From the NCBI GenBank assembly GCA_937981555.1, contig CALJOK010000015.1:62001-126000 (forward strand): a stretch of 64,000 nucleotides of DNA. Reading direction: 5' to 3'. Under the pieces are notes generated by a model. The model was not told the origin of the DNA. It was given only the letters and a program-made list of their open reading frames with translations, and searched no databases. The stretch is from an uncultured Saprospiraceae bacterium (GTDB lineage: Bacteria > Bacteroidota > Bacteroidia > Chitinophagales > Saprospiraceae). Below are positions 1-64,000 of this stretch, one piece after another. How positions within the stretch are numbered: the stretch's first letter is position 1; each line of letters opens with the position of its first letter. Position numbers and translations under genes: made by a program.

Positions 1-2450
1 TAACTCAACCTAACCAAGGTAGTAATGATAATGTAGATAGTGATCCTGCAGTAATGCAAGGCACTAATGACGCTATGACTGATGTTTTCACCGTAAACGA
101 AGGAGATGAAATTACTGATATTGATGCAGGATATTTTATCGGTTCTAAATTGACTGGTGTTACTTGGGAAGATACAAATGCTAACGGTATTCAAGATGCT
201 AATGAGCCAAATATTGATGGCGTAGTTATAATGTTATTAGATCAAGATGGAAACATGGTTGCTCAAACTACAACTTCTGGAAATGGAGTTTACACATTTG
301 ACAATTTAGCTCCTGGAGATTACAAAGTTAAATTCCCAATAGATACTAATATAGCAAGTACTGATTTCACTTTAACTACACCTAATCAAGGTGGTAATGA
401 TGATATTGATTCTGATGCAGTTCCTATGACTGATGGTTCTGGTAATTCAATGACTCAAATTGTTACTGTTTCTAATGGTCAAACTGTTAACAACTTAGAT
501 GCTGGATATTATGCTCCTGCTAAGCTTGGTAATAAAGTTTTTGAAGATACAAATGGTAACGGTATTCAAGATACTGATGAGCCAGGTATTGCTGGAGTAA
601 CGGTAATGTTATTAGATGAAGATGGCGTGATGATCGATTCAAAAATTACAAATGCAAATGGAATTTATAAGTTTATCGATTTGGTTCCTGGTACTTACAA
701 AATTAAGTTCCCTATCGATGCTACTATTGCTGGAAATGATTTTACATTGACTACACCAGATCAAGGTACTAATGATAACTTAGACTCTGATGCAGTTCCT
801 ATGTCTGATGGTTCTGGAAATGCTATGAGTGAGTTTGTTACTTTAGAATCAGGAGATAATAATAACTCTGTTGATGCTGGATACTACATCCCAGCTTCTC
901 TTGGAAACTATGTTTTCAACGATAAGAACCAAGACGGAATTCAAAATGGAGATGATACAGGAATTGATGGAATAATTGTAATGTTATTAGATGCTGATGG
1001 AAATATGGTAGCTCAAACTACTACAGTAGATGGAGGTTATTATGAATTCTCAGATTTAGTACCAAGTACTTACAAAGTCAAATTCCCAAGTTCAATCTCA
1101 AATGAGATTACACTTTATGAAGATTGTGATTATGCAGGAACTGAATTACAGTTAGGTGTTGGTGAATATCCAAATATTTCAAATTTAGGATTTTCAAATG
1201 ATGCACTTTCTTCAATTAAAATTCCTACTGGGTTAAAAGTAACATTATATCAACATTATGACTTTGGAGGAACATCTATTGAACTTACCGCTGATGATAA
1301 TTGCTTGACTAACTTTAATGAAATTGTATCTTCTTTGAAAATCGAAGAAATTTCAGATCCAGTAAATCCATACATACTTACACTTGAAAATAACGGAGGA
1401 GATGACAATTTAGATAGTGATGCCGTTCCTATGAACGATGGTTCTGGTAATGCAATGAGTCAACTAGTAGACTTAAAATCAGGAGATACAAATGAAACGG
1501 TAGATGCTGGTTACATTGAACTTGCAAAAATTGGAGATAGAGTTTTCCAAGATGTTAATGAAAATGGAATTCAAGATAATGACGATATAGCATACACAGA
1601 TGTAAATATTATGTTATTCGGAACTGATATTTTTGGAAATACTATTAACGAAACTACCACTACAGATGAAGATGGTTTCTATGAATTTGCAAATGTAGTT
1701 CCTGGAGATTACGAATTGAAATTTACTTCTAATCAAATCGCTTTCATTCCAACTGTTAAAGATTTCTCTAGCAATGGATTTGACGAAGTAGATAGTGATA
1801 TTTACCAGACTAGCGGTCGAACTGATGTGATTACAGTAAATACAGGAGATGTTAATATTACTATTGATGCAGGATTTATTTTTGATGCAAGTCTTCCTGT
1901 TCAATTAATCAGCTTCGAAGCTCAATTAGTTAACGGAAGCCAAGTATTACTTAAATGGGCAACTGCTTCTGAAATTAACAACAGACACTTTGTAGTAGAA
2001 AGATCAGTAGATGGAAATGACTTCAGACCAATTGGATTAGTGGAAGGAAATGGAACAACTAACTTGGTTAATCATTATTCTTTGGACGATACAGATCCTT
2101 TCTACGGAGCTAATTACTACAGATTGAAACAAGTAGATTACAATGGAGATTCTGAATATTCTCAAATCGAAACGGTAATCGTTTCTGGAGATGATATTCC
2201 TGATGTGATTGTTTATCCTAATCCAGTTATACATACTACAACTTTGAGAGTAGTGACTCCTTTCGAAACTGATGCTCAAATAGAGATCATCAGCCAGTCT
2301 GGAAAGATCATCAAAGTAATAACAATGGAAGCTGGATCAAACAGCAAACAATTAGATTTATCTGATTACACAGCTGGAATCTACTACGCTTATATCAACT
2401 ACAACGGACATAGAACACTAGTTCATAATATCGTAAAAGTGGATGAATAA
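1..2450 (+). CDS. SdrD B-like repeat protein with nested beta/gamma-crystallin domain and T9SS type A sorting domain (5' truncated)
   Basis: The reading frame is open from base 3, so the gene starts upstream of the window. It holds the end of one repeat and then four SdrD B-like repeats of about 120 residues (roughly nt 141-500, 516-880, 892-1515, 1524-1890), each with a DxNxNGIQD-type calcium-loop motif, a MLLDxDG strand and an NDxxDSDAVPM end. The third repeat is interrupted at about nt 1105-1356 by a beta/gamma-crystallin-like domain with two Ca-binding-type motifs, NDALSS and NEIVSS. After the repeats comes a segment seen before many T9SS tails (LPVQLISFEA), then a type A sorting domain starting at VIVYPNPV near nt 2206. 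Inferred role: a large exported, surface-attached or released adhesin or matrix protein that probably binds calcium. The substrate is unknown. Confidence 0.85.
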   Translation, partial: TQPNQGSNDNVDSDPAVMQGTNDAMTDVFTVNEGDEITDIDAGYFIGSKLTGVTWEDTNANGIQDANEPNIDGVVIMLLDQDGNMVAQTTTSGNGVYTFDNLAPGDYKVKFPIDTNIASTDFTLTTPNQGGNDDIDSDAVPMTDGSGNSMTQIVTVSNGQTVNNLDAGYYAPAKLGNKVFEDTNGNGIQDTDEPGIAGVTVMLLDEDGVMIDSKITNANGIYKFIDLVPGTYKIKFPIDATIAGNDFTLTTPDQGTNDNLDSDAVPMSDGSGNAMSEFVTLESGDNNNSVDAGYYIPASLGNYVFNDKNQDGIQNGDDTGIDGIIVMLLDADGNMVAQTTTVDGGYYEFSDLVPSTYKVKFPSSISNEITLYEDCDYAGTELQLGVGEYPNISNLGFSNDALSSIKIPTGLKVTLYQHYDFGGTSIELTADDNCLTNFNEIVSSLKIEEISDPVNPYILTLENNGGDDNLDSDAVPMNDGSGNAMSQLVDLKSGDTNETVDAGYIELAKIGDRVFQDVNENGIQDNDDIAYTDVNIMLFGTDIFGNTINETTTTDEDGFYEFANVVPGDYELKFTSNQIAFIPTVKDFSSNGFDEVDSDIYQTSGRTDVITVNTGDVNITIDAGFIFDASLPVQLISFEAQLVNGSQVLLKWATASEINNRHFVVERSVDGNDFRPIGLVEGNGTTNLVNHYSLDDTDPFYGANYYRLKQVDYNGDSEYSQIETVIVSGDDIPDVIVYPNPVIHTTTLRVVTPFETDAQIEIISQSGKIIKVITMEAGSNSKQLDLSDYTAGIYYAYINYNGHRTLVHNIVKVDE

Positions 2451-2464
2451 GAGATTATCAAGCA

Positions 2465-2504
2465 TAAAATGTTCTCAGAACAGTAAGTTTCAACGAACAT
2501 TTTA
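2465..2504. repeat. Hairpin, 10-bp perfect stem
   Basis: TAAAATGTTC (2465-2474) pairs exactly with GAACATTTTA (2495-2504) across a 20-nt loop, 15 nt after the preceding stop. It has no good T-tract, so it may stabilise the 3' end of the transcript ahead of the terminator at 2552. Confidence 0.5.
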
Positions 2505-2551
2505 TACTAGTTCAATTACTTAAAAATTCATTTTAGGATTGCTCTTTTGGA

Positions 2552-2588
2552 AAACGGTTATCCCTAAATTCAGGGATGACCGTTTTTT
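2552..2588 (+). terminator. Rho-independent terminator
   Basis: The arms AAACGGTTATCCCT and AGGGATGACCGTTT form a near-perfect stem with an AAATTC loop, followed by a run of T. It lies about 100 nt after the repeat-protein stop and is on the right strand to end that transcript. Confidence 0.8.
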
Positions 2589-3014
2589 TCTTCTTTTTTC
2601 TAAAGAAAAATAATACATAACAACAAAATTACATATCACAAAAACAACTAAAAACCTCCTAAAACGCTACATTCTAGCCCATCTAAATTCTATTTTGTTT
2701 TTATAAAAAATTGGAAGAACAACCAGATATTATAAAATAAAAAATCTACAACTCACTTACAGTTAAGTAATTACATTTCCCATCTTAACAATTCAAGTTT
2801 TCACAAAAAAATTAAATTAAAACAAATAATTAATTTAATTCGTGACTTTTCAACAATTGTCTTGTCACAATTGTGAATTAATAATTGCAAAAAATGGATT
2901 TTGTTTCACATTTTTTGTATTTTATAATTGAACATATTTTCAAACACCCTGCTTCAAAAAGATAGAACATATCAATCAATCTTTTAACAGGCAAACACTA
3001 AAAATTATCATCCC
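2589..3014. other. AT-rich intergenic region upstream of the basic secreted protein
   Basis: No open frame with gene-like features is visible. The stretch is extremely AT-rich. The only element I can support is the promoter at 2901-2930. That would give an untranslated leader of about 75-80 nt before the ATG at 3015. Confidence 0.5.
2901..2930 (+). promoter_or_regulatory. Candidate Bacteroidota promoter for the basic secreted protein
   Basis: TTG at 2901-2903 is followed after 19 nt by TATAATTG at 2923-2930, one mismatch from the Bacteroidota TAnnTTTG -7 element. Spacing and strand fit the gene starting at 3015. AT-rich sequence makes chance matches possible. Confidence 0.4.
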
Positions 3015-3539
3015 ATGAAGTATCTAAGCTTATTAGTACTCTTCACCTGCCTTTCACTTCAATTTGGATTTTCCCAAGTTAAAAAACAATTTCTCGATAA
3101 CAAGAGTTCCAAAACCACAGTCGTCATCAAAGAAGATGCTGCTAGCGATATGGACATTCTTAACTCCCAGTTTGATCTTAACTCAATTGGAATGGGGCAA
3201 GAAATTAGAATTACAACGCAACAAGATCCTCCAAAACAACCTAAGGCAGAAGTAGCATTAGCAGAGGTTCCTTTAGCTGAAGTACCAAAAAAAATAGTAA
3301 CTCCTAAAGGTAAAAAAATAGTAAAAAAAGCTGCTGCAAAAAAAGTAGTCAAAGAAAGAAGAATGCCTGCTAGAGCGGTTGCAACTATGCCACGGACTAA
3401 GGAAAAACCAACAGAAATTTATTACAAAGGAATTGGAAAATCTTCTACGAAAAAAGTGAAGATGAAAAAACGAAAATTGGTTAAAAGAAAAAAAATAAGA
3501 AAACGAAAACGACGAAAAGTTCGTTGCTACAGCTTCTAA
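3015..3539 (+). CDS. Secreted, extremely basic hypothetical protein
   Basis: 174 residues. Residues 1-20 form a signal peptide ending near FGFSQ. The mature part has an AEVALAEVPLAEVP repeat around residue 80, then a tail in which Lys and Arg dominate (for example KKRKLVKRKKIRKRKRRK near the C-terminus) before a final RCYSF. No catalytic motif or known domain is recognised. The composition suggests binding to an anionic partner such as DNA, teichoic-like polymer, lipopolysaccharide or acidic polysaccharide, but this is inference. Gene-specific signals support it as real: a promoter-like sequence upstream and a strong terminator one base after the stop. It stands alone, with no operon partner. 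Confidence 0.7.
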   Translation: MKYLSLLVLFTCLSLQFGFSQVKKQFLDNKSSKTTVVIKEDAASDMDILNSQFDLNSIGMGQEIRITTQQDPPKQPKAEVALAEVPLAEVPKKIVTPKGKKIVKKAAAKKVVKERRMPARAVATMPRTKEKPTEIYYKGIGKSSTKKVKMKKRKLVKRKKIRKRKRRKVRCYSF

Positions 3540-3540
3540 A

Positions 3541-3579
3541 AAAAAAGCCCTTGTTCAATATTGAGCAAGGGCTTTTTTT
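3541..3579 (+). terminator. Rho-independent terminator
   Basis: AAAAAAGCCCTTGTTCAA and TTGAGCAAGGGCTTTTTT pair with one mismatch and end in a T run. The stem starts one base after the stop at 3539. The same AAGCCCTT stem core is reused in terminators at 4688 and 29321. Confidence 0.85.
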
Positions 3580-3590
3580 AGATCGCTGCG

Positions 3591-3746
3591 CTGTCAGGGG
3601 TGAGGTTGGTCGCTGTGCTCTTGTTCAGGAGTCAGGGGCTTCTTGTTTTCCCCAATGTGTCAACTTTTGAATTTTCAAAAAGCGGGTTTGACACAAAGCC
3701 CCTGACTCCTGACCAAAAGCACAACGGCCAACCTCACTCCTGACAG
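3591..3746. repeat. Long inverted repeat, 51-nt arms
   Basis: Arm 3591-3641 and arm 3696-3746 are reverse complements over 51 nt with five mismatches by hand count. The loop begins and ends with a second inverted repeat, TGTGTCAA (3656-3663) and TTGACACA (3688-3695), so almost the whole 156-nt segment can fold into one hairpin. It is noticeably more G+C-rich than the surrounding DNA and codes for nothing. It resembles a miniature transposable or REP-like element, without recognised transposase ends. Confidence 0.8.
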
Positions 3747-3758
3747 TTATTTTTTTAT

Positions 3759-3766
3759 TAATTTTG
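3759..3766 (+). promoter_or_regulatory. -7 promoter element of miaA (TAATTTTG)
   Basis: TAATTTTG matches the Bacteroidota -7 consensus TAnnTTTG exactly and ends only 4 nt before the miaA ATG at 3771, which would make the transcript leaderless or nearly so. No clear TTG is present at the -33 position. Confidence 0.4.
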
Positions 3767-3770
3767 CCAC

Positions 3771-4679
3771 ATGTCAAAAAATAAATTTCTCATCGTAGTC
3801 GGAGGAGCAACTGCCACAGGCAAAACTGCAACAGGAATTCAGTTAGCTCAACATTTTGAGACTGAAATTCTATCTTGTGACTCTCGTCAATTTTATCGAG
3901 AAATGACCATCGGTACCGCTAAACCTACAGCTGAAGAATTGGCTGCCGCACCTCATCATTTTATCAATTTACTTTCTATTGAAGAGGATTATAATGTCGG
4001 CGATTTTGAAAGGGATGCTATAAAATTATTGGACAAAATATTTTTGGAAAAAGATGTAGCGCTACTCGTTGGTGGTTCTGGATTATTTATTCGAGCGCTT
4101 TGTGATGGGTTGGATGAGTTTCCCAAAATACCGATTGAAGTGAGAAATGAAGTGCAAAGCATTTTTGAAAAGGAAGGACTCGAAGCACTTCAAGCAGCTG
4201 TAAAAATAGCTGATCCAATTTATTTTGAAAAAGTAGATCAACAAAATCCAGTTAGATTAATGCGAGCGTTAGATGTCATCAAAGCAACTGGAAAACCTTT
4301 TTCTTCTTTTCAAAATCAAAAAAAGAAACCACGCAATTTTATTCCAATTTATTTAAATGTGGTCATGGATAGGGAGCAACTTTACGATCGAATTAATCGC
4401 AGAGTTGACTTGATGCTAGAAGCAGGACTGCTCAAAGAAGCTAAAAGCCTTTTTCCACATAAAGAAAAAAATAGTTTACAAACTGTTGGTTATCAAGAAT
4501 TTATGTCTTATTTCGAAGAAAAAACAACATTGGAAGAAGCTATCGAATTAGTCAAACGAAACTCCAGACGTTATGCAAAAAGACAAATGACTTGGTTTAG
4601 AAAAGAAGATCATTGGGGAAGTTTTCAAGCGAATGAGATTGAAAAAATGATTGAATATGTCAAAAACAAAATGAACTAA
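3771..4679 (+). CDS. miaA: tRNA dimethylallyltransferase
   Basis: 302 residues, the normal length for MiaA. It transfers a dimethylallyl group to N6 of A37 in tRNAs that read codons starting with U. Visible family marks are the P-loop GATATGKT (residues 11-18), the SCDSRQFYREMTIGTAKP segment (about 34-51) typical of MiaA, LVGGSGLFIRAL (about 98-109) and VGYQEF (about 241-246) followed by the RRYAKRQMTWFR tail. The enzyme is cytoplasmic. It stands alone between the 51-nt inverted repeat and a strong terminator. The start is set by the ATG directly after a TAnnTTTG element. Confidence 0.95.
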   Translation: MSKNKFLIVVGGATATGKTATGIQLAQHFETEILSCDSRQFYREMTIGTAKPTAEELAAAPHHFINLLSIEEDYNVGDFERDAIKLLDKIFLEKDVALLVGGSGLFIRALCDGLDEFPKIPIEVRNEVQSIFEKEGLEALQAAVKIADPIYFEKVDQQNPVRLMRALDVIKATGKPFSSFQNQKKKPRNFIPIYLNVVMDREQLYDRINRRVDLMLEAGLLKEAKSLFPHKEKNSLQTVGYQEFMSYFEEKTTLEEAIELVKRNSRRYAKRQMTWFRKEDHWGSFQANEIEKMIEYVKNKMN

Positions 4680-4687
4680 TCTCAATT

Positions 4688-4725
4688 AAAAAGCCCTTCC
4701 AAAATAAATATTGGAAGGGCTTTTT
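4688..4725. terminator. Bidirectional rho-independent terminator
   Basis: AAAAAGCCCTTCCAA (4688-4702) and TTGGAAGGGCTTTTT (4711-4725) form a perfect 15-bp stem. It sits between the convergent miaA and DoxX-type genes and has T runs on both strands, so it can serve both. Confidence 0.9.
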
Positions 4726-4751
4726 GCTTTTTATAAAAAAAGAGAAATCAA

Positions 4752-6236
4752 TTATTTAATAAATTCCGCTTTCACTTCATCGAAGTTCGGCAGTTGTTTA
4801 TAATGCCATTTTTGCACTACCTTCCCATCTTTTAACAATACAATTCCGGGATTGGAACGAACGATAGTTTTCAATAAAATATCATCTGCCATGTAAATTG
4901 GATAAGTCGATTTGATCTCTTCTCTAAAATCACTAATCACAGACTCCCCTGCTCCACCGGCAATAGCGTAAACTTTTACTCCTGCTTTTTGAGCAGCCTC
5001 TGCAAATGGATTCACCAAACCTTCGAAGCGGTTTTTATAGTCAGATTTGAAGACATAATCAGTAACCGTTTCTTCGTGACTAGTTATTTGGTCTACCTTT
5101 TTTTCCATTTGAAAATCAGCTCCTGCTGCTGCCATTCCTGTTGTATCTACCAACCAAGTTGTATCAGCAACTGCAATGGTCTTTTCCCCTTGCGTGTAGC
5201 CTAATTTATAACAAACATACATCAAGCTATATCCTTTTTCATTTAACAATTCTTCCGTCACATCATTTCCATTAGTATCTTCCACAGAGAATTCGCTGAT
5301 TTTTGAATGTGGAATTTCAGGTTCGTCCGTCACTTGTTTCATCTCAAATTTATCCTTCGGGAAATTCTTGTATTGTTTGATATATTCTGCTTCACTCAAG
5401 CTTGTTATTTCTCCAGTTTCATTATTCGTATAAACATAATTAGTCGGCGCATTCATCATGGATTCTTCTTCCAGAACTTTTTGATCTCGAATATTTACAT
5501 CAACTGCAAATGGTCTAAAATCATTGCCAGGAATATCCCAAACGAAATTACTCACTCCATATAACGTAAATAAAGCTATACTCGCCACAGTAATAATATC
5601 TCTCGTTTTTTGGTTAAAAATCGAATGCATTTCTTTTGTCTTAAAAAGAAATATAAACGCAGGAACTAGCAAGGCTAAATCTTTTTTGAAAGAAGTAAAT
5701 GGCTCTAATTTTATAAAATCACCAAAGCACCCACAATCTTGTACTTTCATATTATTTTTATCAAAAACGCCCCAATCGCCAAAAGTAAAAAAGTTAACTC
5801 CTTCTGGAACATATCCTGTCAACGCAGTAAATCCAGTTAAGAAAGTAAAAAATACTACGATCCCGAAAAACAACCAAGCTGCCAATCGATTCTTCGCTCC
5901 CATAATCAACATGATCCCCAATACGATTTCTAACACAATTACAAATAAAGAAACAGCAACTGAATATTCAGAAAAGAATGGAAAAATTGGCGCAATAAAA
6001 GACATCCATGTTTCCGAAAAAGTAGATTCGAATTCTGTAAAATAATCTACTAACTTATAAGATGTCCCAAGTGGATCAGCTGCTTTTACCCATCCTGAAA
6101 AGATAAAAAACGCTCCACAAAAGTTTTGTAAATAACTGACCCAAAGGCTTTTATTTTGTTTGAAAACTTGAGAAGTGATTCCCGTTAAAAGAACTGAAAC
6201 AGCTGCTACCCAAATTACTATCGTCGTTAAAGTCAT
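4752..6236 (-). CDS. BT_3928-type DoxX/MauE family membrane protein with thioredoxin-like C-terminal domain
   Basis: 494 residues. The first ~210 residues hold about five membrane segments with the DoxX/MauE pattern: a NFCGAFFIFSGWVKAADP segment near residue 40 and a DCGCFGDF motif near 168, the cysteine pair typical of MauE-like proteins. After further hydrophobic segments, the region from about 320 to the end looks thioredoxin-like (SLMYVCYKLGY, YAIAGGAGESV, PGIVLLKDGKVVQKWHY), though no CxxC is left there. The architecture matches the Bacteroidota family called BT_3928. Its biochemical role is not established. A link to envelope redox or terpenoid-quinone chemistry is inference. It is transcribed alone. 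Confidence 0.75.
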   Translation of the reverse strand: MTLTTIVIWVAAVSVLLTGITSQVFKQNKSLWVSYLQNFCGAFFIFSGWVKAADPLGTSYKLVDYFTEFESTFSETWMSFIAPIFPFFSEYSVAVSLFVIVLEIVLGIMLIMGAKNRLAAWLFFGIVVFFTFLTGFTALTGYVPEGVNFFTFGDWGVFDKNNMKVQDCGCFGDFIKLEPFTSFKKDLALLVPAFIFLFKTKEMHSIFNQKTRDIITVASIALFTLYGVSNFVWDIPGNDFRPFAVDVNIRDQKVLEEESMMNAPTNYVYTNNETGEITSLSEAEYIKQYKNFPKDKFEMKQVTDEPEIPHSKISEFSVEDTNGNDVTEELLNEKGYSLMYVCYKLGYTQGEKTIAVADTTWLVDTTGMAAAGADFQMEKKVDQITSHEETVTDYVFKSDYKNRFEGLVNPFAEAAQKAGVKVYAIAGGAGESVISDFREEIKSTYPIYMADDILLKTIVRSNPGIVLLKDGKVVQKWHYKQLPNFDEVKAEFIK

Positions 6237-6599
6237 TTTTGTATTTTTTTTAAATCAAATTACAAACAGTCTAATTTTCGCAAATATAAAAATAAATTGT
6301 ATTGCAGGGGTAACTCCTAATCTTCGTTTTTCTACTAAAAAAATTAGTTGTTCTATTTTTGTTGAGTAATTTCGCCCCTTCGTACAAATATCTAACATTT
6401 AATTGTTCTCTTTGTTAATGAGAATTCAACTTTTGTTAATCACTTGTTAAATCTAAGGCTTCGTTTTTTTTCTACCAAATATGCACATAGGTGACCTAAG
6501 TTAAAAAAAAAAAAAAATTAAAACCTGTGTGACCTAGGTAGTAAAAAATTATTAACCTTATTTCAAATTAAAGCTTTATAACAATCAACTTACATTTCC
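6237..6599. other. Divergent intergenic region with promoter-like elements and a degenerate repeat
   Basis: For the minus-strand gene ending this gap at 6236, CAAATATA at 6281-6288 reads TATATTTG on that strand, a perfect TAnnTTTG -7 element. No good -33 element is seen. Around 6482-6540, CACATAGGTGACCTAAG and CCTGTGTGACCTAGG flank a run of about 15 A, a degenerate inverted/direct repeat carrying TGACCTA twice. No gene is visible. Confidence 0.4.
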
Positions 6600-7475
6600 A
6601 TGCAAACCTTAATCATCTGCATTTTAACCAATACGGTAATCGGTTTTATTTTCAAAATGTTTCCAAAATATGGAGTTAACACTTTGCAAGCCATTGTTGT
6701 CAATTATTTCGTCTGTGTTGCTATGGCAGGTTTTGTGCTCGGAGAATTTCCTATCATTTCTAACGTACATCAAACCGAGTGGTTTCCTTTCGCACTCTTT
6801 TTAGGATTTATTTTTATCACAGGTTTTAATATCACCGCACTTAGCTTTCAGAAATTAGGCGTAACGCTGACAACGATTATGCAAAAGATGTCTTTACTTT
6901 TGACTGTTCCTGTTTCTATTTGGATGTACAACGAAGATATTAATGCTTGGAAAGTATTTGGTTTATTGGCAGGTTTGATTGCTATTTATTTGACTAACCA
7001 ACCCAATAAAGAAGAATTAGATAAAGCGAAGAACTTACCAAAATGGATGATCATCTTACCTATAATTGTTTGGTTGATTTCAGTTTGCATCGAGACAGTT
7101 TTACAATATGTGGAAATTAAAATTTTAGGAGGAATGGGTGGTTTGAATTTCGTAGCTACTCTTTTTGGAATCGCAGGGACGCTTGGTTTAATCTCAGTAA
7201 TTGTTGGATTGGCTTCTGGCCGCTTAGTTTTTTCCTATAAAAATATAATTGCAGGAATCGTGTTGGGTGTTCCTAATTTCTTTTCTATTTATTTGATTAT
7301 TGTAGCGATTTCAGAAGGCTGGGAAGGATCTAAATTTTTTCCTTACAATAATATTTCAATCATTGCTTTATCGGCTGTAATCGCGTATTTATTTTTTAGT
7401 GAAAAATTATCAAAGGTGAATATGGCTGGAGTTGCATTGGCGATTTCGGCGATTTGGATGATTTCGATGGGATAG
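6600..7475 (+). CDS. EamA-like (DMT superfamily) permease
   Basis: 291 residues with about ten evenly spaced hydrophobic segments and short loops, the layout of drug/metabolite transporters of the EamA type. The segment GVTLTTIMQKMSLLLTVPVS (about 100-119) followed by IWMYNEDINAWKVFGLLAGL and the matching end FFSEKLSKVNMAGVALAISA in the second half reflect the internal duplication of the family. It is an inner membrane protein. The substrate cannot be told from sequence. It stands alone. The stop codon runs directly into the arm of a 36-nt inverted repeat shared with the convergent lptD. Confidence 0.75.
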   Translation: MQTLIICILTNTVIGFIFKMFPKYGVNTLQAIVVNYFVCVAMAGFVLGEFPIISNVHQTEWFPFALFLGFIFITGFNITALSFQKLGVTLTTIMQKMSLLLTVPVSIWMYNEDINAWKVFGLLAGLIAIYLTNQPNKEELDKAKNLPKWMIILPIIVWLISVCIETVLQYVEIKILGGMGGLNFVATLFGIAGTLGLISVIVGLASGRLVFSYKNIIAGIVLGVPNFFSIYLIIVAISEGWEGSKFFPYNNISIIALSAVIAYLFFSEKLSKVNMAGVALAISAIWMISMG

Positions 7476-7599
7476 TTTTTTGCCGCAGATTGGGCTGATT
7501 TTTATGATTAATATGATTTCTCTTTTTGCATAATCTTTATTTCACATCTTGGGTACTCATACATAATCATAAAAACCAGCCCAATCTGCGGCAAAAAAT
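7475..7599. repeat. Inverted repeat with 36-nt arms filling a convergent gap
   Basis: Arm 7475-7510 and arm 7564-7599 are reverse complements over 36 nt with two mismatches. The core is TTTTTTGCCGCAGATTGGGC. Each arm touches the stop codon of one of the convergent genes, so the element fills the entire gap and gives both transcripts a long 3' hairpin. The GCCGCAGATT core resembles a motif also in the outer arms at 42033-42302. Confidence 0.85.
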
Positions 7600-10409
7600 C
7601 AAAACCCTCCAAAGGCATCTGCATTATTCTTTTTATAAGGTAATTCTATAAAGTCTAACGACGAAGGTTTCACTCTCAAAAAGAAACTATAAGTCGTCCG
7701 TTCAGGTTGCCAGCTCATGCCCATTTCCCAACAATGTAAATCTCGATAAAAGGAAAAATCAGGAAACGTTACTTTCTTATCTTTAAAATTATAACCAATT
7801 CGGCCCACCGTAACTTTCCAATTATCAGTCAAATTAATATTTCCACGAGTCTCAATTGAATGATTGGTGATGACTAAAGTATCTTTTCCTGTCGCAATCG
7901 AAGGTTCAAATTCTAAATTAAAATTATAGCTGATTCTAAAGTTTTCAAATAAATCTAAAAAGCCTTCTCCTGATTTCACACTTCCTCTGGATGCATTCAC
8001 CGTTCCTCGATTAGAACCAAATGAAGTATTATCTTGATTCGTATTTCCTCCTGGAAATGAAGGTGCTCCTTGTCCTGTTTTGGGTTTAGATTTACCCTTA
8101 CCAAACAACTCTCGAATTTGCTTGACAGAAATACTCGTACTCGTTCTCATCACCGCATTGACAAATCGAAGTGGTCGTTTTTCAGCGTCCCAATAGAAGG
8201 TATTGATTTTAGTAGTTCGATTAGAAGCCAAAGCATAAGGACTCCAACTGGCAGTCAAATTCACATTGGTCATTCCATTAAAAAACCGTGTACTTCCCGT
8301 AGCTCTCACATCACTCCATTGTAAAGAATCTTTTGCTAAGTTATAATCTCCATTAACATTGATGTCGTTGAATAATTTAAATTTCTTGGCTGTGGTATCT
8401 TTCTTCGACCAATATTTAGCTTCAAAGTTATTTCTAATTCCATAGGTCAATCTCATTTGTTTTCCTCCTGAACCGGGGCTTCCATAAATTCCATTCGCAA
8501 AAACATTGTAGTTAAGCGTATCCATTTCTGTCAGCGGAGTTTCAGGTGAGATCACATCTTTATAGTATCCAAATTCTGGATTGGTGTAATCTGGGGTATA
8601 AGTAAAACCAATCGTCGGTTTTGCTACATGTCGAATTCCTCGGATTAATCCCTTTTTAAAATTCTTAGTAAAATATCGAGTCGTGTTTAAATTCACTCCT
8701 GCATTTAATTGAAAATATCTGGAAAAACCATTGATTTTATTATCCTCAACACCTCCATAAGAAGTCGTATCTGAGATAATTTCATACACACTACCATCAG
8801 GATTAAATGAAGTATCCTGCACTATGACCAAGTCTTCTACATACTCTTTTCCCAATTCATTCCCATACCAGACATCGGTATAACTAATATTTGGCGAAAC
8901 ATTGATGAATTTAAAAATCTTAAAATTCAAATCCGACGCCACTTTATGCCTCATTCCATATTGCGCACTTTCTAAAGTTTGTTTGGTAAATAAAGTTGTA
9001 TCAGTTGTCGTAAACCGATTTTGTGCATTCATGTCATACTTGAATGTAATTCTTTCAAACCATTTTTCTTTCCCGACTCTATCCTCTTTTTTAAATGGAT
9101 AAATTCGATCCATCACCAATCCAACTGTCGGCAAATTAAAAGTGACCGAATTGGATCGAGTATTTTGAGAGTGATTCATACTTGCGGTCAAGTTGAATGG
9201 ACTCCCTGGAAATGCTTGTCGATAATTAATATTTGAACTTAAGGAATTATCCAACACACTATTTGCATCATTAAAATTTCGACTCTGAAAACCGTTCGTT
9301 TGAATATTTACACTCGCACTAAAAGTCCGATTGGGATGCGCTGAACGGTCTTGGCTATGTGACCACCGAAGACTTAAAGATTTGTCTCTTATCTTGCTGG
9401 CATCCGTTTGTTCTTGTACTCGATCTGAAAAAGCTAGATTAAAACTCCCTGAACTTTTATAGCGGTATTTATATCGAGTATCAGCATTCAATCCCCAAGT
9501 TCCTCTAAAATAGATATCTCCTGTCACCTTCGTATCCCAATTATCATTGATGGGAAAATACCAACCTACATTCCTCAATCCAAAACCCCATGCTTCCGAA
9601 AATTCATAATCTCTTGGAAAAATAAGTCCTGTTCTTGCTCCTTGTTTTAATGGAAAAAAACCAAAAGGCAATGCCAAAGGAGTTGGGATTCCTCCTAACT
9701 CAATATTCGATGGTCCAACTACTGCTACTTTCCCTGAAACCATTTTTAACTTCTTTGCCCTAATTCCAAAATGTGGTTCAGGATGATTACAAGTCGTAAA
9801 AATAGAATTCCGATTATAAGCAATATCACTATTGATGGTATCAGAAGGATCAGCCTTGACTCCTTGAAAAATCTTTGACTCACTTCCATGAATATATAAA
9901 TCGCCTTCTTGCGTCACCGCATCGTAGATTTTTCCTTTCTTCGTTTTAAAATTAAACTGAATCTTTTTTGCAGAAAAATTTTGCTCGCCTTCGTCAAAAA
10001 TTGGATTGCCAATTCGATTGCCTAAAGTATCTGACAATCCTTCAGCTGTCACTATATTATTGCCAAAGTCAATCGTAATTCGCTCTGCTGTTAACTTCAA
10101 CGTATTCTGCACCACAACAGCTTCTCCATAGAGATATACTTTTTTATTTTTAATATCATAGTCCATGGAGTCTTTACAATCGTATTCCACCGGCTCGTCA
10201 GGAGAGTCAGGAGAAATTTGAACTGTTAACTTTTTTTGGCTAGAAATTGGTGAATTTACAGGAGTTGGAACTGGTTGACTAAGTGAATCTGAGGAAACAG
10301 GAATCGTATCTGTTACAGATTTTATAGGTTTTACAGGACGGTCTTGGCCATTGGCGTTTGTAGCCAAGCCCAACAAAAGAAGCAATATGATCGTATAAAT
10401 ATTTTTCAA
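7599..10409 (-). CDS. lptD: LPS-assembly outer membrane protein LptD-like
   Basis: 936 residues. Residues 1-21 are a signal peptide. A Ser/Pro-rich spacer leads to an OstA/LptA-like beta-jellyroll (about 75-180, with KKVYLYGEAVVVQNTLKLTA), then from about 230 to the C-terminus an aromatic-rich outer membrane barrel ending in FGGF. The LPFGFFPLKQGARTGLIFP segment near 245-265 is typical of Bacteroidota LptD. Known role: with LptE it inserts lipopolysaccharide into the outer leaflet. It is divergent from an amidase and mlaD, an arrangement common in this phylum, supporting an envelope-biogenesis block. Length is within the family range. Confidence 0.85.
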   Translation of the reverse strand: MKNIYTIILLLLLGLATNANGQDRPVKPIKSVTDTIPVSSDSLSQPVPTPVNSPISSQKKLTVQISPDSPDEPVEYDCKDSMDYDIKNKKVYLYGEAVVVQNTLKLTAERITIDFGNNIVTAEGLSDTLGNRIGNPIFDEGEQNFSAKKIQFNFKTKKGKIYDAVTQEGDLYIHGSESKIFQGVKADPSDTINSDIAYNRNSIFTTCNHPEPHFGIRAKKLKMVSGKVAVVGPSNIELGGIPTPLALPFGFFPLKQGARTGLIFPRDYEFSEAWGFGLRNVGWYFPINDNWDTKVTGDIYFRGTWGLNADTRYKYRYKSSGSFNLAFSDRVQEQTDASKIRDKSLSLRWSHSQDRSAHPNRTFSASVNIQTNGFQSRNFNDANSVLDNSLSSNINYRQAFPGSPFNLTASMNHSQNTRSNSVTFNLPTVGLVMDRIYPFKKEDRVGKEKWFERITFKYDMNAQNRFTTTDTTLFTKQTLESAQYGMRHKVASDLNFKIFKFINVSPNISYTDVWYGNELGKEYVEDLVIVQDTSFNPDGSVYEIISDTTSYGGVEDNKINGFSRYFQLNAGVNLNTTRYFTKNFKKGLIRGIRHVAKPTIGFTYTPDYTNPEFGYYKDVISPETPLTEMDTLNYNVFANGIYGSPGSGGKQMRLTYGIRNNFEAKYWSKKDTTAKKFKLFNDINVNGDYNLAKDSLQWSDVRATGSTRFFNGMTNVNLTASWSPYALASNRTTKINTFYWDAEKRPLRFVNAVMRTSTSISVKQIRELFGKGKSKPKTGQGAPSFPGGNTNQDNTSFGSNRGTVNASRGSVKSGEGFLDLFENFRISYNFNLEFEPSIATGKDTLVITNHSIETRGNINLTDNWKVTVGRIGYNFKDKKVTFPDFSFYRDLHCWEMGMSWQPERTTYSFFLRVKPSSLDFIELPYKKNNADAFGGF

Positions 10410-10422
10410 AGTCTAATATTTA

Positions 10423-10500
10423 AAAATCAAAGTCAAAATCAAAATTTCGCCGGTAAACCCGCAATTGTAATTTTTGATTTTGATTGACGTTTTGATTTAT
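10423..10500. repeat. Imperfect inverted repeat between lptD and the amidase
   Basis: AAATCAAAGTCAAAATCAAAA (about 10424-10444) faces TTTTTGATTTTGATTGACG (about 10471-10489) across a CGCCGGTAAACCCG-like loop. Sequences of the same TCAAAATCAAAA type recur at 60945-61045. It lies in a divergent promoter gap, so it is not simply a terminator. Low-complexity content weakens the call. Confidence 0.4.
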
Positions 10501-10582
10501 TTCTTATCTTTAAAAAGAATTTTAGAGAATTAGAGAAAACAAATTTTCCAAAAAAACTAAGGAAACTCTTTTTATTAAAAAC

Positions 10583-11851
10583 ATGTGCAACATTATGCGA
10601 CACAACATACTATATCCAACGTTGGTTTTGCTTCTAATGTCTGGTTCTTTTCTCAACTTTAACTATAGTTATTACCCACCTTTAGCTATTGTTAACGAAA
10701 TTAACACAGCTGATGCCCCTAATTTCGGCAAAGATAACCAACTCGACCATTTCACAAAACTAGATTACCAACTTCGAACCGTCGTTATTGATGCTGGTCA
10801 TGGTGGTCACGATCATGGTTGCTCAGGAATTCACTCCAAGGAAAAACATATCGCACTTAATATTGCTAAAAAATTAGGTAAATATATTAATGGTCAATTT
10901 CCAAAAGTTAAAGTCATTTATACTCGAGAGAAAGATGTTTTTATTCCACTTCATACTCGTGCAGAAATTGCAAATAAAAACAAAGCTGATCTTTTTATCT
11001 CAATTCATTGCAATGCTATGAGTACGCAAAAACATCTAGTACGAGGAACGGAAACTTACGTGATGGGGTTGCATAATGCCGATGAAAATCTCGCAGTTGC
11101 AAAAAGAGAAAATGAAGCAATTCTATTGGAAAAAGATTATGAAAAAAATTACCATGGTTTTGATCCTGAATCTCCCGAAGGACATATTATTTTAGCAATG
11201 GTGCAAAATGCGTTTTTGGAACAAAGTATTTCTTTTGCCGAAAAGGTAGAATATAACTTTCAAAATCTTGCTGGACGAAAAAGTAGAGGGGTAAAGCAAG
11301 CTGGATTTTTAGTTTTAAGAGAAACTACAATGCCAAGTGTTTTGATCGAAACAGGTTATTTAACACAAAAGTCAGAGGAGAAATATATGAGAACTAAGCG
11401 TGGTCAAGACGAATTGGCATTTGCAATTTTCAAAGCATTTCAATCCTACAAAAGAGAAATTGAAGTAGACAATGCTACCACTCCAGCAGCACTTCCGACC
11501 AAAAGATTAAATCCTGTTAATTCACAAAAAAAATTACCAAAAGAAAAAAATACAACTTCTTCCAATTCATCTGAAGATGATTCCTATCGGTCTTCTACCA
11601 AAAAATCAAAAAAAGTCTTTAAGGTTCAATTAGCCGCTTCCAGCAAATCCATAAAAACCAATACTTCTAAATGGAAAAAGGTCAAATTTCCTATCGAAAT
11701 GAAACGAGAAAATGGAAATTTCAAGTACCTTGCGGGCAATTTTGAAACCCTTGCGGAAGCCAATGCTGCTCGTAAAAAAATGAGGAAGTTAGGTTTTAAA
11801 GGCGCATTTGTTGTTGCCTATCAAGCAGGGGAACGTGTGAAGACTAAATAG
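10583..11851 (+). CDS. N-acetylmuramoyl-L-alanine amidase (AmiA/B/C type) with C-terminal SPOR domain
   Basis: 422 residues. An N-terminal hydrophobic export segment covers residues 10-30. The Amidase_3 domain spans about 65-280 with the zinc ligands in place: H73 (DAGHGG), E87 (SKEKHIA) and H142 (SIHCNA). Catalytic E256 lies in VLIETGYL. A Lys/Ser-rich linker leads to a SPOR-like domain (about 343-415, FKVQLAASS to AFVVAY) that should bind denuded glycan at division sites. It cleaves the amide bond between muramic acid and the stem peptide, aiding daughter-cell separation. A second possible start is Met5 at 10595. It is followed by mlaD after 95 nt, and divergent lptD suggests joint envelope duty. 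Confidence 0.9.
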   Translation: MCNIMRHNILYPTLVLLLMSGSFLNFNYSYYPPLAIVNEINTADAPNFGKDNQLDHFTKLDYQLRTVVIDAGHGGHDHGCSGIHSKEKHIALNIAKKLGKYINGQFPKVKVIYTREKDVFIPLHTRAEIANKNKADLFISIHCNAMSTQKHLVRGTETYVMGLHNADENLAVAKRENEAILLEKDYEKNYHGFDPESPEGHIILAMVQNAFLEQSISFAEKVEYNFQNLAGRKSRGVKQAGFLVLRETTMPSVLIETGYLTQKSEEKYMRTKRGQDELAFAIFKAFQSYKREIEVDNATTPAALPTKRLNPVNSQKKLPKEKNTTSSNSSEDDSYRSSTKKSKKVFKVQLAASSKSIKTNTSKWKKVKFPIEMKRENGNFKYLAGNFETLAEANAARKKMRKLGFKGAFVVAYQAGERVKTK

Positions 11852-11946
11852 TTTTTTGAATATCGATATTTAAAAAATTCTTGAGAACCATTTCACACTT
11901 CATCCGTTAAAGAAAATGTTAATCATCAAAAAAATACCGATAGGTT

Positions 11947-13017
11947 ATGTCTAGAGAAACAAGAATTGGAATTTTATCTGTTTTAGTAATTGCTGCTTCT
12001 ATTTGGGGATACAAGTTTATCAAAGGTCAAAATCTCTTATCCTCTCAACAGTTTTTTTATATCGAATATGACAATACTGGGCAAATGCAACAGTCTAGTC
12101 CTGTTTATAACCGAGGTTTACAGATTGGAACGGTAACTGACATTTATAAAAAACCAGACGATTATAAAATTGTCGTGGTTGAAATTGAAGTGGACAAAAG
12201 TTTTAAAGTTCCCAAAGATGCTCTTGCTGTAATTATGCAAACTGCGATGGGTGATAAATCTGTCAACATCGAATTTAATAAAGCATGCAATGGTCCAGAG
12301 TGTGCCAAAAGCGGAGACTATTTAAAAGGTGTAAGTAAATCAGTATTAGCCTCTATGATGGATCCAGGTGAATTAAAAGTTTACATGACTGAGGTAACTA
12401 AAGGATTAAAAGATGTGACTGCTGGGCTAAACGAAATGGTCAATGATCCAAATAACGTGATTGGAAAAAGTATGAGTGATCTTCAATCTACGATGGCTAA
12501 TCTCAAAACAATGACAAATTTAGTCAACAAAGAATTGAGACAAAATGGTAAAGTCGATGATATTCTTCTCAACGTTAATAAATTAACTGCAAGCATTGAG
12601 GATCAAAAAATTAAATCTATACTCAATAATGCTGATTCTATTTCTGGAAAAATCAATGCATTAGATATGAAAGCAATCGTTGACAACACCAACAAAACGA
12701 TGGCTGAAACTCAAGTTGCAATTGCCAAAATGACCAAAACGATGGAAAATGCAGATGTGGCAATCAAGGAATTTAACTCCCTTTTGGCTGGTATAAATAA
12801 AGGAGAAGGATCGCTTGGAAAAATTGTCAAGGACGATAAATTATATGATGAGCTAAAAGATGCTGCCGAAAAAGCTAATGTGTTGATGCTTGATATTCAA
12901 CAAAGACCAGCTCGATATATTCCTTTTAAATCAAGAAGAAAGGTGAGAAAAATTGATGAGAAAACTCCTCTTGTTTTACCAGTAGAAGGAACTACTGAAG
13001 GAAAAAAGAACGATTAA
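11947..13017 (+). CDS. mlaD: MlaD family (MCE domain) lipid transport protein
   Basis: 356 residues. One N-terminal membrane anchor (about 7-25) is followed by the MCE domain (about 36-118, QSSPVYNRGLQIGTVTDI and AVIMQTAMGDKSVNIEF). The rest is largely helical and coiled-coil-like, ending in a basic stretch. MCE proteins form periplasmic hexamers that carry phospholipids between inner and outer membrane. No MlaE/MlaF permease or ATPase is next to it here. It follows the amidase in the same direction, probably co-transcribed, and a terminator hairpin comes 22 nt after the stop. Confidence 0.88.
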   Translation: MSRETRIGILSVLVIAASIWGYKFIKGQNLLSSQQFFYIEYDNTGQMQQSSPVYNRGLQIGTVTDIYKKPDDYKIVVVEIEVDKSFKVPKDALAVIMQTAMGDKSVNIEFNKACNGPECAKSGDYLKGVSKSVLASMMDPGELKVYMTEVTKGLKDVTAGLNEMVNDPNNVIGKSMSDLQSTMANLKTMTNLVNKELRQNGKVDDILLNVNKLTASIEDQKIKSILNNADSISGKINALDMKAIVDNTNKTMAETQVAIAKMTKTMENADVAIKEFNSLLAGINKGEGSLGKIVKDDKLYDELKDAAEKANVLMLDIQQRPARYIPFKSRRKVRKIDEKTPLVLPVEGTTEGKKND

Positions 13018-13039
13018 TTTTTTCTATCTAAATCGAAAA

Positions 13040-13085
13040 AAATAAATCCCCATCTTTTGAATTATCAAAAAATGGGGATTTATTT
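13040..13085. terminator. Bidirectional rho-independent terminator
   Basis: AAATAAATCCCCAT (13040-13053) and ATGGGGATTTATTT (13072-13085) form a perfect 14-bp stem, extended inside by TTTTGA/TCAAAA. It sits between convergent mlaD and the propeller lipoprotein, and its right arm includes the stop codon of the latter. Confidence 0.85.
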
Positions 13086-14222
13086 TTTACTTTCTATAGG
13101 ATTAATAATCTCAAATGACTGTCCATTCCAGGTATATAAAACTCCATTAGAATTCATCCCTGAGCAAAACCATAATTTTCCTCTTTTATCTTTATAGATT
13201 GTTTCTACAAAATTACTCGGCAACCCATCTGCGGTAGTGAAATTAATTATCTCTACTCCATCATATTTCCATAAACCAGAATCAGCTGTCCCGAACCACA
13301 TATTCCCTTCATCGTCTTGTTCGATTGACCATACTCGAGATAGTGTCCCAAATTCATCATAGCCCTGATTACTACTTACCAAGCCATTCTCTTGAGTAAA
13401 GTTTTTGTATTTCTTTCCATCATATTTATATACTCCTCCTCCATTACTCCCCAACCAATAATTTCCATCCTTGTCTTGAAAAATACTTCTGATTGTTCCT
13501 ACTCCAAAATTATTAGGATTATGATATTCGAAAGTCTTTCCGTCATACGCAACCACTCCTCTATTGAATGTTCCTATCCATAATCCCCCTTGATCTTCTT
13601 GGTAAATTTTAATAGCAGAATATGGATAATGGTAAGATCTTTTCTTTCTTTCATTAGCGTACGCTGTATCTTCTTTTGGAATTGGAATAGTCAAATTTTC
13701 TAACCTTCCATCACTATATCTTAACACTCCATTTTTATTTGCCGAAAACCAAAGACTCTGTTTATCTAAGCTCCATTTTCCCGATAATTCTAAAGATGGA
13801 TTATTAGGAACTTGTGCTAAATTCTTAGTTTCGTTTAAAGATACAGTTGTAAAACCCTTTCCATTAAAAAAGCAAATCCCTTTCCCTGTAGAGAGCCAAA
13901 TCTTTCCATTTTTATCTTCTTGTATTTCTCTAACAAAGTTACTTGGCAAGCCATCTACGGTCGAATAATAATTATAATTTTTTCCATCAAATCTACATAC
14001 TCCTTCTTCTTTTGACCCAATCCAAAAATCACCTTTGCTGTCTTCAGATATTGAAACAATACCTTTTTCAAAATTTATTTTAAGGTCGGTATTTTTTTGA
14101 GATTCGATTATTGGAATTGTTGAATCTTTAATATTTGATTGACTATTACAAGAAACAATGCAAACTATTATGATCAATTGTATCAAGAAAATTAATAGCT
14201 GATTTTTTCTAATTGATTCCAT
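13080..14222 (-). CDS. Lipoprotein with two-component-regulator-type propeller repeats
   Basis: 380 residues. A hydrophobic N-terminus ends in a lipobox around residue 25 (IVSCNS), so it is a predicted lipoprotein. The remainder is a string of about seven propeller blades with the marks DKNGKIWLSTG, DQGGLWIGTF, DKDGNYWLGSNGGGV and DEGNMWFGTADSGLW, the repeat found in sensor domains of hybrid two-component systems. No membrane-spanning Y_Y_Y, kinase or AraC domain follows, so it is a free surface or periplasmic propeller, not a full sensor. Its ligand is unknown. It is upstream of nothing in the same direction apart from murB, which lies 78 nt before its start. Confidence 0.75.
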   Translation of the reverse strand: MESIRKNQLLIFLIQLIIIVCIVSCNSQSNIKDSTIPIIESQKNTDLKINFEKGIVSISEDSKGDFWIGSKEEGVCRFDGKNYNYYSTVDGLPSNFVREIQEDKNGKIWLSTGKGICFFNGKGFTTVSLNETKNLAQVPNNPSLELSGKWSLDKQSLWFSANKNGVLRYSDGRLENLTIPIPKEDTAYANERKKRSYHYPYSAIKIYQEDQGGLWIGTFNRGVVAYDGKTFEYHNPNNFGVGTIRSIFQDKDGNYWLGSNGGGVYKYDGKKYKNFTQENGLVSSNQGYDEFGTLSRVWSIEQDDEGNMWFGTADSGLWKYDGVEIINFTTADGLPSNFVETIYKDKRGKLWFCSGMNSNGVLYTWNGQSFEIINPIESKK

Positions 14223-14299
14223 TTTTAAGTATTGCTTTATGACCAGAACTTTTGCGTAATAGTTATCTTGGCTCTAGCTCAAAATCTCCAGATTTTTTA

Positions 14300-15307
14300 T
14301 TACAAAACATTGACTTCCGCACTCAATTTTATTCCAAATTTTTTGTCCACCGAATCAATTATTTTCATCGCCAATCGATAGACTTCTTTCCCCGTCGCAT
14401 TTCCATAATTCACAAGTACGAGTGCTTGCCTCGCATGACTTCCTGTATTCCCAACTCGCTTCCCCTTCCAACCACATTGCTCAATTAACCAACCTGCTGG
14501 GACTTTGATTTTCCCATTTTCTAGAGGATAAAAAACGATGTGGGGAAATGACTTTTGCAACTGCTTAAATTGCCGTTTTGAGATTTCTGGATTTTTAAAA
14601 AAACTGCCTGAGTTGCCCAATTCAGCAGGGTCAGGTAATTTGGAAGAACGGATTTCAATTACCGCTTTTGACACATCCTTAATTGTTGGAGATTTTATTT
14701 TTTTAGCTTCGAGGGTTTGTTGGATCGCACCATATTTTAAATGAAGTTTGGGATTTTTTGACAACTTAAAAAACACTTTGGTGATACAGAATTTACCTTT
14801 CAATTTTTTCTTGAAAATACTTTCTCGATAACCAAAGTGGCAATCTTTTTTTCGAAAAACATGAATGTTACCCGTTGCCAATTCAACCGCTTCGAGTTGA
14901 TGAAAAACATCCTTTAGTTCTACTCCATAGGCACCAATATTTTGAATCGGCGAAGCTCCTACTCTACCTGGAATTAAGGATAAATTTTCAATTCCCCCCA
15001 ATCCTTTTTTGATCGTCCACAAAACAAACTGATGCCAATTTTCTCCTCCTCCTGCTGAAACATAAACGCTCTTGGGAAAATCTCTTTCTATCTTTTTTCC
15101 CAAAATAGAATTGTGAATCACGAGTCCTTTTACTTTTTTTGTCAACAACAAGTTGCTGCCACCCCCAAGGATAAAAATCGGTTTTTTATTTCCACCTAAA
15201 ACATTTTGCAATTCCTCCACCGACTGCACATCAACAAAAGATTCAGCCTTGACATCAATGCCAAAAGTGTTAAAAGGTTGAAGTGATTTGTCTTTTTCAA
15301 AGTTCAT
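14300..15307 (-). CDS. murB: UDP-N-acetylmuramate dehydrogenase (type I MurB)
   Basis: 335 residues, matching the type I (Escherichia coli-like) enzyme in length and order. The FAD-binding part shows NTFGIDVKA (about 13-21) and ILGGGSNLLL (46-55), then LIPGRVGASPIQNIGAYGVE (111-130). Catalytic residues are visible: R161 in FGYRESIFK, S235 in GNSGSFFKNP and E331 in the final SAEVNVL. It reduces UDP-GlcNAc-enolpyruvate to UDP-MurNAc with NADPH in the cytoplasm, an early step of peptidoglycan synthesis. The start is the ATG only 5 nt after a TAACTTCG promoter-like element. Confidence 0.95.
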   Translation of the reverse strand: MNFEKDKSLQPFNTFGIDVKAESFVDVQSVEELQNVLGGNKKPIFILGGGSNLLLTKKVKGLVIHNSILGKKIERDFPKSVYVSAGGGENWHQFVLWTIKKGLGGIENLSLIPGRVGASPIQNIGAYGVELKDVFHQLEAVELATGNIHVFRKKDCHFGYRESIFKKKLKGKFCITKVFFKLSKNPKLHLKYGAIQQTLEAKKIKSPTIKDVSKAVIEIRSSKLPDPAELGNSGSFFKNPEISKRQFKQLQKSFPHIVFYPLENGKIKVPAGWLIEQCGWKGKRVGNTGSHARQALVLVNYGNATGKEVYRLAMKIIDSVDKKFGIKLSAEVNVL

Positions 15308-15312
15308 AGTGG

Positions 15313-15320
15313 CGAAGTTA
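15313..15320 (-). promoter_or_regulatory. -7 promoter-like element of murB (TAACTTCG)
   Basis: On the minus strand TAACTTCG, a TAnnTTYG variant of the Bacteroidota -7 element, is separated from the murB ATG by only 5 nt (CCACT). miaA has a nearly identical arrangement (TAATTTTG, CCAC, ATG), which suggests near-leaderless transcripts. Confidence 0.35.
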
Positions 15321-15444
15321 CAAAAAAGATAAGAAGAGAGAACGTTTCATTAACTGAGGTTTCTACTAAGCGAAGCGATCTTAAATTCTAAATATTTCCA
15401 AAAAATTGATACTTTTAATTTTTAAAATAAAACAAGCTCAATCA

Positions 15445-16299
15445 ATGAAAAAATTCCTCGTTTTGACTTTCCTCTTTTCTATTTTTTTTATGTCTTGCCA
15501 AAAGTCTGTTTTGGATAAACCATTTAATCCTATTCTTTACAAAACAGAATTTACTCAGTTTTTCAAAGATGAAAATATCTCGAATAAAGATGCATTTCTA
15601 ATCAATTATTCCATCATTCGGCAACGTGATTATTTAGGCTATGAAGTGGAAGGTAAAACTTATGGAGAAATTTTGGAGATGGCTAAGGCTTATCACCAAA
15701 ATGGAATGCCTGTCAACGAAACCTACGATGAGGTGGAATATCAAGATAATGTGGAGGTCACCATTAGTAATATCAAATCAACCTTCTTAAATAAATCTGA
15801 AACTTCAACTGCAAAGGTGAAAAATTTAAAATTCAAGGCGACCTATAAAAATGTATCAGATAAAGATGTGGCTTTGAACTTAGCGACTTTTATTATCAAT
15901 GGTCCATTCAAGCAACATTTGATGACCGCAGGATATGAAACAAATTGTAAAATCTTAGCAGGCGAAACAATGGTGGTTAACTATGTCGTCAACTCCAAAA
16001 AAATCAGAGATAATTTATTTTATGGAAAAACAAGTAAAATAAAAAGATTGATGATTGATGATATTATTGATAACATGGACATCCAACTTGGAGGATTGAC
16101 TCTTGATAAAAATACGAAGTATTATGAGGAGTGTTTTATCGAAGATTTGGTGGTGGAACCATTTCAATTAAGTAGTTACAAAGAAATGTACCCTAATAAA
16201 AACTTCAATGCAAAAATGGTCAACGGAGTTCAAACCGTACATCGTGGTCCACGATTTTTCACAAAAGAAGATACTGACAAAGCATTAAACTATAAGTAA
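15445..16299 (+). CDS. Hypothetical lipoprotein
   Basis: The frame is open from an ATG at 15406, but the ATG at 15445 is the better start because it begins a clean lipoprotein signal (MKKFLVLTFLF, lipobox FFMSC with Cys18). The mature protein of about 265 residues has no catalytic motif I recognise. Segments such as VEVTISNIKSTFLNKSE and KNLKFKATYKNVSDKDVAL look like an immunoglobulin-like beta sandwich. It is followed by a small membrane protein after 9 nt and two 2TM proteins in the same direction, so these probably form an operon. Function unknown. Confidence 0.7.
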   Translation: MKKFLVLTFLFSIFFMSCQKSVLDKPFNPILYKTEFTQFFKDENISNKDAFLINYSIIRQRDYLGYEVEGKTYGEILEMAKAYHQNGMPVNETYDEVEYQDNVEVTISNIKSTFLNKSETSTAKVKNLKFKATYKNVSDKDVALNLATFIINGPFKQHLMTAGYETNCKILAGETMVVNYVVNSKKIRDNLFYGKTSKIKRLMIDDIIDNMDIQLGGLTLDKNTKYYEECFIEDLVVEPFQLSSYKEMYPNKNFNAKMVNGVQTVHRGPRFFTKEDTDKALNYK

Positions 16300-16308
16300 A
16301 ATCAACAT

Positions 16309-16644
16309 ATGAAAAATTCAATTTACGGAATTATCGCTATCATCCTAATCGGATTATTAGTTCATCAATTTACACCATGGTGGAGCATTGTAATTGTAGC
16401 TGCTATTGTTGGAGGTATTTTTAATGAGCATGCAGGTAAAAGTTTTATTTTTGGTTTCATTGGTGTATTTCTATTGTGGGGCATTGCTGCTTTTCAAATG
16501 GACGCAGGAAATGAAAGCATTCTGTCCACTCGAATGGCAAAAATATTTGGTGCAAATATGATTATGGTTACCGCTTTGCTTGGTGGACTATTAGGCGGAA
16601 TGGGTGCTTTGACAGGGACGCTTGGTCAACGACTTTTTAAGTAA
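16309..16644 (+). CDS. Small hydrophobic membrane protein
   Basis: 111 residues with three or four membrane segments (about 5-23, 26-43, 47-66, 84-108). The last segment is glycine-rich (TALLGGLLGGMGALTGTLG). No family is recognised. It sits 9 nt after the lipoprotein and 35 nt before the first 2TM protein, so it is probably co-transcribed with both. No function can be assigned. Confidence 0.65.
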   Translation: MKNSIYGIIAIILIGLLVHQFTPWWSIVIVAAIVGGIFNEHAGKSFIFGFIGVFLLWGIAAFQMDAGNESILSTRMAKIFGANMIMVTALLGGLLGGMGALTGTLGQRLFK

Positions 16645-16679
16645 TTTTTCTTATTTTTGAATAAGCTAAAATCAAAAAG

Positions 16680-17105
16680 ATGACAGAACAAGAAGTTTAT
16701 GAAAAAGCTAAAAAGCGCGTCAAAGCCAAAAAAGTATTCTTTCTTCATTTCGGAATTTATGCTGCAACGGTAGCCTTTTTATTTTCAATTAATTATTTAA
16801 CGTTTGCCGATTCTCACATTTGGTGGGCATTTTTTCCAGCATTAGCATGGGGAATTGGAATCGTTGCACATTATATTTCAGCATTTGGAGTTGGGATTGT
16901 TTCCCGGTTTATTGCTTCCTTTGGATATGAAGCACCTATGACTGAGGATTGGGAAGAGAAGGAATTAGAAAAAGAAATGAGAAAAATCAAACGACAAAAT
17001 GCGGTAAAACATAAAGACAATATTATCGCTGAACAAGAAGAAGAATTAGAACTAAAAGAAATTGAAAAATTACGTAATAATTTAGAAGACCAAGACTTTG
17101 TGTAA
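16680..17105 (+). CDS. 2TM domain-containing protein
   Basis: 141 residues. The conserved 2TM domain covers about residues 5-80: a start of the EQEVYEKAKKRVKAKK type, one membrane segment (22-41), an exposed aromatic loop, then AWGIGIVAHYISAFG (about 58-72). The C-terminal half is charged and helical (EEKELEKEMRKIKRQ). The downstream gene is a paralogue, so this is a tandem duplication. In Bacteroidota such domains occur alone or fused to LytTR regulators or kinases. There is no such partner here. Function unknown. Confidence 0.8.
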   Translation: MTEQEVYEKAKKRVKAKKVFFLHFGIYAATVAFLFSINYLTFADSHIWWAFFPALAWGIGIVAHYISAFGVGIVSRFIASFGYEAPMTEDWEEKELEKEMRKIKRQNAVKHKDNIIAEQEEELELKEIEKLRNNLEDQDFV

Positions 17106-17125
17106 TTCCATTTAATCAAAAAATA

Positions 17126-17509
17126 ATGACTGAAGAAGAAGCATACCGTAAGGCAAAAAAAAGGGTCATAGCCAAAAAAGCATTCTACATTCACCTTGGA
17201 GTTTTTTGTGCAACTACGCTCTTTTTGTTTACCATTAATTATTTAACTAGTCCTAGATTTTGGTGGTTTCTATTTCCTACGCTAGGCTGGGGAATTGGAA
17301 TTGTTTCACATTACATTTCAGTCTTTGGAATCTCTAGTCCTTCAGGAGAAGATTGGGAAGATAAAGAGATGGAAAAAGAAATGAGGAAAATTAAACGCCA
17401 ACATTTTATAGAACCTGTTGACGAAAATATTACTCTTCCAGATGATGAATTAGAATTAAAAGAATTTAAAAAATTAAGAGACGAATGGGATGATCGGGAT
17501 TTTGTTTAA
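17126..17509 (+). CDS. 2TM domain-containing protein, tandem paralogue
   Basis: 127 residues. It repeats the preceding protein nearly position by position: EEEAYRKAKKRVIAKKAFY, LGWGIGIVSHYISVFG, then KEMEKEMRKIKRQ, and both end in a DxDFV motif (EDQDFV, DDRDFV). The gap between the two genes is 20 nt, which points to local duplication and co-transcription. It lacks the extra loop after the second membrane segment seen in its partner. Its last 20 bases overlap the start of the next gene. Confidence 0.8.
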   Translation: MTEEEAYRKAKKRVIAKKAFYIHLGVFCATTLFLFTINYLTSPRFWWFLFPTLGWGIGIVSHYISVFGISSPSGEDWEDKEMEKEMRKIKRQHFIEPVDENITLPDDELELKEFKKLRDEWDDRDFV

Positions 17510-19409
17510 GAAACTAACCATTATTTTTATTTTTGTAACAATACACTTACATTTTTTAGTTGCACAAAACATTCCTTTCACTTGCAACCAAGATGCATAT
17601 TTTTCCTACCATGAATCAGGAGGTGATTTTTTTTACAAATTCAACCCTTCTTTTAATTTCACTTTAATCAAACAGTTGGATTTTACCATCAATGGACTCG
17701 CCTATAATCCAAATGATAATTTTATTTATGCCATCAATGAAGGCAATTCCCAAATAGTTCGATTGGACAAAAATGGCGATCATCTCAATCTTGGATTTCC
17801 AATTGGTTTGCCTGGAGGAAGTTATTGGGCAGGTGCATTTAATAAAGATGGAAATATGGTTATTTCAGGTGGAGGAGATGCTTGGGTGGTTGTTTTAGAT
17901 GTTAGTGTTTCCCCTCCCGTTATTCTTTCAGCAGTTGAAAAATCTTATGCAGATGGTTCCTCAGGAAATCCTGTATTTGGAGACATCGCAGTTGATCCAA
18001 TTTCAGGAATTTGTTATTCATTTGAGAACTCTTCTAGCAGACTGGTCACAATAGATTTAAACACAGGAGCAGTTGAAAAACTAGGTACCAATTCTAGCCC
18101 TTCTTCCAATATTTTTGGAGGACTTTATTTTGATGCAAGTGGGGAACTCACCGGAATTAGTTTAAAAGATATTTATAAAATAAATAAAGTTACAGGCGCC
18201 TCAACTTTCGTTGGAGAAGGTTTAGATATCAATGCTGGAATTGATGCTTGTAGTTGTTTAAATGATATTCAATTTAATAAATCTGTCGATTTACCTGAAG
18301 CTTGTCAGGGAGATACGGTCACTTTCACCTTTAGCATTATCAATAATTCGGACAATACTTTTACCGATATTCAATTTGCTGATCCACTTCATCCTGACCT
18401 AATGTGGTTAGGAAATCCGAGTAATACTTTTGGAGGAACTATGGAAACAACCCCGCTAGCAAACAACTACAACTTACTGACAATCAATGAGATGCAAATC
18501 CCTACAGGTATTTCGGAGTTTACTATTTCAGCATTAGTAGTTGGTAATTCTTCTAATTTTTCCAGCATTTTTAATCAAGCAAAAGTAGACGGATTCACTC
18601 AAATATGGGAAAGTATCATCGACTCTAACGATCCAATGACCTCAGACGAAGGTGATGCCACCCGAGTCAACATCTCTCCTACCCCAGCATTAGAAATGAA
18701 TTTACAATCATTGGAAAAGGAATGTGAAGGTGATCCAATTTCTCTCTTTGCCAATGCTCCCATCGCTGGTGAATATGTTTGGGAAATACCAAATGGAGAA
18801 TTTTCCGAAGGGCAAAATTACAATCTACTCAATTCAACTTTCGATGACAGCGGCATTTATAACATTACATTTACGGATGGTTTTGGCTGCCAGATTGATA
18901 GTTTTTTAAACATAGAAATTTCGCCAAGTCCAATGGTTAACTTAGGTAATGATTCTATGTTTTGTTTAGAAAACCCGTTCTATATTTCAGCTGGAAATCA
19001 TAGCAATTATATCTGGCAAGATGGATCAACAACCAATGATTTCTTAGTAGAAAATTATGGAACATTTGCGGTAGAAGTGATGAATGAATTTGGATGTTTT
19101 GGAAGAGACAGTATTTCGTTTTCTACAAATTGTTCAACCGAACTTTTTGTCCCCAATGCCTTCTCTCCCAATCAAGATGGAGAGAATGATTTCTTTCAAG
19201 CTTACGGAATTGAGGTGATCAATTTCAACTTGAAAATTTTCGATCGCTGGGGCGCATTCCTTTTTGAAAGTAATAATATGGAGCAAGGTTGGAATGGAAA
19301 ATTTAAAGGGCAACTCAAAGAAAATGGTGTATACGTTTATTTGATCAATGCAACTTTTTTGGATGGAACTTCGATTCAAAAAAAGGGTGACGTCACTTTG
19401 ATGAGGTAA
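17490..19409 (+). CDS. T9SS type B cargo protein with propeller-like N-terminal region
   Basis: 639 residues. A signal peptide covers about 1-24 (ends LVAQN). Residues about 30-260 look like a beta-propeller (repeated LDLNTGxV and NGLAYNPNDNFIYAINEGN-type strands). About 265-390 is a DUF11-like sandwich (FTFSIINNSDNTFTDIQF), followed by PKD/Ig-like regions. The C-terminus is a gliding motility-associated CHU_C domain (about 550-639: FVPNAFSPNQDGENDFF, IFDRWGAFLFES, GVYVYLINATF), the type B sorting signal for T9SS. The only sensible start overlaps the preceding gene by 20 nt, suggesting translational coupling. Probably a surface protein; ligand unknown. Confidence 0.8.
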   Translation: MIGILFKKLTIIFIFVTIHLHFLVAQNIPFTCNQDAYFSYHESGGDFFYKFNPSFNFTLIKQLDFTINGLAYNPNDNFIYAINEGNSQIVRLDKNGDHLNLGFPIGLPGGSYWAGAFNKDGNMVISGGGDAWVVVLDVSVSPPVILSAVEKSYADGSSGNPVFGDIAVDPISGICYSFENSSSRLVTIDLNTGAVEKLGTNSSPSSNIFGGLYFDASGELTGISLKDIYKINKVTGASTFVGEGLDINAGIDACSCLNDIQFNKSVDLPEACQGDTVTFTFSIINNSDNTFTDIQFADPLHPDLMWLGNPSNTFGGTMETTPLANNYNLLTINEMQIPTGISEFTISALVVGNSSNFSSIFNQAKVDGFTQIWESIIDSNDPMTSDEGDATRVNISPTPALEMNLQSLEKECEGDPISLFANAPIAGEYVWEIPNGEFSEGQNYNLLNSTFDDSGIYNITFTDGFGCQIDSFLNIEISPSPMVNLGNDSMFCLENPFYISAGNHSNYIWQDGSTTNDFLVENYGTFAVEVMNEFGCFGRDSISFSTNCSTELFVPNAFSPNQDGENDFFQAYGIEVINFNLKIFDRWGAFLFESNNMEQGWNGKFKGQLKENGVYVYLINATFLDGTSIQKKGDVTLMR

Positions 19410-19415
19410 ACCTCT

Positions 19416-21737
19416 CTACCGAAAAAACGAAACTTTCCCCGTCCAAGAATCTCCATTTTCCATTTCTATTTTCAGAAAATAAATTCCTGCACTCCAGTTC
19501 TTTTCCAAAAAAGAAAAAGCGTAAAACTCACCATCCAAATTCTTTTCCTCAGAAACAACTCTTCCTTGTTGATCTAAAACTTCAACATTCCAAGAATAGT
19601 TATTTTCGTTTTTCAAAACAATATTCACTAAATCATGAACTGGGTTTGGAAAAACATTCACCTCTAGTTTTTCAGTAAAATAATCGACTCCCAACGCCAT
19701 GTTCGAAGCAGCAGGAGTCGGCTCAGCAACTTGGAAAGCACCTGTTCCATTTGGTAATCTCGCCAAAGATTGATCCGCTTCAACTGCTCCAGATTCATAA
19801 CCATCAATCATTGCAAAATTATTACTCGCTACATCAAAAATTCCGATAAATTCACCACCAGCACTTAATTTAAAGTTGGTATGATTAGTTCCTTGAACTT
19901 CATCATTATCTGCCCAGAAAATTAAAAATTCTCCTGGCTGAATACTCACATCTGGCAATTGCCATTTGTCAGGTGATGTTTGATTGTCTGACAAATATTT
20001 ATCCCCCAAATAAATTGGATCAGCACCTCCATTATAAATTTCAATCCAATCATCATACTCCCCTGCATCATCCGTAAATGTATTGTTATTACTTGCCATT
20101 ATTTCGTTGACATAAAGTGGTAAATCAGAGTTTCCGATAAAAATAGTTTTGTCCACACACTTAGGTGCACGATTTTCTAACCCAACTGCATCAACTACTT
20201 TTATAAAATAATTCAATACACCGCCACTTCCTACAGCAGGAATTATTACACCAAAAGCTCCATCATCCGCTTCCTCATCATTATGCATTCCATCATCAAA
20301 CATTTCGACAATCTCAATATTCGATTGTCCATCTAATTGATAATGTACCTCTACACTTGCAAGGTCATCATCATCATCTTCAATCCTTGCATTTATAACG
20401 ACATCTTGATTTAGATTAGGAAAATTATTTTCAATCTGAGTTATAATTGGTTGGATATTTTGTTGATCCCATTGAGAAATGGCTGCATAATATCGCTCCA
20501 AAATATATTCTTTAATCCCATATTTCACATGCCCTGAAAGCGACTGAGTAAATGAATTTTCGTAATCATCAAAATCATATCCATAATCCAAACCCGCCAA
20601 AGGATCATTCATTCTCCAAGGATCCATTTTTGATTTTAAACTATCAATATGTGGATTGAGATTATTTTCATTAAAAATATCCATCACGGTTTTTCGTAAA
20701 TAATAAGTGTACCGATTTTTATATTCTGGCACCTCCATCAGTTTTTCATAAATCGGCCGATACTCACTCGATGGCGACCAAGAATAAATATTTCGATTCG
20801 CCCAATCCACATTAAACCAATCAATACCAAATGTATTATCTATGTCGTAAGGAATATATTCAACTAGTCCATTTTCAGGGTTTTCATACAAATAAAAATT
20901 GTTTTTATTAAAAATTGGTCCATCCCAATTACTTGTCAGGATATCAAAAACTATATATTTTAAATATTGATTGACATTAAAAACTTGCTCCAACTCACAA
21001 GCTAAATCCCCCGGAGGAGTATTGTTCAACACATCTATAAAGTAAGCTAATTTTGAATAATCATTCTCGGTCGTGTTCGTTTTTAATTGATAAACTTGAC
21101 GTCCGAAAACTTCTAATTTATACTCATCAGGATTACTGCCCAAATAATGTAAATCTGCAGGGTACAAACATTTATAAAGATTTCCATCTTTGTTTCCAAA
21201 TCTTAAATCCACAAACTCTTCATCTACATGTTCCACATTGATAAATAACCCAAAGTATTCATCATTTACGTATAACCTTACATGGTTACATCGCGAAGCA
21301 GGAACTCCAATCTGGGCTGCAATATCCCAACCTAATTTGGAGCGAATAATTGAAGGGTCGTTGTGTTCTCCATTAATATTCATTTTTTCCAAACCATAAT
21401 AATCTCGTCCAGGAACATAAGTATTGAAAGAAATTTTAAATGAATTTTTATCGGCAGTCCGTGAAGTATTACCTCGCAAACGAAATCCAACATCATTCAA
21501 CGTATCTCGAATGGTCCCATTATCAAAAATAAACATAGCATGAAAATGATAGTTACTTTCTGCATTTGCATCGTCTAAAATATAATCTAAGGAGTCGTCA
21601 GGAAGGAGAATATCAATCCGAGGGATAATATCGTCACGAAATATTTCCCCAGGTTCTGGAGTTGGGTTTTGAGCAAAAGTTGTAAAACTTATCAACATCA
21701 AAACTAATAAAAGTGTATTTTTTTGAATATCATTCAT
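19416..21737 (-). CDS. CotH kinase family protein with lamin-tail domain and T9SS type A sorting domain
   Basis: 773 residues. A signal peptide (about 1-22) is followed by a CotH-type protein kinase fold (about 35-425) with family marks HVDEEFVDLRFGNKDGNLYK (about 168-187) and IPYDIDNTFGIDWF (about 289-302), whose acidic residues match the metal site of CotH kinases. A beta-sandwich follows, then a lamin-tail domain (about 540-660, LYVNEIMASNNNTFTDDAGE, YDDWIEIYN). The end is a type A sorting domain (NVFPNPVHDLVNIVL). CotH enzymes phosphorylate proteins outside the cytoplasm. The target here is unknown. It is convergent with the preceding T9SS cargo, with only 6 nt between. Confidence 0.82.
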   Translation of the reverse strand: MNDIQKNTLLLVLMLISFTTFAQNPTPEPGEIFRDDIIPRIDILLPDDSLDYILDDANAESNYHFHAMFIFDNGTIRDTLNDVGFRLRGNTSRTADKNSFKISFNTYVPGRDYYGLEKMNINGEHNDPSIIRSKLGWDIAAQIGVPASRCNHVRLYVNDEYFGLFINVEHVDEEFVDLRFGNKDGNLYKCLYPADLHYLGSNPDEYKLEVFGRQVYQLKTNTTENDYSKLAYFIDVLNNTPPGDLACELEQVFNVNQYLKYIVFDILTSNWDGPIFNKNNFYLYENPENGLVEYIPYDIDNTFGIDWFNVDWANRNIYSWSPSSEYRPIYEKLMEVPEYKNRYTYYLRKTVMDIFNENNLNPHIDSLKSKMDPWRMNDPLAGLDYGYDFDDYENSFTQSLSGHVKYGIKEYILERYYAAISQWDQQNIQPIITQIENNFPNLNQDVVINARIEDDDDDLASVEVHYQLDGQSNIEIVEMFDDGMHNDEEADDGAFGVIIPAVGSGGVLNYFIKVVDAVGLENRAPKCVDKTIFIGNSDLPLYVNEIMASNNNTFTDDAGEYDDWIEIYNGGADPIYLGDKYLSDNQTSPDKWQLPDVSIQPGEFLIFWADNDEVQGTNHTNFKLSAGGEFIGIFDVASNNFAMIDGYESGAVEADQSLARLPNGTGAFQVAEPTPAASNMALGVDYFTEKLEVNVFPNPVHDLVNIVLKNENNYSWNVEVLDQQGRVVSEEKNLDGEFYAFSFLEKNWSAGIYFLKIEMENGDSWTGKVSFFR

Positions 21738-22012
21738 ATTACCAGTAATTTTATGTCAACTCTATACAAGCCCTTTCACACGCTATTTAGAATTCAAAAG
21801 TTGATAAGCAAAACTAACTATTTTTTGTTATCTTTTAATTCGAAACCAACACAACTCCACTTACAAAAATTCATTTTTTCACCCTATTACTTTTAAAAGA
21901 ATACCATTTTCTAAAGTAATCTAAACTTAAAACTCTATAAAACTTTTAATCGTATTTAAGCACTCTATTTATAATTAAACCCAAAAGTTTAAATACACAA
22001 AACAAAAACATC

Positions 22013-22687
22013 ATGAAAGAGACTCTCTTAATCTTTCATTTGATAATCGCCTTTGGCTTTAATCTTAAGGCGCAGCTGTCAAATGAAGTTATTACCTCCC
22101 CTATTCACACAAACCAAAAAAAACAAGTACAAAAAAATTCTAGTAATCTCTATTTCCTAATAATGGAGAGTTTTCCCTTAGAGGAAAAAGGGAGGATTTT
22201 CTTGACCAACAATTTTATTGAATCAACCATTTTCAGTTTTGAAGATGAACAATTTGAGGTGGAACTAAGATACCGATTTGCAGACGATGAAATGCAAATT
22301 ATGCATCAAGAAAAGATCAAAGCAATTGTTCCTCAGAAAGTCAAAAAACTCATTTTCAAGAATGATGGGAAGGAACAAATTTTCGTACCAATGGAATATT
22401 CAAATAAAAAAAATGTCAACCTAGGCTACTTTGAATTATTGTCAGATGGAAAAATGAAACTTCTCAAGCAATTTCAAAAAAGTGGAAAAGAAAAAATCAA
22501 AACAGTTCTCTTTTCTCAAAATGAAACTGAGCCTGCGAAATGTTTTAAAGTGAAAAAATCATCCATTTTAAAATTGATGTCAGATCACAAAAGTTCGGTT
22601 GCTAAATTTATTGTCGAAAATAAAATTAATGTCAAAAACGAAAATGACTTGAAAAAAGTTTTCGATTATTACAATTCACTACCTTAA
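22013..22687 (+). CDS. Secreted hypothetical protein
   Basis: 224 residues. Residues 1-20 are a signal peptide (ends LKAQ). The mature part is rich in Lys and Glu with alternating hydrophobic strands, and ends in a helical region (SSILKLMSDHKSSVAKFIVE, DLKKVFDYYNSLP). No recognised family and no cysteine pairs or catalytic motif. It has its own terminator and stands between a divergent CotH gene and tex, so the context gives no clue to its job. Confidence 0.65.
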   Translation: MKETLLIFHLIIAFGFNLKAQLSNEVITSPIHTNQKKQVQKNSSNLYFLIMESFPLEEKGRIFLTNNFIESTIFSFEDEQFEVELRYRFADDEMQIMHQEKIKAIVPQKVKKLIFKNDGKEQIFVPMEYSNKKNVNLGYFELLSDGKMKLLKQFQKSGKEKIKTVLFSQNETEPAKCFKVKKSSILKLMSDHKSSVAKFIVENKINVKNENDLKKVFDYYNSLP

Positions 22688-22725
22688 TATTTGGTGAATT
22701 TCATTTTTTAGACAACTCCATTTTC

Positions 22726-22776
22726 CCAATAAAAAAAGCTGTTAACAAATCATTGTTAGCAGCTTTTTTTTATTGG
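22726..22776 (+). terminator. Rho-independent terminator
   Basis: CCAATAAAAAAAGCTG and CAGCTTTTTTTTATTGG pair, with an inner TTAACA/TGTTAG stem. It is about 40 nt after the preceding stop and ends that transcript before the tex promoter. Confidence 0.85.
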
Positions 22777-22804
22777 AAAATTCACTTCTCATTTATTAAC
22801 TTCG
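22773..22804 (+). promoter_or_regulatory. Candidate promoter of tex
   Basis: TTG at 22773-22775 is followed after 21 nt by TAACTTCG (22797-22804), one mismatch from TAnnTTTG. A leader of about 80 nt would precede the ATG at 22893. It begins inside the right arm of the upstream terminator. Confidence 0.4.
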
Positions 22805-22892
22805 CCCTTCGTAACAATTATTTTTGTTGCTCCCAAAATAGAAGTAAAACGATTTTTCCCAAAAAAGTAAAAGTTCTAATTAAAAAAATACT

Positions 22893-25022
22893 ATGAATAC
22901 CATTCACCTAAACATCATTTCAAAAAGTCTAAATCTTCCTCAATCTAAAGTTCAAAGCACGATCAAACTACTCGAAGAAGGTGCCACCATTCCATTCATT
23001 GCTCGATACCGAAAAGAAGCAACTGGCTCATTGGACGAGGTAAATATCGGTGATATTAAAACACAATTAGACAAACTCAACGAGATTGAAAAAAGAAAAG
23101 CAACTATTCTTAAATCTATCGAAGAACAAGGAAAATTAACGGATGATTTAAAGCGAAGAATTGCAGATACTTTTGACTCTACCGTTTTAGAAGATATTTA
23201 TCTGCCGTACAAACAGAAGCGAAAAACACGAGCAAGTGTAGCTAAAGAAAAAGGTTTGGAACCATTGGCAGATGCCATTTTTTCTCAAAATAATCATAGC
23301 ATTGAGAGTTTGGCTGAACGATATTTGACTGATGAAGTGGAGTCAATTGAAGATGCGTTACAAGGTGCTCGAGACATCATGGCAGAGTGGATTAACGAAG
23401 ATGAGGCAGCTCGTCAAAAAGTAAGATATGCCTTTGAAAGAGATGCTCAAATTTCTGCAAAGTTAGTTCGTGGAAAAGAGGAAGAAGCTAGTAAATACAA
23501 GGATTATTTTAAATTTGAGCAACCTTTGCATAATTGCCCTTCTCATAGATTATTGGCGATTCGGCGAGCAGAAGATGAAGGGTTTTTAAGGGTAAATATT
23601 GCACCTGAAGCAGAGGAAGTTTTGTACCGATTGGAGCGAGAATTTTTGGAAAATGGAAATGGTGCTGCGACCAATCAAGTGAAATTAGCGATGGAAGATG
23701 CGTACAAAAGATTGTTGCAACCTTCGATTGAAACGGAGTTTAGAAATAAATCAAAAGAGTTGGCAGATGCAGAGGCAATCAATGTTTTTACTGGAAATTT
23801 AAAACAGCTTTTGTTGTCTCCTCCTTTGGGACAAAAAAGAGTATTGGCGATCGATCCTGGATTTAGAACAGGCTGTAAAGTGGTTTGTTTGGATGAAAGT
23901 GGCGCTCTTTTAAAGTACTCAACAATCTTTCCTCATCCACCTCAATCAAAAGAATATGAGGCTGTTGCTGATGTAAAACATTTGGTTGATAGATTTCAAA
24001 TTGATGCCATTGCCATTGGAAATGGAACAGCTGGAAGAGAGAGTTTGTCGGTTTTCCAATCAGTAGATTATGGGCGTCCTGTGGAAGTTTTTATGGTCAA
24101 CGAAAATGGTGCGTCGATTTATTCTGCGAGTGAAATTGCCAGGGAGGAATTTCCAGATGAAGATATCACGGTGAGAGGTTCAGTTTCGATTGGAAGACGA
24201 TTGATGGATCCTTTGGCGGAGTTGGTAAAAATTGATCCGAAGTCTATTGGAGTAGGTCAATATCAACATGATGTGAATCAAACTAAACTAAAAGAAAGTC
24301 TTGATCGAACAGTTGAAAGTTGTGTAAATAATGTGGGTATTAATTTGAATACCGCAAGTAAACCATTGCTGACTTATGTCTCTGGTCTTGGTCCGACTTT
24401 GGCAAAAAACATTATCGAATATCGAACGGAGAATGGGTTGTTTAAAAGTCGGGCTGAACTGAAAAAAGTGAAACGAATGGGTGATAAAGCGTTCGAACAA
24501 GCAGCAGGTTTTTTAAGAATTCGAGAGGCAAAAAATCCATTGGACAATACTGCTGTTCATCCTGAAAGTTATTCTGTCGTGAAGACGATGGCAAAAGATT
24601 TGAATTGTTCGGTCGAAGAATTAATTAAAAGTGAATCGCATCGAAAGCAGATTGATTTAAAAAAATATGTTACAGAAAGTATTGGTTTACCGACTTTGAC
24701 TGATATTGTAAAAGAGTTGGAAAAGCCAGGATTGGATCCACGTGGAAGTGCAAAAGCAGTTGAATTTTCCAAAACAATTAAAACCATTGATGATGTTCAT
24801 CCTGGGATGATTTTGACTGGCGTGATTAATAATATTACCAACTTTGGAGCGTTCGTTGACATTGGAATTAAGCAAGGAGGTTTGATTCATATTTCAGAAA
24901 TTGCGAATCGTTTTATTAAAAATCCAGCGGAGGTGGTGTCGTTGAATCAGGAGGTGAAGGTGAAAGTTTTAGAAGTGGATTTGCAGCGAGGAAGAATACA
25001 GTTATCGATGAAACAGGTTTAA
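22893..25022 (+). CDS. tex: Tex family RNA-binding transcription accessory protein
   Basis: 709 residues. The full Tex order is present: an N-terminal helical region with PFIARYRKEATGSLDE (about 33-48), an YqgF/RNase H-like domain with VLAIDPGFRTGCKVVCLD (about 316-333), helix-hairpin-helix pairs (about 480-560, YVSGLGPTLAKNIIEYR), and a C-terminal S1 domain (about 636-708, GVINNITNFGAFVDIG, GLIHISE, IQLSMKQ). Tex is a cytoplasmic nucleic-acid-binding protein linked to transcript and ribosome processes. Length and order are normal. It is monocistronic, ended by a GU-rich hairpin. Confidence 0.93.
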   Translation: MNTIHLNIISKSLNLPQSKVQSTIKLLEEGATIPFIARYRKEATGSLDEVNIGDIKTQLDKLNEIEKRKATILKSIEEQGKLTDDLKRRIADTFDSTVLEDIYLPYKQKRKTRASVAKEKGLEPLADAIFSQNNHSIESLAERYLTDEVESIEDALQGARDIMAEWINEDEAARQKVRYAFERDAQISAKLVRGKEEEASKYKDYFKFEQPLHNCPSHRLLAIRRAEDEGFLRVNIAPEAEEVLYRLEREFLENGNGAATNQVKLAMEDAYKRLLQPSIETEFRNKSKELADAEAINVFTGNLKQLLLSPPLGQKRVLAIDPGFRTGCKVVCLDESGALLKYSTIFPHPPQSKEYEAVADVKHLVDRFQIDAIAIGNGTAGRESLSVFQSVDYGRPVEVFMVNENGASIYSASEIAREEFPDEDITVRGSVSIGRRLMDPLAELVKIDPKSIGVGQYQHDVNQTKLKESLDRTVESCVNNVGINLNTASKPLLTYVSGLGPTLAKNIIEYRTENGLFKSRAELKKVKRMGDKAFEQAAGFLRIREAKNPLDNTAVHPESYSVVKTMAKDLNCSVEELIKSESHRKQIDLKKYVTESIGLPTLTDIVKELEKPGLDPRGSAKAVEFSKTIKTIDDVHPGMILTGVINNITNFGAFVDIGIKQGGLIHISEIANRFIKNPAEVVSLNQEVKVKVLEVDLQRGRIQLSMKQV

Positions 25023-25036
25023 AAAATACTTACAAC

Positions 25037-25063
25037 CGTGGCATGACTTAAAGTTGCGTCACG
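25037..25063 (+). terminator. Rho-independent terminator of tex
   Basis: CGTGGCATGACTT and AAGTTGCGTCACG can pair in RNA with several G-U pairs and are followed by eight T. It looks like a decayed copy of the perfect hairpin at 26180-26214. Confidence 0.7.
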
Positions 25064-25086
25064 TTTTTTTTCTTAAAAAATATAGC

Positions 25087-26169
25087 ATGAAAAACATAAC
25101 TACCCTTCTCTTAATTTTTCTCTTCTCAAATATCCTTTCATCACAAACTAGAGTTTTTCCATTTAAGGAAAATAACAAATGGGGAGTGATTGATGAAAAT
25201 CAAAAGATAATCAAAGAGCCATTTTTTGATTATATTCATTTTTTTGATTTTCATGATTCGGAAAATGCAGTTAGTTACGTTATGCAAAGTCTAAGAAAAG
25301 GGCTTATTGATCGAAATGGGAAAATTATTATCCCTACAGAATATGATCAAATTTATGTTTCAAAAAGTCTTAAGACTGCACGATTGAGCAATAAAAGAAT
25401 GGTTGGTATTTTTAATCTTAAAAAGAAGAAAATAGGTATACCTCTCATATATGATTTAATAATTACACATGAAGATGAGAAATATTTTTCAATAAAAAAT
25501 TTAAATGAATATGGTATTTCAGATATCAATCATAAAATTATCGTCCCTATAAAATATGAATCAGTTGAAGTACTAAGACTAAAGAATGGAATTGTGAATT
25601 TTAAAGCTTTATTAAATAATTCATTTACCTTTTTTGATCATAATGGAAAAGTTATTAGAAAAATAGTAAAAGAAAAAAATCCACCTGATGAATATATTGG
25701 GACAGCTTTTTTGGATGCGGATTTTTCTGATAATGAAAATTTTAATACTATTCCTCCAATAAAATTGAATTCGAACAAATTAGGAAATGATGTTAAATTA
25801 TCCCGTACCATAAAAAATACAAAGAATGGGGAACGATTAGGAATAATTCAAAAGGGGTGGCATTATGGAATAATTGACGAAGAATGTAATTTATTGGCTC
25901 CAATTCAATATCAAGAAATCAAGTTAGATTACCTGCTTCCAGGACTATTGCTAAAAGGAAAAAATGGATTTTATGGATGGTTTTCTATAGAAAAAAAGAA
26001 AGTAATGTTATCAACTGACTATCAAAAAATTGAAAAGGCAGATAGGTTTTCTGCATTCCATATACATGATAAAAAACTTGATAATTATTTTATTATATAT
26101 TCCTCTGACCATAATCTCACCGGTTTTTTCGATAAAAATACAGGACAAATATTTTTACCTAAAAAATAA
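25087..26169 (+). CDS. Secreted WG-repeat protein
   Basis: The frame opens at 25054, but the ATG at 25087 starts a proper signal peptide (MKNITTLLLIFLFSNILSS) and gives 360 residues. The upstream part overlaps the tex terminator. The mature protein carries five or six WG/KWG-type beta-hairpin repeats with marks NNKWGVIDENQKII, RKGLIDRNGKIIIPTEYD, YGISDINHKIIVPIKYE, HYGIIDEECNLLAPIQY and LTGFFDKNTGQIFLPK. WG repeats form beta-structures of unclear binding role. The gene is markedly richer in A and T than tex, and two related hairpins flank it, so it may be a later insertion. Confidence 0.75.
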   Translation: MKNITTLLLIFLFSNILSSQTRVFPFKENNKWGVIDENQKIIKEPFFDYIHFFDFHDSENAVSYVMQSLRKGLIDRNGKIIIPTEYDQIYVSKSLKTARLSNKRMVGIFNLKKKKIGIPLIYDLIITHEDEKYFSIKNLNEYGISDINHKIIVPIKYESVEVLRLKNGIVNFKALLNNSFTFFDHNGKVIRKIVKEKNPPDEYIGTAFLDADFSDNENFNTIPPIKLNSNKLGNDVKLSRTIKNTKNGERLGIIQKGWHYGIIDEECNLLAPIQYQEIKLDYLLPGLLLKGKNGFYGWFSIEKKKVMLSTDYQKIEKADRFSAFHIHDKKLDNYFIIYSSDHNLTGFFDKNTGQIFLPKK

Positions 26170-26179
26170 AAATCATTCA

Positions 26180-26214
26180 AAACCGTGGCACAGTTCAAAG
26201 CTGTGCCACGGTTT
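26180..26214 (+). terminator. Perfect hairpin terminator
   Basis: AAACCGTGGCACAG (26180-26193) and CTGTGCCACGGTTT (26201-26214) pair without mismatch around TTCAAAG. It follows the WG-repeat gene by 10 nt. Confidence 0.8.
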
Positions 26215-26226
26215 AATAATTTCATT

Positions 26227-26256
26227 TTGCAAAAATTCTTCTTTTCCTTATCTTTC
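26227..26256 (+). promoter_or_regulatory. Promoter of the PhyH-type gene
   Basis: TTG at 26227-26229 and TATCTTTC at 26249-26256 are separated by 19 nt, one mismatch from the Bacteroidota consensus. This lies 16 nt before the ATG at 26273 and supports that start rather than the upstream extension of the frame. Confidence 0.5.
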
Positions 26257-26272
26257 TGAAAAAACCTTCCCT

Positions 26273-27079
26273 ATGGATTTTTCAATTTTAAATCAACCAC
26301 TTCCGCTCACCTCTGAGCAAATCAATTTTTACAAGAAAAATAAATTTATCAAAATCAAACAAGTACTCGATTCTCCAACGATCGAATATTATAACAATAT
26401 AATTACAAAAAAAGTAAATGAATTAAATCAAATTTCCATTCCTTTGGAAAAACGAGGTACTTACGGAAAAGCTTTTTTGCAATTAATGAATTTATGGCGA
26501 GAAGATGAGGAAATCAAACAATTCATTTCCAGTAAAAGAATCGCTCAAATCGCAAGTGATTTGATGCAAGTGGAAGGAGTTAGATTATATCATGATCAAG
26601 CTCTTTTCAAAGAAGCTGGCGGAGGAATTACGCCTTGGCATGCAGATCAATTTTACTGGCCACTTTCCAATGATCATACTGTAACCGCTTGGATTCCTTT
26701 GCAAGCTATACCAATTGAAATGGGTCCTTTAGAATTTAGTGCAGGTAGCCATGTTATTCAAGATGGTCGTGATCTTGCAATTGGAGATGAGAGTGAAAAT
26801 TTTATTGAAAACAAACTGCGGGTTACTGACTTTCAACATGTTATCGAACCATTTGATCTTGGTGAAATCAGTTTTCATTCCGGTTGGGTCTTTCATCGAG
26901 CAGGAGCCAATATTACGAATGAGATGCGTAAGGTTTTTACAATAATTTATATGGATAAAAATATGGTTTTGAAAAAGCCTGAAAATGAAAACCAAATAAA
27001 TGATTGGAATACTTGGTGTCCTGGGGCTAAGATTGGAAAAATAATTGACTCCCCAATTAATCCTGTTTTGTTTCCGTAA
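26273..27079 (+). CDS. Phytanoyl-CoA dioxygenase (PhyH) family protein
   Basis: 268 residues from the ATG at 26273. The frame stays open back to 26030, but that part overlaps the WG-repeat gene, the hairpin and the promoter. The Fe(II)/2-oxoglutarate double-stranded beta-helix is clear: HxD motif H123-A-D125 in TPWHADQFYW and distal H208 in WVFHRAGAN, with an Arg shortly after for the 2-oxoglutarate carboxylate. MGPLEFSAGSHV (about 150-161) is also a family mark. It hydroxylates an unknown small molecule in the cytoplasm. No metabolic neighbours help to identify the substrate. Confidence 0.85.
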   Translation: MDFSILNQPLPLTSEQINFYKKNKFIKIKQVLDSPTIEYYNNIITKKVNELNQISIPLEKRGTYGKAFLQLMNLWREDEEIKQFISSKRIAQIASDLMQVEGVRLYHDQALFKEAGGGITPWHADQFYWPLSNDHTVTAWIPLQAIPIEMGPLEFSAGSHVIQDGRDLAIGDESENFIENKLRVTDFQHVIEPFDLGEISFHSGWVFHRAGANITNEMRKVFTIIYMDKNMVLKKPENENQINDWNTWCPGAKIGKIIDSPINPVLFP

Positions 27080-27141
27080 TTTTGTTTTTCTAGATCTCCA
27101 AATCTTTTACTTAATATACATGTCCCGTTCTCACACTTTTC

Positions 27142-27280
27142 TGCCATGAATTAACACGAATTTCTTAAAATCAGAAGTGTTAGTTTTTTTTACTAATGAA
27201 TCTGACAAAATCATATTTACGAAATTTTACAAATTCATTATAGTGATATTAGTTTATGAAATCCGTATTAATTCGTGGCA
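27142..27280. repeat. Inverted repeat with 23-nt arms in a 373-nt gap
   Basis: TGCCATGAATTAACACGAAT... (27142-27164) and its partner at 27258-27280 are reverse complements over 23 nt with three mismatches. The gap 27080-27452 that contains it shows no gene. An AT-rich leader upstream of the SusA-like gene fills the rest, with no promoter I can place firmly. Confidence 0.7.
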
Positions 27281-27452
27281 AAAAAATCTCATCGCAAGAA
27301 CCTACTTTTACAATAAAAAAACACCAACGAGTTCACGAAAACATAGATAAATCGTATCTTTCTTTCAATTTTATTTTCAACAATAAAAAAACACAACCAA
27401 CTGACTTCCAATAACTTACAAAGCTTCCATTTCAATAAAATTCAAAACAAAC

Positions 27453-29291
27453 ATGAAACAAATCTCAATCCTCTTTTTACTAGTTTTATTTTCTACAACG
27501 CTCTTTTCTCAAAACAAAATCGACCGACTCGAACCTGCCAATTGGTGGATCGGAATGGAACATCAAGACATCCAACTATTAGTCTACGGGAAAAACATTG
27601 CAGACCTAAATCCTAAAATAGAATCACCCCATTTGACTCTCCGACAAGTCATTAAAGTGCAAAATCCCAACTATCTTTTCCTCAACATAACAATAAACAC
27701 ACGTGCGAAAGCAGGAACGATTAATATTGATTTTTATCAAAATAAAACCAAGGTAATCTCCCACCCTTTTCAACTGTTAAATCGAAAAAGAGGTGCTGAC
27801 GAAATAGTTGGTTTCGATGCAAGCGATGCTATTTATTTAATTACTCCTGATCGATTTGTCAATGGAGATCCTTCCAATGATGATGTTGCTGGCATGAAAC
27901 AAAAAGCCAATCGTAGCGATAAAGGCGGAAGACATGGCGGAGATATTCAAGGAATGAAAAACAGTTTAGATTATATCAAAGATTTAGGTTTTACTTCGAT
28001 TTGGTTAAATCCAGTTTTAGAAAATGACATGGAAGTTTATTCTTATCATGGATACTCGACTACTGATTTTTACAAAGTTGATCCTCGATTTGGATCAAAT
28101 GAATCTTACCAAGATTTTGCAGAAACTGCTCGGGCAAAAGGGTTAAAATTAATCATGGATATGATCGTCAATCATTGTGGTTCTTTTCATTGGTGGATGA
28201 ATGATTTGCCATCGGATGACTGGATTAATCAATGGAAAAATTATACGCAGACTAATCACCGAAAAACAGTTTTGCAAGATCCTTATGTTTCTAATTTTGA
28301 TAAAAAACAATTTACGGATGGTTGGTTTGTTCCAACTATGCCAGACTTAAATGTTCGAAATCCGCTGTTTGCAAAGTACCTAATTCAAAACAGTATTTGG
28401 TGGGTAGAATATTTGGGATTATCTGGAATCCGAATGGATACTTATCCATATCCTGACATGGATTTTATGACAGATTGGACGGAAGCAATGATGAAAGAAT
28501 ATCCACATTTAAATATTGTTGGAGAGGAATGGTACGAGCATCCGACAATAGTTTCTTATTGGCAAAAGGGAAAAGATAATCCAAACGGTTATACTTCGGA
28601 ATTAAAAAGTGTGATGGATTTCCCTATTCAAATGTCGATGTCAAAAGCATTGACAGAAGAAGAAAATTGGAAGACAGGTTGGATTGGCGTTTATGAAATG
28701 TTAGCATTGGATTTCCTATATCCTGATCCGATGAACTTGGTGATCTTTCCTGACAATCATGATATGAAACGGATTTTTGCGCAAATGAATGACGACTATG
28801 ATTTGTTTAAACAAGCGATGATTTTTGTAGCGACGATGCGAGGGATTCCACAATATTATTATGGTACAGAAATTTTGATGAGTGGAAGTGATGACCATGG
28901 AATTATTCGAAGTGATTTTCCTGGTGGATGGAAAGGCGATGCGGTGAATGCTTTTACAAACAAAGGTTTAACTGCTCAACAAAAGCAAGCAAAGGATTTT
29001 GTAACAATGCTTTTACAATGGAGAAAAACTGCAACTGCTATTCATAATGGGAAGATGATGCACTTCATTCCACAAGATGGAGTTTATGTTTATTTTAGAT
29101 ATAATGCTGACCAAAAAGTGATGGTTATTTTTAATAAAAACAAAACGGAAACGAGTTTGGATTTAAGTCGATATGCTGAGATGTTGAAAGGAAAAACGAA
29201 GGGGACAGATGTTTTGAACGGAAAGGTTTTTTCTTTGGGAAATAAAATTCAGGTAGCTGGGAATAGTGCGACGATTTTAGATTTGAAATAA
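27453..29291 (+). CDS. susA: SusA-like neopullulanase/cyclomaltodextrinase (GH13)
   Basis: 612 residues. Signal peptide 1-20, then a cyclomaltodextrinase N-terminal beta-sandwich (about 22-110), the GH13 barrel (about 120-520) and a small C-terminal sandwich. Catalytic residues are visible: nucleophile D329 (GIRMDTYP), acid/base E358 (IVGEEW), transition-state Asp D437 (FPDNHDMKR), plus DMIVNH (about 236-241). It should hydrolyse cyclodextrins, pullulan or maltooligosaccharides in the periplasm after import. It converges on the SusF-like gene and completes the starch locus, although it is not in the susCDE transcript. Confidence 0.88.
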   Translation: MKQISILFLLVLFSTTLFSQNKIDRLEPANWWIGMEHQDIQLLVYGKNIADLNPKIESPHLTLRQVIKVQNPNYLFLNITINTRAKAGTINIDFYQNKTKVISHPFQLLNRKRGADEIVGFDASDAIYLITPDRFVNGDPSNDDVAGMKQKANRSDKGGRHGGDIQGMKNSLDYIKDLGFTSIWLNPVLENDMEVYSYHGYSTTDFYKVDPRFGSNESYQDFAETARAKGLKLIMDMIVNHCGSFHWWMNDLPSDDWINQWKNYTQTNHRKTVLQDPYVSNFDKKQFTDGWFVPTMPDLNVRNPLFAKYLIQNSIWWVEYLGLSGIRMDTYPYPDMDFMTDWTEAMMKEYPHLNIVGEEWYEHPTIVSYWQKGKDNPNGYTSELKSVMDFPIQMSMSKALTEEENWKTGWIGVYEMLALDFLYPDPMNLVIFPDNHDMKRIFAQMNDDYDLFKQAMIFVATMRGIPQYYYGTEILMSGSDDHGIIRSDFPGGWKGDAVNAFTNKGLTAQQKQAKDFVTMLLQWRKTATAIHNGKMMHFIPQDGVYVYFRYNADQKVMVIFNKNKTETSLDLSRYAEMLKGKTKGTDVLNGKVFSLGNKIQVAGNSATILDLK

Positions 29292-29320
29292 AACATACAA
29301 CTCCATTCTTTACAAAAAGA

Positions 29321-29353
29321 AAAGCCCTTCCAAAATTAATTGGAAGGGCTTTT
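29321..29353. terminator. Bidirectional rho-independent terminator
   Basis: AAAGCCCTTCCAA (29321-29333) and TTGGAAGGGCTTT (29340-29352) form a perfect stem with a short loop between convergent susA and the SusF-like gene. The stem is almost the same as that at 4688-4725. Confidence 0.85.
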
Positions 29354-29405
29354 GTTTTTCAACTATCCATGAAACGATTTTGATATCGCACCACAAAGAG
29401 AAGTT

Positions 29406-31253
29406 TTATTTCGCTACTGCAAATCTTTTTGAAATCAAGAAACCTTCTCCTTTCATTTGAATCACATAAAAACCTGTTGGGTAATTATTAACATTGAAAG
29501 AAATATTGTTAGCTGATTCATAAGTTCCACTCTGCATTAATTTTCCAGTCATATCGTAAATCAATACTTGAGCTGCACCTTGTAACTCAGCACCTTCGAT
29601 CGTTACATTAACTAAATCAGTTGCTGGGTTAGGAAAGATTTTCACATCATTTACAGAAAATGGATTACTTGTTCCATCCATAATTGAAAATGAATAATCA
29701 CCATTATATTCATGCTCTCCAGCAAATGGATTAGTTGTTTGCAATGACATAAAATAAACTCCATCATTAGGAATCATAAGATTTGGTCCATCTTGAGAAG
29801 CTAATCCTATTGGAAATGTAACTACTGAATCTGGATGTTCTCCACCCCAGTTAGTAGCCCAATCATCATCTTTTCTAAATTTAAATTCACCGGCAGTCAA
29901 TGCTTGAGTTCCTGTCCAAAGTCCAACAACTGTTGCATCTTGAGTCAAATCAGTATCATCATCCCATCCAGCAGTTGGAGATCCAGTTCCGATTGATCCA
30001 ATTGAAGCAGCTGTAAAGCTATAGTCTCCAGTTGTAGAATTAAATGCAATCGTCCATGTTCCTGCAAAGACAGTAATATTCTCACCAGGTATCACAGCTG
30101 AACCTGTTGGAAAACCACCTGGAGCAGTTGCTGCTCCCCAGCTTACATCCCAAGCATCATTAGCTCTAAATTTCAATGGGCCATCTGCAACTGTAATCGT
30201 CAACAACCACTCATCTGAAGCAGTAGCACTTGGGTTTTTATACATATCAATATCATCATCCCATCCACCTACTGCATCACCAATTACTCCAATAGTTGGG
30301 TAATCTACGATAGGATCTTTAAATTCATATAAGCCAGACGTATCATTAAATTCTAATAAATAAGTTCCCATTGGAGCAAAGATATTATTGGCAGAATTAA
30401 ATACAGCTGTATCAATAGGAAAATTTGGAACACCCTCTACACCCCAGTTATAATCCCAAGAACTGTCTCCTCGAAATTTAAACTCACCATTGAAGTCACC
30501 CGTGATCGCCCATTGGTGAACATTGCCATTGATGTTAGACATTGCCATTTCAGAATCCCAAGTTCCAGATGGAGAGCCAGCTCCGATTACACCCATCGTT
30601 GCATAAATAGGAATAAACGATTGAATGTTATACTCACCAGTAGCTGTATTTAGTTCTACCAAGTATTCTCCAGCTGAAGGAATCATGAAGTTACCACCAC
30701 CAGAAGTAGCAGCTATTCCACTTAAACCATCTCCACCATCAGCCCATTCGTCCATCCAAACACCATCAGCACGAAACTTACATTCCCCTGCATTCAAGTC
30801 TAAAGTATCTCGGTAAGTCCACGGTGCATTTGCAACTTGAGTCAAGACAATATCAGTACTCCAGTCAATTCCCGCTTCTCCAATTAAACCAACAGAACCG
30901 TAAATACTATCTTGAAATTCAAAATTGTATTCACCTGTTGCAGAGTTAAACGTTACGTCATAATTTCCTCCAGGTGTAGGAATATCTGCTCCACCTTGCG
31001 TTCCTGTTCCCATTGGAAAATCAGCTGATCCCCAGTTGGTTACCCATGTATTATCTGTACGAAACTTAGAAGATCCATTTTTCAAATCAATATTGATAGT
31101 CCACATATCTGTGTTACCAGCATCGTTCGTCATATTGGTTTGTGCATCCCAACCTAAGTCAGTTGCTGAACCAATAATTCCAAGTGAATCAAATTGCCCA
31201 AATGAAATTGTGGCAAAAAATAAAACTGTAATTGTTAGTAAATTTTTCATCAT
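29406..31253 (-). CDS. SusF-like multimodular starch-binding protein with T9SS type A sorting domain
   Basis: The frame is open upstream to 31403, but the tandem ATGs at 31253 and 31250 start a real signal peptide (MKNLLTITVLFFATISFGQ), giving about 615 residues. Five SusE/SusF-type modules of about 100 residues follow, each starting with a [IV]G.IG.a...GW[DS] strand and containing a KFR.D..W..[ND]WG motif. These are the binding modules of SusE/SusF. It ends in a type A sorting domain (VKIFPNPATDLVNVTI). Unlike classical SusF it has no lipobox and instead should be exported by T9SS. It is the last gene of the susCDE run, after a 172-nt gap. Confidence 0.8.
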   Translation of the reverse strand: MMKNLLTITVLFFATISFGQFDSLGIIGSATDLGWDAQTNMTNDAGNTDMWTINIDLKNGSSKFRTDNTWVTNWGSADFPMGTGTQGGADIPTPGGNYDVTFNSATGEYNFEFQDSIYGSVGLIGEAGIDWSTDIVLTQVANAPWTYRDTLDLNAGECKFRADGVWMDEWADGGDGLSGIAATSGGGNFMIPSAGEYLVELNTATGEYNIQSFIPIYATMGVIGAGSPSGTWDSEMAMSNINGNVHQWAITGDFNGEFKFRGDSSWDYNWGVEGVPNFPIDTAVFNSANNIFAPMGTYLLEFNDTSGLYEFKDPIVDYPTIGVIGDAVGGWDDDIDMYKNPSATASDEWLLTITVADGPLKFRANDAWDVSWGAATAPGGFPTGSAVIPGENITVFAGTWTIAFNSTTGDYSFTAASIGSIGTGSPTAGWDDDTDLTQDATVVGLWTGTQALTAGEFKFRKDDDWATNWGGEHPDSVVTFPIGLASQDGPNLMIPNDGVYFMSLQTTNPFAGEHEYNGDYSFSIMDGTSNPFSVNDVKIFPNPATDLVNVTIEGAELQGAAQVLIYDMTGKLMQSGTYESANNISFNVNNYPTGFYVIQMKGEGFLISKRFAVAK

Positions 31254-31425
31254 ACTTATAGTTTGATTTGTGATTAAAAGTTCTAGTTCGGTACTAGAAT
31301 ATTTTGTAATACTGTTGTTATAAAAATTGCGTTTTGTGTTTATTTTTTTATTTTTTTTTGGGAAAATGGATTTGGTTATCCTTGTAATTTTTTTTTTAAT
31401 CAAATCATTTTTTCCAAAAAGAATA

Positions 31426-32487
31426 TTAGTTCTTAGTCAATTCAAAATAGTAATCCGATACATTCAAGTATATATCAATCGTATAATTTCCTGCCTCTGC
31501 AATCGCAATATCATCTCCGTCATTTTCCAAAGTACCGTTGGCAAAATTATCTCCGAAGTTCAAGTCATCTGAATCATTCGCTCTAAACCGAATATTTCCT
31601 GCAGTCAAGTCTAAGGTGACAGATAATGCTCCTTTTGCTTCATCCCAAACAAAATCAACATCTGTCGAAGTCCCTCCAGCAGTTGCTGATCCTAAAACGC
31701 CCCAGTTGGTTTTCAATTGAGTATACGTAAAAGTATTCAAGTCACAAACCAAAAAATACAACCCCAAACCATCAGGAATCGGAATATCATTTCCTACTCC
31801 ACCTGCATCTAAGATACCATCTATTGGATCAAGATCTCCCCAATTAAAATCCCAACTTAACCCTTGCACGAATTTGTAAACCGCTGCATCTATTCCAAAA
31901 TAAATATAGCCTTCATAAATTTCATCACTTCGTCGAGAATACACCGCATAATTTTCATCAGCAGGATCCCAAGCATTTGGTAATTGATAATCGCCTGGTA
32001 CCGTTAATTTTGGATAAATAACTTCCGCCTGATATGGATTCACTTTGATCGCAACTGCTTCTGAACATAGCTCATCAACTAAATCACTTACTTTAGCACA
32101 AACTCGAACTTCCAATTCATTATCAAAACCAAAAGGAAGTCCTTTGGCCAAAAGAATATTATTTAATTTCCCTTGAGTCAAATTTCCTAAAGACAAATCA
32201 CTTGTCGTACCAAGTGTGATGGCATCTGCAAAATCATTTCCAGCTGCATCTATTTCAAGGCTGTAAGAGATACCTGCATCATATCCGAAATCCGCAGCTG
32301 TCCACGCTGCTCCTGCCAATAATTCATCAGCGGTAGTTTCGTCCAAAGTAAATAAAGTTCCTGCCGATGGAGCAGTCAAAACTGGAACGGCTCCTAATCT
32401 GATTACAGGATCATTTTCTTTTTCTTTACAAGCTGTAAAAAGAACAACTATTGTTAAAATCGAAAGAATATATTTTTTCATTTTCAA
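31426..32487 (-). CDS. susE: SusE-like starch-binding outer membrane lipoprotein
   Basis: 353 residues. Lipoprotein signal with Cys20 (LFTACKEK). Residues about 30-150 match the SusE N-terminal immunoglobulin-like domain (PVLTAPSAGTLFTLDE). Two binding modules follow (about 158-260 and 261-353), the second with GNIRFRANDSDDLNFGD. It is anchored in the outer membrane and holds starch near SusCD. It lies 94 nt after susD. Its two modules closely resemble the pair inserted within the neighbouring SusD, with 48 of 88 positions identical in the second module by hand count. Confidence 0.85.
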   Translation of the reverse strand: MKMKKYILSILTIVVLFTACKEKENDPVIRLGAVPVLTAPSAGTLFTLDETTADELLAGAAWTAADFGYDAGISYSLEIDAAGNDFADAITLGTTSDLSLGNLTQGKLNNILLAKGLPFGFDNELEVRVCAKVSDLVDELCSEAVAIKVNPYQAEVIYPKLTVPGDYQLPNAWDPADENYAVYSRRSDEIYEGYIYFGIDAAVYKFVQGLSWDFNWGDLDPIDGILDAGGVGNDIPIPDGLGLYFLVCDLNTFTYTQLKTNWGVLGSATAGGTSTDVDFVWDEAKGALSVTLDLTAGNIRFRANDSDDLNFGDNFANGTLENDGDDIAIAEAGNYTIDIYLNVSDYYFELTKN

Positions 32488-32581
32488 AAAATTTTAAACT
32501 ACACTCACTTTTTATTTTTTAAAGAAAATCAGCAAGTGGAATATTTTTAAATTATCTTTTTATTGATTTTTGAATATCAAA

Positions 32582-34789
32582 TTAGTATCCAGCGTTTTGT
32601 TCCAAATTCGGATTCGCTCCAATATCCGCAGAAGGAATTGGGAAGTAATTAAACTTAGCGTCAACCGCAGAACCAGTTGCCGTTCCACCCTTGAAATCCC
32701 ACATATAATCATTCGTTGTCAACTGATCAAATCGAACCAAATCAGTTCTTCGATGACATTCCCAATGCAATTCTCTCGCTCTCTCATCTAAGATAAATGG
32801 CAAGTCCAAATCAACCATCGAAATATTTCCAGCATCTTCTCCGTAAGCTCTCATGCGAAGTAAATTTACATAATCAACGGCCGTCGCCATGTCGCCACCA
32901 GAACCACCTCGAAGCACCGCCTCCGCATACATCAAATAGGCATCAGCCAATCTAAACATCGGAAAGTCAATATCTACCCATCGAACATCTGATCCATTTG
33001 AACCATCTCGATTAACATTTTTAAATTTAGTTGGAGGATAACCTTCGGTAAATTCTGAGATTTTTTCAATCACTCTATTCTGTCCATCGACATGAAACAT
33101 CGCTCGACTATCAACGGTACTTGTTTCTATAGAATAAGTATAATCTGGATTATTGATGTACAATACAATCTTATAAGTTCCTGCTGTTGCGATAGAAATG
33201 TCAGCTCCATCTGCTTCTAAAATTGCATCAGCTGCATCATCTCCAAAATTTAAATCCCAAGCATCATTCGCTCTAAACTTAATATTCCCAGGTTGTAAAA
33301 GTGTTGTTATGGACCAAGCACCTTCCACATCATCATAAACCATATCTGTATCTGTAGTCAACCCTCCTGATGTTGCCGTACCGATTAATCCCCATTCTGC
33401 TTTTTCAAATGAATAAGTCAAATTGACTAAATCAACTGTTACTTTATAACCACCTGCATCAGGAATCACAATGTTTGGACTACTGTTTCCTTCATCCAAA
33501 GTTCCATCTGCTCCGGTGTCACCATAGTTAACAGTCAGGTTAGCATTAGGTGTAAACTTAACTTGCGTATTAGCATTTTCAAAATAAACATAGCCTTCGT
33601 AAACATCATTTTCCAAAGGAGATGATAATTTACTTGCATTGGCAAATTGCCATCCAACATAAGAACCTGCTACAAAAATTTCTGGGTAAGTTCCACCAGT
33701 CTGAGGAGCTACGATTTGACCGCCAGCGCCTCCTGCGATAACTGGGAATTTATTAACCAACGCACTTGTTGCACGTGTACCACCCCAACCACTTTCTACG
33801 CCAAATTCTGATGAAACCATATTACCTCCAATTCCTGCTCGAAGAACAAAAGTCATACCTCCCCAAGTCCGTGTAAATTGACCATCAAAAACTACTGGGA
33901 AAATAATTTCATCTGACAAATAATTATCTGCTAAAAATAAGTGTTGATAATTTTCGTCTAAATCATACCCTGAATCAATTACTTTTTGAGTATATGTAAC
34001 TGCGTCGCTGTAAGCATTTTTACCTGCATAAACTTCTGCATTCAAATACAACTTTGACAACAACATCCAAGCTGCTGCTTGATCTGCTCGGGCATATTCA
34101 TTTGTTCGTGGTGCCATTAGATCTCCTTCAATTGCTTTTAATTCTGACTCAATCCAAGTGTACAAATCTGCAGCTTGAATTTGTTCTGGAAAAAATGAAC
34201 CCACTATGTCATCTTCAGTTACAAATGGAACATTTCGGAAATGATCCAAGGCATGCCAGTAACTTAATGCTCTTAAAAATCTTGCTTCTGCTCGGAACGT
34301 TTTGATTTGTCCACGAAGATCTGAATCTACATTTCGGTCATCCAATTTCTCATCAGTCGTCTCTCGCATAAATTCATTACAAACAGAAACTTGATAATAA
34401 ATGCGGCTATAAAATGCGAAAATAAAATTGTCATTCGCATCCCAATCTTGTTCGTGAAAATTATTAATTGTTTGGTCATTCCAACCTACTACCGCTTCAT
34501 CTGTTGGAAATTCTTGGTGGTACCAAAGTGCTCTTAAGTATTGTCCAAACCCTTCGTCAATTCCTTCAATATCTGCTTGACCTGCTGGTCCTTCTTGTCC
34601 TGTGAGGGAAAGTCCTGCATATAATTTTGCTAAAACTTGTTTATAAGCTTCTGGATTTTCGTATGCAGTTGCTGCGGTGATTTGGTTTTCATCTAGAGGG
34701 ACGGTATCCAAATCATTGAAACAAGAAGTGAATGCTATCGCCAACACAGCAAGTAAAAATATTGATTTAGTAGTTATTTTATTTTTCAT
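32582..34789 (-). CDS. susD: SusD/RagB nutrient-binding lipoprotein with two inserted SusE-type modules
   Basis: 735 residues against about 525 for a usual SusD. Lipobox Cys23 (FTSCFND). The TPR-rich SusD core runs from about 40 to 348 (QIKTFRAEARFLRALSYWHA near 161-180) and resumes at about 560 (DSRAMFHVDGQ) through DFPMFRLADAYLMYAEAVLR (608-627) to the C-terminal LEQNAGY. Between VNKF and DSR, where ordinary SusD proteins continue directly, about 210 residues (nt about 33113-33745) form two SusE-like modules. SusD caps SusC and binds the glycan. The insert should add two starch sites to the cap. The reading frame is intact throughout. Confidence 0.88.
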   Translation of the reverse strand: MKNKITTKSIFLLAVLAIAFTSCFNDLDTVPLDENQITAATAYENPEAYKQVLAKLYAGLSLTGQEGPAGQADIEGIDEGFGQYLRALWYHQEFPTDEAVVGWNDQTINNFHEQDWDANDNFIFAFYSRIYYQVSVCNEFMRETTDEKLDDRNVDSDLRGQIKTFRAEARFLRALSYWHALDHFRNVPFVTEDDIVGSFFPEQIQAADLYTWIESELKAIEGDLMAPRTNEYARADQAAAWMLLSKLYLNAEVYAGKNAYSDAVTYTQKVIDSGYDLDENYQHLFLADNYLSDEIIFPVVFDGQFTRTWGGMTFVLRAGIGGNMVSSEFGVESGWGGTRATSALVNKFPVIAGGAGGQIVAPQTGGTYPEIFVAGSYVGWQFANASKLSSPLENDVYEGYVYFENANTQVKFTPNANLTVNYGDTGADGTLDEGNSSPNIVIPDAGGYKVTVDLVNLTYSFEKAEWGLIGTATSGGLTTDTDMVYDDVEGAWSITTLLQPGNIKFRANDAWDLNFGDDAADAILEADGADISIATAGTYKIVLYINNPDYTYSIETSTVDSRAMFHVDGQNRVIEKISEFTEGYPPTKFKNVNRDGSNGSDVRWVDIDFPMFRLADAYLMYAEAVLRGGSGGDMATAVDYVNLLRMRAYGEDAGNISMVDLDLPFILDERARELHWECHRRTDLVRFDQLTTNDYMWDFKGGTATGSAVDAKFNYFPIPSADIGANPNLEQNAGY

Positions 34790-34810
34790 CTTATTTGATA
34801 TTTTTAATTC

Positions 34811-34918
34811 TAACGTGGTGGTCTGCTTTAGCTGACCTAAAAGAATTCTATTGTGGGTTTTAATAAAAAAACCAATGTGGATGTTTTTTTAAGGTCTGCT
34901 AAAGCAGACAACCACGTG
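34811..34918. repeat. Inverted repeat between susC and susD, GTCTGCTTTAGC family
   Basis: The left arm (34811-34842) contains GTGGTCTGCTTTAGCTGACC and the right arm (about 34884-34918) is its near reverse complement, with a ~45-nt loop. The right arm is itself a hairpin (GTCTGCTAAAGCAGAC) and touches the susC stop codon. The same arm sequence recurs at 50552-50650. In the susC-susD transcript it could act as a processing or stability element. Confidence 0.8.
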
Positions 34919-37906
34919 CTAGAAATTCGCACTTACCCCAAAAAGAATCGTTCGCGTTCTTGGATAAACATTGTTATCAATTCCATTCGAAAGTTCTGGA
35001 TCAACTCCTGTGTACGGAGTGATAATCAATGGATTTTGCAAAGTCGCAGAAACCGTAATTGATCCTTTGTCTTTGTACACATTGTCAAATTGGTAACTTG
35101 CCGTAATATGATCCAATCTGAAAAAAGAAGCATTTTGCACAAAGTGATCGCTAAAATATTCTGGATTTTCAAATTGAACATCATTGAGATCTGTCAAGGA
35201 ATTTGATAATACATTTGGTCCTAAAAACAATCGACTATAATATGCATTATTCGATAGTACATTATTGTAAACATAATTTCCAGCATTGCCTCTTGCTGCT
35301 GCTGATAAACTAAATTTCTTATAACTTACATTTGTAGTAAATCCAAAAAAGTAATCTGGCGCTGCTTGCTTGAATCGATATTGGTCATCTGGAGAAACTA
35401 CTCCGTCACCATTTCTATCAACATAAAGTCCTTCGATAGGCGCTCCATTTTCTGCATAAACTTGCTCGTAAACAAAAAATGAAAATGCAGGATAACCAAC
35501 TGAATGAACTTGAATATTCGAACCAACTCCTCCTGAAATTCCTCCAACCAAAACACCCTGATAATCAGGATCGTCCGTTGCAGTTAATTTGGTTATTTCA
35601 TTTTTATTTCGAGTAGCGTTCATGCCGAACTCCCAAAGTACATCTTTCGTTTGTATAGGTACAAAATTTAAGGACAACTCAATTCCTCTATTTTCTAAAT
35701 TTCCTACATTTGTTGTAACGAAGTTTGATAAGTTTGTTCCAGCAGGAACAGGAATTCGATTCAACAAGTCTTCTGTTTTTCGAATATAAAATTCTGCTGA
35801 TCCATAAATTCGATCTTTTATGAATCCAAAATCTACTCCTACATTATAAGTCGTCGTCGTTTCCCATTTAATATTTGCATCATATTCTTCAGGCCGAAAA
35901 GTTGGAACAAAAGTATTTCCAAATTGATATTGAGCACTTTCCAATCCTTGCGTATAAACTGGCAGGTAAGCATAATAATCTAATTCTTGATGACTGTCTC
36001 CAATATCTTGTTGACCAGTAACTCCGTAACCTAATCGGAATTTCAACGTGTTGATTTTTCCATCTTTATCATCAATTGCTTTGTAAGCAAAAGCTGCGGC
36101 TGGAAATAATCCCCAACGATTATCTTTTCCAAAACGAGAAGAACCATCTTGTCGCAAAGTAAAAGTGAATAAATATTTGTTTTGCAAAGAATAATTCAAT
36201 CGACCAAAAAGAGATAATAAATAATATTCTCGAGGTTCAATTTTAATCACCGTTTCTGCAGGAGTTCCAGCTACATCTGAGTTCTTAGAAAAATTTTCTA
36301 CGAAGAAATGTTGCCAAGAATATCCGCCCATCAAATCAAATTTACTTTTCCCTACTTCCTTCACGTAGTTCAAATAAAACTCTAACAGTTCATTCTTTTT
36401 CGTTTGATTGTATTCATTATTTGTTCCTCCTCCTGTAATTGGATTGTATGAAAAAGAAGCAATGGTTGGAATTTTAACCGTTCCTTCTCCTTTGGAATAA
36501 TCATATCCTAAATTCAAATTAGCTCTCAAATCTGGAAAAAACCAAAGTCGATAATCCACACTTACATTCGTTACATATCGAGCTACTTTTCCAATATCTT
36601 CTTTCAAATCCAACAATGCCATTGGGTTAGTTGGAGATAGACGATTTGGGTTTTTCAATGAATCCGCGAAGTAGGTAAAGTAACCTCCGTAGGGACTTGC
36701 ATCATCAAGTATAGGTTGAGTTGGATCGAAACCAATTGAATTGCCTATCGCACCACGATCTGCAAATCGGTTCTCTGACCACATTCCTTTGAAGTTAAAA
36801 TTGACTTGTAAAGTATTATCTAAAAATCCTGGAGATAGATTTAGCGAAGCGGTCGTTCTTTGAAATTTATCATTTTTCAAAACACCTGACTTATCCGTGT
36901 AACCAAAAGATGCTCGATAAGGGAGCACATCTGCAATTCCTCCTGACACACTCAAACTATGATCTTGCCCAAATGCTGGTCCGTAAATTTCGTTTTGCCA
37001 ATCCGTATTTGCATTTCCTAACGAAGCAACTTCTGTGCTTCCCTCTCCAAAATTTTCGGTAATTAAATTACGATAAGCATCTGCATCAAAAACATCAACA
37101 GTATTAATAATTTGACTAGAAGAAATATTTCCAGAATAATTCACCATAGCTTTTTTTCCTAACTTTCCTTTTTTAGTCGTTATCAAGATCACTCCATTCG
37201 ACGCTCGACTTCCGTAAATTGCAGTTGCAGAAGCATCTTTTAAAACGGTAAAAGTTTCGATGTCATTTGGATTAATCAAATTCAAGGTATTTCGAGAACC
37301 TGAAATTCCTCCATTATCAATTGGCACTCCATCAATCACAATCAAAGGATCATTCGAAGCATTCAAAGATGATCCACCTCGGATCCGAATGACTGCCCCA
37401 TCTCCAGGTGCACCACTATTTGTAGTAATATTAACACCCGCAATTTTTCCAGCCAATAATTCTTGAGGAGAGGTAATGGAACCTTTATTAAATACCTTTT
37501 GATCAACCGTTTGGATTGAACCTGTCGCATCTTCTTTTTTAGTTGTTCCATATCCGATGACTATCACTTCATCTAAAAATGAACCTGAACTCATCTCAAT
37601 ATTTATAATATTAGATACTCCGATAGTAATAGTTTGAGTGGCAAACCCTGTGTAGCTAAACACTAAATTAGTTGCTCCTACTGGAACTTCAATAGCATAG
37701 GTTCCATCAATATCTGTAGTTGTTCCAACATCAGTTCCTTCCACTAAAACATTTGCTCCAATTAAAGTTTCTCCATTTTCAGAATCGGTCAATACACCTG
37801 TGATGGTTCGTTGCGCATAGGTAGAAAACCCTAGCATCAGAAAAGTCAAAAAAAGAAGTACTCCTTTTTTGGGAAGATAGATTTTAAGTTTCATATAGTT
37901 TCGCAT
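34919..37906 (-). CDS. susC: SusC/RagA TonB-dependent outer membrane transporter
   Basis: 995 residues. Signal peptide within 1-32 (a second possible start is Met5 at 37894). A carboxypeptidase-regulatory-like domain (about 33-110, ITGVLTDSENGETLIGANVL) precedes the plug with the SusC marks VIGYGTTKKEDATGSI and VIRIRGGSSLNASNDPLIVI (about 168-190). The barrel ends in LFGVSANF. With SusD it imports maltooligosaccharides across the outer membrane using TonB energy. It is the first gene of the minus-strand run susC-susD-susE-SusF-like. The glycan is assigned to starch from the neighbouring GH13 enzymes and SusE modules. Confidence 0.93.
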   Translation of the reverse strand: MRNYMKLKIYLPKKGVLLFLTFLMLGFSTYAQRTITGVLTDSENGETLIGANVLVEGTDVGTTTDIDGTYAIEVPVGATNLVFSYTGFATQTITIGVSNIINIEMSSGSFLDEVIVIGYGTTKKEDATGSIQTVDQKVFNKGSITSPQELLAGKIAGVNITTNSGAPGDGAVIRIRGGSSLNASNDPLIVIDGVPIDNGGISGSRNTLNLINPNDIETFTVLKDASATAIYGSRASNGVILITTKKGKLGKKAMVNYSGNISSSQIINTVDVFDADAYRNLITENFGEGSTEVASLGNANTDWQNEIYGPAFGQDHSLSVSGGIADVLPYRASFGYTDKSGVLKNDKFQRTTASLNLSPGFLDNTLQVNFNFKGMWSENRFADRGAIGNSIGFDPTQPILDDASPYGGYFTYFADSLKNPNRLSPTNPMALLDLKEDIGKVARYVTNVSVDYRLWFFPDLRANLNLGYDYSKGEGTVKIPTIASFSYNPITGGGTNNEYNQTKKNELLEFYLNYVKEVGKSKFDLMGGYSWQHFFVENFSKNSDVAGTPAETVIKIEPREYYLLSLFGRLNYSLQNKYLFTFTLRQDGSSRFGKDNRWGLFPAAAFAYKAIDDKDGKINTLKFRLGYGVTGQQDIGDSHQELDYYAYLPVYTQGLESAQYQFGNTFVPTFRPEEYDANIKWETTTTYNVGVDFGFIKDRIYGSAEFYIRKTEDLLNRIPVPAGTNLSNFVTTNVGNLENRGIELSLNFVPIQTKDVLWEFGMNATRNKNEITKLTATDDPDYQGVLVGGISGGVGSNIQVHSVGYPAFSFFVYEQVYAENGAPIEGLYVDRNGDGVVSPDDQYRFKQAAPDYFFGFTTNVSYKKFSLSAAARGNAGNYVYNNVLSNNAYYSRLFLGPNVLSNSLTDLNDVQFENPEYFSDHFVQNASFFRLDHITASYQFDNVYKDKGSITVSATLQNPLIITPYTGVDPELSNGIDNNVYPRTRTILFGVSANF

Positions 37907-38368
37907 TTTGTTTTTTTATAAAAAACAAGTTCAAATAATTAAAGAATCGAAATAGCCTTTCAGTAGTTATTGATTTTATAAATAAGTTGATAATGTAATA
38001 TTAAGGAAGAATGATTAGAATCAAGCAAGATAATTGGAAGTTTTGTAAGAGGTGTAATATGTCAAAATGATGACGTAACACCGACTTAAGTATTTGACAA
38101 TCAGATATTTAACTACAAAAAAAAGATACTTACATACAAAAACGTAATAGATTTGTAATAGGGTAAAATAAGAGTTAGTCAAATAAAAAAACGAAATTCG
38201 TTAAATGAAAAAACGAAATTCCTCATTCTCAGCAATGAATTTTTTCCTAAAAAATAGAAGTATCACAATACAGATTATCACTCATCTCAAAAATCTATTT
38301 TTTGTAAAAACCGAAAACTCTTTTCAAAAAAAAGACCTATTTTTAAAAAATTATATAAAATCAAATTA
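37907..38368. other. Divergent promoter region between susC and the secreted amylase
   Basis: A 462-nt AT-rich gap without genes. It must hold the promoters of both divergent starch transcripts. I cannot place a full TTG/TAnnTTTG pair for either. CTATTTTTTG at about 38300-38309 is one base too long for a -7 element of the amylase gene. The clearest elements are the repeated AACGAAATTC sites at 38190-38223. Confidence 0.5.
38190..38223. promoter_or_regulatory. Candidate operator: palindrome AACGAAATTCGTT and a half copy
   Basis: AACGAAATTCGTT (38190-38202) is a perfect palindrome around a central A. A second copy of AACGAAATTC starts 22 nt later at 38212, about two helical turns, within a 19-nt direct repeat. 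Placement in the shared control region of susC and the amylase suggests a regulator site. The regulator is not in the window. Confidence 0.4.
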
Positions 38369-41300
38369 ATGAAAAATTCCTATTTACTGATTCTATTCTC
38401 TTTTCTTTCTTTTTTTTCTACGGCACAAATGGTCACCCTCTCTCCTTCAAACGCAGGAGCAGATGATAACGCTGTTTTGATTTTTGATGCGACCGAAGGA
38501 AATGGTGAATTGATTGGAGCGAGCAAAGTTTACCTTCATCATGGTGTAATTACTGATGGGCCAACAAGTACCAATTGGCAATATGTAATTGGTAATTGGG
38601 GAAATGATGATGGCATTGGAGAAATGACTCTTGTAGCTGGTGAGACTGATAAATGGCAAATTGATTTTACCCCTTCCATTCGAGACTATTATGGAGTCCC
38701 TGCAAATGAAGATATTTTTAGATTGTCTCTCGTTTTTAGAAGTGCGGATGGAAATGCCAAAGCCACTTTGGCTCCTGGAAGTTATGGTTGGGGAACAGTT
38801 GCTCCTAATTTGGATATTTATTTTAATCTAAATTCAGGTGATTATGTTACGATTAATTCTCCTGCTGGCAATAGTGAATTTTTATCATCAGGTCAACCTA
38901 TTTCGATTTCAGGATCGGCTTCCAATGAAGTTTCTTCGATGAAAATTTGGGTGGATGAAGGAAGTGGTTTTGAAGAAAAAGCAAGTGTGACATCTGGAAC
39001 ATCTATCAATCATACTTATGTTCCTTCAGCAAGTGGATTGATCCAAATAAAAATTACAGCGACCATTAATGGTTTTGATTTTGAAACGGAAAAAGATTAT
39101 GCCGTTACTATTTTGCAACCAGTTGTCGTCGAAGATTTACCTGCTAATGTAAAAGCTGGAATTAATTACGATCCAACTGATGCGAGCAAAGTAACTTTAG
39201 TTTTAGAAGCGCCTAATAAAGATTTTGTTTTTGTAGTTGGAGATTTCAATAATTGGGTGGCGCTTGATGATTATCAAATGAAAAAAACACCCAATGGCCA
39301 ATACTTTTGGTTGGAGCTATCTGGGTTGACACCTAATCAACCTTATGTTTTTCAATACTGGGTGGAAGAAGATGTGAAGGTAGGTGATCCTTATGCTGAG
39401 CAAACTGCTGACCCTTGGAATGACCAATGGATTAGTGCTGCCACTTTTCCCAATATTCCTTTTTATGACAAAACAGATTATGGTTTTGCCTCCGTTTTGG
39501 AAACTGGACAAGCAGCTTACACTTGGGCACCTTCGGAAGATACTTGGGAACGTCCTGATGTGAATCATATGGTAATTTATGAATTGTTGGTGCGTGATTT
39601 TATTGGAACTCACTCTTGGGAAGACTTGCAAGATTCCTTGGCATACATTGCTAATTTGGGAGTGGACGCGATTGAAATTTTGCCTTGGGGTGAATTTGAA
39701 GGAAATGAATCTTGGGGATATAATCCAGCTTATTATTTTGCCACAGATAAATATTATGGCACCAAAGAAGACCTTAAACAATTTATCGAAGTAGCTCATC
39801 AAAATGGTTTGGCGGTCATTATGGACGTAGTGATGAATCATGCATTTGGTCAAAATCCAATGGTCAAAATGTACTTCGATCAAGGAGCAGGAACTCCTGC
39901 AAGTGACAATCCTTGGTTCAATAAAGATTATGTTGGACAATACCAATGGGGTTATGATTGGAATCATGAGTCACCTTACACCATTGAATTTTTAGATCGA
40001 TTAAATAAATTTTGGATTGAAGAATTTCATGTAGATGGTTACCGATTTGATTTTACCAAAGGGTTTACTAATTCTGCTCCAGGCGGTACTGTCGATGGAT
40101 TTGATCAATCGAGAATTGATATTTTGAAAAGAATGGTTGACGAAATTTGGGATGTAGATCCTGAATGTTATATAATTTTAGAACATTGGGCACCGAGCAA
40201 TGAGGAGGCGATTTTAGGAGATTATGGAATGAAGATGTGGAAAAATAAAAGTTATGATTTTGTTCCTGCAACAGTTGGAAATATTACGGGGAGCTTTGGT
40301 GGAATGAATTCTCAGGATCATGTTACCTTTTATAACAGTCATGATGAAAGACGAATCGCAGAACATTGTTTGACCGAAGGTTTCTCAAATGGATCTTATG
40401 ATATCAAAAATCCATTGGTCATGTTTGAAAGAGTAAAAATGGCAGCAGCTTTTGCTTTCTTAAATCCTGGACCAAAAATGTTATGGCAATTTGATGAATT
40501 AGGATATGACATTGACATTGATTTTAATGGTCGAACTGGCAACAAACCTTTGCCTTGGGGGCCTGATGGATTAGGTTATTATGAGGATCCTTTGCGTCAA
40601 TATATTTATGATAGTTACCAAGGAATCCTAGATGTAAGAAATACGATTGGAGCAGATACTTTAGCTTTTGCACAAACGAATCATAAAACAAGTGGAACAA
40701 CTCGACGGTTAGTTTACAATAGTTTTGGTCAAATAGATTTAGTCATTCTTGGAAACTTTGGTTTAGGCGAAGAATCTATTATTCCAAATTTCCCATCAAG
40801 TGGAAAGTGGTACGATTACTTCTCAGGCGATAGTATCGATGTGGCGCTCACTTCTGACATGATTAACTTGAAAGCTGGTGAGTGGCATATTTATACGGAT
40901 AAAAAATTATCCAATGGTTTACCAGGAGTAGTAGCTGTTTATGAAAATCCAGTAACGATCTCACCTGATCCATTTACCAAAAATGATCAAATCACAATTA
41001 CCTTCGATGCTAAAAAAGCATTTCCAAATGGAACAGTTGGATTGGTTAACTCGGAAAAAGTGTATATGCATTCCGGTGTAATCCTATCTGACCCTGCAAG
41101 TACGACACTTGAAAATGTAGTCGGAACTTTTGCTGATGATGGCGTTGGTGAAATGACGGAAGTCAGTCCTGACATTTGGGAAATTACTTTAACTGTCGCA
41201 GATTATTATTCACTTGATTCAAATGATGAGCCTTTTAAAATCGGAATGTATTTCAGAGATGCGGACAATGTTAATCTTGGGATGGGTTTTCGAGATGGCG

Positions 41301-42028
41301 TTATTTTTTATAATGTAGAATCAGATCAACCGTTCATCACCGTTGAACCTGCCTCCTACACTATCGATGATGAGATCACAGTTACCTTCAATGCAAAAAA
41401 AGGAAATGGGGAATTAGTTAATGCAGACAAAATTTACATGCACAGTAGTGTTGGTCTAATTGAAACAACAGCACCTCAAAATAATGCGTGGGGAAATGTA
41501 ATTGGAAACTGGGGACAAGATGATGGAGTTGGAGAAATGACTGAAATTACCAACAGTCCTGATCTTTGGGAAATTACTTTGACGCCAAAAGATTACTATG
41601 GATTGACAAATGGAGATTTGGTTTATTGGTTAGCAGCAGTTTTCAGAAGTACAGATGGAAACACCAAAGGTACGGGGCAACCTGGTTCTATTTTAAATGG
41701 GTTCATTCATACGAATCAAGACTTTTTTATCCAAAATCAAATTACTGTTTCTGATAAAAATGTTGATTTTAAAAATCAAGAAGTTGCCATTTTCCCAAAT
41801 CCAGCACAATCGCAAGTGAATATTCTAATGAAAAATATTTCTGGAAATGTTCGATTGGAATTGTATGATTTGATGGGAAAAATGGTTTTGGTAGAAAATG
41901 TAAACGTCAATGGATTAGATGAATATATTCATTCTTTGGAAATAGGCAATGTACCAAATGGAATGTATTTTATAAAAATCGTTGGTGATAATTTATTGAT
42001 TACTAAGGAGTTGGCCAAAACAAAATAA
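38369..42028 (+). CDS. Large secreted GH13 alpha-amylase with triplicated accessory module and T9SS type A sorting domain
   Basis: 1219 residues. Signal peptide 1-19. Accessory module A (about 21-155), an Ig-like domain (160-250), a CBM48-like N-domain (about 262-350, FVVGDFNNW), then the GH13 barrel (about 395-770) with nucleophile D561 (GYRFDFTKG), acid/base E605 (IILEHWAP) and D659 (FYNSHDERR). Two more copies of module A follow (about 865-985 and 990-1120), each with a K[VI]Y[LM]H strand and a DDGxGEMT motif. The end is a sorting domain (VAIFPNPAQSQVNIL). It should cut starch outside the cell, the role SusG has in Bacteroides, but exported through T9SS. It is divergent from susC. Confidence 0.9.
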   Translation: MKNSYLLILFSFLSFFSTAQMVTLSPSNAGADDNAVLIFDATEGNGELIGASKVYLHHGVITDGPTSTNWQYVIGNWGNDDGIGEMTLVAGETDKWQIDFTPSIRDYYGVPANEDIFRLSLVFRSADGNAKATLAPGSYGWGTVAPNLDIYFNLNSGDYVTINSPAGNSEFLSSGQPISISGSASNEVSSMKIWVDEGSGFEEKASVTSGTSINHTYVPSASGLIQIKITATINGFDFETEKDYAVTILQPVVVEDLPANVKAGINYDPTDASKVTLVLEAPNKDFVFVVGDFNNWVALDDYQMKKTPNGQYFWLELSGLTPNQPYVFQYWVEEDVKVGDPYAEQTADPWNDQWISAATFPNIPFYDKTDYGFASVLETGQAAYTWAPSEDTWERPDVNHMVIYELLVRDFIGTHSWEDLQDSLAYIANLGVDAIEILPWGEFEGNESWGYNPAYYFATDKYYGTKEDLKQFIEVAHQNGLAVIMDVVMNHAFGQNPMVKMYFDQGAGTPASDNPWFNKDYVGQYQWGYDWNHESPYTIEFLDRLNKFWIEEFHVDGYRFDFTKGFTNSAPGGTVDGFDQSRIDILKRMVDEIWDVDPECYIILEHWAPSNEEAILGDYGMKMWKNKSYDFVPATVGNITGSFGGMNSQDHVTFYNSHDERRIAEHCLTEGFSNGSYDIKNPLVMFERVKMAAAFAFLNPGPKMLWQFDELGYDIDIDFNGRTGNKPLPWGPDGLGYYEDPLRQYIYDSYQGILDVRNTIGADTLAFAQTNHKTSGTTRRLVYNSFGQIDLVILGNFGLGEESIIPNFPSSGKWYDYFSGDSIDVALTSDMINLKAGEWHIYTDKKLSNGLPGVVAVYENPVTISPDPFTKNDQITITFDAKKAFPNGTVGLVNSEKVYMHSGVILSDPASTTLENVVGTFADDGVGEMTEVSPDIWEITLTVADYYSLDSNDEPFKIGMYFRDADNVNLGMGFRDGVIFYNVESDQPFITVEPASYTIDDEITVTFNAKKGNGELVNADKIYMHSSVGLIETTAPQNNAWGNVIGNWGQDDGVGEMTEITNSPDLWEITLTPKDYYGLTNGDLVYWLAAVFRSTDGNTKGTGQPGSILNGFIHTNQDFFIQNQITVSDKNVDFKNQEVAIFPNPAQSQVNILMKNISGNVRLELYDLMGKMVLVENVNVNGLDEYIHSLEIGNVPNGMYFIKIVGDNLLITKELAKTK

Positions 42029-42032
42029 AAAA

Positions 42033-42302
42033 TTAACCGCAGACAACCACAGACTTAACTAACTTTTCAAGGGCTTTCTCATAAAAATATTTGCTTACCA
42101 CATAGTCACATAGAAAACATAGTTTTTAATTTTTTCTTCGAAAAAATATTTATGTGTTCTATGTGCCTATGTGGTAATTAATGCAAAATAAAGGTGTTTT
42201 CATTCCCTTAAAGTTTTTATGAGAAAGCCCTTCTAACTTTTCCAAAATGTATTTCTAATGTGGGAAAAGTCAGTTAAGTCTGTGGTAATCTGTGGCCAAA
42301 TT
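42033..42302. repeat. Triple-nested inverted repeat in the convergent gap before yceI
   Basis: Outer arms (about 42033-42068 and 42262-42302) share CCACAGACTTAACT with few mismatches. Middle arms AAGGGCTTTCTCATAAAAA (42069-42087) and 42214-42232 are perfect over 19 nt. Inner arms 42095-42121 and 42151-42177 match over 27 nt with two mismatches, and the centre has a further TTTTTTC/GAAAAAA stem. The segment fills the whole gap between the amylase and yceI stop codons. It could end both transcripts. The layered structure suggests successive insertion of separate elements. Confidence 0.85.
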
Positions 42303-42305
42303 AAA

Positions 42306-42893
42306 TTACTTAACCACCAAACTTACGCTCAAATCAAACTCATCATAAATAGTTTTATCTCCAAGACCGTCGAAAAAACTTCCTGATCCATATCTTACAT
42401 CATAATCAGTTCGGTCTAAAGTAATATCAGCTGTTGCTGTTTTTACACCCTTAGATTCAGTTACAACTGCGTTGAATTTAATCTCTTTAGTCGTTTCCTT
42501 GATGGTAATATTTCCAATAATTTTGTACTCCCCTACTTTTCCTCTTGAAACTACTTTGGTGATCTCAAATTTTGCCGTTGGGTATTTTTCAGTTCCGAAA
42601 AAATCAGGTGATGTTAGGTGTCCAGCTAATTTTGCCGCTCCTCCACCTTTCAAATCTGTCACCGCTAGACTAGCCATATCAATGACAAAATTTCCTCCAG
42701 TCAATTTTCCATCCGTAAAATCTAAGTTGCCACTTTTTACTTTTAACGTTCCTGCGTGTTCACCTGTTACTTTATATCCTTTCCAAGTGATGACACTTTT
42801 TTCAGTATCTATTATTGTTCCTTCTCCAACATTATTTGGAGTAAATGCGGATGCAAAAAATACTACGATTGCGAGTGCGAATAAATTTTTCAT
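42306..42893 (-). CDS. YceI family periplasmic protein
   Basis: 195 residues. Signal peptide 1-17, then the single YceI lipocalin-like barrel with its usual marks: SVITWKGYKVTGEHAGTLKV (about 34-53), SLAVTDLKGG, LTSPDFFGTEKYPTAKFEIT (about 88-107), GNITIKETTKEI and DRTDYDVRYGSGSFFDGLGD (about 160-179). YceI proteins bind isoprenoid lipids such as polyprenyls. The cellular role is unsettled. A marR gene lies just upstream in the same direction, a common pairing in this phylum, so that regulator probably controls it. Confidence 0.92.
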   Translation of the reverse strand: MKNLFALAIVVFFASAFTPNNVGEGTIIDTEKSVITWKGYKVTGEHAGTLKVKSGNLDFTDGKLTGGNFVIDMASLAVTDLKGGGAAKLAGHLTSPDFFGTEKYPTAKFEITKVVSRGKVGEYKIIGNITIKETTKEIKFNAVVTESKGVKTATADITLDRTDYDVRYGSGSFFDGLGDKTIYDEFDLSVSLVVK

Positions 42894-42990
42894 AATTTCT
42901 AATTTGATTTTAAAACTCCGATTATTAATATTCTAAATCGGAAATGTTATTGAATAATATTTTTATAAAAAAAGTAAATTAAATCGTTTC

Positions 42991-43003
42991 GACATTAAAT
43001 GTC
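42991..43003. promoter_or_regulatory. Palindrome GACATTAAATGTC, candidate MarR operator
   Basis: Perfect 6+1+6 palindrome in the marR-yceI gap, about 100 nt before the yceI start. A second inverted repeat CCGATT...AATCGG lies at 42918-42941. MarR proteins bind short palindromes. No binding is shown here. Confidence 0.35.
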
Positions 43004-43039
43004 TATACATCTATTTAGTCAAAAAAAATGAAAAGAATT

Positions 43040-43492
43040 TTAACCTCTCATTTTATCTAATAAATCATTCAGTTGCTTTGCTTCTTTTTTTGTCAAAACT
43101 GAAAGTGTATTTTCAATTTCTCCTTCTAATATTTTTGAAGCTTGTTCAATTATTTTTGTTCCCTTTTCTGTGATAGCAATATCAACTCTCCTTCTATCTT
43201 CAGGACAGGAAGTCCTTTCCACTAATCCTTTTTGTTTTAATTTTTCTACCAGCCGAGAAGCGTTAGACATTTTATCAATCATCCTTTCAGTCAATAATTT
43301 TACAGTTGCAGGCTCCGGATGCCGTCCTCTTAAAATACGTAAAATATTAAATTGCTGAACCGAAAGATTAAATTTTTTCAAAACATGCATGTGCATAGAA
43401 CTCATCCATGATGCAGAGTAAATTACATTTACACCAAGCTTATGGTGTTCATCTTTGAATTTACTTTGCTTGATTTCTTCTTCTAATCTCAT
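43040..43492 (-). CDS. MarR family transcriptional regulator
   Basis: 150 residues, the normal size. The winged helix shows LSVQQFNILRILRGRHPEPA (about 44-63), the recognition helix region LTERMIDKMSNASRLVEKLK (about 67-86) and the wing RTSCPEDRRRVDIAITEKG (about 93-111). Flanking helices should dimerise. It is a cytoplasmic DNA-binding repressor or activator answering an unknown small molecule. yceI follows 146 nt downstream on the same strand. The promoter upstream overlaps a short inverted repeat, consistent with autoregulation. Confidence 0.92.
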   Translation of the reverse strand: MRLEEEIKQSKFKDEHHKLGVNVIYSASWMSSMHMHVLKKFNLSVQQFNILRILRGRHPEPATVKLLTERMIDKMSNASRLVEKLKQKGLVERTSCPEDRRRVDIAITEKGTKIIEQASKILEGEIENTLSVLTKKEAKQLNDLLDKMRG

Positions 43493-43510
43493 GTTTTAAT
43501 GATTGAGGTG

Positions 43511-43541
43511 CAAATATATACAAATACATTTGATGTAGCAA
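43511..43541 (-). promoter_or_regulatory. Promoter of marR with overlapping inverted repeat
   Basis: On the minus strand TTG (43541-43539), a 20-nt spacer and TATATTTG (43518-43511) match the Bacteroidota consensus exactly, 18 nt before the marR ATG. GATGT (43532-43536) and ACATC (43541-43545) form an inverted repeat over the -33 element. Confidence 0.55.
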
Positions 43542-43573
43542 CATCTATTATCATTTATTGTTCATTTTTCCAA

Positions 43574-43615
43574 AAAAAAACTGCCTAGCCTCTTTCAAGA
43601 CTAGACAGTTTTTTT
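43574..43615 (-). terminator. Rho-independent terminator of the PorE-like gene
   Basis: AAAAAAACTGCCTAG and CTAGACAGTTTTTTT pair with one mismatch. It lies about 40 nt beyond the stop of the PorE-like gene on its strand and precedes the marR promoter. Confidence 0.8.
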
Positions 43616-43652
43616 GTATTATTTGATGAACGACTAGGAAAGTCGTTTCACT

Positions 43653-46184
43653 TTAGAATGGGCAACTTGCACATTCGTCTACTTTCGTATCAAGGTTTTC
43701 TTTTGAAAGTGCTTCACCAGTTGCACAACTAACACATCCGATTACTCGGAATTCAGTTCGTCGATTCATTTGATGTTCTCTTTCTGAACATGGAATTTGA
43801 TTAGCACAGTTGTTTACATTTTTCTTCTCACCATATCCTCTTGCTACTAATCTTTCTTCCGCAATTCCACAATCCATCAATGCTCGAACTACAGATTCTG
43901 CTCTTCTTTGAGAAAGACTTCTGTTATATCTAAATGAACCTCTTGAATCAGTATGTGATGCAATCTCAATAATCAAATCAGGATTTTCAGTCATCATTTT
44001 ACACAACTTATTAACCTCTGGTTGAGCCTCATCCCTTAAATATGATTGATCAAAATCATAGTAGATGTGAAGTAAGTATGCATAGTATCCTTCCTCTCCT
44101 GGTTCAGTTGGAGATTGTTCCCATGTTGGACTTGATCCTCCATCTTTAATTTGTCCATCCTCATATGCGATCCCACGTACAGTTCCTGTTATTGGTTCAC
44201 CACTATTAGGATCAACATATAATCCAGTTTCAGCATCGTACTTTGGTGTATTTGAATCATCTCCTGCTACAGGGTCTCCAGTAAAAGGATCTTCTCCATA
44301 ATTTGGATCTTCTCCATAAGTTGGATCACCTCCATTAGGGTCAACATCTACAACTGGAGCAGAAATCGGACTTAAATTAACCACAGCCTGCAAAGTAGTC
44401 GGCTCAGTCAAATCACGAGTACATTGATTTTCTACAGGACTTCCAAAGTAACCTTCTTTCTTCGCTGTGACGGTGTAACAACAATCTTCTATCAATTCAA
44501 ATGAAAGTGTTCCTGTTGAATCGGTGTAAACAGCTTCAGGTTCGGTACCTTCACAATCGTTTGTTAAAGTAACCATTGCTCCTTCAATTGGATTACCCGT
44601 TGTTGGATCAACTACAAGTACATCTAAATTAAATAGTACTTCTTTTTTCAACGGAATTTCAACAAAAACTTTTTGTCCCATGTCTACACTTTTAGTACAA
44701 CCTTCTTTTGCGTTGTCTAAATATTCATCCATGCTTGCCGTGAAATTACAGCATTGATCCATTTTCATATCGAACATGATTTTTCCATCTGCATTCGTCA
44801 ACATTTCTGTTCCGGTGCAATCATTCATAACTGTTGCTCCTGGAATTGGATCACCTGTTGCTTCATCAATCACAAGGATTTCCATAGTAGCAGCAGATTT
44901 TCTAAAAGCGTAAATATCATCACGCCCTACTCCACCTTCTCGATCAGAAGTAAAATATCCTTCTTTACCTTCTTCACCGAAAATAATTCCGAAGTCATCA
45001 GAAATAGTATTTAATGGATATCCCATATTGGTAACATCACCAAATTGATCTTCACCTTTGTCATCCATGTAGTAGATATCTAATCCACCTAAACCAACAT
45101 GTCCATTAGATCCGAAATATAATCTTTCGCTATTACTATCGTAATAAGGAAAAATCTCACTTCCTTCTGTATTAATTTTTGCACCAAGATTAATTGGTGG
45201 TCCCCAGCTGCTTCCATCCATTGTTGTCATGTACAAATCCATTCCTCCAAAACCACCAGGCATGTCAGATGAAAAATACATTTTACTTCCATCAGCAGTC
45301 AAAGTTGGGTGAGCAACTGAATACTCATCAGAATTAAAAGGTAAGCCTTCTAAATCTTTCCACTCATCACCGTCAATCGTAGCAGAGAAAACTTTCAAAC
45401 GGATAATTCCATCATCATCTTTTCCTACTTTTCCATTCATAATATTATTTCTAGTGAAATAAATTTTTGATTGGTCTTTATTATAAGTTACTGCAGCATC
45501 GTGAAATTTAGAATTCAATTTCTTAGAATACTTTTCAGGTTTTTCATACGTATACTCTGCAGGTTCTTTTCCTTCCTTTTGTCTTTTCACTTGAAATAAT
45601 TCATTGAAAGGATTACCTGTCCATTCAGTTGTACGAACTACAGCTATTCCTTTATCACGCTCTGATGCGAATACTAATCCATCATCATAATAAGCTGGAC
45701 TGAAATCATCCAAGTTAGAATTGAAATCAACATGTACTATTTCATAGATACCTGCATTTTTTGTTCGCAATTCATCTTCGTAATCGCAAGCTTGTACTAA
45801 GTACTGCCCACGTTGATCTTCAGGAACTGCATCAACATAAGCTTGATACCATTCTTTTGCCAAGTCGCATTTTCCATTCCGTTGGAGCATTTGACCATAA
45901 TATAATTTGTGAATTGGTTCAGCATCTTCTAGCTGAACAACTTGGCCATACCAATATTCTGCATTCTCTGAGTCATTGACTTTTCGATAAGCCTCTGCAA
46001 TATTAATTTTGGCTTCAGGATTGTCGTTCTTATCGAGGATTTGATTGTACAATTCAATGGCTCCCATATAGTTGAGATCCTCCATGTACTTTCTCGCTCT
46101 TTTCTCTTTGGAAAGTTGAGCAAATGCGCTGCTTGAAGCTATCATACAAATTAGCAAAGCTAAAATCACCTTCTGTTTTATCAT
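43653..46184 (-). CDS. PorE-like OmpA family protein: TPR, PD40 propeller, CRD domains, OmpA domain
   Basis: 843 residues. Signal peptide 1-22, TPR region (about 25-150, AEYWYGQVVQLEDAEPIHKL), PD40-type beta-propeller (about 160-425, ADGSKMYFSSDMPGGFGGMD), two carboxypeptidase-regulatory-like domains (about 430-520 and 525-610), a Gly/Asp/Pro linker (DPNYGEDPFTGDP), and an OmpA C-terminal domain (about 700-815, IEIASHTDSRGS, NRSLSQRRAESV). This order matches PorE, the peptidoglycan-anchoring T9SS component of Porphyromonas. It ends in a Cys-rich tail. It follows a PorP gene and a type B cargo gene on the same strand, the usual accessory T9SS cluster. PorE itself versus a paralogue cannot be settled here. 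Confidence 0.82.
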   Translation of the reverse strand: MIKQKVILALLICMIASSSAFAQLSKEKRARKYMEDLNYMGAIELYNQILDKNDNPEAKINIAEAYRKVNDSENAEYWYGQVVQLEDAEPIHKLYYGQMLQRNGKCDLAKEWYQAYVDAVPEDQRGQYLVQACDYEDELRTKNAGIYEIVHVDFNSNLDDFSPAYYDDGLVFASERDKGIAVVRTTEWTGNPFNELFQVKRQKEGKEPAEYTYEKPEKYSKKLNSKFHDAAVTYNKDQSKIYFTRNNIMNGKVGKDDDGIIRLKVFSATIDGDEWKDLEGLPFNSDEYSVAHPTLTADGSKMYFSSDMPGGFGGMDLYMTTMDGSSWGPPINLGAKINTEGSEIFPYYDSNSERLYFGSNGHVGLGGLDIYYMDDKGEDQFGDVTNMGYPLNTISDDFGIIFGEEGKEGYFTSDREGGVGRDDIYAFRKSAATMEILVIDEATGDPIPGATVMNDCTGTEMLTNADGKIMFDMKMDQCCNFTASMDEYLDNAKEGCTKSVDMGQKVFVEIPLKKEVLFNLDVLVVDPTTGNPIEGAMVTLTNDCEGTEPEAVYTDSTGTLSFELIEDCCYTVTAKKEGYFGSPVENQCTRDLTEPTTLQAVVNLSPISAPVVDVDPNGGDPTYGEDPNYGEDPFTGDPVAGDDSNTPKYDAETGLYVDPNSGEPITGTVRGIAYEDGQIKDGGSSPTWEQSPTEPGEEGYYAYLLHIYYDFDQSYLRDEAQPEVNKLCKMMTENPDLIIEIASHTDSRGSFRYNRSLSQRRAESVVRALMDCGIAEERLVARGYGEKKNVNNCANQIPCSEREHQMNRRTEFRVIGCVSCATGEALSKENLDTKVDECASCPF

Positions 46185-46410
46185 TTTTCTAGTGTTTTAA
46201 TCATCCCCGGTATTTGGGAAAAAATTATTTTTTTTTTTGGAAAATTTCGCTTCGAATGATTTCTAATCATCCAAATTATATTGATTAAAGTCTAGTGGTT
46301 TTCTCATTTTGTAGTTTACGTATACTTCCCTCAAAAGGTTTTTATAAACATAAACTTATACTATCACATGTTAATCGATCATAAGATTTAAGAATCAAAT
46401 GATCAATCAA

Positions 46411-47421
46411 CTAAAAGTAACGCGGAGTTACAATCTGTTTCGTTTTATAGTTAAACTCATATCCTAACATAATTTCAAATGATCCTTTGGCAGGACTTTG
46501 CAATTTTGTTAAAGAATAATCATATGCTGCTCCAATTCTTAATCCATTTGTCAAATAATAAGCTGCCCAAAGGTCAACTGAGTCAAATGAACTAGTATCA
46601 TTAAATGCTTCAATCGCTGTTCTGAAAGATGCTCCTATCCAAAGTGCTTCATAAAATAAAAATGATAAATCAATATCAATTTCAGTAGGTGCCCCAATTT
46701 CTTGGAAAGCTTCATCTTTGCTAAATTTACTCAACAACCCAACATTTTTAATCAACATAGATGGTTTGAAAATAATCATATCTCCTTTGATTGGAATCGC
46801 TGCTCCAATCGAACCAAAATAGTGTCTATATTGTCTTGCCCAAATATCAGTAGTTGCTTCTTCTCTCAAATCATACTCAATTAAGTGTGGACTAGAAAAT
46901 CCGATATAAAAATTTCGAGTATAATAATATATCCCAGCTCCAAAGTTCGGTAACCAGTAACTTGGCTGTTGCTCCAAAAATGCCTCATCAACAGTTGCAT
47001 TTTGATTAGCCAAAGTTATTTTTGAAAAATCTGCTCTCCAATTTGTTACTCCACCTTGCAATCCAACTGCTAACTTTCCACGTCCACCGTTACCCATAGG
47101 TATTCGATAAGCATAGCTAAAGTTTGCACCCATTTGTTGTGAAGGTCCAATAACATCATTGTAAGCACTAAATCCAACACCTACTCTCTTATTTTTTAGA
47201 GGAGTATGTATCGTAAAAGTTTGAGTAACCGGTGCGCCATCTATGCCCCACCATTGGTTTCTGTAAAGTAACCCAATTGCTAAGTGATCTTTCGCACCTG
47301 CATATGCTGGATTATAATGTAAACTGTTAAACATATACTTTGTAAACATTGGATCTTGCTGTGAAAAAGCAGAATGTCCAAAAAAACAAACAAAGCACAA
47401 GAGAGTAAATATTTTTCTCAT
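46411..47421 (-). CDS. PorP/SprF family type IX secretion outer membrane protein
   Basis: 336 residues. Signal peptide 1-20, then the family start QQDPMFTKYMFNSLHYNPAY (about 21-40) and YRNQWWGIDGAPVTQTFTIH (about 53-72), followed by an outer membrane barrel. PorP/SprF proteins are needed for secretion or surface attachment of particular T9SS type B cargos such as SprB. The gene is between a type B cargo (upstream) and the PorE-like gene (downstream), which supports this one being dedicated to that cargo. Confidence 0.92.
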   Translation of the reverse strand: MRKIFTLLCFVCFFGHSAFSQQDPMFTKYMFNSLHYNPAYAGAKDHLAIGLLYRNQWWGIDGAPVTQTFTIHTPLKNKRVGVGFSAYNDVIGPSQQMGANFSYAYRIPMGNGGRGKLAVGLQGGVTNWRADFSKITLANQNATVDEAFLEQQPSYWLPNFGAGIYYYTRNFYIGFSSPHLIEYDLREEATTDIWARQYRHYFGSIGAAIPIKGDMIIFKPSMLIKNVGLLSKFSKDEAFQEIGAPTEIDIDLSFLFYEALWIGASFRTAIEAFNDTSSFDSVDLWAAYYLTNGLRIGAAYDYSLTKLQSPAKGSFEIMLGYEFNYKTKQIVTPRYF

Positions 47422-47647
47422 TTCTAATGGGTATTTATTGTGTGAGCGGCATTTTTATTAGTCTAATTTACGTCACACATTTTAAAAACAAAAACTATGC
47501 TAGTTTAAAGTTATAATAAACCTATAAACCAATTCATTTGATAATCTATTGATTATCAGACATTTAGGTTTCTTTTTTTAACAAATAAAAAGATTAAATA
47601 TATAGTATAAATTTTATACTTATATCATTTTAGTATTGTCACAAAAA

Positions 47648-49702
47648 TTAATTTTGTATATACACGTAACCCGTGTACGTATTTCCCGCACCATCATTAA
47701 ACAAGTAGAAATACGTTCCATTCATCAACCTTGCTCCATTGAAAGTTCCTTCCCAATCATTTTGATAGTTATCAGTTTGAAATACTTCATTTCCCCATCG
47801 ATTAAAAACACTAAGCGAATTATTAGGATAAGTATCTGCTCCCTGGATCTCAAAAAATTGATTTACATCATCTCCATTTGGTGAAAATCCATTGGAGAAA
47901 ACAAGATCACCTCCTTCAATTAGTTCGCATTCAAGCGAGACAGTTATCAAGGCTGTATCACATCCATCAATAGTGCAGATGACATACATAAAACTATCAA
48001 CAACATCACATTCTATTCCATCAGGTGTATAAATAATATTACATTCACTTGCAAATGTTGCTGCCCCATATTGTGAATCCATTCCTCCTGCCCCTGCTGG
48101 CAAGATGAAATAATTTGTCAAAACTTCATTGCTTGGAATGACATCGTTAGCACAAACATCTATTGCCAAATTTTCGGTAAACAATACAGATTCATTGTCA
48201 TCAATTGCAGTCAAAAGTATTGGTGCAGTTTCCGTAATATTTACAACTAAAATAGTCGTATCACATACTCCAAAATTATCACATAAAATAATACAAGCAG
48301 TATCTTGGCCTATTTCATCAGCAATTATTTCCGTACAATAAGTCAAAGTATCTACTGAAAAATTAGCTACACCTCCTGTATTTTCACAAATATTATTGAT
48401 CAAAATTAAATTCCCTCCTAACTGAGTTGAATCCATACAAATTGACATCGTATCTCCCAATATCATATTTTGAGAAATAGTATCTGTTATTGGATTGGAA
48501 ACACATGCAATTATATAAGTTGTATCTACATTTCCTAAATCATCTACAATAAAAATACATGCAGTATCTTTTCCAATATCAATCGCAGAATAATCAATAC
48601 AATATGTCAATGGATCAATTAAAAACATCACATACTCACCTGACTGATCTGGACAATCATTAAAAATACTAGTTACCGTTCCAGGCAATTCTGTAGTGTC
48701 TATACAAATTTGCTCAGTCGTGTTAGAATAAATAGTTTCAAAAATCCATTCTGGTCCTATTTCTGTTGGAGCTGTTTCTACCGTAACATAAATGTAAGTT
48801 GTATCACAGAATCCAAAATCATCACAGAATACATAGCAAGCAGTATCTTGTCCTACACTCAATGCCGTAATTTCTAAACATGTATTTCCTCCTGTCAAAT
48901 TAAATTCTGCAGGAGATGATCCAGTACTCGGACAAAGAATTTGAGTCGAAGTTGCTTGACCTAACAACTCACTATTATCAAAACAATAAGTATGTATTGA
49001 ATCTTCCGCTAGTGTGAAGTTTTCAATATTAGGTTGAATACATCGCACATCAACATAAAATGAATCAACACATAATCCACCTCCATTGTCAATCACTTGG
49101 ATCCAATGAGTCCCAACTGACAAACTCAATAAAGCACCTTCAAAAGTATTTGTAGTACCTAAAGGAATGCTTGACGGCAGATTAATCGAAACCACCGTAA
49201 CATTCATTTGAAAATACTCCAAACTGGAGTTGCCTCCAGTAATCGATTGATTACCAGTATTCAGTACCCAATTCCCAGTTGGATCCCACAGATTCATAGA
49301 ATCAACTAAATCAGGTATGTTAGCAAACATCCCTGAAAATTCAGTTCCATCTACATCCCATGAATCTAGCATGTAAGGTCCTATATTTCCTTGACCAAAC
49401 AATTGACCATAATCATAGCTAGAATTAAATGACTCCATACATCCTTCAAAACCATTCATATAAATATTTCCTCCTTCGGAAAAATTATAATTACCTATCT
49501 CTGCTAGAGGAATGTCAATACAAATATTTCCATTTGCTAGGCAATCAGAAATCTGAACATAAAATGTGTCTTCCGTTACTAAATCGTTAAACATTGTTGC
49601 AACCTCCATAGAAGTTGCTTTTAATTCTTTTTCCAAACTATTTGAAAAAAGAGAAACCGAGGACATTAACAACAAAATAGTGTGTAGAAAAATTCTTTTC
49701 AT
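47648..49702 (-). CDS. T9SS type B cargo, adhesin-like repeat protein with CHU_C domain
   Basis: 684 residues. Signal peptide about 1-21. An N-terminal region of about 210 residues resembling the start of SprB-like proteins leads to three or four repeats of about 85 residues, each carrying a variant of IGQDTACIxxCDxFGxCDTT and a preceding ELxGxxTxIxxxCP strand. The cysteines are regularly spaced. A cadherin/Big-like region comes next, then a CHU_C domain (about 600-684: FSNGFSPNGDDVNQFFEIQG, VFNRWGNEVFQT, NGTYFYLFND), the type B sorting signal. It precedes porP in the same direction. Likely a surface adhesin or gliding-type protein, much shorter than SprB. Confidence 0.82.
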   Translation of the reverse strand: MKRIFLHTILLLMSSVSLFSNSLEKELKATSMEVATMFNDLVTEDTFYVQISDCLANGNICIDIPLAEIGNYNFSEGGNIYMNGFEGCMESFNSSYDYGQLFGQGNIGPYMLDSWDVDGTEFSGMFANIPDLVDSMNLWDPTGNWVLNTGNQSITGGNSSLEYFQMNVTVVSINLPSSIPLGTTNTFEGALLSLSVGTHWIQVIDNGGGLCVDSFYVDVRCIQPNIENFTLAEDSIHTYCFDNSELLGQATSTQILCPSTGSSPAEFNLTGGNTCLEITALSVGQDTACYVFCDDFGFCDTTYIYVTVETAPTEIGPEWIFETIYSNTTEQICIDTTELPGTVTSIFNDCPDQSGEYVMFLIDPLTYCIDYSAIDIGKDTACIFIVDDLGNVDTTYIIACVSNPITDTISQNMILGDTMSICMDSTQLGGNLILINNICENTGGVANFSVDTLTYCTEIIADEIGQDTACIILCDNFGVCDTTILVVNITETAPILLTAIDDNESVLFTENLAIDVCANDVIPSNEVLTNYFILPAGAGGMDSQYGAATFASECNIIYTPDGIECDVVDSFMYVICTIDGCDTALITVSLECELIEGGDLVFSNGFSPNGDDVNQFFEIQGADTYPNNSLSVFNRWGNEVFQTDNYQNDWEGTFNGARLMNGTYFYLFNDGAGNTYTGYVYIQN

Positions 49703-49997
49703 ATTCCGGTATTTGGAAAAATTTCCTTTTTAAATCGACCTTTGGTTATTGAAAACTTGTATATCGGTTGGAAAAATTTCAGGCTTAAACATTTATTTTT
49801 TCGTTACTCAATTGGAGGAGTATTTGTTCATTTTGCTCTGAAATACTTTTGTGTCAACTAACCTAACTTAAAACTAATAAAATTTAATTTAATTCTAAGC
49901 TAAAGCTTTGTTTAATATTTTCGTTTTTTATATTTGATATTTTTATAATACCTAAAATCATGCCAATGGATTTTACTTATTAGGATATTAAGAAAGA

Positions 49998-50480
49998 TTA
50001 AAGTAAAGACCCATCGAATGAAAGTGGTAATAAATCCTTTCCGCCTTCAATTACATAAACCTTGCCTGTTTCGCCTTGCAATAAAATCCGCATTGGTGTG
50101 TCATGTTTCATTTCTGTTTCGAAAATTACTTGACGACAAGCTCCGCAAGGTGCAACTGGTTTTGTAATAGTTTGACTTGGACTTTTGGCTGTTATTGCCA
50201 TGGCTAAAATCGGAACCTTTGGATGGACAGAATCTGCTGCAGATATGGTCACTCGCTCTGCACACAAGCATAATGGATAGGATGCATTTTCTTGATTACT
50301 TCCCGACATCATTTTTCCATTTTTTAATAGGATAGCAGCTCCTACTTTAAAATTAGAGTATGGTGAGTAAGATTTTTTCAATGCTTGTTTTGCCTTCTTC
50401 ATCAATTTTTGATCTTTCAAAGACAATTCCTTTTCTGAAGTGTAAACTTCAATAGCTGTTTTTAAAATGTGTTTTTTCAT
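49998..50480 (-). CDS. cdd: Cytidine deaminase
   Basis: 160 residues, the small homotetrameric type. Zinc ligands and catalytic Glu are present: C73-A-E75 in LCAERVTIS and C112, C115 in PCGACRQV. YSPYSNFKVGAAILLKNGK (about 38-56) binds the nucleoside. It converts cytidine and deoxycytidine to uridines in pyrimidine salvage in the cytoplasm. Monocistronic. The ATG lies about 70 nt from an intergenic inverted repeat of the GTCTGCTTTAGC family. Confidence 0.95.
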   Translation of the reverse strand: MKKHILKTAIEVYTSEKELSLKDQKLMKKAKQALKKSYSPYSNFKVGAAILLKNGKMMSGSNQENASYPLCLCAERVTISAADSVHPKVPILAMAITAKSPSQTITKPVAPCGACRQVIFETEMKHDTPMRILLQGETGKVYVIEGGKDLLPLSFDGSLL

Positions 50481-50551
50481 ATAAGTATCTGAATATCAGT
50501 AAGTTGTAAATATATCTTTTTTTTAATCAAATTTCAAACCATCTTTCACAA

Positions 50552-50650
50552 ATAGCACGTAGCGGTATGCTTTAGCTGATCTAAAAAAATCAAAACAGTA
50601 TAAAATCATTATACTTTTCATAGGTCAGCTAAAGCAGACCGCTAAGTATT
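50552..50650. repeat. Inverted repeat, second member of the GTCTGCTTTAGC family
   Basis: The arm TAGCACGTAGCGGTATGCTT... (50552-50586) and its near reverse complement at 50620-50650 (AGGTCAGCTAAAGCAGACCG) share the core of the repeat at 34811-34918. This copy is in a divergent gap between cdd and the flippase, so it is not tied to transcription ends. Confidence 0.8.
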
Positions 50651-50727
50651 ATTCAACCCAACATAATTATTATAAATATTAATTCTCAAAACTAAATTAT
50701 TGAATACCGTTTATTTAATTTCACGTC

Positions 50728-52017
50728 ATGAATTTGGAGATCACTAATGTACGAGCACTTCAAGGCTTTCAGATAATGCGACAAGGAGCAGCCATTCTGA
50801 TTAGTATTTTGCTGGCCAAAAGTGTCTTAACAAGTGAAGAAATTGGGACTTTCGAAATGCTTACTTTTATCGGAACTACGCTCAGTTTTTTTTGGATCGC
50901 AGGATTGAATCAAGGGATTCTTCCTTTCTTTCCAAAACTAGAATCAACGGATCGACGACCTTTTATCTTCAATATTTTCTTGCTTTTTTGTGGAATTTCC
51001 ATTTTTGTAATTCTATTGTTATTTTCGTTTGAAAACAGCATTACTCAACTGCTCGTTGGACAAGAATCACTTCCTTATATTAAATGGTATTCGATTTATT
51101 TACTATTTTTTATGCCCAGTTTTTTAGTTGATTATATTTATTTAGTGAATAATCGAGCTAAGGAAATCTTGGCTTTTGGAGTCATCGTTTTTTCTCTTCA
51201 AATACTAGTTGTTATCATTCCTTTATTTTTTGGAAAAGGACTTTTAGGAAGTATTCAAGGTTTAGTTGGATTAGGAATTTTTCGATTTCTATGGTTATTA
51301 AAAGTTGTTTTTGATCATGGAAAAATCGAATGGAAAAGTGAACTCATGAATAATTATTTAAAGCTTTCCATTCCCTTGATTTTATACGCATTGCTTTCAG
51401 GCTTTCCAACTGTTTTTGATAGTTGGGTGGTCGGTTGGTTTTATGAAGACAAATCAACTTTTGCAATTTTCAGATATGGCGCAAGGGAATTGCCGCTTGC
51501 CATTGCCCTCGCAAATGCATTAAGTATGGCCATGATTCCAGAAATTGCAAAAAACCATAACAATGCTTTTACAGTTTTAAAAAATAAAACTTTAAACTTG
51601 TTTCATTGGCTTTTCCCTTTGTCTATTATTTTAATGTTGACGAGTTCCTGGTGGTTTCCAAAAGTGTTTAATCCTGACTTTATAGAGAGTGCTTCTATTT
51701 TTAATGTCTTTTTACTAGTCATTATCAGTCGTTTAATTTTTCCCCAAACTATATTAATTGCTTTGGAAAAAACTAAGATGGTGCTCTATATTTCTATTTT
51801 GGAAACCATCCTCAATATAATTTTAAGTGTAATTTTTGTTCAATATTTTGGACTAATTGGAATTGCGTTCGGAACTGTTTTGGCCTATTTATTTGAAAAA
51901 ATTGCGATTGCAATCTATCTGTCTTACCAACATGGTATCGCGTTTTCAAAGTATACACCTGTTGGTTGGTTTTTATTTTATTCAATTTTGTTAACTGGAT
52001 CTTACTTCTTCACCTAG
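50728..52017 (+). CDS. Oligosaccharide flippase (Wzx-like, MOP superfamily)
   Basis: 429 residues with about twelve membrane segments and the N-terminal start LQGFQIMRQGAAILISILLA typical of polysaccharide-synthesis flippases. Further marks are IPEIAKNHNNAFTVL between segments and the aromatic pair WWFPKVFNPDF. It should move lipid-linked saccharides across the inner membrane. No glycosyltransferase is adjacent, so the glycan is unknown. It ends at a strong terminator convergent with the next gene. Confidence 0.82.
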   Translation: MNLEITNVRALQGFQIMRQGAAILISILLAKSVLTSEEIGTFEMLTFIGTTLSFFWIAGLNQGILPFFPKLESTDRRPFIFNIFLLFCGISIFVILLLFSFENSITQLLVGQESLPYIKWYSIYLLFFMPSFLVDYIYLVNNRAKEILAFGVIVFSLQILVVIIPLFFGKGLLGSIQGLVGLGIFRFLWLLKVVFDHGKIEWKSELMNNYLKLSIPLILYALLSGFPTVFDSWVVGWFYEDKSTFAIFRYGARELPLAIALANALSMAMIPEIAKNHNNAFTVLKNKTLNLFHWLFPLSIILMLTSSWWFPKVFNPDFIESASIFNVFLLVIISRLIFPQTILIALEKTKMVLYISILETILNIILSVIFVQYFGLIGIAFGTVLAYLFEKIAIAIYLSYQHGIAFSKYTPVGWFLFYSILLTGSYFFT

Positions 52018-52041
52018 TCTGAATTTATTTTTCGACTTACA

Positions 52042-52081
52042 AAAAAATCCTTGACATTAATTAAAACGCCAAGGATTTTTT
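52042..52081. terminator. Bidirectional rho-independent terminator
   Basis: AAAAAATCCTTG (52042-52053) and CAAGGATTTTTT (52070-52081) form a perfect 12-bp stem between the convergent flippase and helix-hairpin-helix genes. Confidence 0.85.
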
Positions 52082-52105
52082 AAACTTGTAATTGTATTGT
52101 TATAA

Positions 52106-52786
52106 TTATTTTAGTGCTTTCAAAGCTAATCCGAAAACCGTATCAATAATTAAATTAAACAATGAAGTTCGATAAGCTTGTAATCGAATCAATGCTAAAC
52201 CTGAACTTTCTAATGCACTCATCTTTGCAGAGTCTACATTACTTTTTACTAAAAATTCAAAGTCTTGAGTCGTCAAATCTCCTTTCTCCAGCATACGCGT
52301 CCATCTCCTCAAATCACGTTTCATTCCTTTGATTAATTTTTCTGCATCACGTTTCGCATCCTTTTGATATTTACGAACAGTCAATTTTGTCAAATCCTCT
52401 ACATTGCTTGACATCTCTTTCATGATTTTTCTAAACCTTGGCAAATCTAATTCACCCACTTTAATTTTGGAAGCAGCCTCAGAAGTTTTAGGCTTTGTTT
52501 TTGCTTTTGGCTTAGGCGATGTTTTTGCTTTGGTCTTAGGCTTGGTGGAAGCTTTTGGTTTTGCAGGAGACTTCGCTAATTCTTTAGCTTGCGCCATCCA
52601 AGTACTCGGATCATGTGCATTAAATCTCGGCCCAGCATCTTCCAATATTTTTTCAACTACTGATTTTTTTGCTTTTGCTAAATCATTATAAGTCATGATT
52701 CCGCCTGCATTAAGCAATTGCTGAATCTTTGGTCCTACACCTGTTATTTTAGTTAAGTTATCTTTGTTAGAAGTTCTTTTTGCCAT
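52106..52786 (-). CDS. Helix-hairpin-helix protein with histone-H1-like Lys/Pro tract and helical C-terminal domain
   Basis: 226 residues, no signal peptide. Residues about 8-70 are a helix-hairpin-helix domain of the type seen in predicted 5' DNA nuclease-like proteins (LTKITGVGPKIQQLLNAGGI, then FNAHDPSTWMAQAKEL). Residues about 72-108 are a Lys/Pro/Thr/Ala tract resembling histone H1 tails. The rest is a mostly helical, basic domain (KYQKDAKRDAEKLIKGMKRD). DNA binding is likely. A nucleoid-structuring role is inference. No nuclease motif is visible. A lipoprotein gene precedes it by 62 nt in the same direction. Confidence 0.7.
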   Translation of the reverse strand: MAKRTSNKDNLTKITGVGPKIQQLLNAGGIMTYNDLAKAKKSVVEKILEDAGPRFNAHDPSTWMAQAKELAKSPAKPKASTKPKTKAKTSPKPKAKTKPKTSEAASKIKVGELDLPRFRKIMKEMSSNVEDLTKLTVRKYQKDAKRDAEKLIKGMKRDLRRWTRMLEKGDLTTQDFEFLVKSNVDSAKMSALESSGLALIRLQAYRTSLFNLIIDTVFGLALKALK

Positions 52787-52848
52787 AATGGATTTTTTGG
52801 TTTTTATAAAAAGTTAAAAGAATATATAGTTATTGATTTTACTCAATT

Positions 52849-53328
52849 CTACATTTTTGGTTTCTTTTTCTTTTTCTCAAGGTTAATAACTTTGTCAAAA
52901 TTCTTAGTAACTACACCTGCAATTTCTTTAATAAATGGTGCTTGAAGTTTTCCTTCGTTTTCCCAACGACTAAGAAAGCCACCCAATAAATTTCCTTCAG
53001 GATTATTCAAGATTTCCAACATTTGAACTGTTTTCAAATTCTTGTCTCCTTTTGCTTTTTCATAATCAATTTGATCGGTCATTTTAGCTTTGAACTCATT
53101 GATTTGAGGAGCCATAGAACTAAAGCTTTTAGCTCCTTTTTTCATAATTGAAACAGCATCAAGTTTTAAAGTCTCTAATCCCGTTAAGGTTTCCATATCC
53201 TGTGCTACCATTCCTTTGGCAGGGTTACAACTTTGGAATGAAATACTAGTGGAGACTAAAGCAATGATTAAAAAGTAAAAAAAGCTTTGAGAAAATCCCA
53301 TGTTTCTAAATAAGGGAATGTTATTCAT
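52849..53328 (-). CDS. Hypothetical lipoprotein with Lys-rich C-terminus
   Basis: 159 residues. The hydrophobic stretch at about 14-32 ends in a lipobox (SFQSCNPAKG). Met10 at 53301 is an alternative start that would give a shorter, more normal signal peptide. The mature part is helical with ETLTGLETLKLDAVSIMKKG and a WENEGKLQAPFIKEI segment, ending KKKKKKPKM-like in a run of Lys. No family is recognised. It may be co-transcribed with the helix-hairpin-helix gene. Confidence 0.6.
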   Translation of the reverse strand: MNNIPLFRNMGFSQSFFYFLIIALVSTSISFQSCNPAKGMVAQDMETLTGLETLKLDAVSIMKKGAKSFSSMAPQINEFKAKMTDQIDYEKAKGDKNLKTVQMLEILNNPEGNLLGGFLSRWENEGKLQAPFIKEIAGVVTKNFDKVINLEKKKKKPKM

Positions 53329-53430
53329 AATATAGATTTTTTGATTAAAAATAAGAAAATTTATTATATGTAAATGTAATTAAAACTAATCAGTTTCCAA
53401 AGATTATTATTTGAGTTCCCTCGTTGTATA

Positions 53431-54240
53431 TTAACTACCCAATAGCGCTGCATCTCGCATCTCTTTCGACTTTTCTTCTCCCAAATAATTATCAATAATA
53501 TTATGTATTAAATACAAAGAAGGTGTCAATAAAATGGCTACTACAAATTTAAAAATATAATTCACCGTCCCAATCGCAAGTACTAAAACTAGACTCCAAT
53601 TGGCTCCAATATAAAATGCGATTACCAATACCACGAAGCTATCAACGAACTGTGAAATCAAAGTAGAACCTGTTGCTCGTAGCCATAAATAGTTATCTCC
53701 AGTCTTTTCTTTAATCTTATGAAAAGCAAAAACATCTACTAATTGACCAACTAAAAATGCGATGATCGATCCTGCGATAATCCATAAACCTTGACCAAAA
53801 ACTAGTTTAAAAGCATAATTATAATCGCTCACTTTACCTTGAATTTCTTGCTGCTGAATCTCACTCAAATCAGGAGATATATGTGACGTTGGCCAAAACC
53901 CTGCAGGCTCCAAACCAATAGCAAAATAAACCATCACAAAACCATAGGCTATCAATCCAACTGCCAAATAAGACAACATTTTAACTCCTCGCATTCCAAA
54001 ATATTCATTGATAATATCGGTCATGATAAAAACGATAGGCCAAAGTAACGTCCCAGCTGTCAAGGAAAAAGCCAAGTTTTTTTCTCCAAAAAACTCCATG
54101 CTGAAAGGTTCAAATCCTAGTGTTTTCTCTAATGAAAAAATCTTCACTCCTATAAATTCTGCAATGATCGCATTGGCTATAAAAAAGCCTCCGAGAATAA
54201 TAAATAGTCGTGTACCTTTATCTGATAAAATATTTTTCAT
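53431..54240 (-). CDS. yhhQ: Queuosine precursor transporter (YhhQ/DUF165 family)
   Basis: 269 residues with six or seven membrane segments. Family marks: WPIVFIMTDIINEYFGMRG (about 67-85), IAFLVGQLVDVFAFHKIKEK (about 159-178) and LWLRATGSTLISQFVDSFVV (about 186-205). YhhQ imports 7-cyano- or 7-aminomethyl-7-deazaguanine for queuosine in tRNA. A perfect TATATTTG -7 element is at 54333-54326 on the minus strand. The loop after the third segment is longer than in the E. coli protein. Confidence 0.9.
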   Translation of the reverse strand: MKNILSDKGTRLFIILGGFFIANAIIAEFIGVKIFSLEKTLGFEPFSMEFFGEKNLAFSLTAGTLLWPIVFIMTDIINEYFGMRGVKMLSYLAVGLIAYGFVMVYFAIGLEPAGFWPTSHISPDLSEIQQQEIQGKVSDYNYAFKLVFGQGLWIIAGSIIAFLVGQLVDVFAFHKIKEKTGDNYLWLRATGSTLISQFVDSFVVLVIAFYIGANWSLVLVLAIGTVNYIFKFVVAILLTPSLYLIHNIIDNYLGEEKSKEMRDAALLGS

Positions 54241-54380
54241 TTTTTTTATAAATTCAACTTTCTTTTTGATCTAATATCACGTCTTACAATACGAAACCAA
54301 ATTGTGATTAATAATTATTCGATTCCAAATATAAAAAATTTAACTTCGTTCTAGCATTAATTTTTATAAACTAAAACTGT

Positions 54381-55358
54381 ATGATTAAATCAATTCTCCT
54401 AAAATTCTTTTGTCTATTTATCGGTACTTGCTTTTTTTCTATAACAATACATTCCCAAAACTTTGACACACAACTCAACCTACAAGATTCTACTCAAACT
54501 CATATTGTTATTTTAAAAAGTGGAAAAAAAATCAAAGGAAAAATTATCCAAATTCAAAACGAAAAAGTATTCTTTGAAAAGAAAAAAAAGAAAGAGAATA
54601 TCACCCTAACCATATCTGAAATTCGAGAGATTAGAGTGCAAGGTGACCTTCCTTGGAATAAAAAAAAATACGACAGACCATTTCGATATAATCAATATCT
54701 TTTCTACAAAAATACTGGATTCAGTCTACAAGAAGGAGAAAAAAATTATCGCACTTTTATGGGCGCTTCGATGCTTTGGGATAGAGGTCTGACCAATGGT
54801 CTTTCAATTGGGTTAGGTTACAGTTTTCCATTATTATTAAATGTAAACATTAAATTTTCAACGCCTAATCCTGTAAATGGAGCCACTTCTTTTAAGTCTA
54901 ATTTTAGTATCATACCTATTTCATTTTTTGATAATGGAATATTCGTTTTGGAAAATTCTCTGGCACATTCTTTCGGTACACCTGATCGATTTTTCAATAT
55001 TAATGCAGCTAGTTATTTTGTAAAAACTGAACAAGAATTTATTTTTAGGCGTGATTTTATCCCGAAAGTATATTTTTCCATTTCTTTAGGAGGGGGAATA
55101 AGAATGAATGAAAATTGGCAATTTATGATTGAGAATAATATCAATTTTAATTCTCAATTTATTGAAGGAAATTTACTCCCTTCCTTCGGTTTTAATTATG
55201 CGACTACTAAATACAATATTGGTTTTGGATTTCATTCTATTAATAATTTAGGATTTAACCTATATCCAATTATAGAATTTTCTGATGATGACTTAGTGGT
55301 TTTTTCACCTCAAAACTTGAGTCGGTTTCCCTTCTTCACCTTTTCCAAAATCTTTTAG
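54381..55358 (+). CDS. Secreted hypothetical protein with putative barrel-like C-terminal region (paralogue A)
   Basis: 325 residues. Signal peptide about 1-25 (ends TIHSQ). An N-terminal SH3-like or RNA-Sm-like strand set (HIVILKSGKKIKGKIIQIQN, ISEIREIRVQG, about 37-90) is followed from about 110 by alternating Gly/aromatic strands ending FFTFSKIF, suggesting an outer membrane or surface beta-structure. The next gene, 9 nt downstream, is a paralogue with the same layout (QTHLLILKDGEVKYGKILFI, LFYAETGF). No known family is recognised. A TAACTTCG element at 54341-54348 could be the promoter -7 box. Confidence 0.65.
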   Translation: MIKSILLKFFCLFIGTCFFSITIHSQNFDTQLNLQDSTQTHIVILKSGKKIKGKIIQIQNEKVFFEKKKKKENITLTISEIREIRVQGDLPWNKKKYDRPFRYNQYLFYKNTGFSLQEGEKNYRTFMGASMLWDRGLTNGLSIGLGYSFPLLLNVNIKFSTPNPVNGATSFKSNFSIIPISFFDNGIFVLENSLAHSFGTPDRFFNINAASYFVKTEQEFIFRRDFIPKVYFSISLGGGIRMNENWQFMIENNINFNSQFIEGNLLPSFGFNYATTKYNIGFGFHSINNLGFNLYPIIEFSDDDLVVFSPQNLSRFPFFTFSKIF

Positions 55359-55367
55359 AACCTAGCT

Positions 55368-56375
55368 ATGAAAAAATATAACAATATATTTACAATATTC
55401 ATCTTCTGCCTGTTTACTCATTTTTTGAATGGTCAAGTTTTCATTGGCGACTTTGATTTTAATGATGAAGATCAAACTCATCTACTTATTTTAAAAGATG
55501 GTGAAGTGAAATATGGGAAGATTCTTTTTATCGAAAATACTCAACTCCATTTTAAAGAAGATGAAAAAACAGAAACTGTTATTTTTGAACTTTCTGAATT
55601 AAACAAAATTATAGTTGATCAGGAAGAGTTTGATATGAGTTTTCCGGATCACCAGGAATTTGTCCAAGATGATGAACAGAGAAAACATGATTCCGAACCA
55701 CAAATTGTCAAAGGAAATAACCAATTATTTTATGCAGAAACAGGTTTTACTTTATATAAAAGAGAAAAAGAATTCACCTCAACTTTGGGGCTCATCCACA
55801 CTTTTGATTATGGATTAAATGATGCGGTGACGCTTGGTTTTGGGTTCTCTAATTTTGGGCATATTATTTTTCATACTAAGTTCAATTATATCCATGGACA
55901 TGATAGTTCCAAATTCAGAGCTGGTTTTGACATCAAAGCTGTTGGAAAACCTGAACGTACTTTTATCCAATTTGAAAATCGAGAAATTCTAGGTTGGACA
56001 GGATTTATAAATGTTGCAGGTTATTTTTCATACGGAACGTCAGATCGAAATGCACATATAGCTTTAAATCTTGCAACAGTTTTTGAGCCATTAGATTTTC
56101 TTGACAATGTGCTCGTTAAGTTTAGTTTTGGAGGAACGGTAAGAATTGGGCGACATTGGAAAATCATTTATGAAAATTCTTTTGGTGCTTTTGAAACGAG
56201 AAATAGTTCCCTCTTTGGTATTTTTTCAGGTTTTGGGGCAAGTTGGTTCAATGATAAAAATGTAGTGAAGTTTGGAATTCAATCTTCTTCCAATTTCGGA
56301 TTCTTTAATTTCCCAATTCAAGAATTTAATCAAAATAATCCATTGCCATTTATTTCCTATTCTCGATATTTTTGA
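55368..56375 (+). CDS. Secreted hypothetical protein (paralogue B)
   Basis: 335 residues. Signal peptide about 1-22. It mirrors the preceding protein: THLLILKDGEVKYGKI, then an acidic spacer (residues about 85-115, rich in Asp, Glu and His) not found in paralogue A, then QLFYAETGFTLYKREKEF, LGLIHTFDYGLNDAVTLGFG and a C-terminus FISYSRYF. Both end in aromatic residues, as outer membrane barrels often do. The 9-nt gap indicates co-transcription. Function unknown. Confidence 0.65.
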   Translation: MKKYNNIFTIFIFCLFTHFLNGQVFIGDFDFNDEDQTHLLILKDGEVKYGKILFIENTQLHFKEDEKTETVIFELSELNKIIVDQEEFDMSFPDHQEFVQDDEQRKHDSEPQIVKGNNQLFYAETGFTLYKREKEFTSTLGLIHTFDYGLNDAVTLGFGFSNFGHIIFHTKFNYIHGHDSSKFRAGFDIKAVGKPERTFIQFENREILGWTGFINVAGYFSYGTSDRNAHIALNLATVFEPLDFLDNVLVKFSFGGTVRIGRHWKIIYENSFGAFETRNSSLFGIFSGFGASWFNDKNVVKFGIQSSSNFGFFNFPIQEFNQNNPLPFISYSRYF

Positions 56376-56548
56376 TTTAGTATCATTTAAATCATCATAA
56401 ATAAAAGGTTTATTTTTTCTAAAAAATAAACCGAAAGACATTGAACGATTACATATCTTTGCGGTTATATTTTTATAAAAAATTCTTCTTTGGCAATTTT
56501 TGTAATTCAGTAAAAGATCAAAATTAGCCGAAGAATCAAAATAATATA

Positions 56549-58405
56549 ATGGCAAAAATTTCAATTAATATAAAAGAGGGGAAAGTCGATAAAGTTAGCG
56601 ATATCATTGTCGGGATTGATTTGGGTACGACCAATAGTTTGGTGGCATACATCAAAGATGGAAAAGCAGTTGCGGTCAAAGGCAAAGATGGAAAAAGTAC
56701 ACTTGTTCCATCTATCGTTCATTTTGGAAAAGACGGCGGAATTATCGTAGGGGAAGAAGCTAGAGAAAAACTCATCAGCGATCCTACCAATACGATTTAT
56801 TCTGTCAAAAGATTAATGGGAAAATCTTACGATGATGTTGAGAATTTCGAGCAATATTTTGGTTATAAAATTATTGATGAAGACACCGAAAGTTTAGTTA
56901 AAGTTAGAGTTGACGACAAATTCTATACACCAATCGGACTCAGCGCTGAAATTCTTAAATCACTTAAGCATCGTATCGAAAAAGATCTTGGAGAGAAAAT
57001 AAACAAAGCGGTGATCACCGTCCCAGCTTACTTCAACGATTCTCAAAGACAAGCCACTAGAGATGCTGGAAAATTAGCAGGTCTAGATGTTTTGAGAATT
57101 GTAAATGAACCAACTGCTGCAAGTTTAGCTTACGGAATTGGACTTGATCCAGAAGAAACTAGAACGATTGCAGTTTACGATTTAGGTGGAGGAACATTCG
57201 ACATTTCTATTTTACAAATCCAAAATGGCATTTTCGAAGTACTGTCAACCAATGGAGATACTTTCCTTGGTGGCGATGATTTTGATCGAGCGATTATTGA
57301 TTTTTGGGTAAAAGAAAATAATCTTGATCCAACCCTTTTAAATCAAAATAAAGAACTCGCTCAAGCTATTCGATTGGAAGCAGAACATGCCAAAAAATCA
57401 TTGACTGATGCAGGTGATTTTTCCAGCTCAATTGAAAATTTACAATTAAATATAACGAAGGCTCAATTTGAAGAATTGACACAATCACTCGTTCAGCGAA
57501 CTTTAGATTGTTGTAAAAATGCATTGACTGATGCAGAAATTTCTGTTGAAAAAATAGATCATATTGTCATGGTCGGAGGTTCAACAAGAATTCCGCAAGT
57601 ACAAAATTCTGTGGCTAGTTTTTTTGGAAAAACACTTTTCAACGAATTAAATCCTGATGAAGTAGTTGCCCTTGGTGCAGCCATTCAAGCAGATGTTTTA
57701 GCTGGGAATCAAAAAGATATTTTATTGCTCGATGTCACTCCGTTATCACTAGGAATTGAAACGGTGGGAGGATTGATGGATACAATTATCCCTCGAAATT
57801 CTAAAGTGCCTAACAAAGCAGGCAGACAATATACCACTTCTGTTGATGGTCAAAAAAATCTAAAAGTGGCCGTTTATCAAGGAGAAAGAGATTTAGTAAA
57901 TGACAATCGGAAGTTGGGAGAATTTATTTTAAAAGGTATTCCTCCTATGCCTGCAGGCTTGCCAAAAATCGAAATTCAATTTATTCTTAACGCTGATGGA
58001 ATTTTAAAAGTCAAAGCAAAAGAACTGCGTTCAAATGTCGAAACTGAAATTGAAATCAAATCTCAATATGGTTTATCTGAAGAAGAGATGGCTCAAATGC
58101 TGATCGATTCAATACAAAATGCAGAAGCTGATATGAAGATTAGAGGATTGTTGGAAGCTCGAAATGAAGCCAATAATATTTTACTTTCGTCCGATAAATT
58201 TTTGCATCAAAATGAGGAAATTTTATCCGAAGAAGAAAAAACAGAGACAAAGACATTGATTGAAAATTTAAAACAATCAGTCAATGGAGGTGATAAAGAT
58301 GCGATCAATAAAGCGATGGATGATTTAAATACTTTCACTTCTCCCCTCGCCCATCGAGCAATGGATGTGAATATTCAAAAAGCAATGAAAGGGAAAAAGG
58401 TTTAG
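56549..58405 (+). CDS. hscA: Hsp70-type Fe-S assembly chaperone HscA
   Basis: 618 residues. The nucleotide-binding domain shows [20 protein letters not shown] (about 19-38), [20 protein letters not shown] (about 154-173) and [14 protein letters not shown] (about 210-223). It is shorter than DnaK, has an N-terminal extension before GIDLGTTNS, and the substrate domain start [18 protein letters not shown] plus [11 protein letters not shown] are like HscA rather than DnaK. HscA works with HscB in moving Fe-S clusters off IscU. No isc gene is adjacent, so the assignment to HscA rests on sequence alone. A TATCTTTG -7-like element lies at 56454-56461. Confidence 0.8.
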
Positions 58406-58422
58406 AAATCTAAAAAAAAATA

Positions 58423-58956
58423 TTATCCTTTTTTTAAGTCTTTAATTATTTCTAGAGAATATTTTTCTGGGAATTCACCATACCATTTTACCAAAGTTTC
58501 TTCTCCCAGATGATCATAAATGAATGAGTACTGAAGTTTAAGTTTTTCTTCTTTTTCATTTTTCATTCCCTCTGGGTCGCTCTTCATTTTCTTATAATAA
58601 TCCTCCTTATCAGCTTTGCTAGTTGGAGAGTGATCAATAAAAAACCCAAAATTCTCTTGGCAAAATTTCCTGTAATCAACCGTAAAAAGAATAAAAGTGT
58701 GCCACATCTCATCAACGATCAAGAGAGACTCATCAACAAATAAAGTGATCTTTTTTTCTCCTGAATTTAAGTTCTGTTGCTTACTTGAAGCAAGTAGCCA
58801 TAACCATTTCTTAGTTTCTTCAAATATGTCACTAGACGCTTCCCAATCCAAATCAAAATGATCCATAAATCGGTAAACTATATCTTCATTTTGATAAGCC
58901 AACACTTCTGACAATGGTTTAATTTCAATAGTATTCTCCGTATTTACAAAATCCAT
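58423..58956 (-). CDS. DUF1399/GRDP-like protein downstream of a small peptide gene
   Basis: 177 residues, no signal peptide or membrane segment. The core DEMWHTFILFTVDYRKFCQE (82-101) followed by FGFFIDHSP (103-111) matches the conserved WH...F..DY..FC...F..FI.H.P pattern of the glycine-rich-domain-protein-like (DUF1399) family, with W85, H86, D94, Y95, C99 and H109. The rest is helical. No biochemical role is known to me. It is preceded on the same strand by a 46-residue peptide gene and a terminator-like hairpin, suggesting a function tied to that peptide, for example its modification, binding or immunity. This is inference. Confidence 0.65.
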   Translation of the reverse strand: MDFVNTENTIEIKPLSEVLAYQNEDIVYRFMDHFDLDWEASSDIFEETKKWLWLLASSKQQNLNSGEKKITLFVDESLLIVDEMWHTFILFTVDYRKFCQENFGFFIDHSPTSKADKEDYYKKMKSDPEGMKNEKEEKLKLQYSFIYDHLGEETLVKWYGEFPEKYSLEIIKDLKKG

Positions 58957-59034
58957 TTTATTTAATTAAAGATTAATCAATTGAGTATCGATGATACAAT
59001 TTTCAATATTTAAAATGCTATTAAACAAAAAAGT

Positions 59035-59063
59035 AAGAGGTGGAATTTATAATTCCACCTCTT
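59035..59063 (-). terminator. Perfect hairpin terminator/attenuator after the small peptide gene
   Basis: AAGAGGTGGAATT (59035-59047) and AATTCCACCTCTT (59051-59063) form a perfect 13-bp stem with a 3-nt loop. On the minus strand it starts 5 nt after the peptide stop and is followed by ACTTTTTT. It separates the peptide gene from the DUF1399-like gene 78 nt further on, so the latter would be made by read-through. Confidence 0.85.
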
Positions 59064-59068
59064 GTTTT

Positions 59069-59209
59069 TTAACTACATCCGCCAAGGCAGAATGGTGGCG
59101 GATCACTTTTCCCTCCACCTTTCGTGTTTTTCTTGATTAACGAATCAATTAATTGAGCTTTGCTCATTTTCTTTTTGAAATCTTGAATTTTTAATGAATT
59201 CTTTTTCAT
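59069..59209 (-). CDS. Small peptide, candidate RiPP precursor
   Basis: 46 residues read directly from the minus strand. Residues 1-30 form a Lys-rich helical leader-like part (MKKNSLKIQDFKKKMSKAQL onward), residues 31-33 are GGG, and the tail KSDPPPFCLGGCS holds three Pro, two Cys and two Ser. Leader, Gly motif and short Cys-rich core resemble Bacteroidota RiPP precursors with a double-glycine site. No modifying enzyme (LanB/C, radical SAM, YcaO) is in the window. It has its own promoter-like sequence and terminator, which supports a real, highly transcribed gene. A promoter with a long leader lies upstream. Alternative: a regulatory or toxin-like peptide. Confidence 0.6.
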   Translation of the reverse strand: MKKNSLKIQDFKKKMSKAQLIDSLIKKNTKGGGKSDPPPFCLGGCS

Positions 59210-59814
59210 CTTTTAAAAAGTTTTAAGTGTTTGTAAAATAAAATACCAACTAAGGGGATATTAAATAGAGATTCTTAAAGCAAAAAAGCTTCATGAAAAT
59301 CATAATTAATCAATGGGTGATTGAATGATTCATTTTAGTCATAAAATGAAAATTCAAATCTAATTACTTGAGTAGATTAAGGTTATTATAGGGTGTATGT
59401 TATCCTCAAGTAATTGAGAACTTAGTTATTTTAGGTAATTTAAAATCTATAAAAAACGAAGATTGTCAGGGAATCCTCTAAGAAGTGAAATTGAATTTAG
59501 GTAAGAATTAATGGTTATGTTTTAGTATTCATTTCTAGCTTCTGTAATATCAAAGCTAATTCGTTTTATTAGAAAAAACAAATATTTATAATTTTTTTTA
59601 ATATAAAATTTTGGCATTAAAAAATAAGTGCATGCGAACCGTGTTTTATTTAATACATAAATAAACGTTAAATATCTAAATTCAAGTTATCTAGCTTAAA
59701 TTTTGCTTTATTAATGAAGTAAAGAAGTCTAAACCACTTTCTTTTAGCAAAATCAATGTTTTATTTTTGCTAGTCCAAATAAAACTCATTACATATTTTT
59801 AATTATATTTAGAT
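59210..59814. other. 605-nt gap: long leader of the small peptide gene
   Basis: No further gene is visible on either strand. TAATTACTTGAG (59361-59372) and CTCAAGTAATT (59405-59415) form an inverted repeat with a 32-nt loop inside the predicted 5' leader of the peptide mRNA. CAAATCTA at 59355-59362 is a second perfect minus-strand -7 element without a good -33. On the plus strand the last part should hold the promoter of the serine hydrolase-like gene, but I cannot place it. Confidence 0.5.
59551..59581 (-). promoter_or_regulatory. Promoter reading toward the small peptide gene
   Basis: On the minus strand TTTG ending at 59579, a 20-nt spacer and TAGCTTTG (59558-59551) match the Bacteroidota consensus exactly. 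The transcript would have a leader of about 335 nt before the peptide ATG at 59209. Confidence 0.5.
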
Positions 59815-60942
59815 ATGAGAAAAACTATTTTTCTATTTTTATTTTCCCTTCTTTTTGTTTCCAATCTTTGGTCTCAGGATAGAGCTAATTTGCAAAAGCA
59901 AATTGAAAAAATTATTCATTATGATACTGAAATTAAATTCTCAGAAACACCTGGCTTTATCATTGGAGTAAAATATCAAGATTCTGTTTTCTATTTTGGT
60001 TATGGCTCTATCTCTAAAGAGTTTAAGCAAGTTCCTGATGAAAAAACGATTTTTGAGATAGGAGGTTTGACCAAAACTTTTACCAGTTCATTGGTAAGCC
60101 TTTTGGTGGAAGAAGGGAAAATGGAATTTGAAAAACCATTGAATGATTACTTCTCTGCTTCAGAAAAAAATGAAGAAACTCAACTGATCACAATTGATCA
60201 ATTATTGACGCATACTTCTCGATTACCTCGAATGCCAATAGAATTTGGCGTAAAAGAAATTGAAGAAAATAATCCATATGCTCATTATACGAAGCAAGAT
60301 TTAATGGATTTCTACAAAGAGTATATTCCACTTGAACCTAAAAAGAAGAGAAAAGAAAAAAAGAAAAATAAGGACAACTATTCTTATTCTCATCTAAATT
60401 ATGCCTTAGTGGAAATGGCAATTGAGTCTAGCCAAAATAGTAATTTTGAAAATCTTTTGACAGACAAAATCTTAGCACCAATCGAAATGAATGATACTCG
60501 GGTTAAGTTATCGGAAGATCAGAAAAAACGTTTGGCAACTGGGTATACTACAAGTGGTCAATCGACGCCGCCTTGGACATTTCAATCTTTCAAAGCATCC
60601 GAAGGTCTGAAGTCTACCGCTCAAGATTTAATTAAGTTTGCAGAAGTTCATATGGGAGAAAGTAACTCAAGATTGACCAAAGCATTTTATGCAACACATG
60701 AAGGAAGGAAAACAACTAGTCGAAATAAAAAAGTTACCTCTGCACGCGGATGGCATGTAATTTCTCCAAAAAATTATTACGATATTGTTCTTCATACAGG
60801 TAATACTAATGGTCATCGATCCTATTTAGCTTTTGTCAAAGAGAGCGAAACAGCTGTGGTGATTTTGACGAATTCAGAGCACAATCTTTATAACTTAGGA
60901 TATTATATTTTAAGAATGTTGAATAATAATTGGATGAAGTAA
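59815..60942 (+). CDS. Serine hydrolase/beta-lactamase-like protein lacking the catalytic serine
   Basis: 375 residues. Signal peptide 1-20. The fold of class C beta-lactamase-like serine hydrolases is evident: IFEIGGLTKTFTSSLVSLLV (79-98), THTSRLPRMP (132-141), the YSHLNYAL segment (191-198) and HTGNTNGHRSY (327-337). However, the SxxK motif is altered: G84 (codon GGT) occupies the serine position before T86-K87, and the usual YxN reads Y191-S-H193. The protein is therefore probably not a hydrolase of the usual type. A Lys-rich insertion (KKKRKEKKKNKDN, about 176-188) sits before YSH. It may be a binding protein or decoy. Frame and length are intact. Confidence 0.75.
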   Translation: MRKTIFLFLFSLLFVSNLWSQDRANLQKQIEKIIHYDTEIKFSETPGFIIGVKYQDSVFYFGYGSISKEFKQVPDEKTIFEIGGLTKTFTSSLVSLLVEEGKMEFEKPLNDYFSASEKNEETQLITIDQLLTHTSRLPRMPIEFGVKEIEENNPYAHYTKQDLMDFYKEYIPLEPKKKRKEKKKNKDNYSYSHLNYALVEMAIESSQNSNFENLLTDKILAPIEMNDTRVKLSEDQKKRLATGYTTSGQSTPPWTFQSFKASEGLKSTAQDLIKFAEVHMGESNSRLTKAFYATHEGRKTTSRNKKVTSARGWHVISPKNYYDIVLHTGNTNGHRSYLAFVKESETAVVILTNSEHNLYNLGYYILRMLNNNWMK

Positions 60943-61068
60943 AAAATCAAAATAGGAATCAAAATTAAAACTCCACAACTTTATTTTATTCAAATAAAAT
61001 CATCACTTTTGATTTTGATTGCCTTCCAATAAAGGCATGTTTTGATTAAACAAACATAACCACTTACA

Positions 61069-61980
61069 ATGTCTAGCGAAATAAACCCCTCGCCTACTGC
61101 TCAAAAAAAACGAATACTTTTTATTGTAAATCCGTTTTCTGGAATTAGTAAAAAAGGAAAATTAGCTCAACAAATTGAGCAACACTTGGATACCCATCTT
61201 TTCGATTTCGAAATAAAAAATACTCAAGCTGCTGGCCACGCAACGGAACTTGCGAGAGAAGCCATGTCGCAAAATTTTGATCTGGTGGTTGCCGTTGGTG
61301 GCGATGGATCCGTCAATGAAGTAGCAGCTGCACTTATCGATTCAAAAACTATTTTAGGAATAATTCCAGCAGGTTCAGGTAATGGATTTGCTCGGCATTT
61401 AGGATTAAGCACTAATATTGTCAAAGCAATTCAACAGCTTAATCATGGAAAAATACTGCGCATTGATACAGTCAAAATGAATGGACGACCGTTTGTCAAT
61501 TTAGCAGGATTAGGATTTGATGGATGGGTTTCTTATAAATTAAAGCAAAGTAAATTTCGAGGTTTTTTGGGTTATGGAAAAATCGTAACTCAGGAATCAT
61601 TTAAGTTTAAGCCTCAAACTTATCAAATAAATATTGATGGGAAAATTCTGGAGGAGGAATGTCTTTGTTTGGAAATTGTAAATGCACCAATGTTTGGATA
61701 TAATTTTGAGATTGCTCCTCACGCAAAATTCAATGATGGAATCTTAGAAATGGTAGTAGTCAAAAAAATGACTCCTTGGAAGTTTCCACAATTAGCTTGG
61801 CATTCTTATCAAAAAACAATCAATGAAAGTGGTTTGACAAAATGCTATTCTGGAAAAAATATTAAAGTAAAAATTGTGGAAGAAACGCCAGTCCATATGG
61901 ATGGAGAAGGAATGTTAGTAAATGAAGATTTAGAATTTTCTATTAATCCTTTATCTTTGTCGGTGTGGGTTCCGAAATAG
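61069..61980 (+). CDS. YegS/diacylglycerol kinase family lipid kinase
   Basis: 303 residues. The catalytic domain starts at RILFIVNPFSGISKKGKLAQ (about 14-33) and has the nucleotide loop VVAVGGDGSVNEVAAAL (about 73-89), then IPAGSGNGFARHLGL (about 98-112). The C-terminal beta-sandwich shows LAGLGFDGWVSYKLK and the HMDGEGM motif (about 277-283). It phosphorylates a lipid such as diacylglycerol, or possibly a sphingoid base, at the inner membrane. It leads a run of four genes in the same direction with gaps of 53, 16 and 20 nt. Confidence 0.9.
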   Translation: MSSEINPSPTAQKKRILFIVNPFSGISKKGKLAQQIEQHLDTHLFDFEIKNTQAAGHATELAREAMSQNFDLVVAVGGDGSVNEVAAALIDSKTILGIIPAGSGNGFARHLGLSTNIVKAIQQLNHGKILRIDTVKMNGRPFVNLAGLGFDGWVSYKLKQSKFRGFLGYGKIVTQESFKFKPQTYQINIDGKILEEECLCLEIVNAPMFGYNFEIAPHAKFNDGILEMVVVKKMTPWKFPQLAWHSYQKTINESGLTKCYSGKNIKVKIVEETPVHMDGEGMLVNEDLEFSINPLSLSVWVPK

Positions 61981-62033
61981 TTTTTTCCAAAAAAAATTAG
62001 ATAAAAATCATAGATAAGTTCTAAGACATAATT

Positions 62034-62678
62034 ATGAATAAAGAAGACGATAACGATATCACCTCATGGATTCATCAAAATAGAAATCTGGGTGTGGCCG
62101 AAAATGTGGTTAAAAATGTCATTCCTGAGAAATTTGAGACTTACTTCAAATTGTATTTTCCAATCATTTTCGAAAACGAAGAATATGGACAAATTAAAAA
62201 GATCACCTATTTAGAAATTGCTGAACTAAGCAATCTTTCTTTTGAAGGAAAGTTTAGTGCGAAAAGTTTTCCAAGTTACATTTCTCCTTTTATTACTGCT
62301 TCAGATGAAGATGAATATAAAATGTTGGCCAATTTACAAGCAATATTAGAGGAGGATCAACCGATTATTTTTTATGGATTGGGTGGAGAAAATTTACCAG
62401 AAAAATTTACAGATCCTTGGGCTTCGGTTGGTCAGATAAATAGTTTGACTAATATTGTAAAAGCCATGAATGAATTTGCGAAAATGGAAATCGTCAATTT
62501 TCCGAGCTATATTTCCCCAAAGGATCAAAGTTGGCTGATCGGAAATATCATTTTACAATCAGGAGTTTTAGTGCTGGGATGTGAAGAAGATTTAGCAAAA
62601 AAAATAAGAGCACAATCAGAAATTGAATTTATTGAATTGGAAGCGAGTGATGAGTATTTTGATTTTGGTGAAAAATGA
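62034..62678 (+). CDS. Hypothetical cytoplasmic protein
   Basis: 214 residues, acidic, no signal peptide or membrane segment. Visible stretches are VAENVVKNVIPEKFETYFKL near the N-terminus and FPSYISPF and FPSYISPK repeated about 90 residues apart. No family is recognised. It sits between the lipid kinase and a membrane protein in the same operon, so its role is probably shared with them, but I cannot say what it is. Confidence 0.65.
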   Translation: MNKEDDNDITSWIHQNRNLGVAENVVKNVIPEKFETYFKLYFPIIFENEEYGQIKKITYLEIAELSNLSFEGKFSAKSFPSYISPFITASDEDEYKMLANLQAILEEDQPIIFYGLGGENLPEKFTDPWASVGQINSLTNIVKAMNEFAKMEIVNFPSYISPKDQSWLIGNIILQSGVLVLGCEEDLAKKIRAQSEIEFIELEASDEYFDFGEK

Positions 62679-62694
62679 TGAATCATAAAATAGT

Positions 62695-63351
62695 ATGAGT
62701 GACGATAAAACAGTACTTGAAATCAAATCATATTTTTTTAAATATTTTAAAGTCATAACGCTGAACTTTATTGCTCCTCTTTGGGTAATAATGATAATTA
62801 ATGAAGGAATTGCAGTTTGGAAAATATTTTCTTGGTACCAACTAGATATTATTTTTTGGGAAAATAAATCATATTTAAGTGAAACGTTATTAGTATTTTT
62901 CGTCCCAATAATTTATATCTATTGGTTCTTCCATTTAACTATCAAAAAAATATTACTTGCTATTCAGCATGACCTTTTTAGAGGGTGGAATAAAGAATTA
63001 TCAAAAGTGATTGGTATGTATCTAATAAAAAGATATACCAATAAGGAAGGCATAAAAAATGCCGCAGATTTGGATGGAATTGTAATGTGGATGAACCAAA
63101 AAATTGCAAGTTTACCAAAGTGGTTACAATGGGTTGCCAAGAGATTATTTGATCAAATTCCCATTTTAGATTTTATCAATAGTTACCAGTTTTCTGATTT
63201 AGAAAATTTAAACGAAGAAAAAATCTCAACCAGTATCGAAAATAAAATCAATGAAATGCAATTGTCTTTAATTGATGAAGTTGTTCCTTGGTGGATGATT
63301 TTTATTATACCAATCAACATACTTCTAATTTTGCATTACATTAATTTGTAA
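62695..63351 (+). CDS. Hypothetical membrane protein
   Basis: 218 residues. Two N-terminal membrane segments (about 18-40 and 58-80, LLVFFVPIIYIYWFFHLTIK) and one at the very C-terminus (about 198-217, WWMIFIIPINILLILHYI). The middle is soluble and helical. No family is recognised. It is 16 nt after the preceding gene and 20 nt before the SUI1-type factor, and so is part of that operon. Confidence 0.65.
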   Translation: MSDDKTVLEIKSYFFKYFKVITLNFIAPLWVIMIINEGIAVWKIFSWYQLDIIFWENKSYLSETLLVFFVPIIYIYWFFHLTIKKILLAIQHDLFRGWNKELSKVIGMYLIKRYTNKEGIKNAADLDGIVMWMNQKIASLPKWLQWVAKRLFDQIPILDFINSYQFSDLENLNEEKISTSIENKINEMQLSLIDEVVPWWMIFIIPINILLILHYINL

Positions 63352-63371
63352 AAATTTAAAATTTACTACTC

Positions 63372-63728
63372 ATGTCAAAAAGTAAAAAACCTCAATCAGA
63401 TTTCAATTTTGTTTTTTCTACAAATTCTGATTTTCAACCTAGCAATGATGACGAAATGCAGGAAGAGACATTTGCTCCTAATCAGCAAAAACTTCGGGTG
63501 ATGATTGATCGAAAAAAACGTAAAGGTAAAGAAGTAACCTTAGTCGTTGGTTTTGAAGGAAATGAAGAGGACTTAAAAGAATTGGGAAAATACCTAAAGT
63601 CTAAATGTGGCGTAGGTGGAAGTGTGAAAGATTATGAAATTATGGTTCAAGGAAACCAAAAAGATAAAGTTGTAAAACTATTGTTAGAAAAAGGATATTC
63701 ACAGACAAAAGGTGCAGGTGGAAATTAA
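63372..63728 (+). CDS. SUI1/eIF1-like translation factor
   Basis: 118 residues. After an acidic, disordered N-terminus, the SUI1 fold covers about 38-112: KLRVMIDRKKRKGKEVTLVV, then DLKELGKYLKSKCGVGGSVK (about 67-86) and the EIMVQGNQKDKVVKLL segment. It is related to eukaryotic initiation factor 1 and bacterial YciH, which favours accurate start-codon choice. In bacteria its importance is less clear. The last gene of its operon, ended by a strong hairpin. Confidence 0.9.
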   Translation: MSKSKKPQSDFNFVFSTNSDFQPSNDDEMQEETFAPNQQKLRVMIDRKKRKGKEVTLVVGFEGNEEDLKELGKYLKSKCGVGGSVKDYEIMVQGNQKDKVVKLLLEKGYSQTKGAGGN

Positions 63729-63732
63729 AAAA

Positions 63733-63772
63733 AGGCGGTTTTCACTAAGCAACTGCTTACTGAAAACCGCCT
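63733..63772. terminator. Bidirectional rho-independent terminator
   Basis: AGGCGGTTTTCACTAAGCA and TGCTTACTGAAAACCGCCT pair over 19 bp with one mismatch around a 2-nt loop. It starts 5 nt after the SUI1 stop and lies 9 nt beyond the stop of the convergent gene. Confidence 0.85.
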
Positions 63773-63780
63773 ACTGAAGA

Positions 63781-64000
63781 CTATCGATTAATCTCTAAAT
63801 AGCCTTGAAAGACTCGATTATCATCGGGGTCATTTAATTCTAAAACATAGAAATACGTTCCGTCAGGCACTTCTCGTTTTCCATTATAAGTTCCATTCCA
63901 ATCATTTTTGTAGCCTACTGTTTCGTAAACTTTATTTCCCCAACGATTGTAAATTTTCAAATCACTATTCGGATAATCAGTAATTCCGGCAATATAGAAT
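63781..64000 (-). CDS. T9SS type B cargo protein, C-terminal end only
   Basis: The frame runs off the right edge of the window on the minus strand. The 72 visible residues are the end of a CHU_C (gliding motility-associated) domain: SDLKIYNRWGNKVYETVGYK, NDWNGTYNGKREV, PDGTYFYVLELN and a final QGYLEINR. This is the type B T9SS sorting signal. The rest of the protein and its function cannot be seen. Confidence 0.85.
   Translation of the reverse strand, partial: FYIAGITDYPNSDLKIYNRWGNKVYETVGYKNDWNGTYNGKREVPDGTYFYVLELNDPDDNRVFQGYLEINR

Follow-up and report, generated by a model that had tools for sequence, protein, structure and literature searches.

The SusD protein encoded in the window, a 64,000-nucleotide stretch of DNA from an uncultured Saprospiraceae bacterium (contig CALJOK010000015.1, positions 62,001 to 126,000), carries two SusE-type (X25) modules inside its core, as residues 349-559. 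This block probably came into use as a lid-mounted arm for alpha-glucan sharing its work with SusE, and would have turned structural later, in a clade where no susE was found. The homology, predicted fold, position, age and spread of the insert, the failure to find susE in that clade and the decay of the putative glucan-binding signature were all computed. The genes for SusC, SusD, SusE and a SusF-like protein follow one another in this order, with two GH13 genes flanking them, and the features of the locus are the following.

27453-29291, plus strand: GH13 cyclomaltodextrinase/neopullulanase-type enzyme (domain match)
29406-31403, minus strand: SusF-like protein, five SusE-type modules, ending in a type IX secretion tail (start codon uncertain)
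31426-32487, minus strand: susE, 353 aa, with a PF14292 N-terminal domain (residues 24-129), module 1 (M1, 158-261) and module 2 (M2, 262-351)
31435-31704, minus strand: SusE M2, signature decayed, with T, R and D at the positions of W477, K504 and W511
31705-32016, minus strand: SusE M1, W-K-W signature intact
32582-34789, minus strand: susD, 735 aa including the inserted block (PF07980, E 1.7e-32; PF14322, E 7.5e-8)
32582-33112, minus strand: SusD core part 2, residues 560-735 and stop (Pfam; phmmer)
33113-33745, minus strand: inserted block, SusD residues 349-559 (BLASTP against SusE; predicted fold)
33125-33394, minus strand: insert M2, residues 466-555, with K504, R506, N508 and W511 present and L replacing W477
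33395-33688, minus strand: insert M1, residues 368-465, with W380 and K411 present and L replacing W418
33746-34789, minus strand: SusD core part 1, residues 1-348, including D78, R86, W103, W309 and W335 (phmmer against 3ck7 and 3jys; conservation)
33785-33787, minus strand: codon of W335, the equivalent of W320 of Bacteroides thetaiotaomicron SusD (phmmer alignment; invariant in 64 aligned rows)
34919-37906, minus strand: susC, 995 aa (TIGR04056, 738 bits)
38369-42028, plus strand: GH13 alpha-amylase-type protein carrying a type IX secretion tail, oriented divergently to susC

Assignment of the window SusD to the SusD/RagB family is supported by both Pfam domains (PF07980 with 113.7 bits and PF14322 with 33.3 bits, above the curated cut-offs of 23.1 and 27, respectively) and by the predicted SusD fold. 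With NF033071, the NCBIfam exception model for starch SusD, it scored 425 bits, below the curated cut-off of 725, and is therefore not filed under that model. The core is interrupted between VNKF (ending at residue 348) and DSRAMF (starting at residue 560) by 211 extra residues; the NCBIfam SusD profile and the phmmer alignments with solved SusDs stop at residue 348, and phmmer resumes at residue 559. An earlier note on this DNA had placed the block exactly there, at 33113-33745 between VNKF and DSR of a SusD of about 735 residues, and its description of the block as two SusE-type modules aligning with the adjacent susE proved correct as well. By BLASTP, the block matches the last two modules of the neighbouring SusE with 84 of 198 positions identical (42%, E 5e-43), and the SusF-like protein with 29% identity (E 2e-14). 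The second modules of insert and SusE share 48 of 89 aligned positions (48 of 88 had been counted by hand). M1 of the insert pairs with M1 of SusE and M2 with M2, and this common order makes capture from SusE the best origin of the block. PF14292 (59.2 bits in the neighbouring SusE) was not detected in SusD at E values up to 1.

Modelled alone, the insert is predicted to form two beta-sandwiches (pLDDT 90.4). In structural comparisons with VIA (Foldseek was also run), this model matched SusF 4fe9 (Z 12.5, rmsd 5.0 over 173), SusE 4fch (Z 11.8, rmsd 5.1 over 174) and the X25 domain of Sca5, 7rpy (Z 10.8, rmsd 2.6 over 93), so that the X25 fold is found in the predicted model against all three references. 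The sequence of the insert alone retrieved no match from the PDB at E values up to 10, and a profile built from the insert and SusEs matched SusE 4fem. The model of the whole SusD (pLDDT 90.6) places its core close to 3jys (Z 51.5) and 3ck9 (Z 48.4, rmsd 1.8 over 465) (VIA; Foldseek). These results confirm that residues 349-559 are two SusE-type modules. Chance similarity is ruled out by the E value of 5e-43 to SusE. An assembly artefact or chimera is likewise ruled out, the two-module block being present in 69 of 140 classified loci (window included), namely at the same place in genome G003 (88% identical) and in 67 more fetched loci, and the GC content of the insert (0.384) being that of the rest of susD (0.385).

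The insertion point lies after residue 348, 13 residues past W335. This Trp aligns with chain position 296 of B. thetaiotaomicron SusD 3ck7, whose own numbering is the chain position plus 24 (chain position 526 is residue 550), and W335 therefore equals W320, which we take to be a starch-contacting Trp. The starch site of that protein presumably consists of D73, R81, W98, Y296 and W320, with D78, R86, W103, W309 and W335 as counterparts in the window SusD. W335 is kept, and position W309 is aromatic, in 69 of 69 two-module loci. The earlier note had regarded the VNKF/DSR junction as normally continuous; it is in fact a loop of variable length, with 3-18 aa in the 53 fetched insert-free SusDs, 13 aa in 3jys and 45 aa in 3ck7. 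In two loci of family f5 (L051 and L146) the same loop is occupied by an unrelated 139-aa domain, with no Pfam match in the one scanned (L051), which indicates that the loop accepts different domains.

The distribution of the insert was followed in four genome samples, with family code f1 taken as Saprospiraceae. Among the 398 f1 genomes, 192 had a SusD match at E <= 1e-70; the match spans the insert in at least 116 of them and ends inside it in two more (G180 and G403). Insert-spanning matches in the order sample (396 genomes) all belonged to f1, among the matches listed. The class sample (395 genomes) added two genomes of another family, f23 (G657 and G739), and the phylum sample (395 genomes) eight f110 genomes, from another class, with a longer SusD and a match reaching the first module. 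For closer comparison 140 stretches were fetched in addition to the window, and 140 of the 141 SusDs were classified, L147 being left out at a contig end; these are chosen loci, and the counts are not frequencies. The loop holds two modules in 69 loci (f1 and f23), module 1 only in eight (all f110) and module 2 only in three (L152 in f1; L153 and L154 in f75), while 53 loci lack an insert. The remaining seven are other long SusDs: in L051 and L146 the loop is occupied by the unrelated domain, and L148-L150 and L163-L164 appear, as judged by eye, to be longer elsewhere.

In a quick tree of the SusD core (139 rows, insert left out), 68 two-module rows fell into one group (starred support of 96), together with two insert-free rows of genus g17, L046 and L167; the f23 row sits among f1 rows. 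In both g17 loci the loop is down to 4 aa and no module-bearing SusE was seen alongside. Their insert-free state is best read as a later loss.

SusE was called where a protein shorter than 480 aa and bearing SusE-type modules lay no more than 400 bases downstream of SusD. On this definition it stands beside SusD in 26 of the 69 two-module loci and not in the other 43; in two of the latter (L111 and L121) a five-module SusF-like gene stands downstream instead. The 43 SusE-less loci form one clade of the core tree (starred support of 99), corresponding to one change on the tree, and all 43 rows retain the two-module insert. At least 1.3 kb downstream of SusD was covered in 40 of the 43, the sequence ending after 475 (L099), 143 (L134) and 636 bases (L141) in the others. 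A genome-wide search located PF14292 beside SusD in 15 of 15 tested genomes that keep SusE; none of the 43 SusE-less genomes, some of which are incomplete (down to 65%), had it at that place. Two of the 43 had weak matches on other contigs (G273, 25.2 bits, at the cut-off and in a 2745-aa frame; G263, 23.2 bits, below it), and of 14 named genomes searched as a control one matched, a Bacteroides. The original susE thus appears to have since been lost in this 43-species clade. A gene with four or more modules was present in the fetched stretch of 35 of the 43 SusE-less and six of the 26 SusE-keeping loci, and GH13 genes near SusD in 19 of 43 and 8 of 26, respectively, by the weak criterion of BLAST with the two window enzymes.

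The putative glucan-binding signature comprises, in SusD numbering, W380, K411 and W418 of M1 and W477, K504, R506, N508 and W511 of M2, and rests on resemblance to SusE, SusF and Sca5. In the profile alignment W380 pairs with a Trp and K411 with a Lys of B. thetaiotaomicron SusE, the Trp being W192, presumably a starch-binding residue. The X25 modules of Sas20 are described as having paired Trp that are conserved with SusF (PMC9112005). The W-K-W of M1 was found in 46 of 46 M1 modules from SusE-length proteins, in six of the eight f110 inserts and in 9 of 24 M1-type modules from the large SusE-like proteins that adjoin insert-free SusDs, and is therefore not universal even among likely binders; the insert of L090 (genome G088), at a SusE-keeping locus, has the full signature. 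As for the window, insert M1 reads W, K, L and insert M2 reads L, K, W; with one Trp missing in each, its putative sites may be weak. The two glucan sites whose addition to the transporter the earlier note had suggested stand only in part: M1 lacks the second Trp (L418) and keeps W380 and K411, M2 lacks one (L477) and keeps K504-R-N-W511, and most of the signature has disappeared from the inserts of the SusE-less clade.

Among the two-module inserts, M1 W-K-W is kept in 20 of 26 at SusE-keeping loci and in 0 of 43 at SusE-less loci (Fisher p 2e-12, kinship ignored), and the K/R plus W of M2 in 25 of 26 and 19 of 43, respectively (p 6e-6), with six or more changes of M2 inside the SusE-less clade. 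On the tree susE was lost once, so that a single independent instance stands behind the link between this loss and signature decay. The decay, with loss in M1 of 43 of 43 and in M2 of 24 of 43 SusE-less inserts whose modules are nevertheless kept at low finite dN/dS, is what would be expected if the insert had been structural throughout, serving to brace or dock SusC, the amylase or the SusF-like protein, with glucan binding incidental or lost; we regard this as a minority possibility, against which stands the retention of the signature in most inserts of SusE-keeping loci. Values of dN/dS for insert modules in 12 species pairs, most with large or saturated dS, were finite in 13 of 24 cases and ranged from 0.012 to 0.201, seven of them from the SusE-less clade. 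These low values suggest purifying selection, so that selection probably acts on the inserts even after loss of the signature.

Two further readings of the SusE-less clade were considered. The insert as a replacement glucan binder there is contradicted by the M1 signature, which 43 of 43 inserts have lost. That starch is no longer the substrate, as the cause of the decay, is unlikely, as the SusD starch site is intact (D78, R86, W103 and D105 in 43 of 43 SusE-less and 25 of 26 SusE-keeping loci, the 26th being truncated there) and SusF-like modules keep K/R plus W in 166 of 175 cases at SusE-less loci (31 of 31 at SusE-keeping ones).

In the window, SusE and the SusD insert appear to complement each other. 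Among the SusE-keeping loci, M2 of the SusEs beside inserts retains K/R plus W in 21 of 26, and insert M1 is decayed in four of the five loci with a decayed SusE M2 versus 2 of 21 others (Fisher p 0.005, kinship ignored). The four loci with this reciprocal decay (window, L038, L089 and L120, of 26), three of which are close kin, suggest that SusE and the SusD insert share one set of putative sites; in the window, SusE would keep the M1 site and the insert most of the M2 site.

The reading that we favour, a lid-mounted arm that became structural later in one clade, can be laid out as follows. In the ancestor of a mainly Saprospiraceae SusD lineage, the last two X25 modules of SusE would have been copied as a block into SusD, entering a length-tolerant loop 13 residues past the starch-contacting Trp; the block would fold by itself, leaving the SusD core and its starch site intact. 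Glucan binding, the place of the insert on the assembled transporter and the division of labour are what we infer beyond this. In SusE-keeping lineages the insert would most likely be an alpha-glucan-holding arm on the lid, its glucan sites shared with the separate SusE, and would pass chains on to the SusD site and to SusC. In the pedal-bin model SusD is the lid of SusC (PMC7782687). A module pair beside the lid's starch site would hold an alpha-glucan chain at the entrance and follow the lid as it moves. In the later clade, susE would have been lost and the insert retained while most of its signature decayed; there its role is probably structural or docking, and glucan capture may have moved to the multi-module SusF-like protein.

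A wider reading, to which we give somewhat less than even credence, sees this SusD loop as a capture site for surface-glycan-binding modules, with about three captures from SusE across lineages of the phylum, after which one 43-species clade lost susE and its captured glucan sites decayed while the fold stayed under selection. The trees point to three likely captures in the same loop: the two-module one, that of M1 in f110, and a single M2 including f75. In a careful M1 tree of 49 rows, the f110 SusD modules form a clade (100/99) within a group holding f110 SusE M1 (98/98) and apart from the Saprospiraceae inserts, with a bootstrap that had not settled and one very long row. The three single-M2 inserts fall together with the modules of SusEs that have three of them (99/94), closest to the first module (88/97, not starred), and their own unity as one event has a support of 46/65. 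The f110 and f75 captures are thus probably independent of the two-module one. One early capture in the phylum followed by loss of one or both modules would account for the use of the same loop every time, and forcing the sampled SusD M1 inserts into one clade, at a cost of 28 log units, leaves an AU p of 0.079, short of rejection at 0.05; the affinities of the f110 and single-M2 inserts to their respective SusE modules argue against it, and we consider this history rather unlikely.

The age of the two-module capture follows from similar comparisons. In a careful module-pair tree of 47 rows, one branch (92/86) has the 20 SusD inserts together on one side and a second (91/75) likewise the 20 SusEs from their loci, and joining the window and G003 inserts with their SusEs was rejected (AU p 0.00054). 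In a quick tree of 134 rows, joining the window insert with the window SusE gave p 0.127, the inserts requiring two changes, not one; in a tree of M1 only (104 columns) the Saprospiraceae inserts were not cleanly separated from SusEs (four changes). The grouping of the inserts and their spread over genera indicate an old capture, made before these genera spread.

Neutral decoration of an insertion-tolerant loop, with the modules merely riding along, is improbable: the unrelated domain in the f5 loop and the seeming loss of the insert in genus g17 would fit it, yet module dN/dS is low where measurable, the insert is present in every SusE-less row, and neither frequent decay to stubs nor neutral dN/dS was seen in the pairs and loci examined. 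A recent transfer from the neighbouring susE within this lineage is very improbable, since in spite of the 42% identity to the adjacent SusE and the lack of formal rejection in the 134-row tree, the insert-spanning match recurs in at least 116 of 192 f1 genomes and the 20 insert pairs hold together apart from their SusEs (p 0.0005 in the careful tree). Of the transfer from susE into susD that the earlier note had proposed, the origin therefore stands and the recency does not. As support for a recent event it had named insert modules that branch with the neighbouring SusE, and they group with other SusD inserts (p 0.0005 with 47 rows, 0.127 with 134); it had also named, as the sign of an old family feature, SusDs of other lineages with the same insert and modules branching apart from their own SusE, which is what was found in other genera.

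Compared with characterized systems, B. thetaiotaomicron SusD (3ck7, 3ck9) has the same core fold and starch-site residues, with its own 45-aa loop where the window SusD has two X25 modules. SusE and SusF of that species (4fch, 4fem, 4fe9) contain the same tandem X25 modules (Z 11.7-12.5) and are separate lipoproteins, whereas the window pair lies inside SusD, without the N-terminal PF14292 domain. Sca5/Sas20 of Ruminococcus bromii (7rpy) has the same X25 module (Z 10.8 over 93 residues) in an amylosome scaffold context without SusD, and its tandem pair is described as holding maltotriose between the modules (PMC9112005). The levan and dextran utilisomes also have a surface glycan-binding protein close to SusCD (PMC7618045); there a separate lipoprotein docks on SusC, unlike the covalent insertion in the window SusD. 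According to the same source, the predicted starch SusC shows no additional interaction surface relative to its levan and dextran counterparts, and SusE, SusF and SusG are therefore unlikely all to bind one SusCD (PMC7618045). No description of a SusD with inserted SusE or CBM modules was found in the literature searched, which mostly leaves aside subscription titles; the component families are known, but their arrangement and its repeated occurrence appear to be new, as does the SusE-less clade.

These loci represent a natural construct series of lid-fused SusE modules with or without the signature and with or without a separate SusE, suited to the question whether surface glycan-binding proteins act by sugar binding, by right placement or by both, and they bear on the placement of SusE and SusF relative to the starch transporter SusCD. 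If the loop is indeed a capture site, the essential part of SusE would be a permanent physical place on the transporter, not sugar binding.

Several minor observations concern the same gene families. The single-M2 SusD of L152 (G382, f1; 3-1937) has a core sister to the f75 SusD L191 and looks like a horizontal transfer; G382 also has a second SusD match, which spans a two-module insert. In L050, L054, L055, L165 and L173 the insert-free SusD has beside it another kind of SusE-like protein, with five modules in 617-628 aa. SusF-like proteins with five to eight SusE-type modules are encoded in the window (29406-31403), L042 (11248-13035) and L044 (11189-13855); those of the window and L042 end in a type IX secretion tail and are thus probably exported by that route and not lipoproteins. 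At 46411-47421 of the window, a PorP/SprF-type protein adjoins an OmpA/PD40 protein (43653-46184), probably type IX secretion accessory genes.
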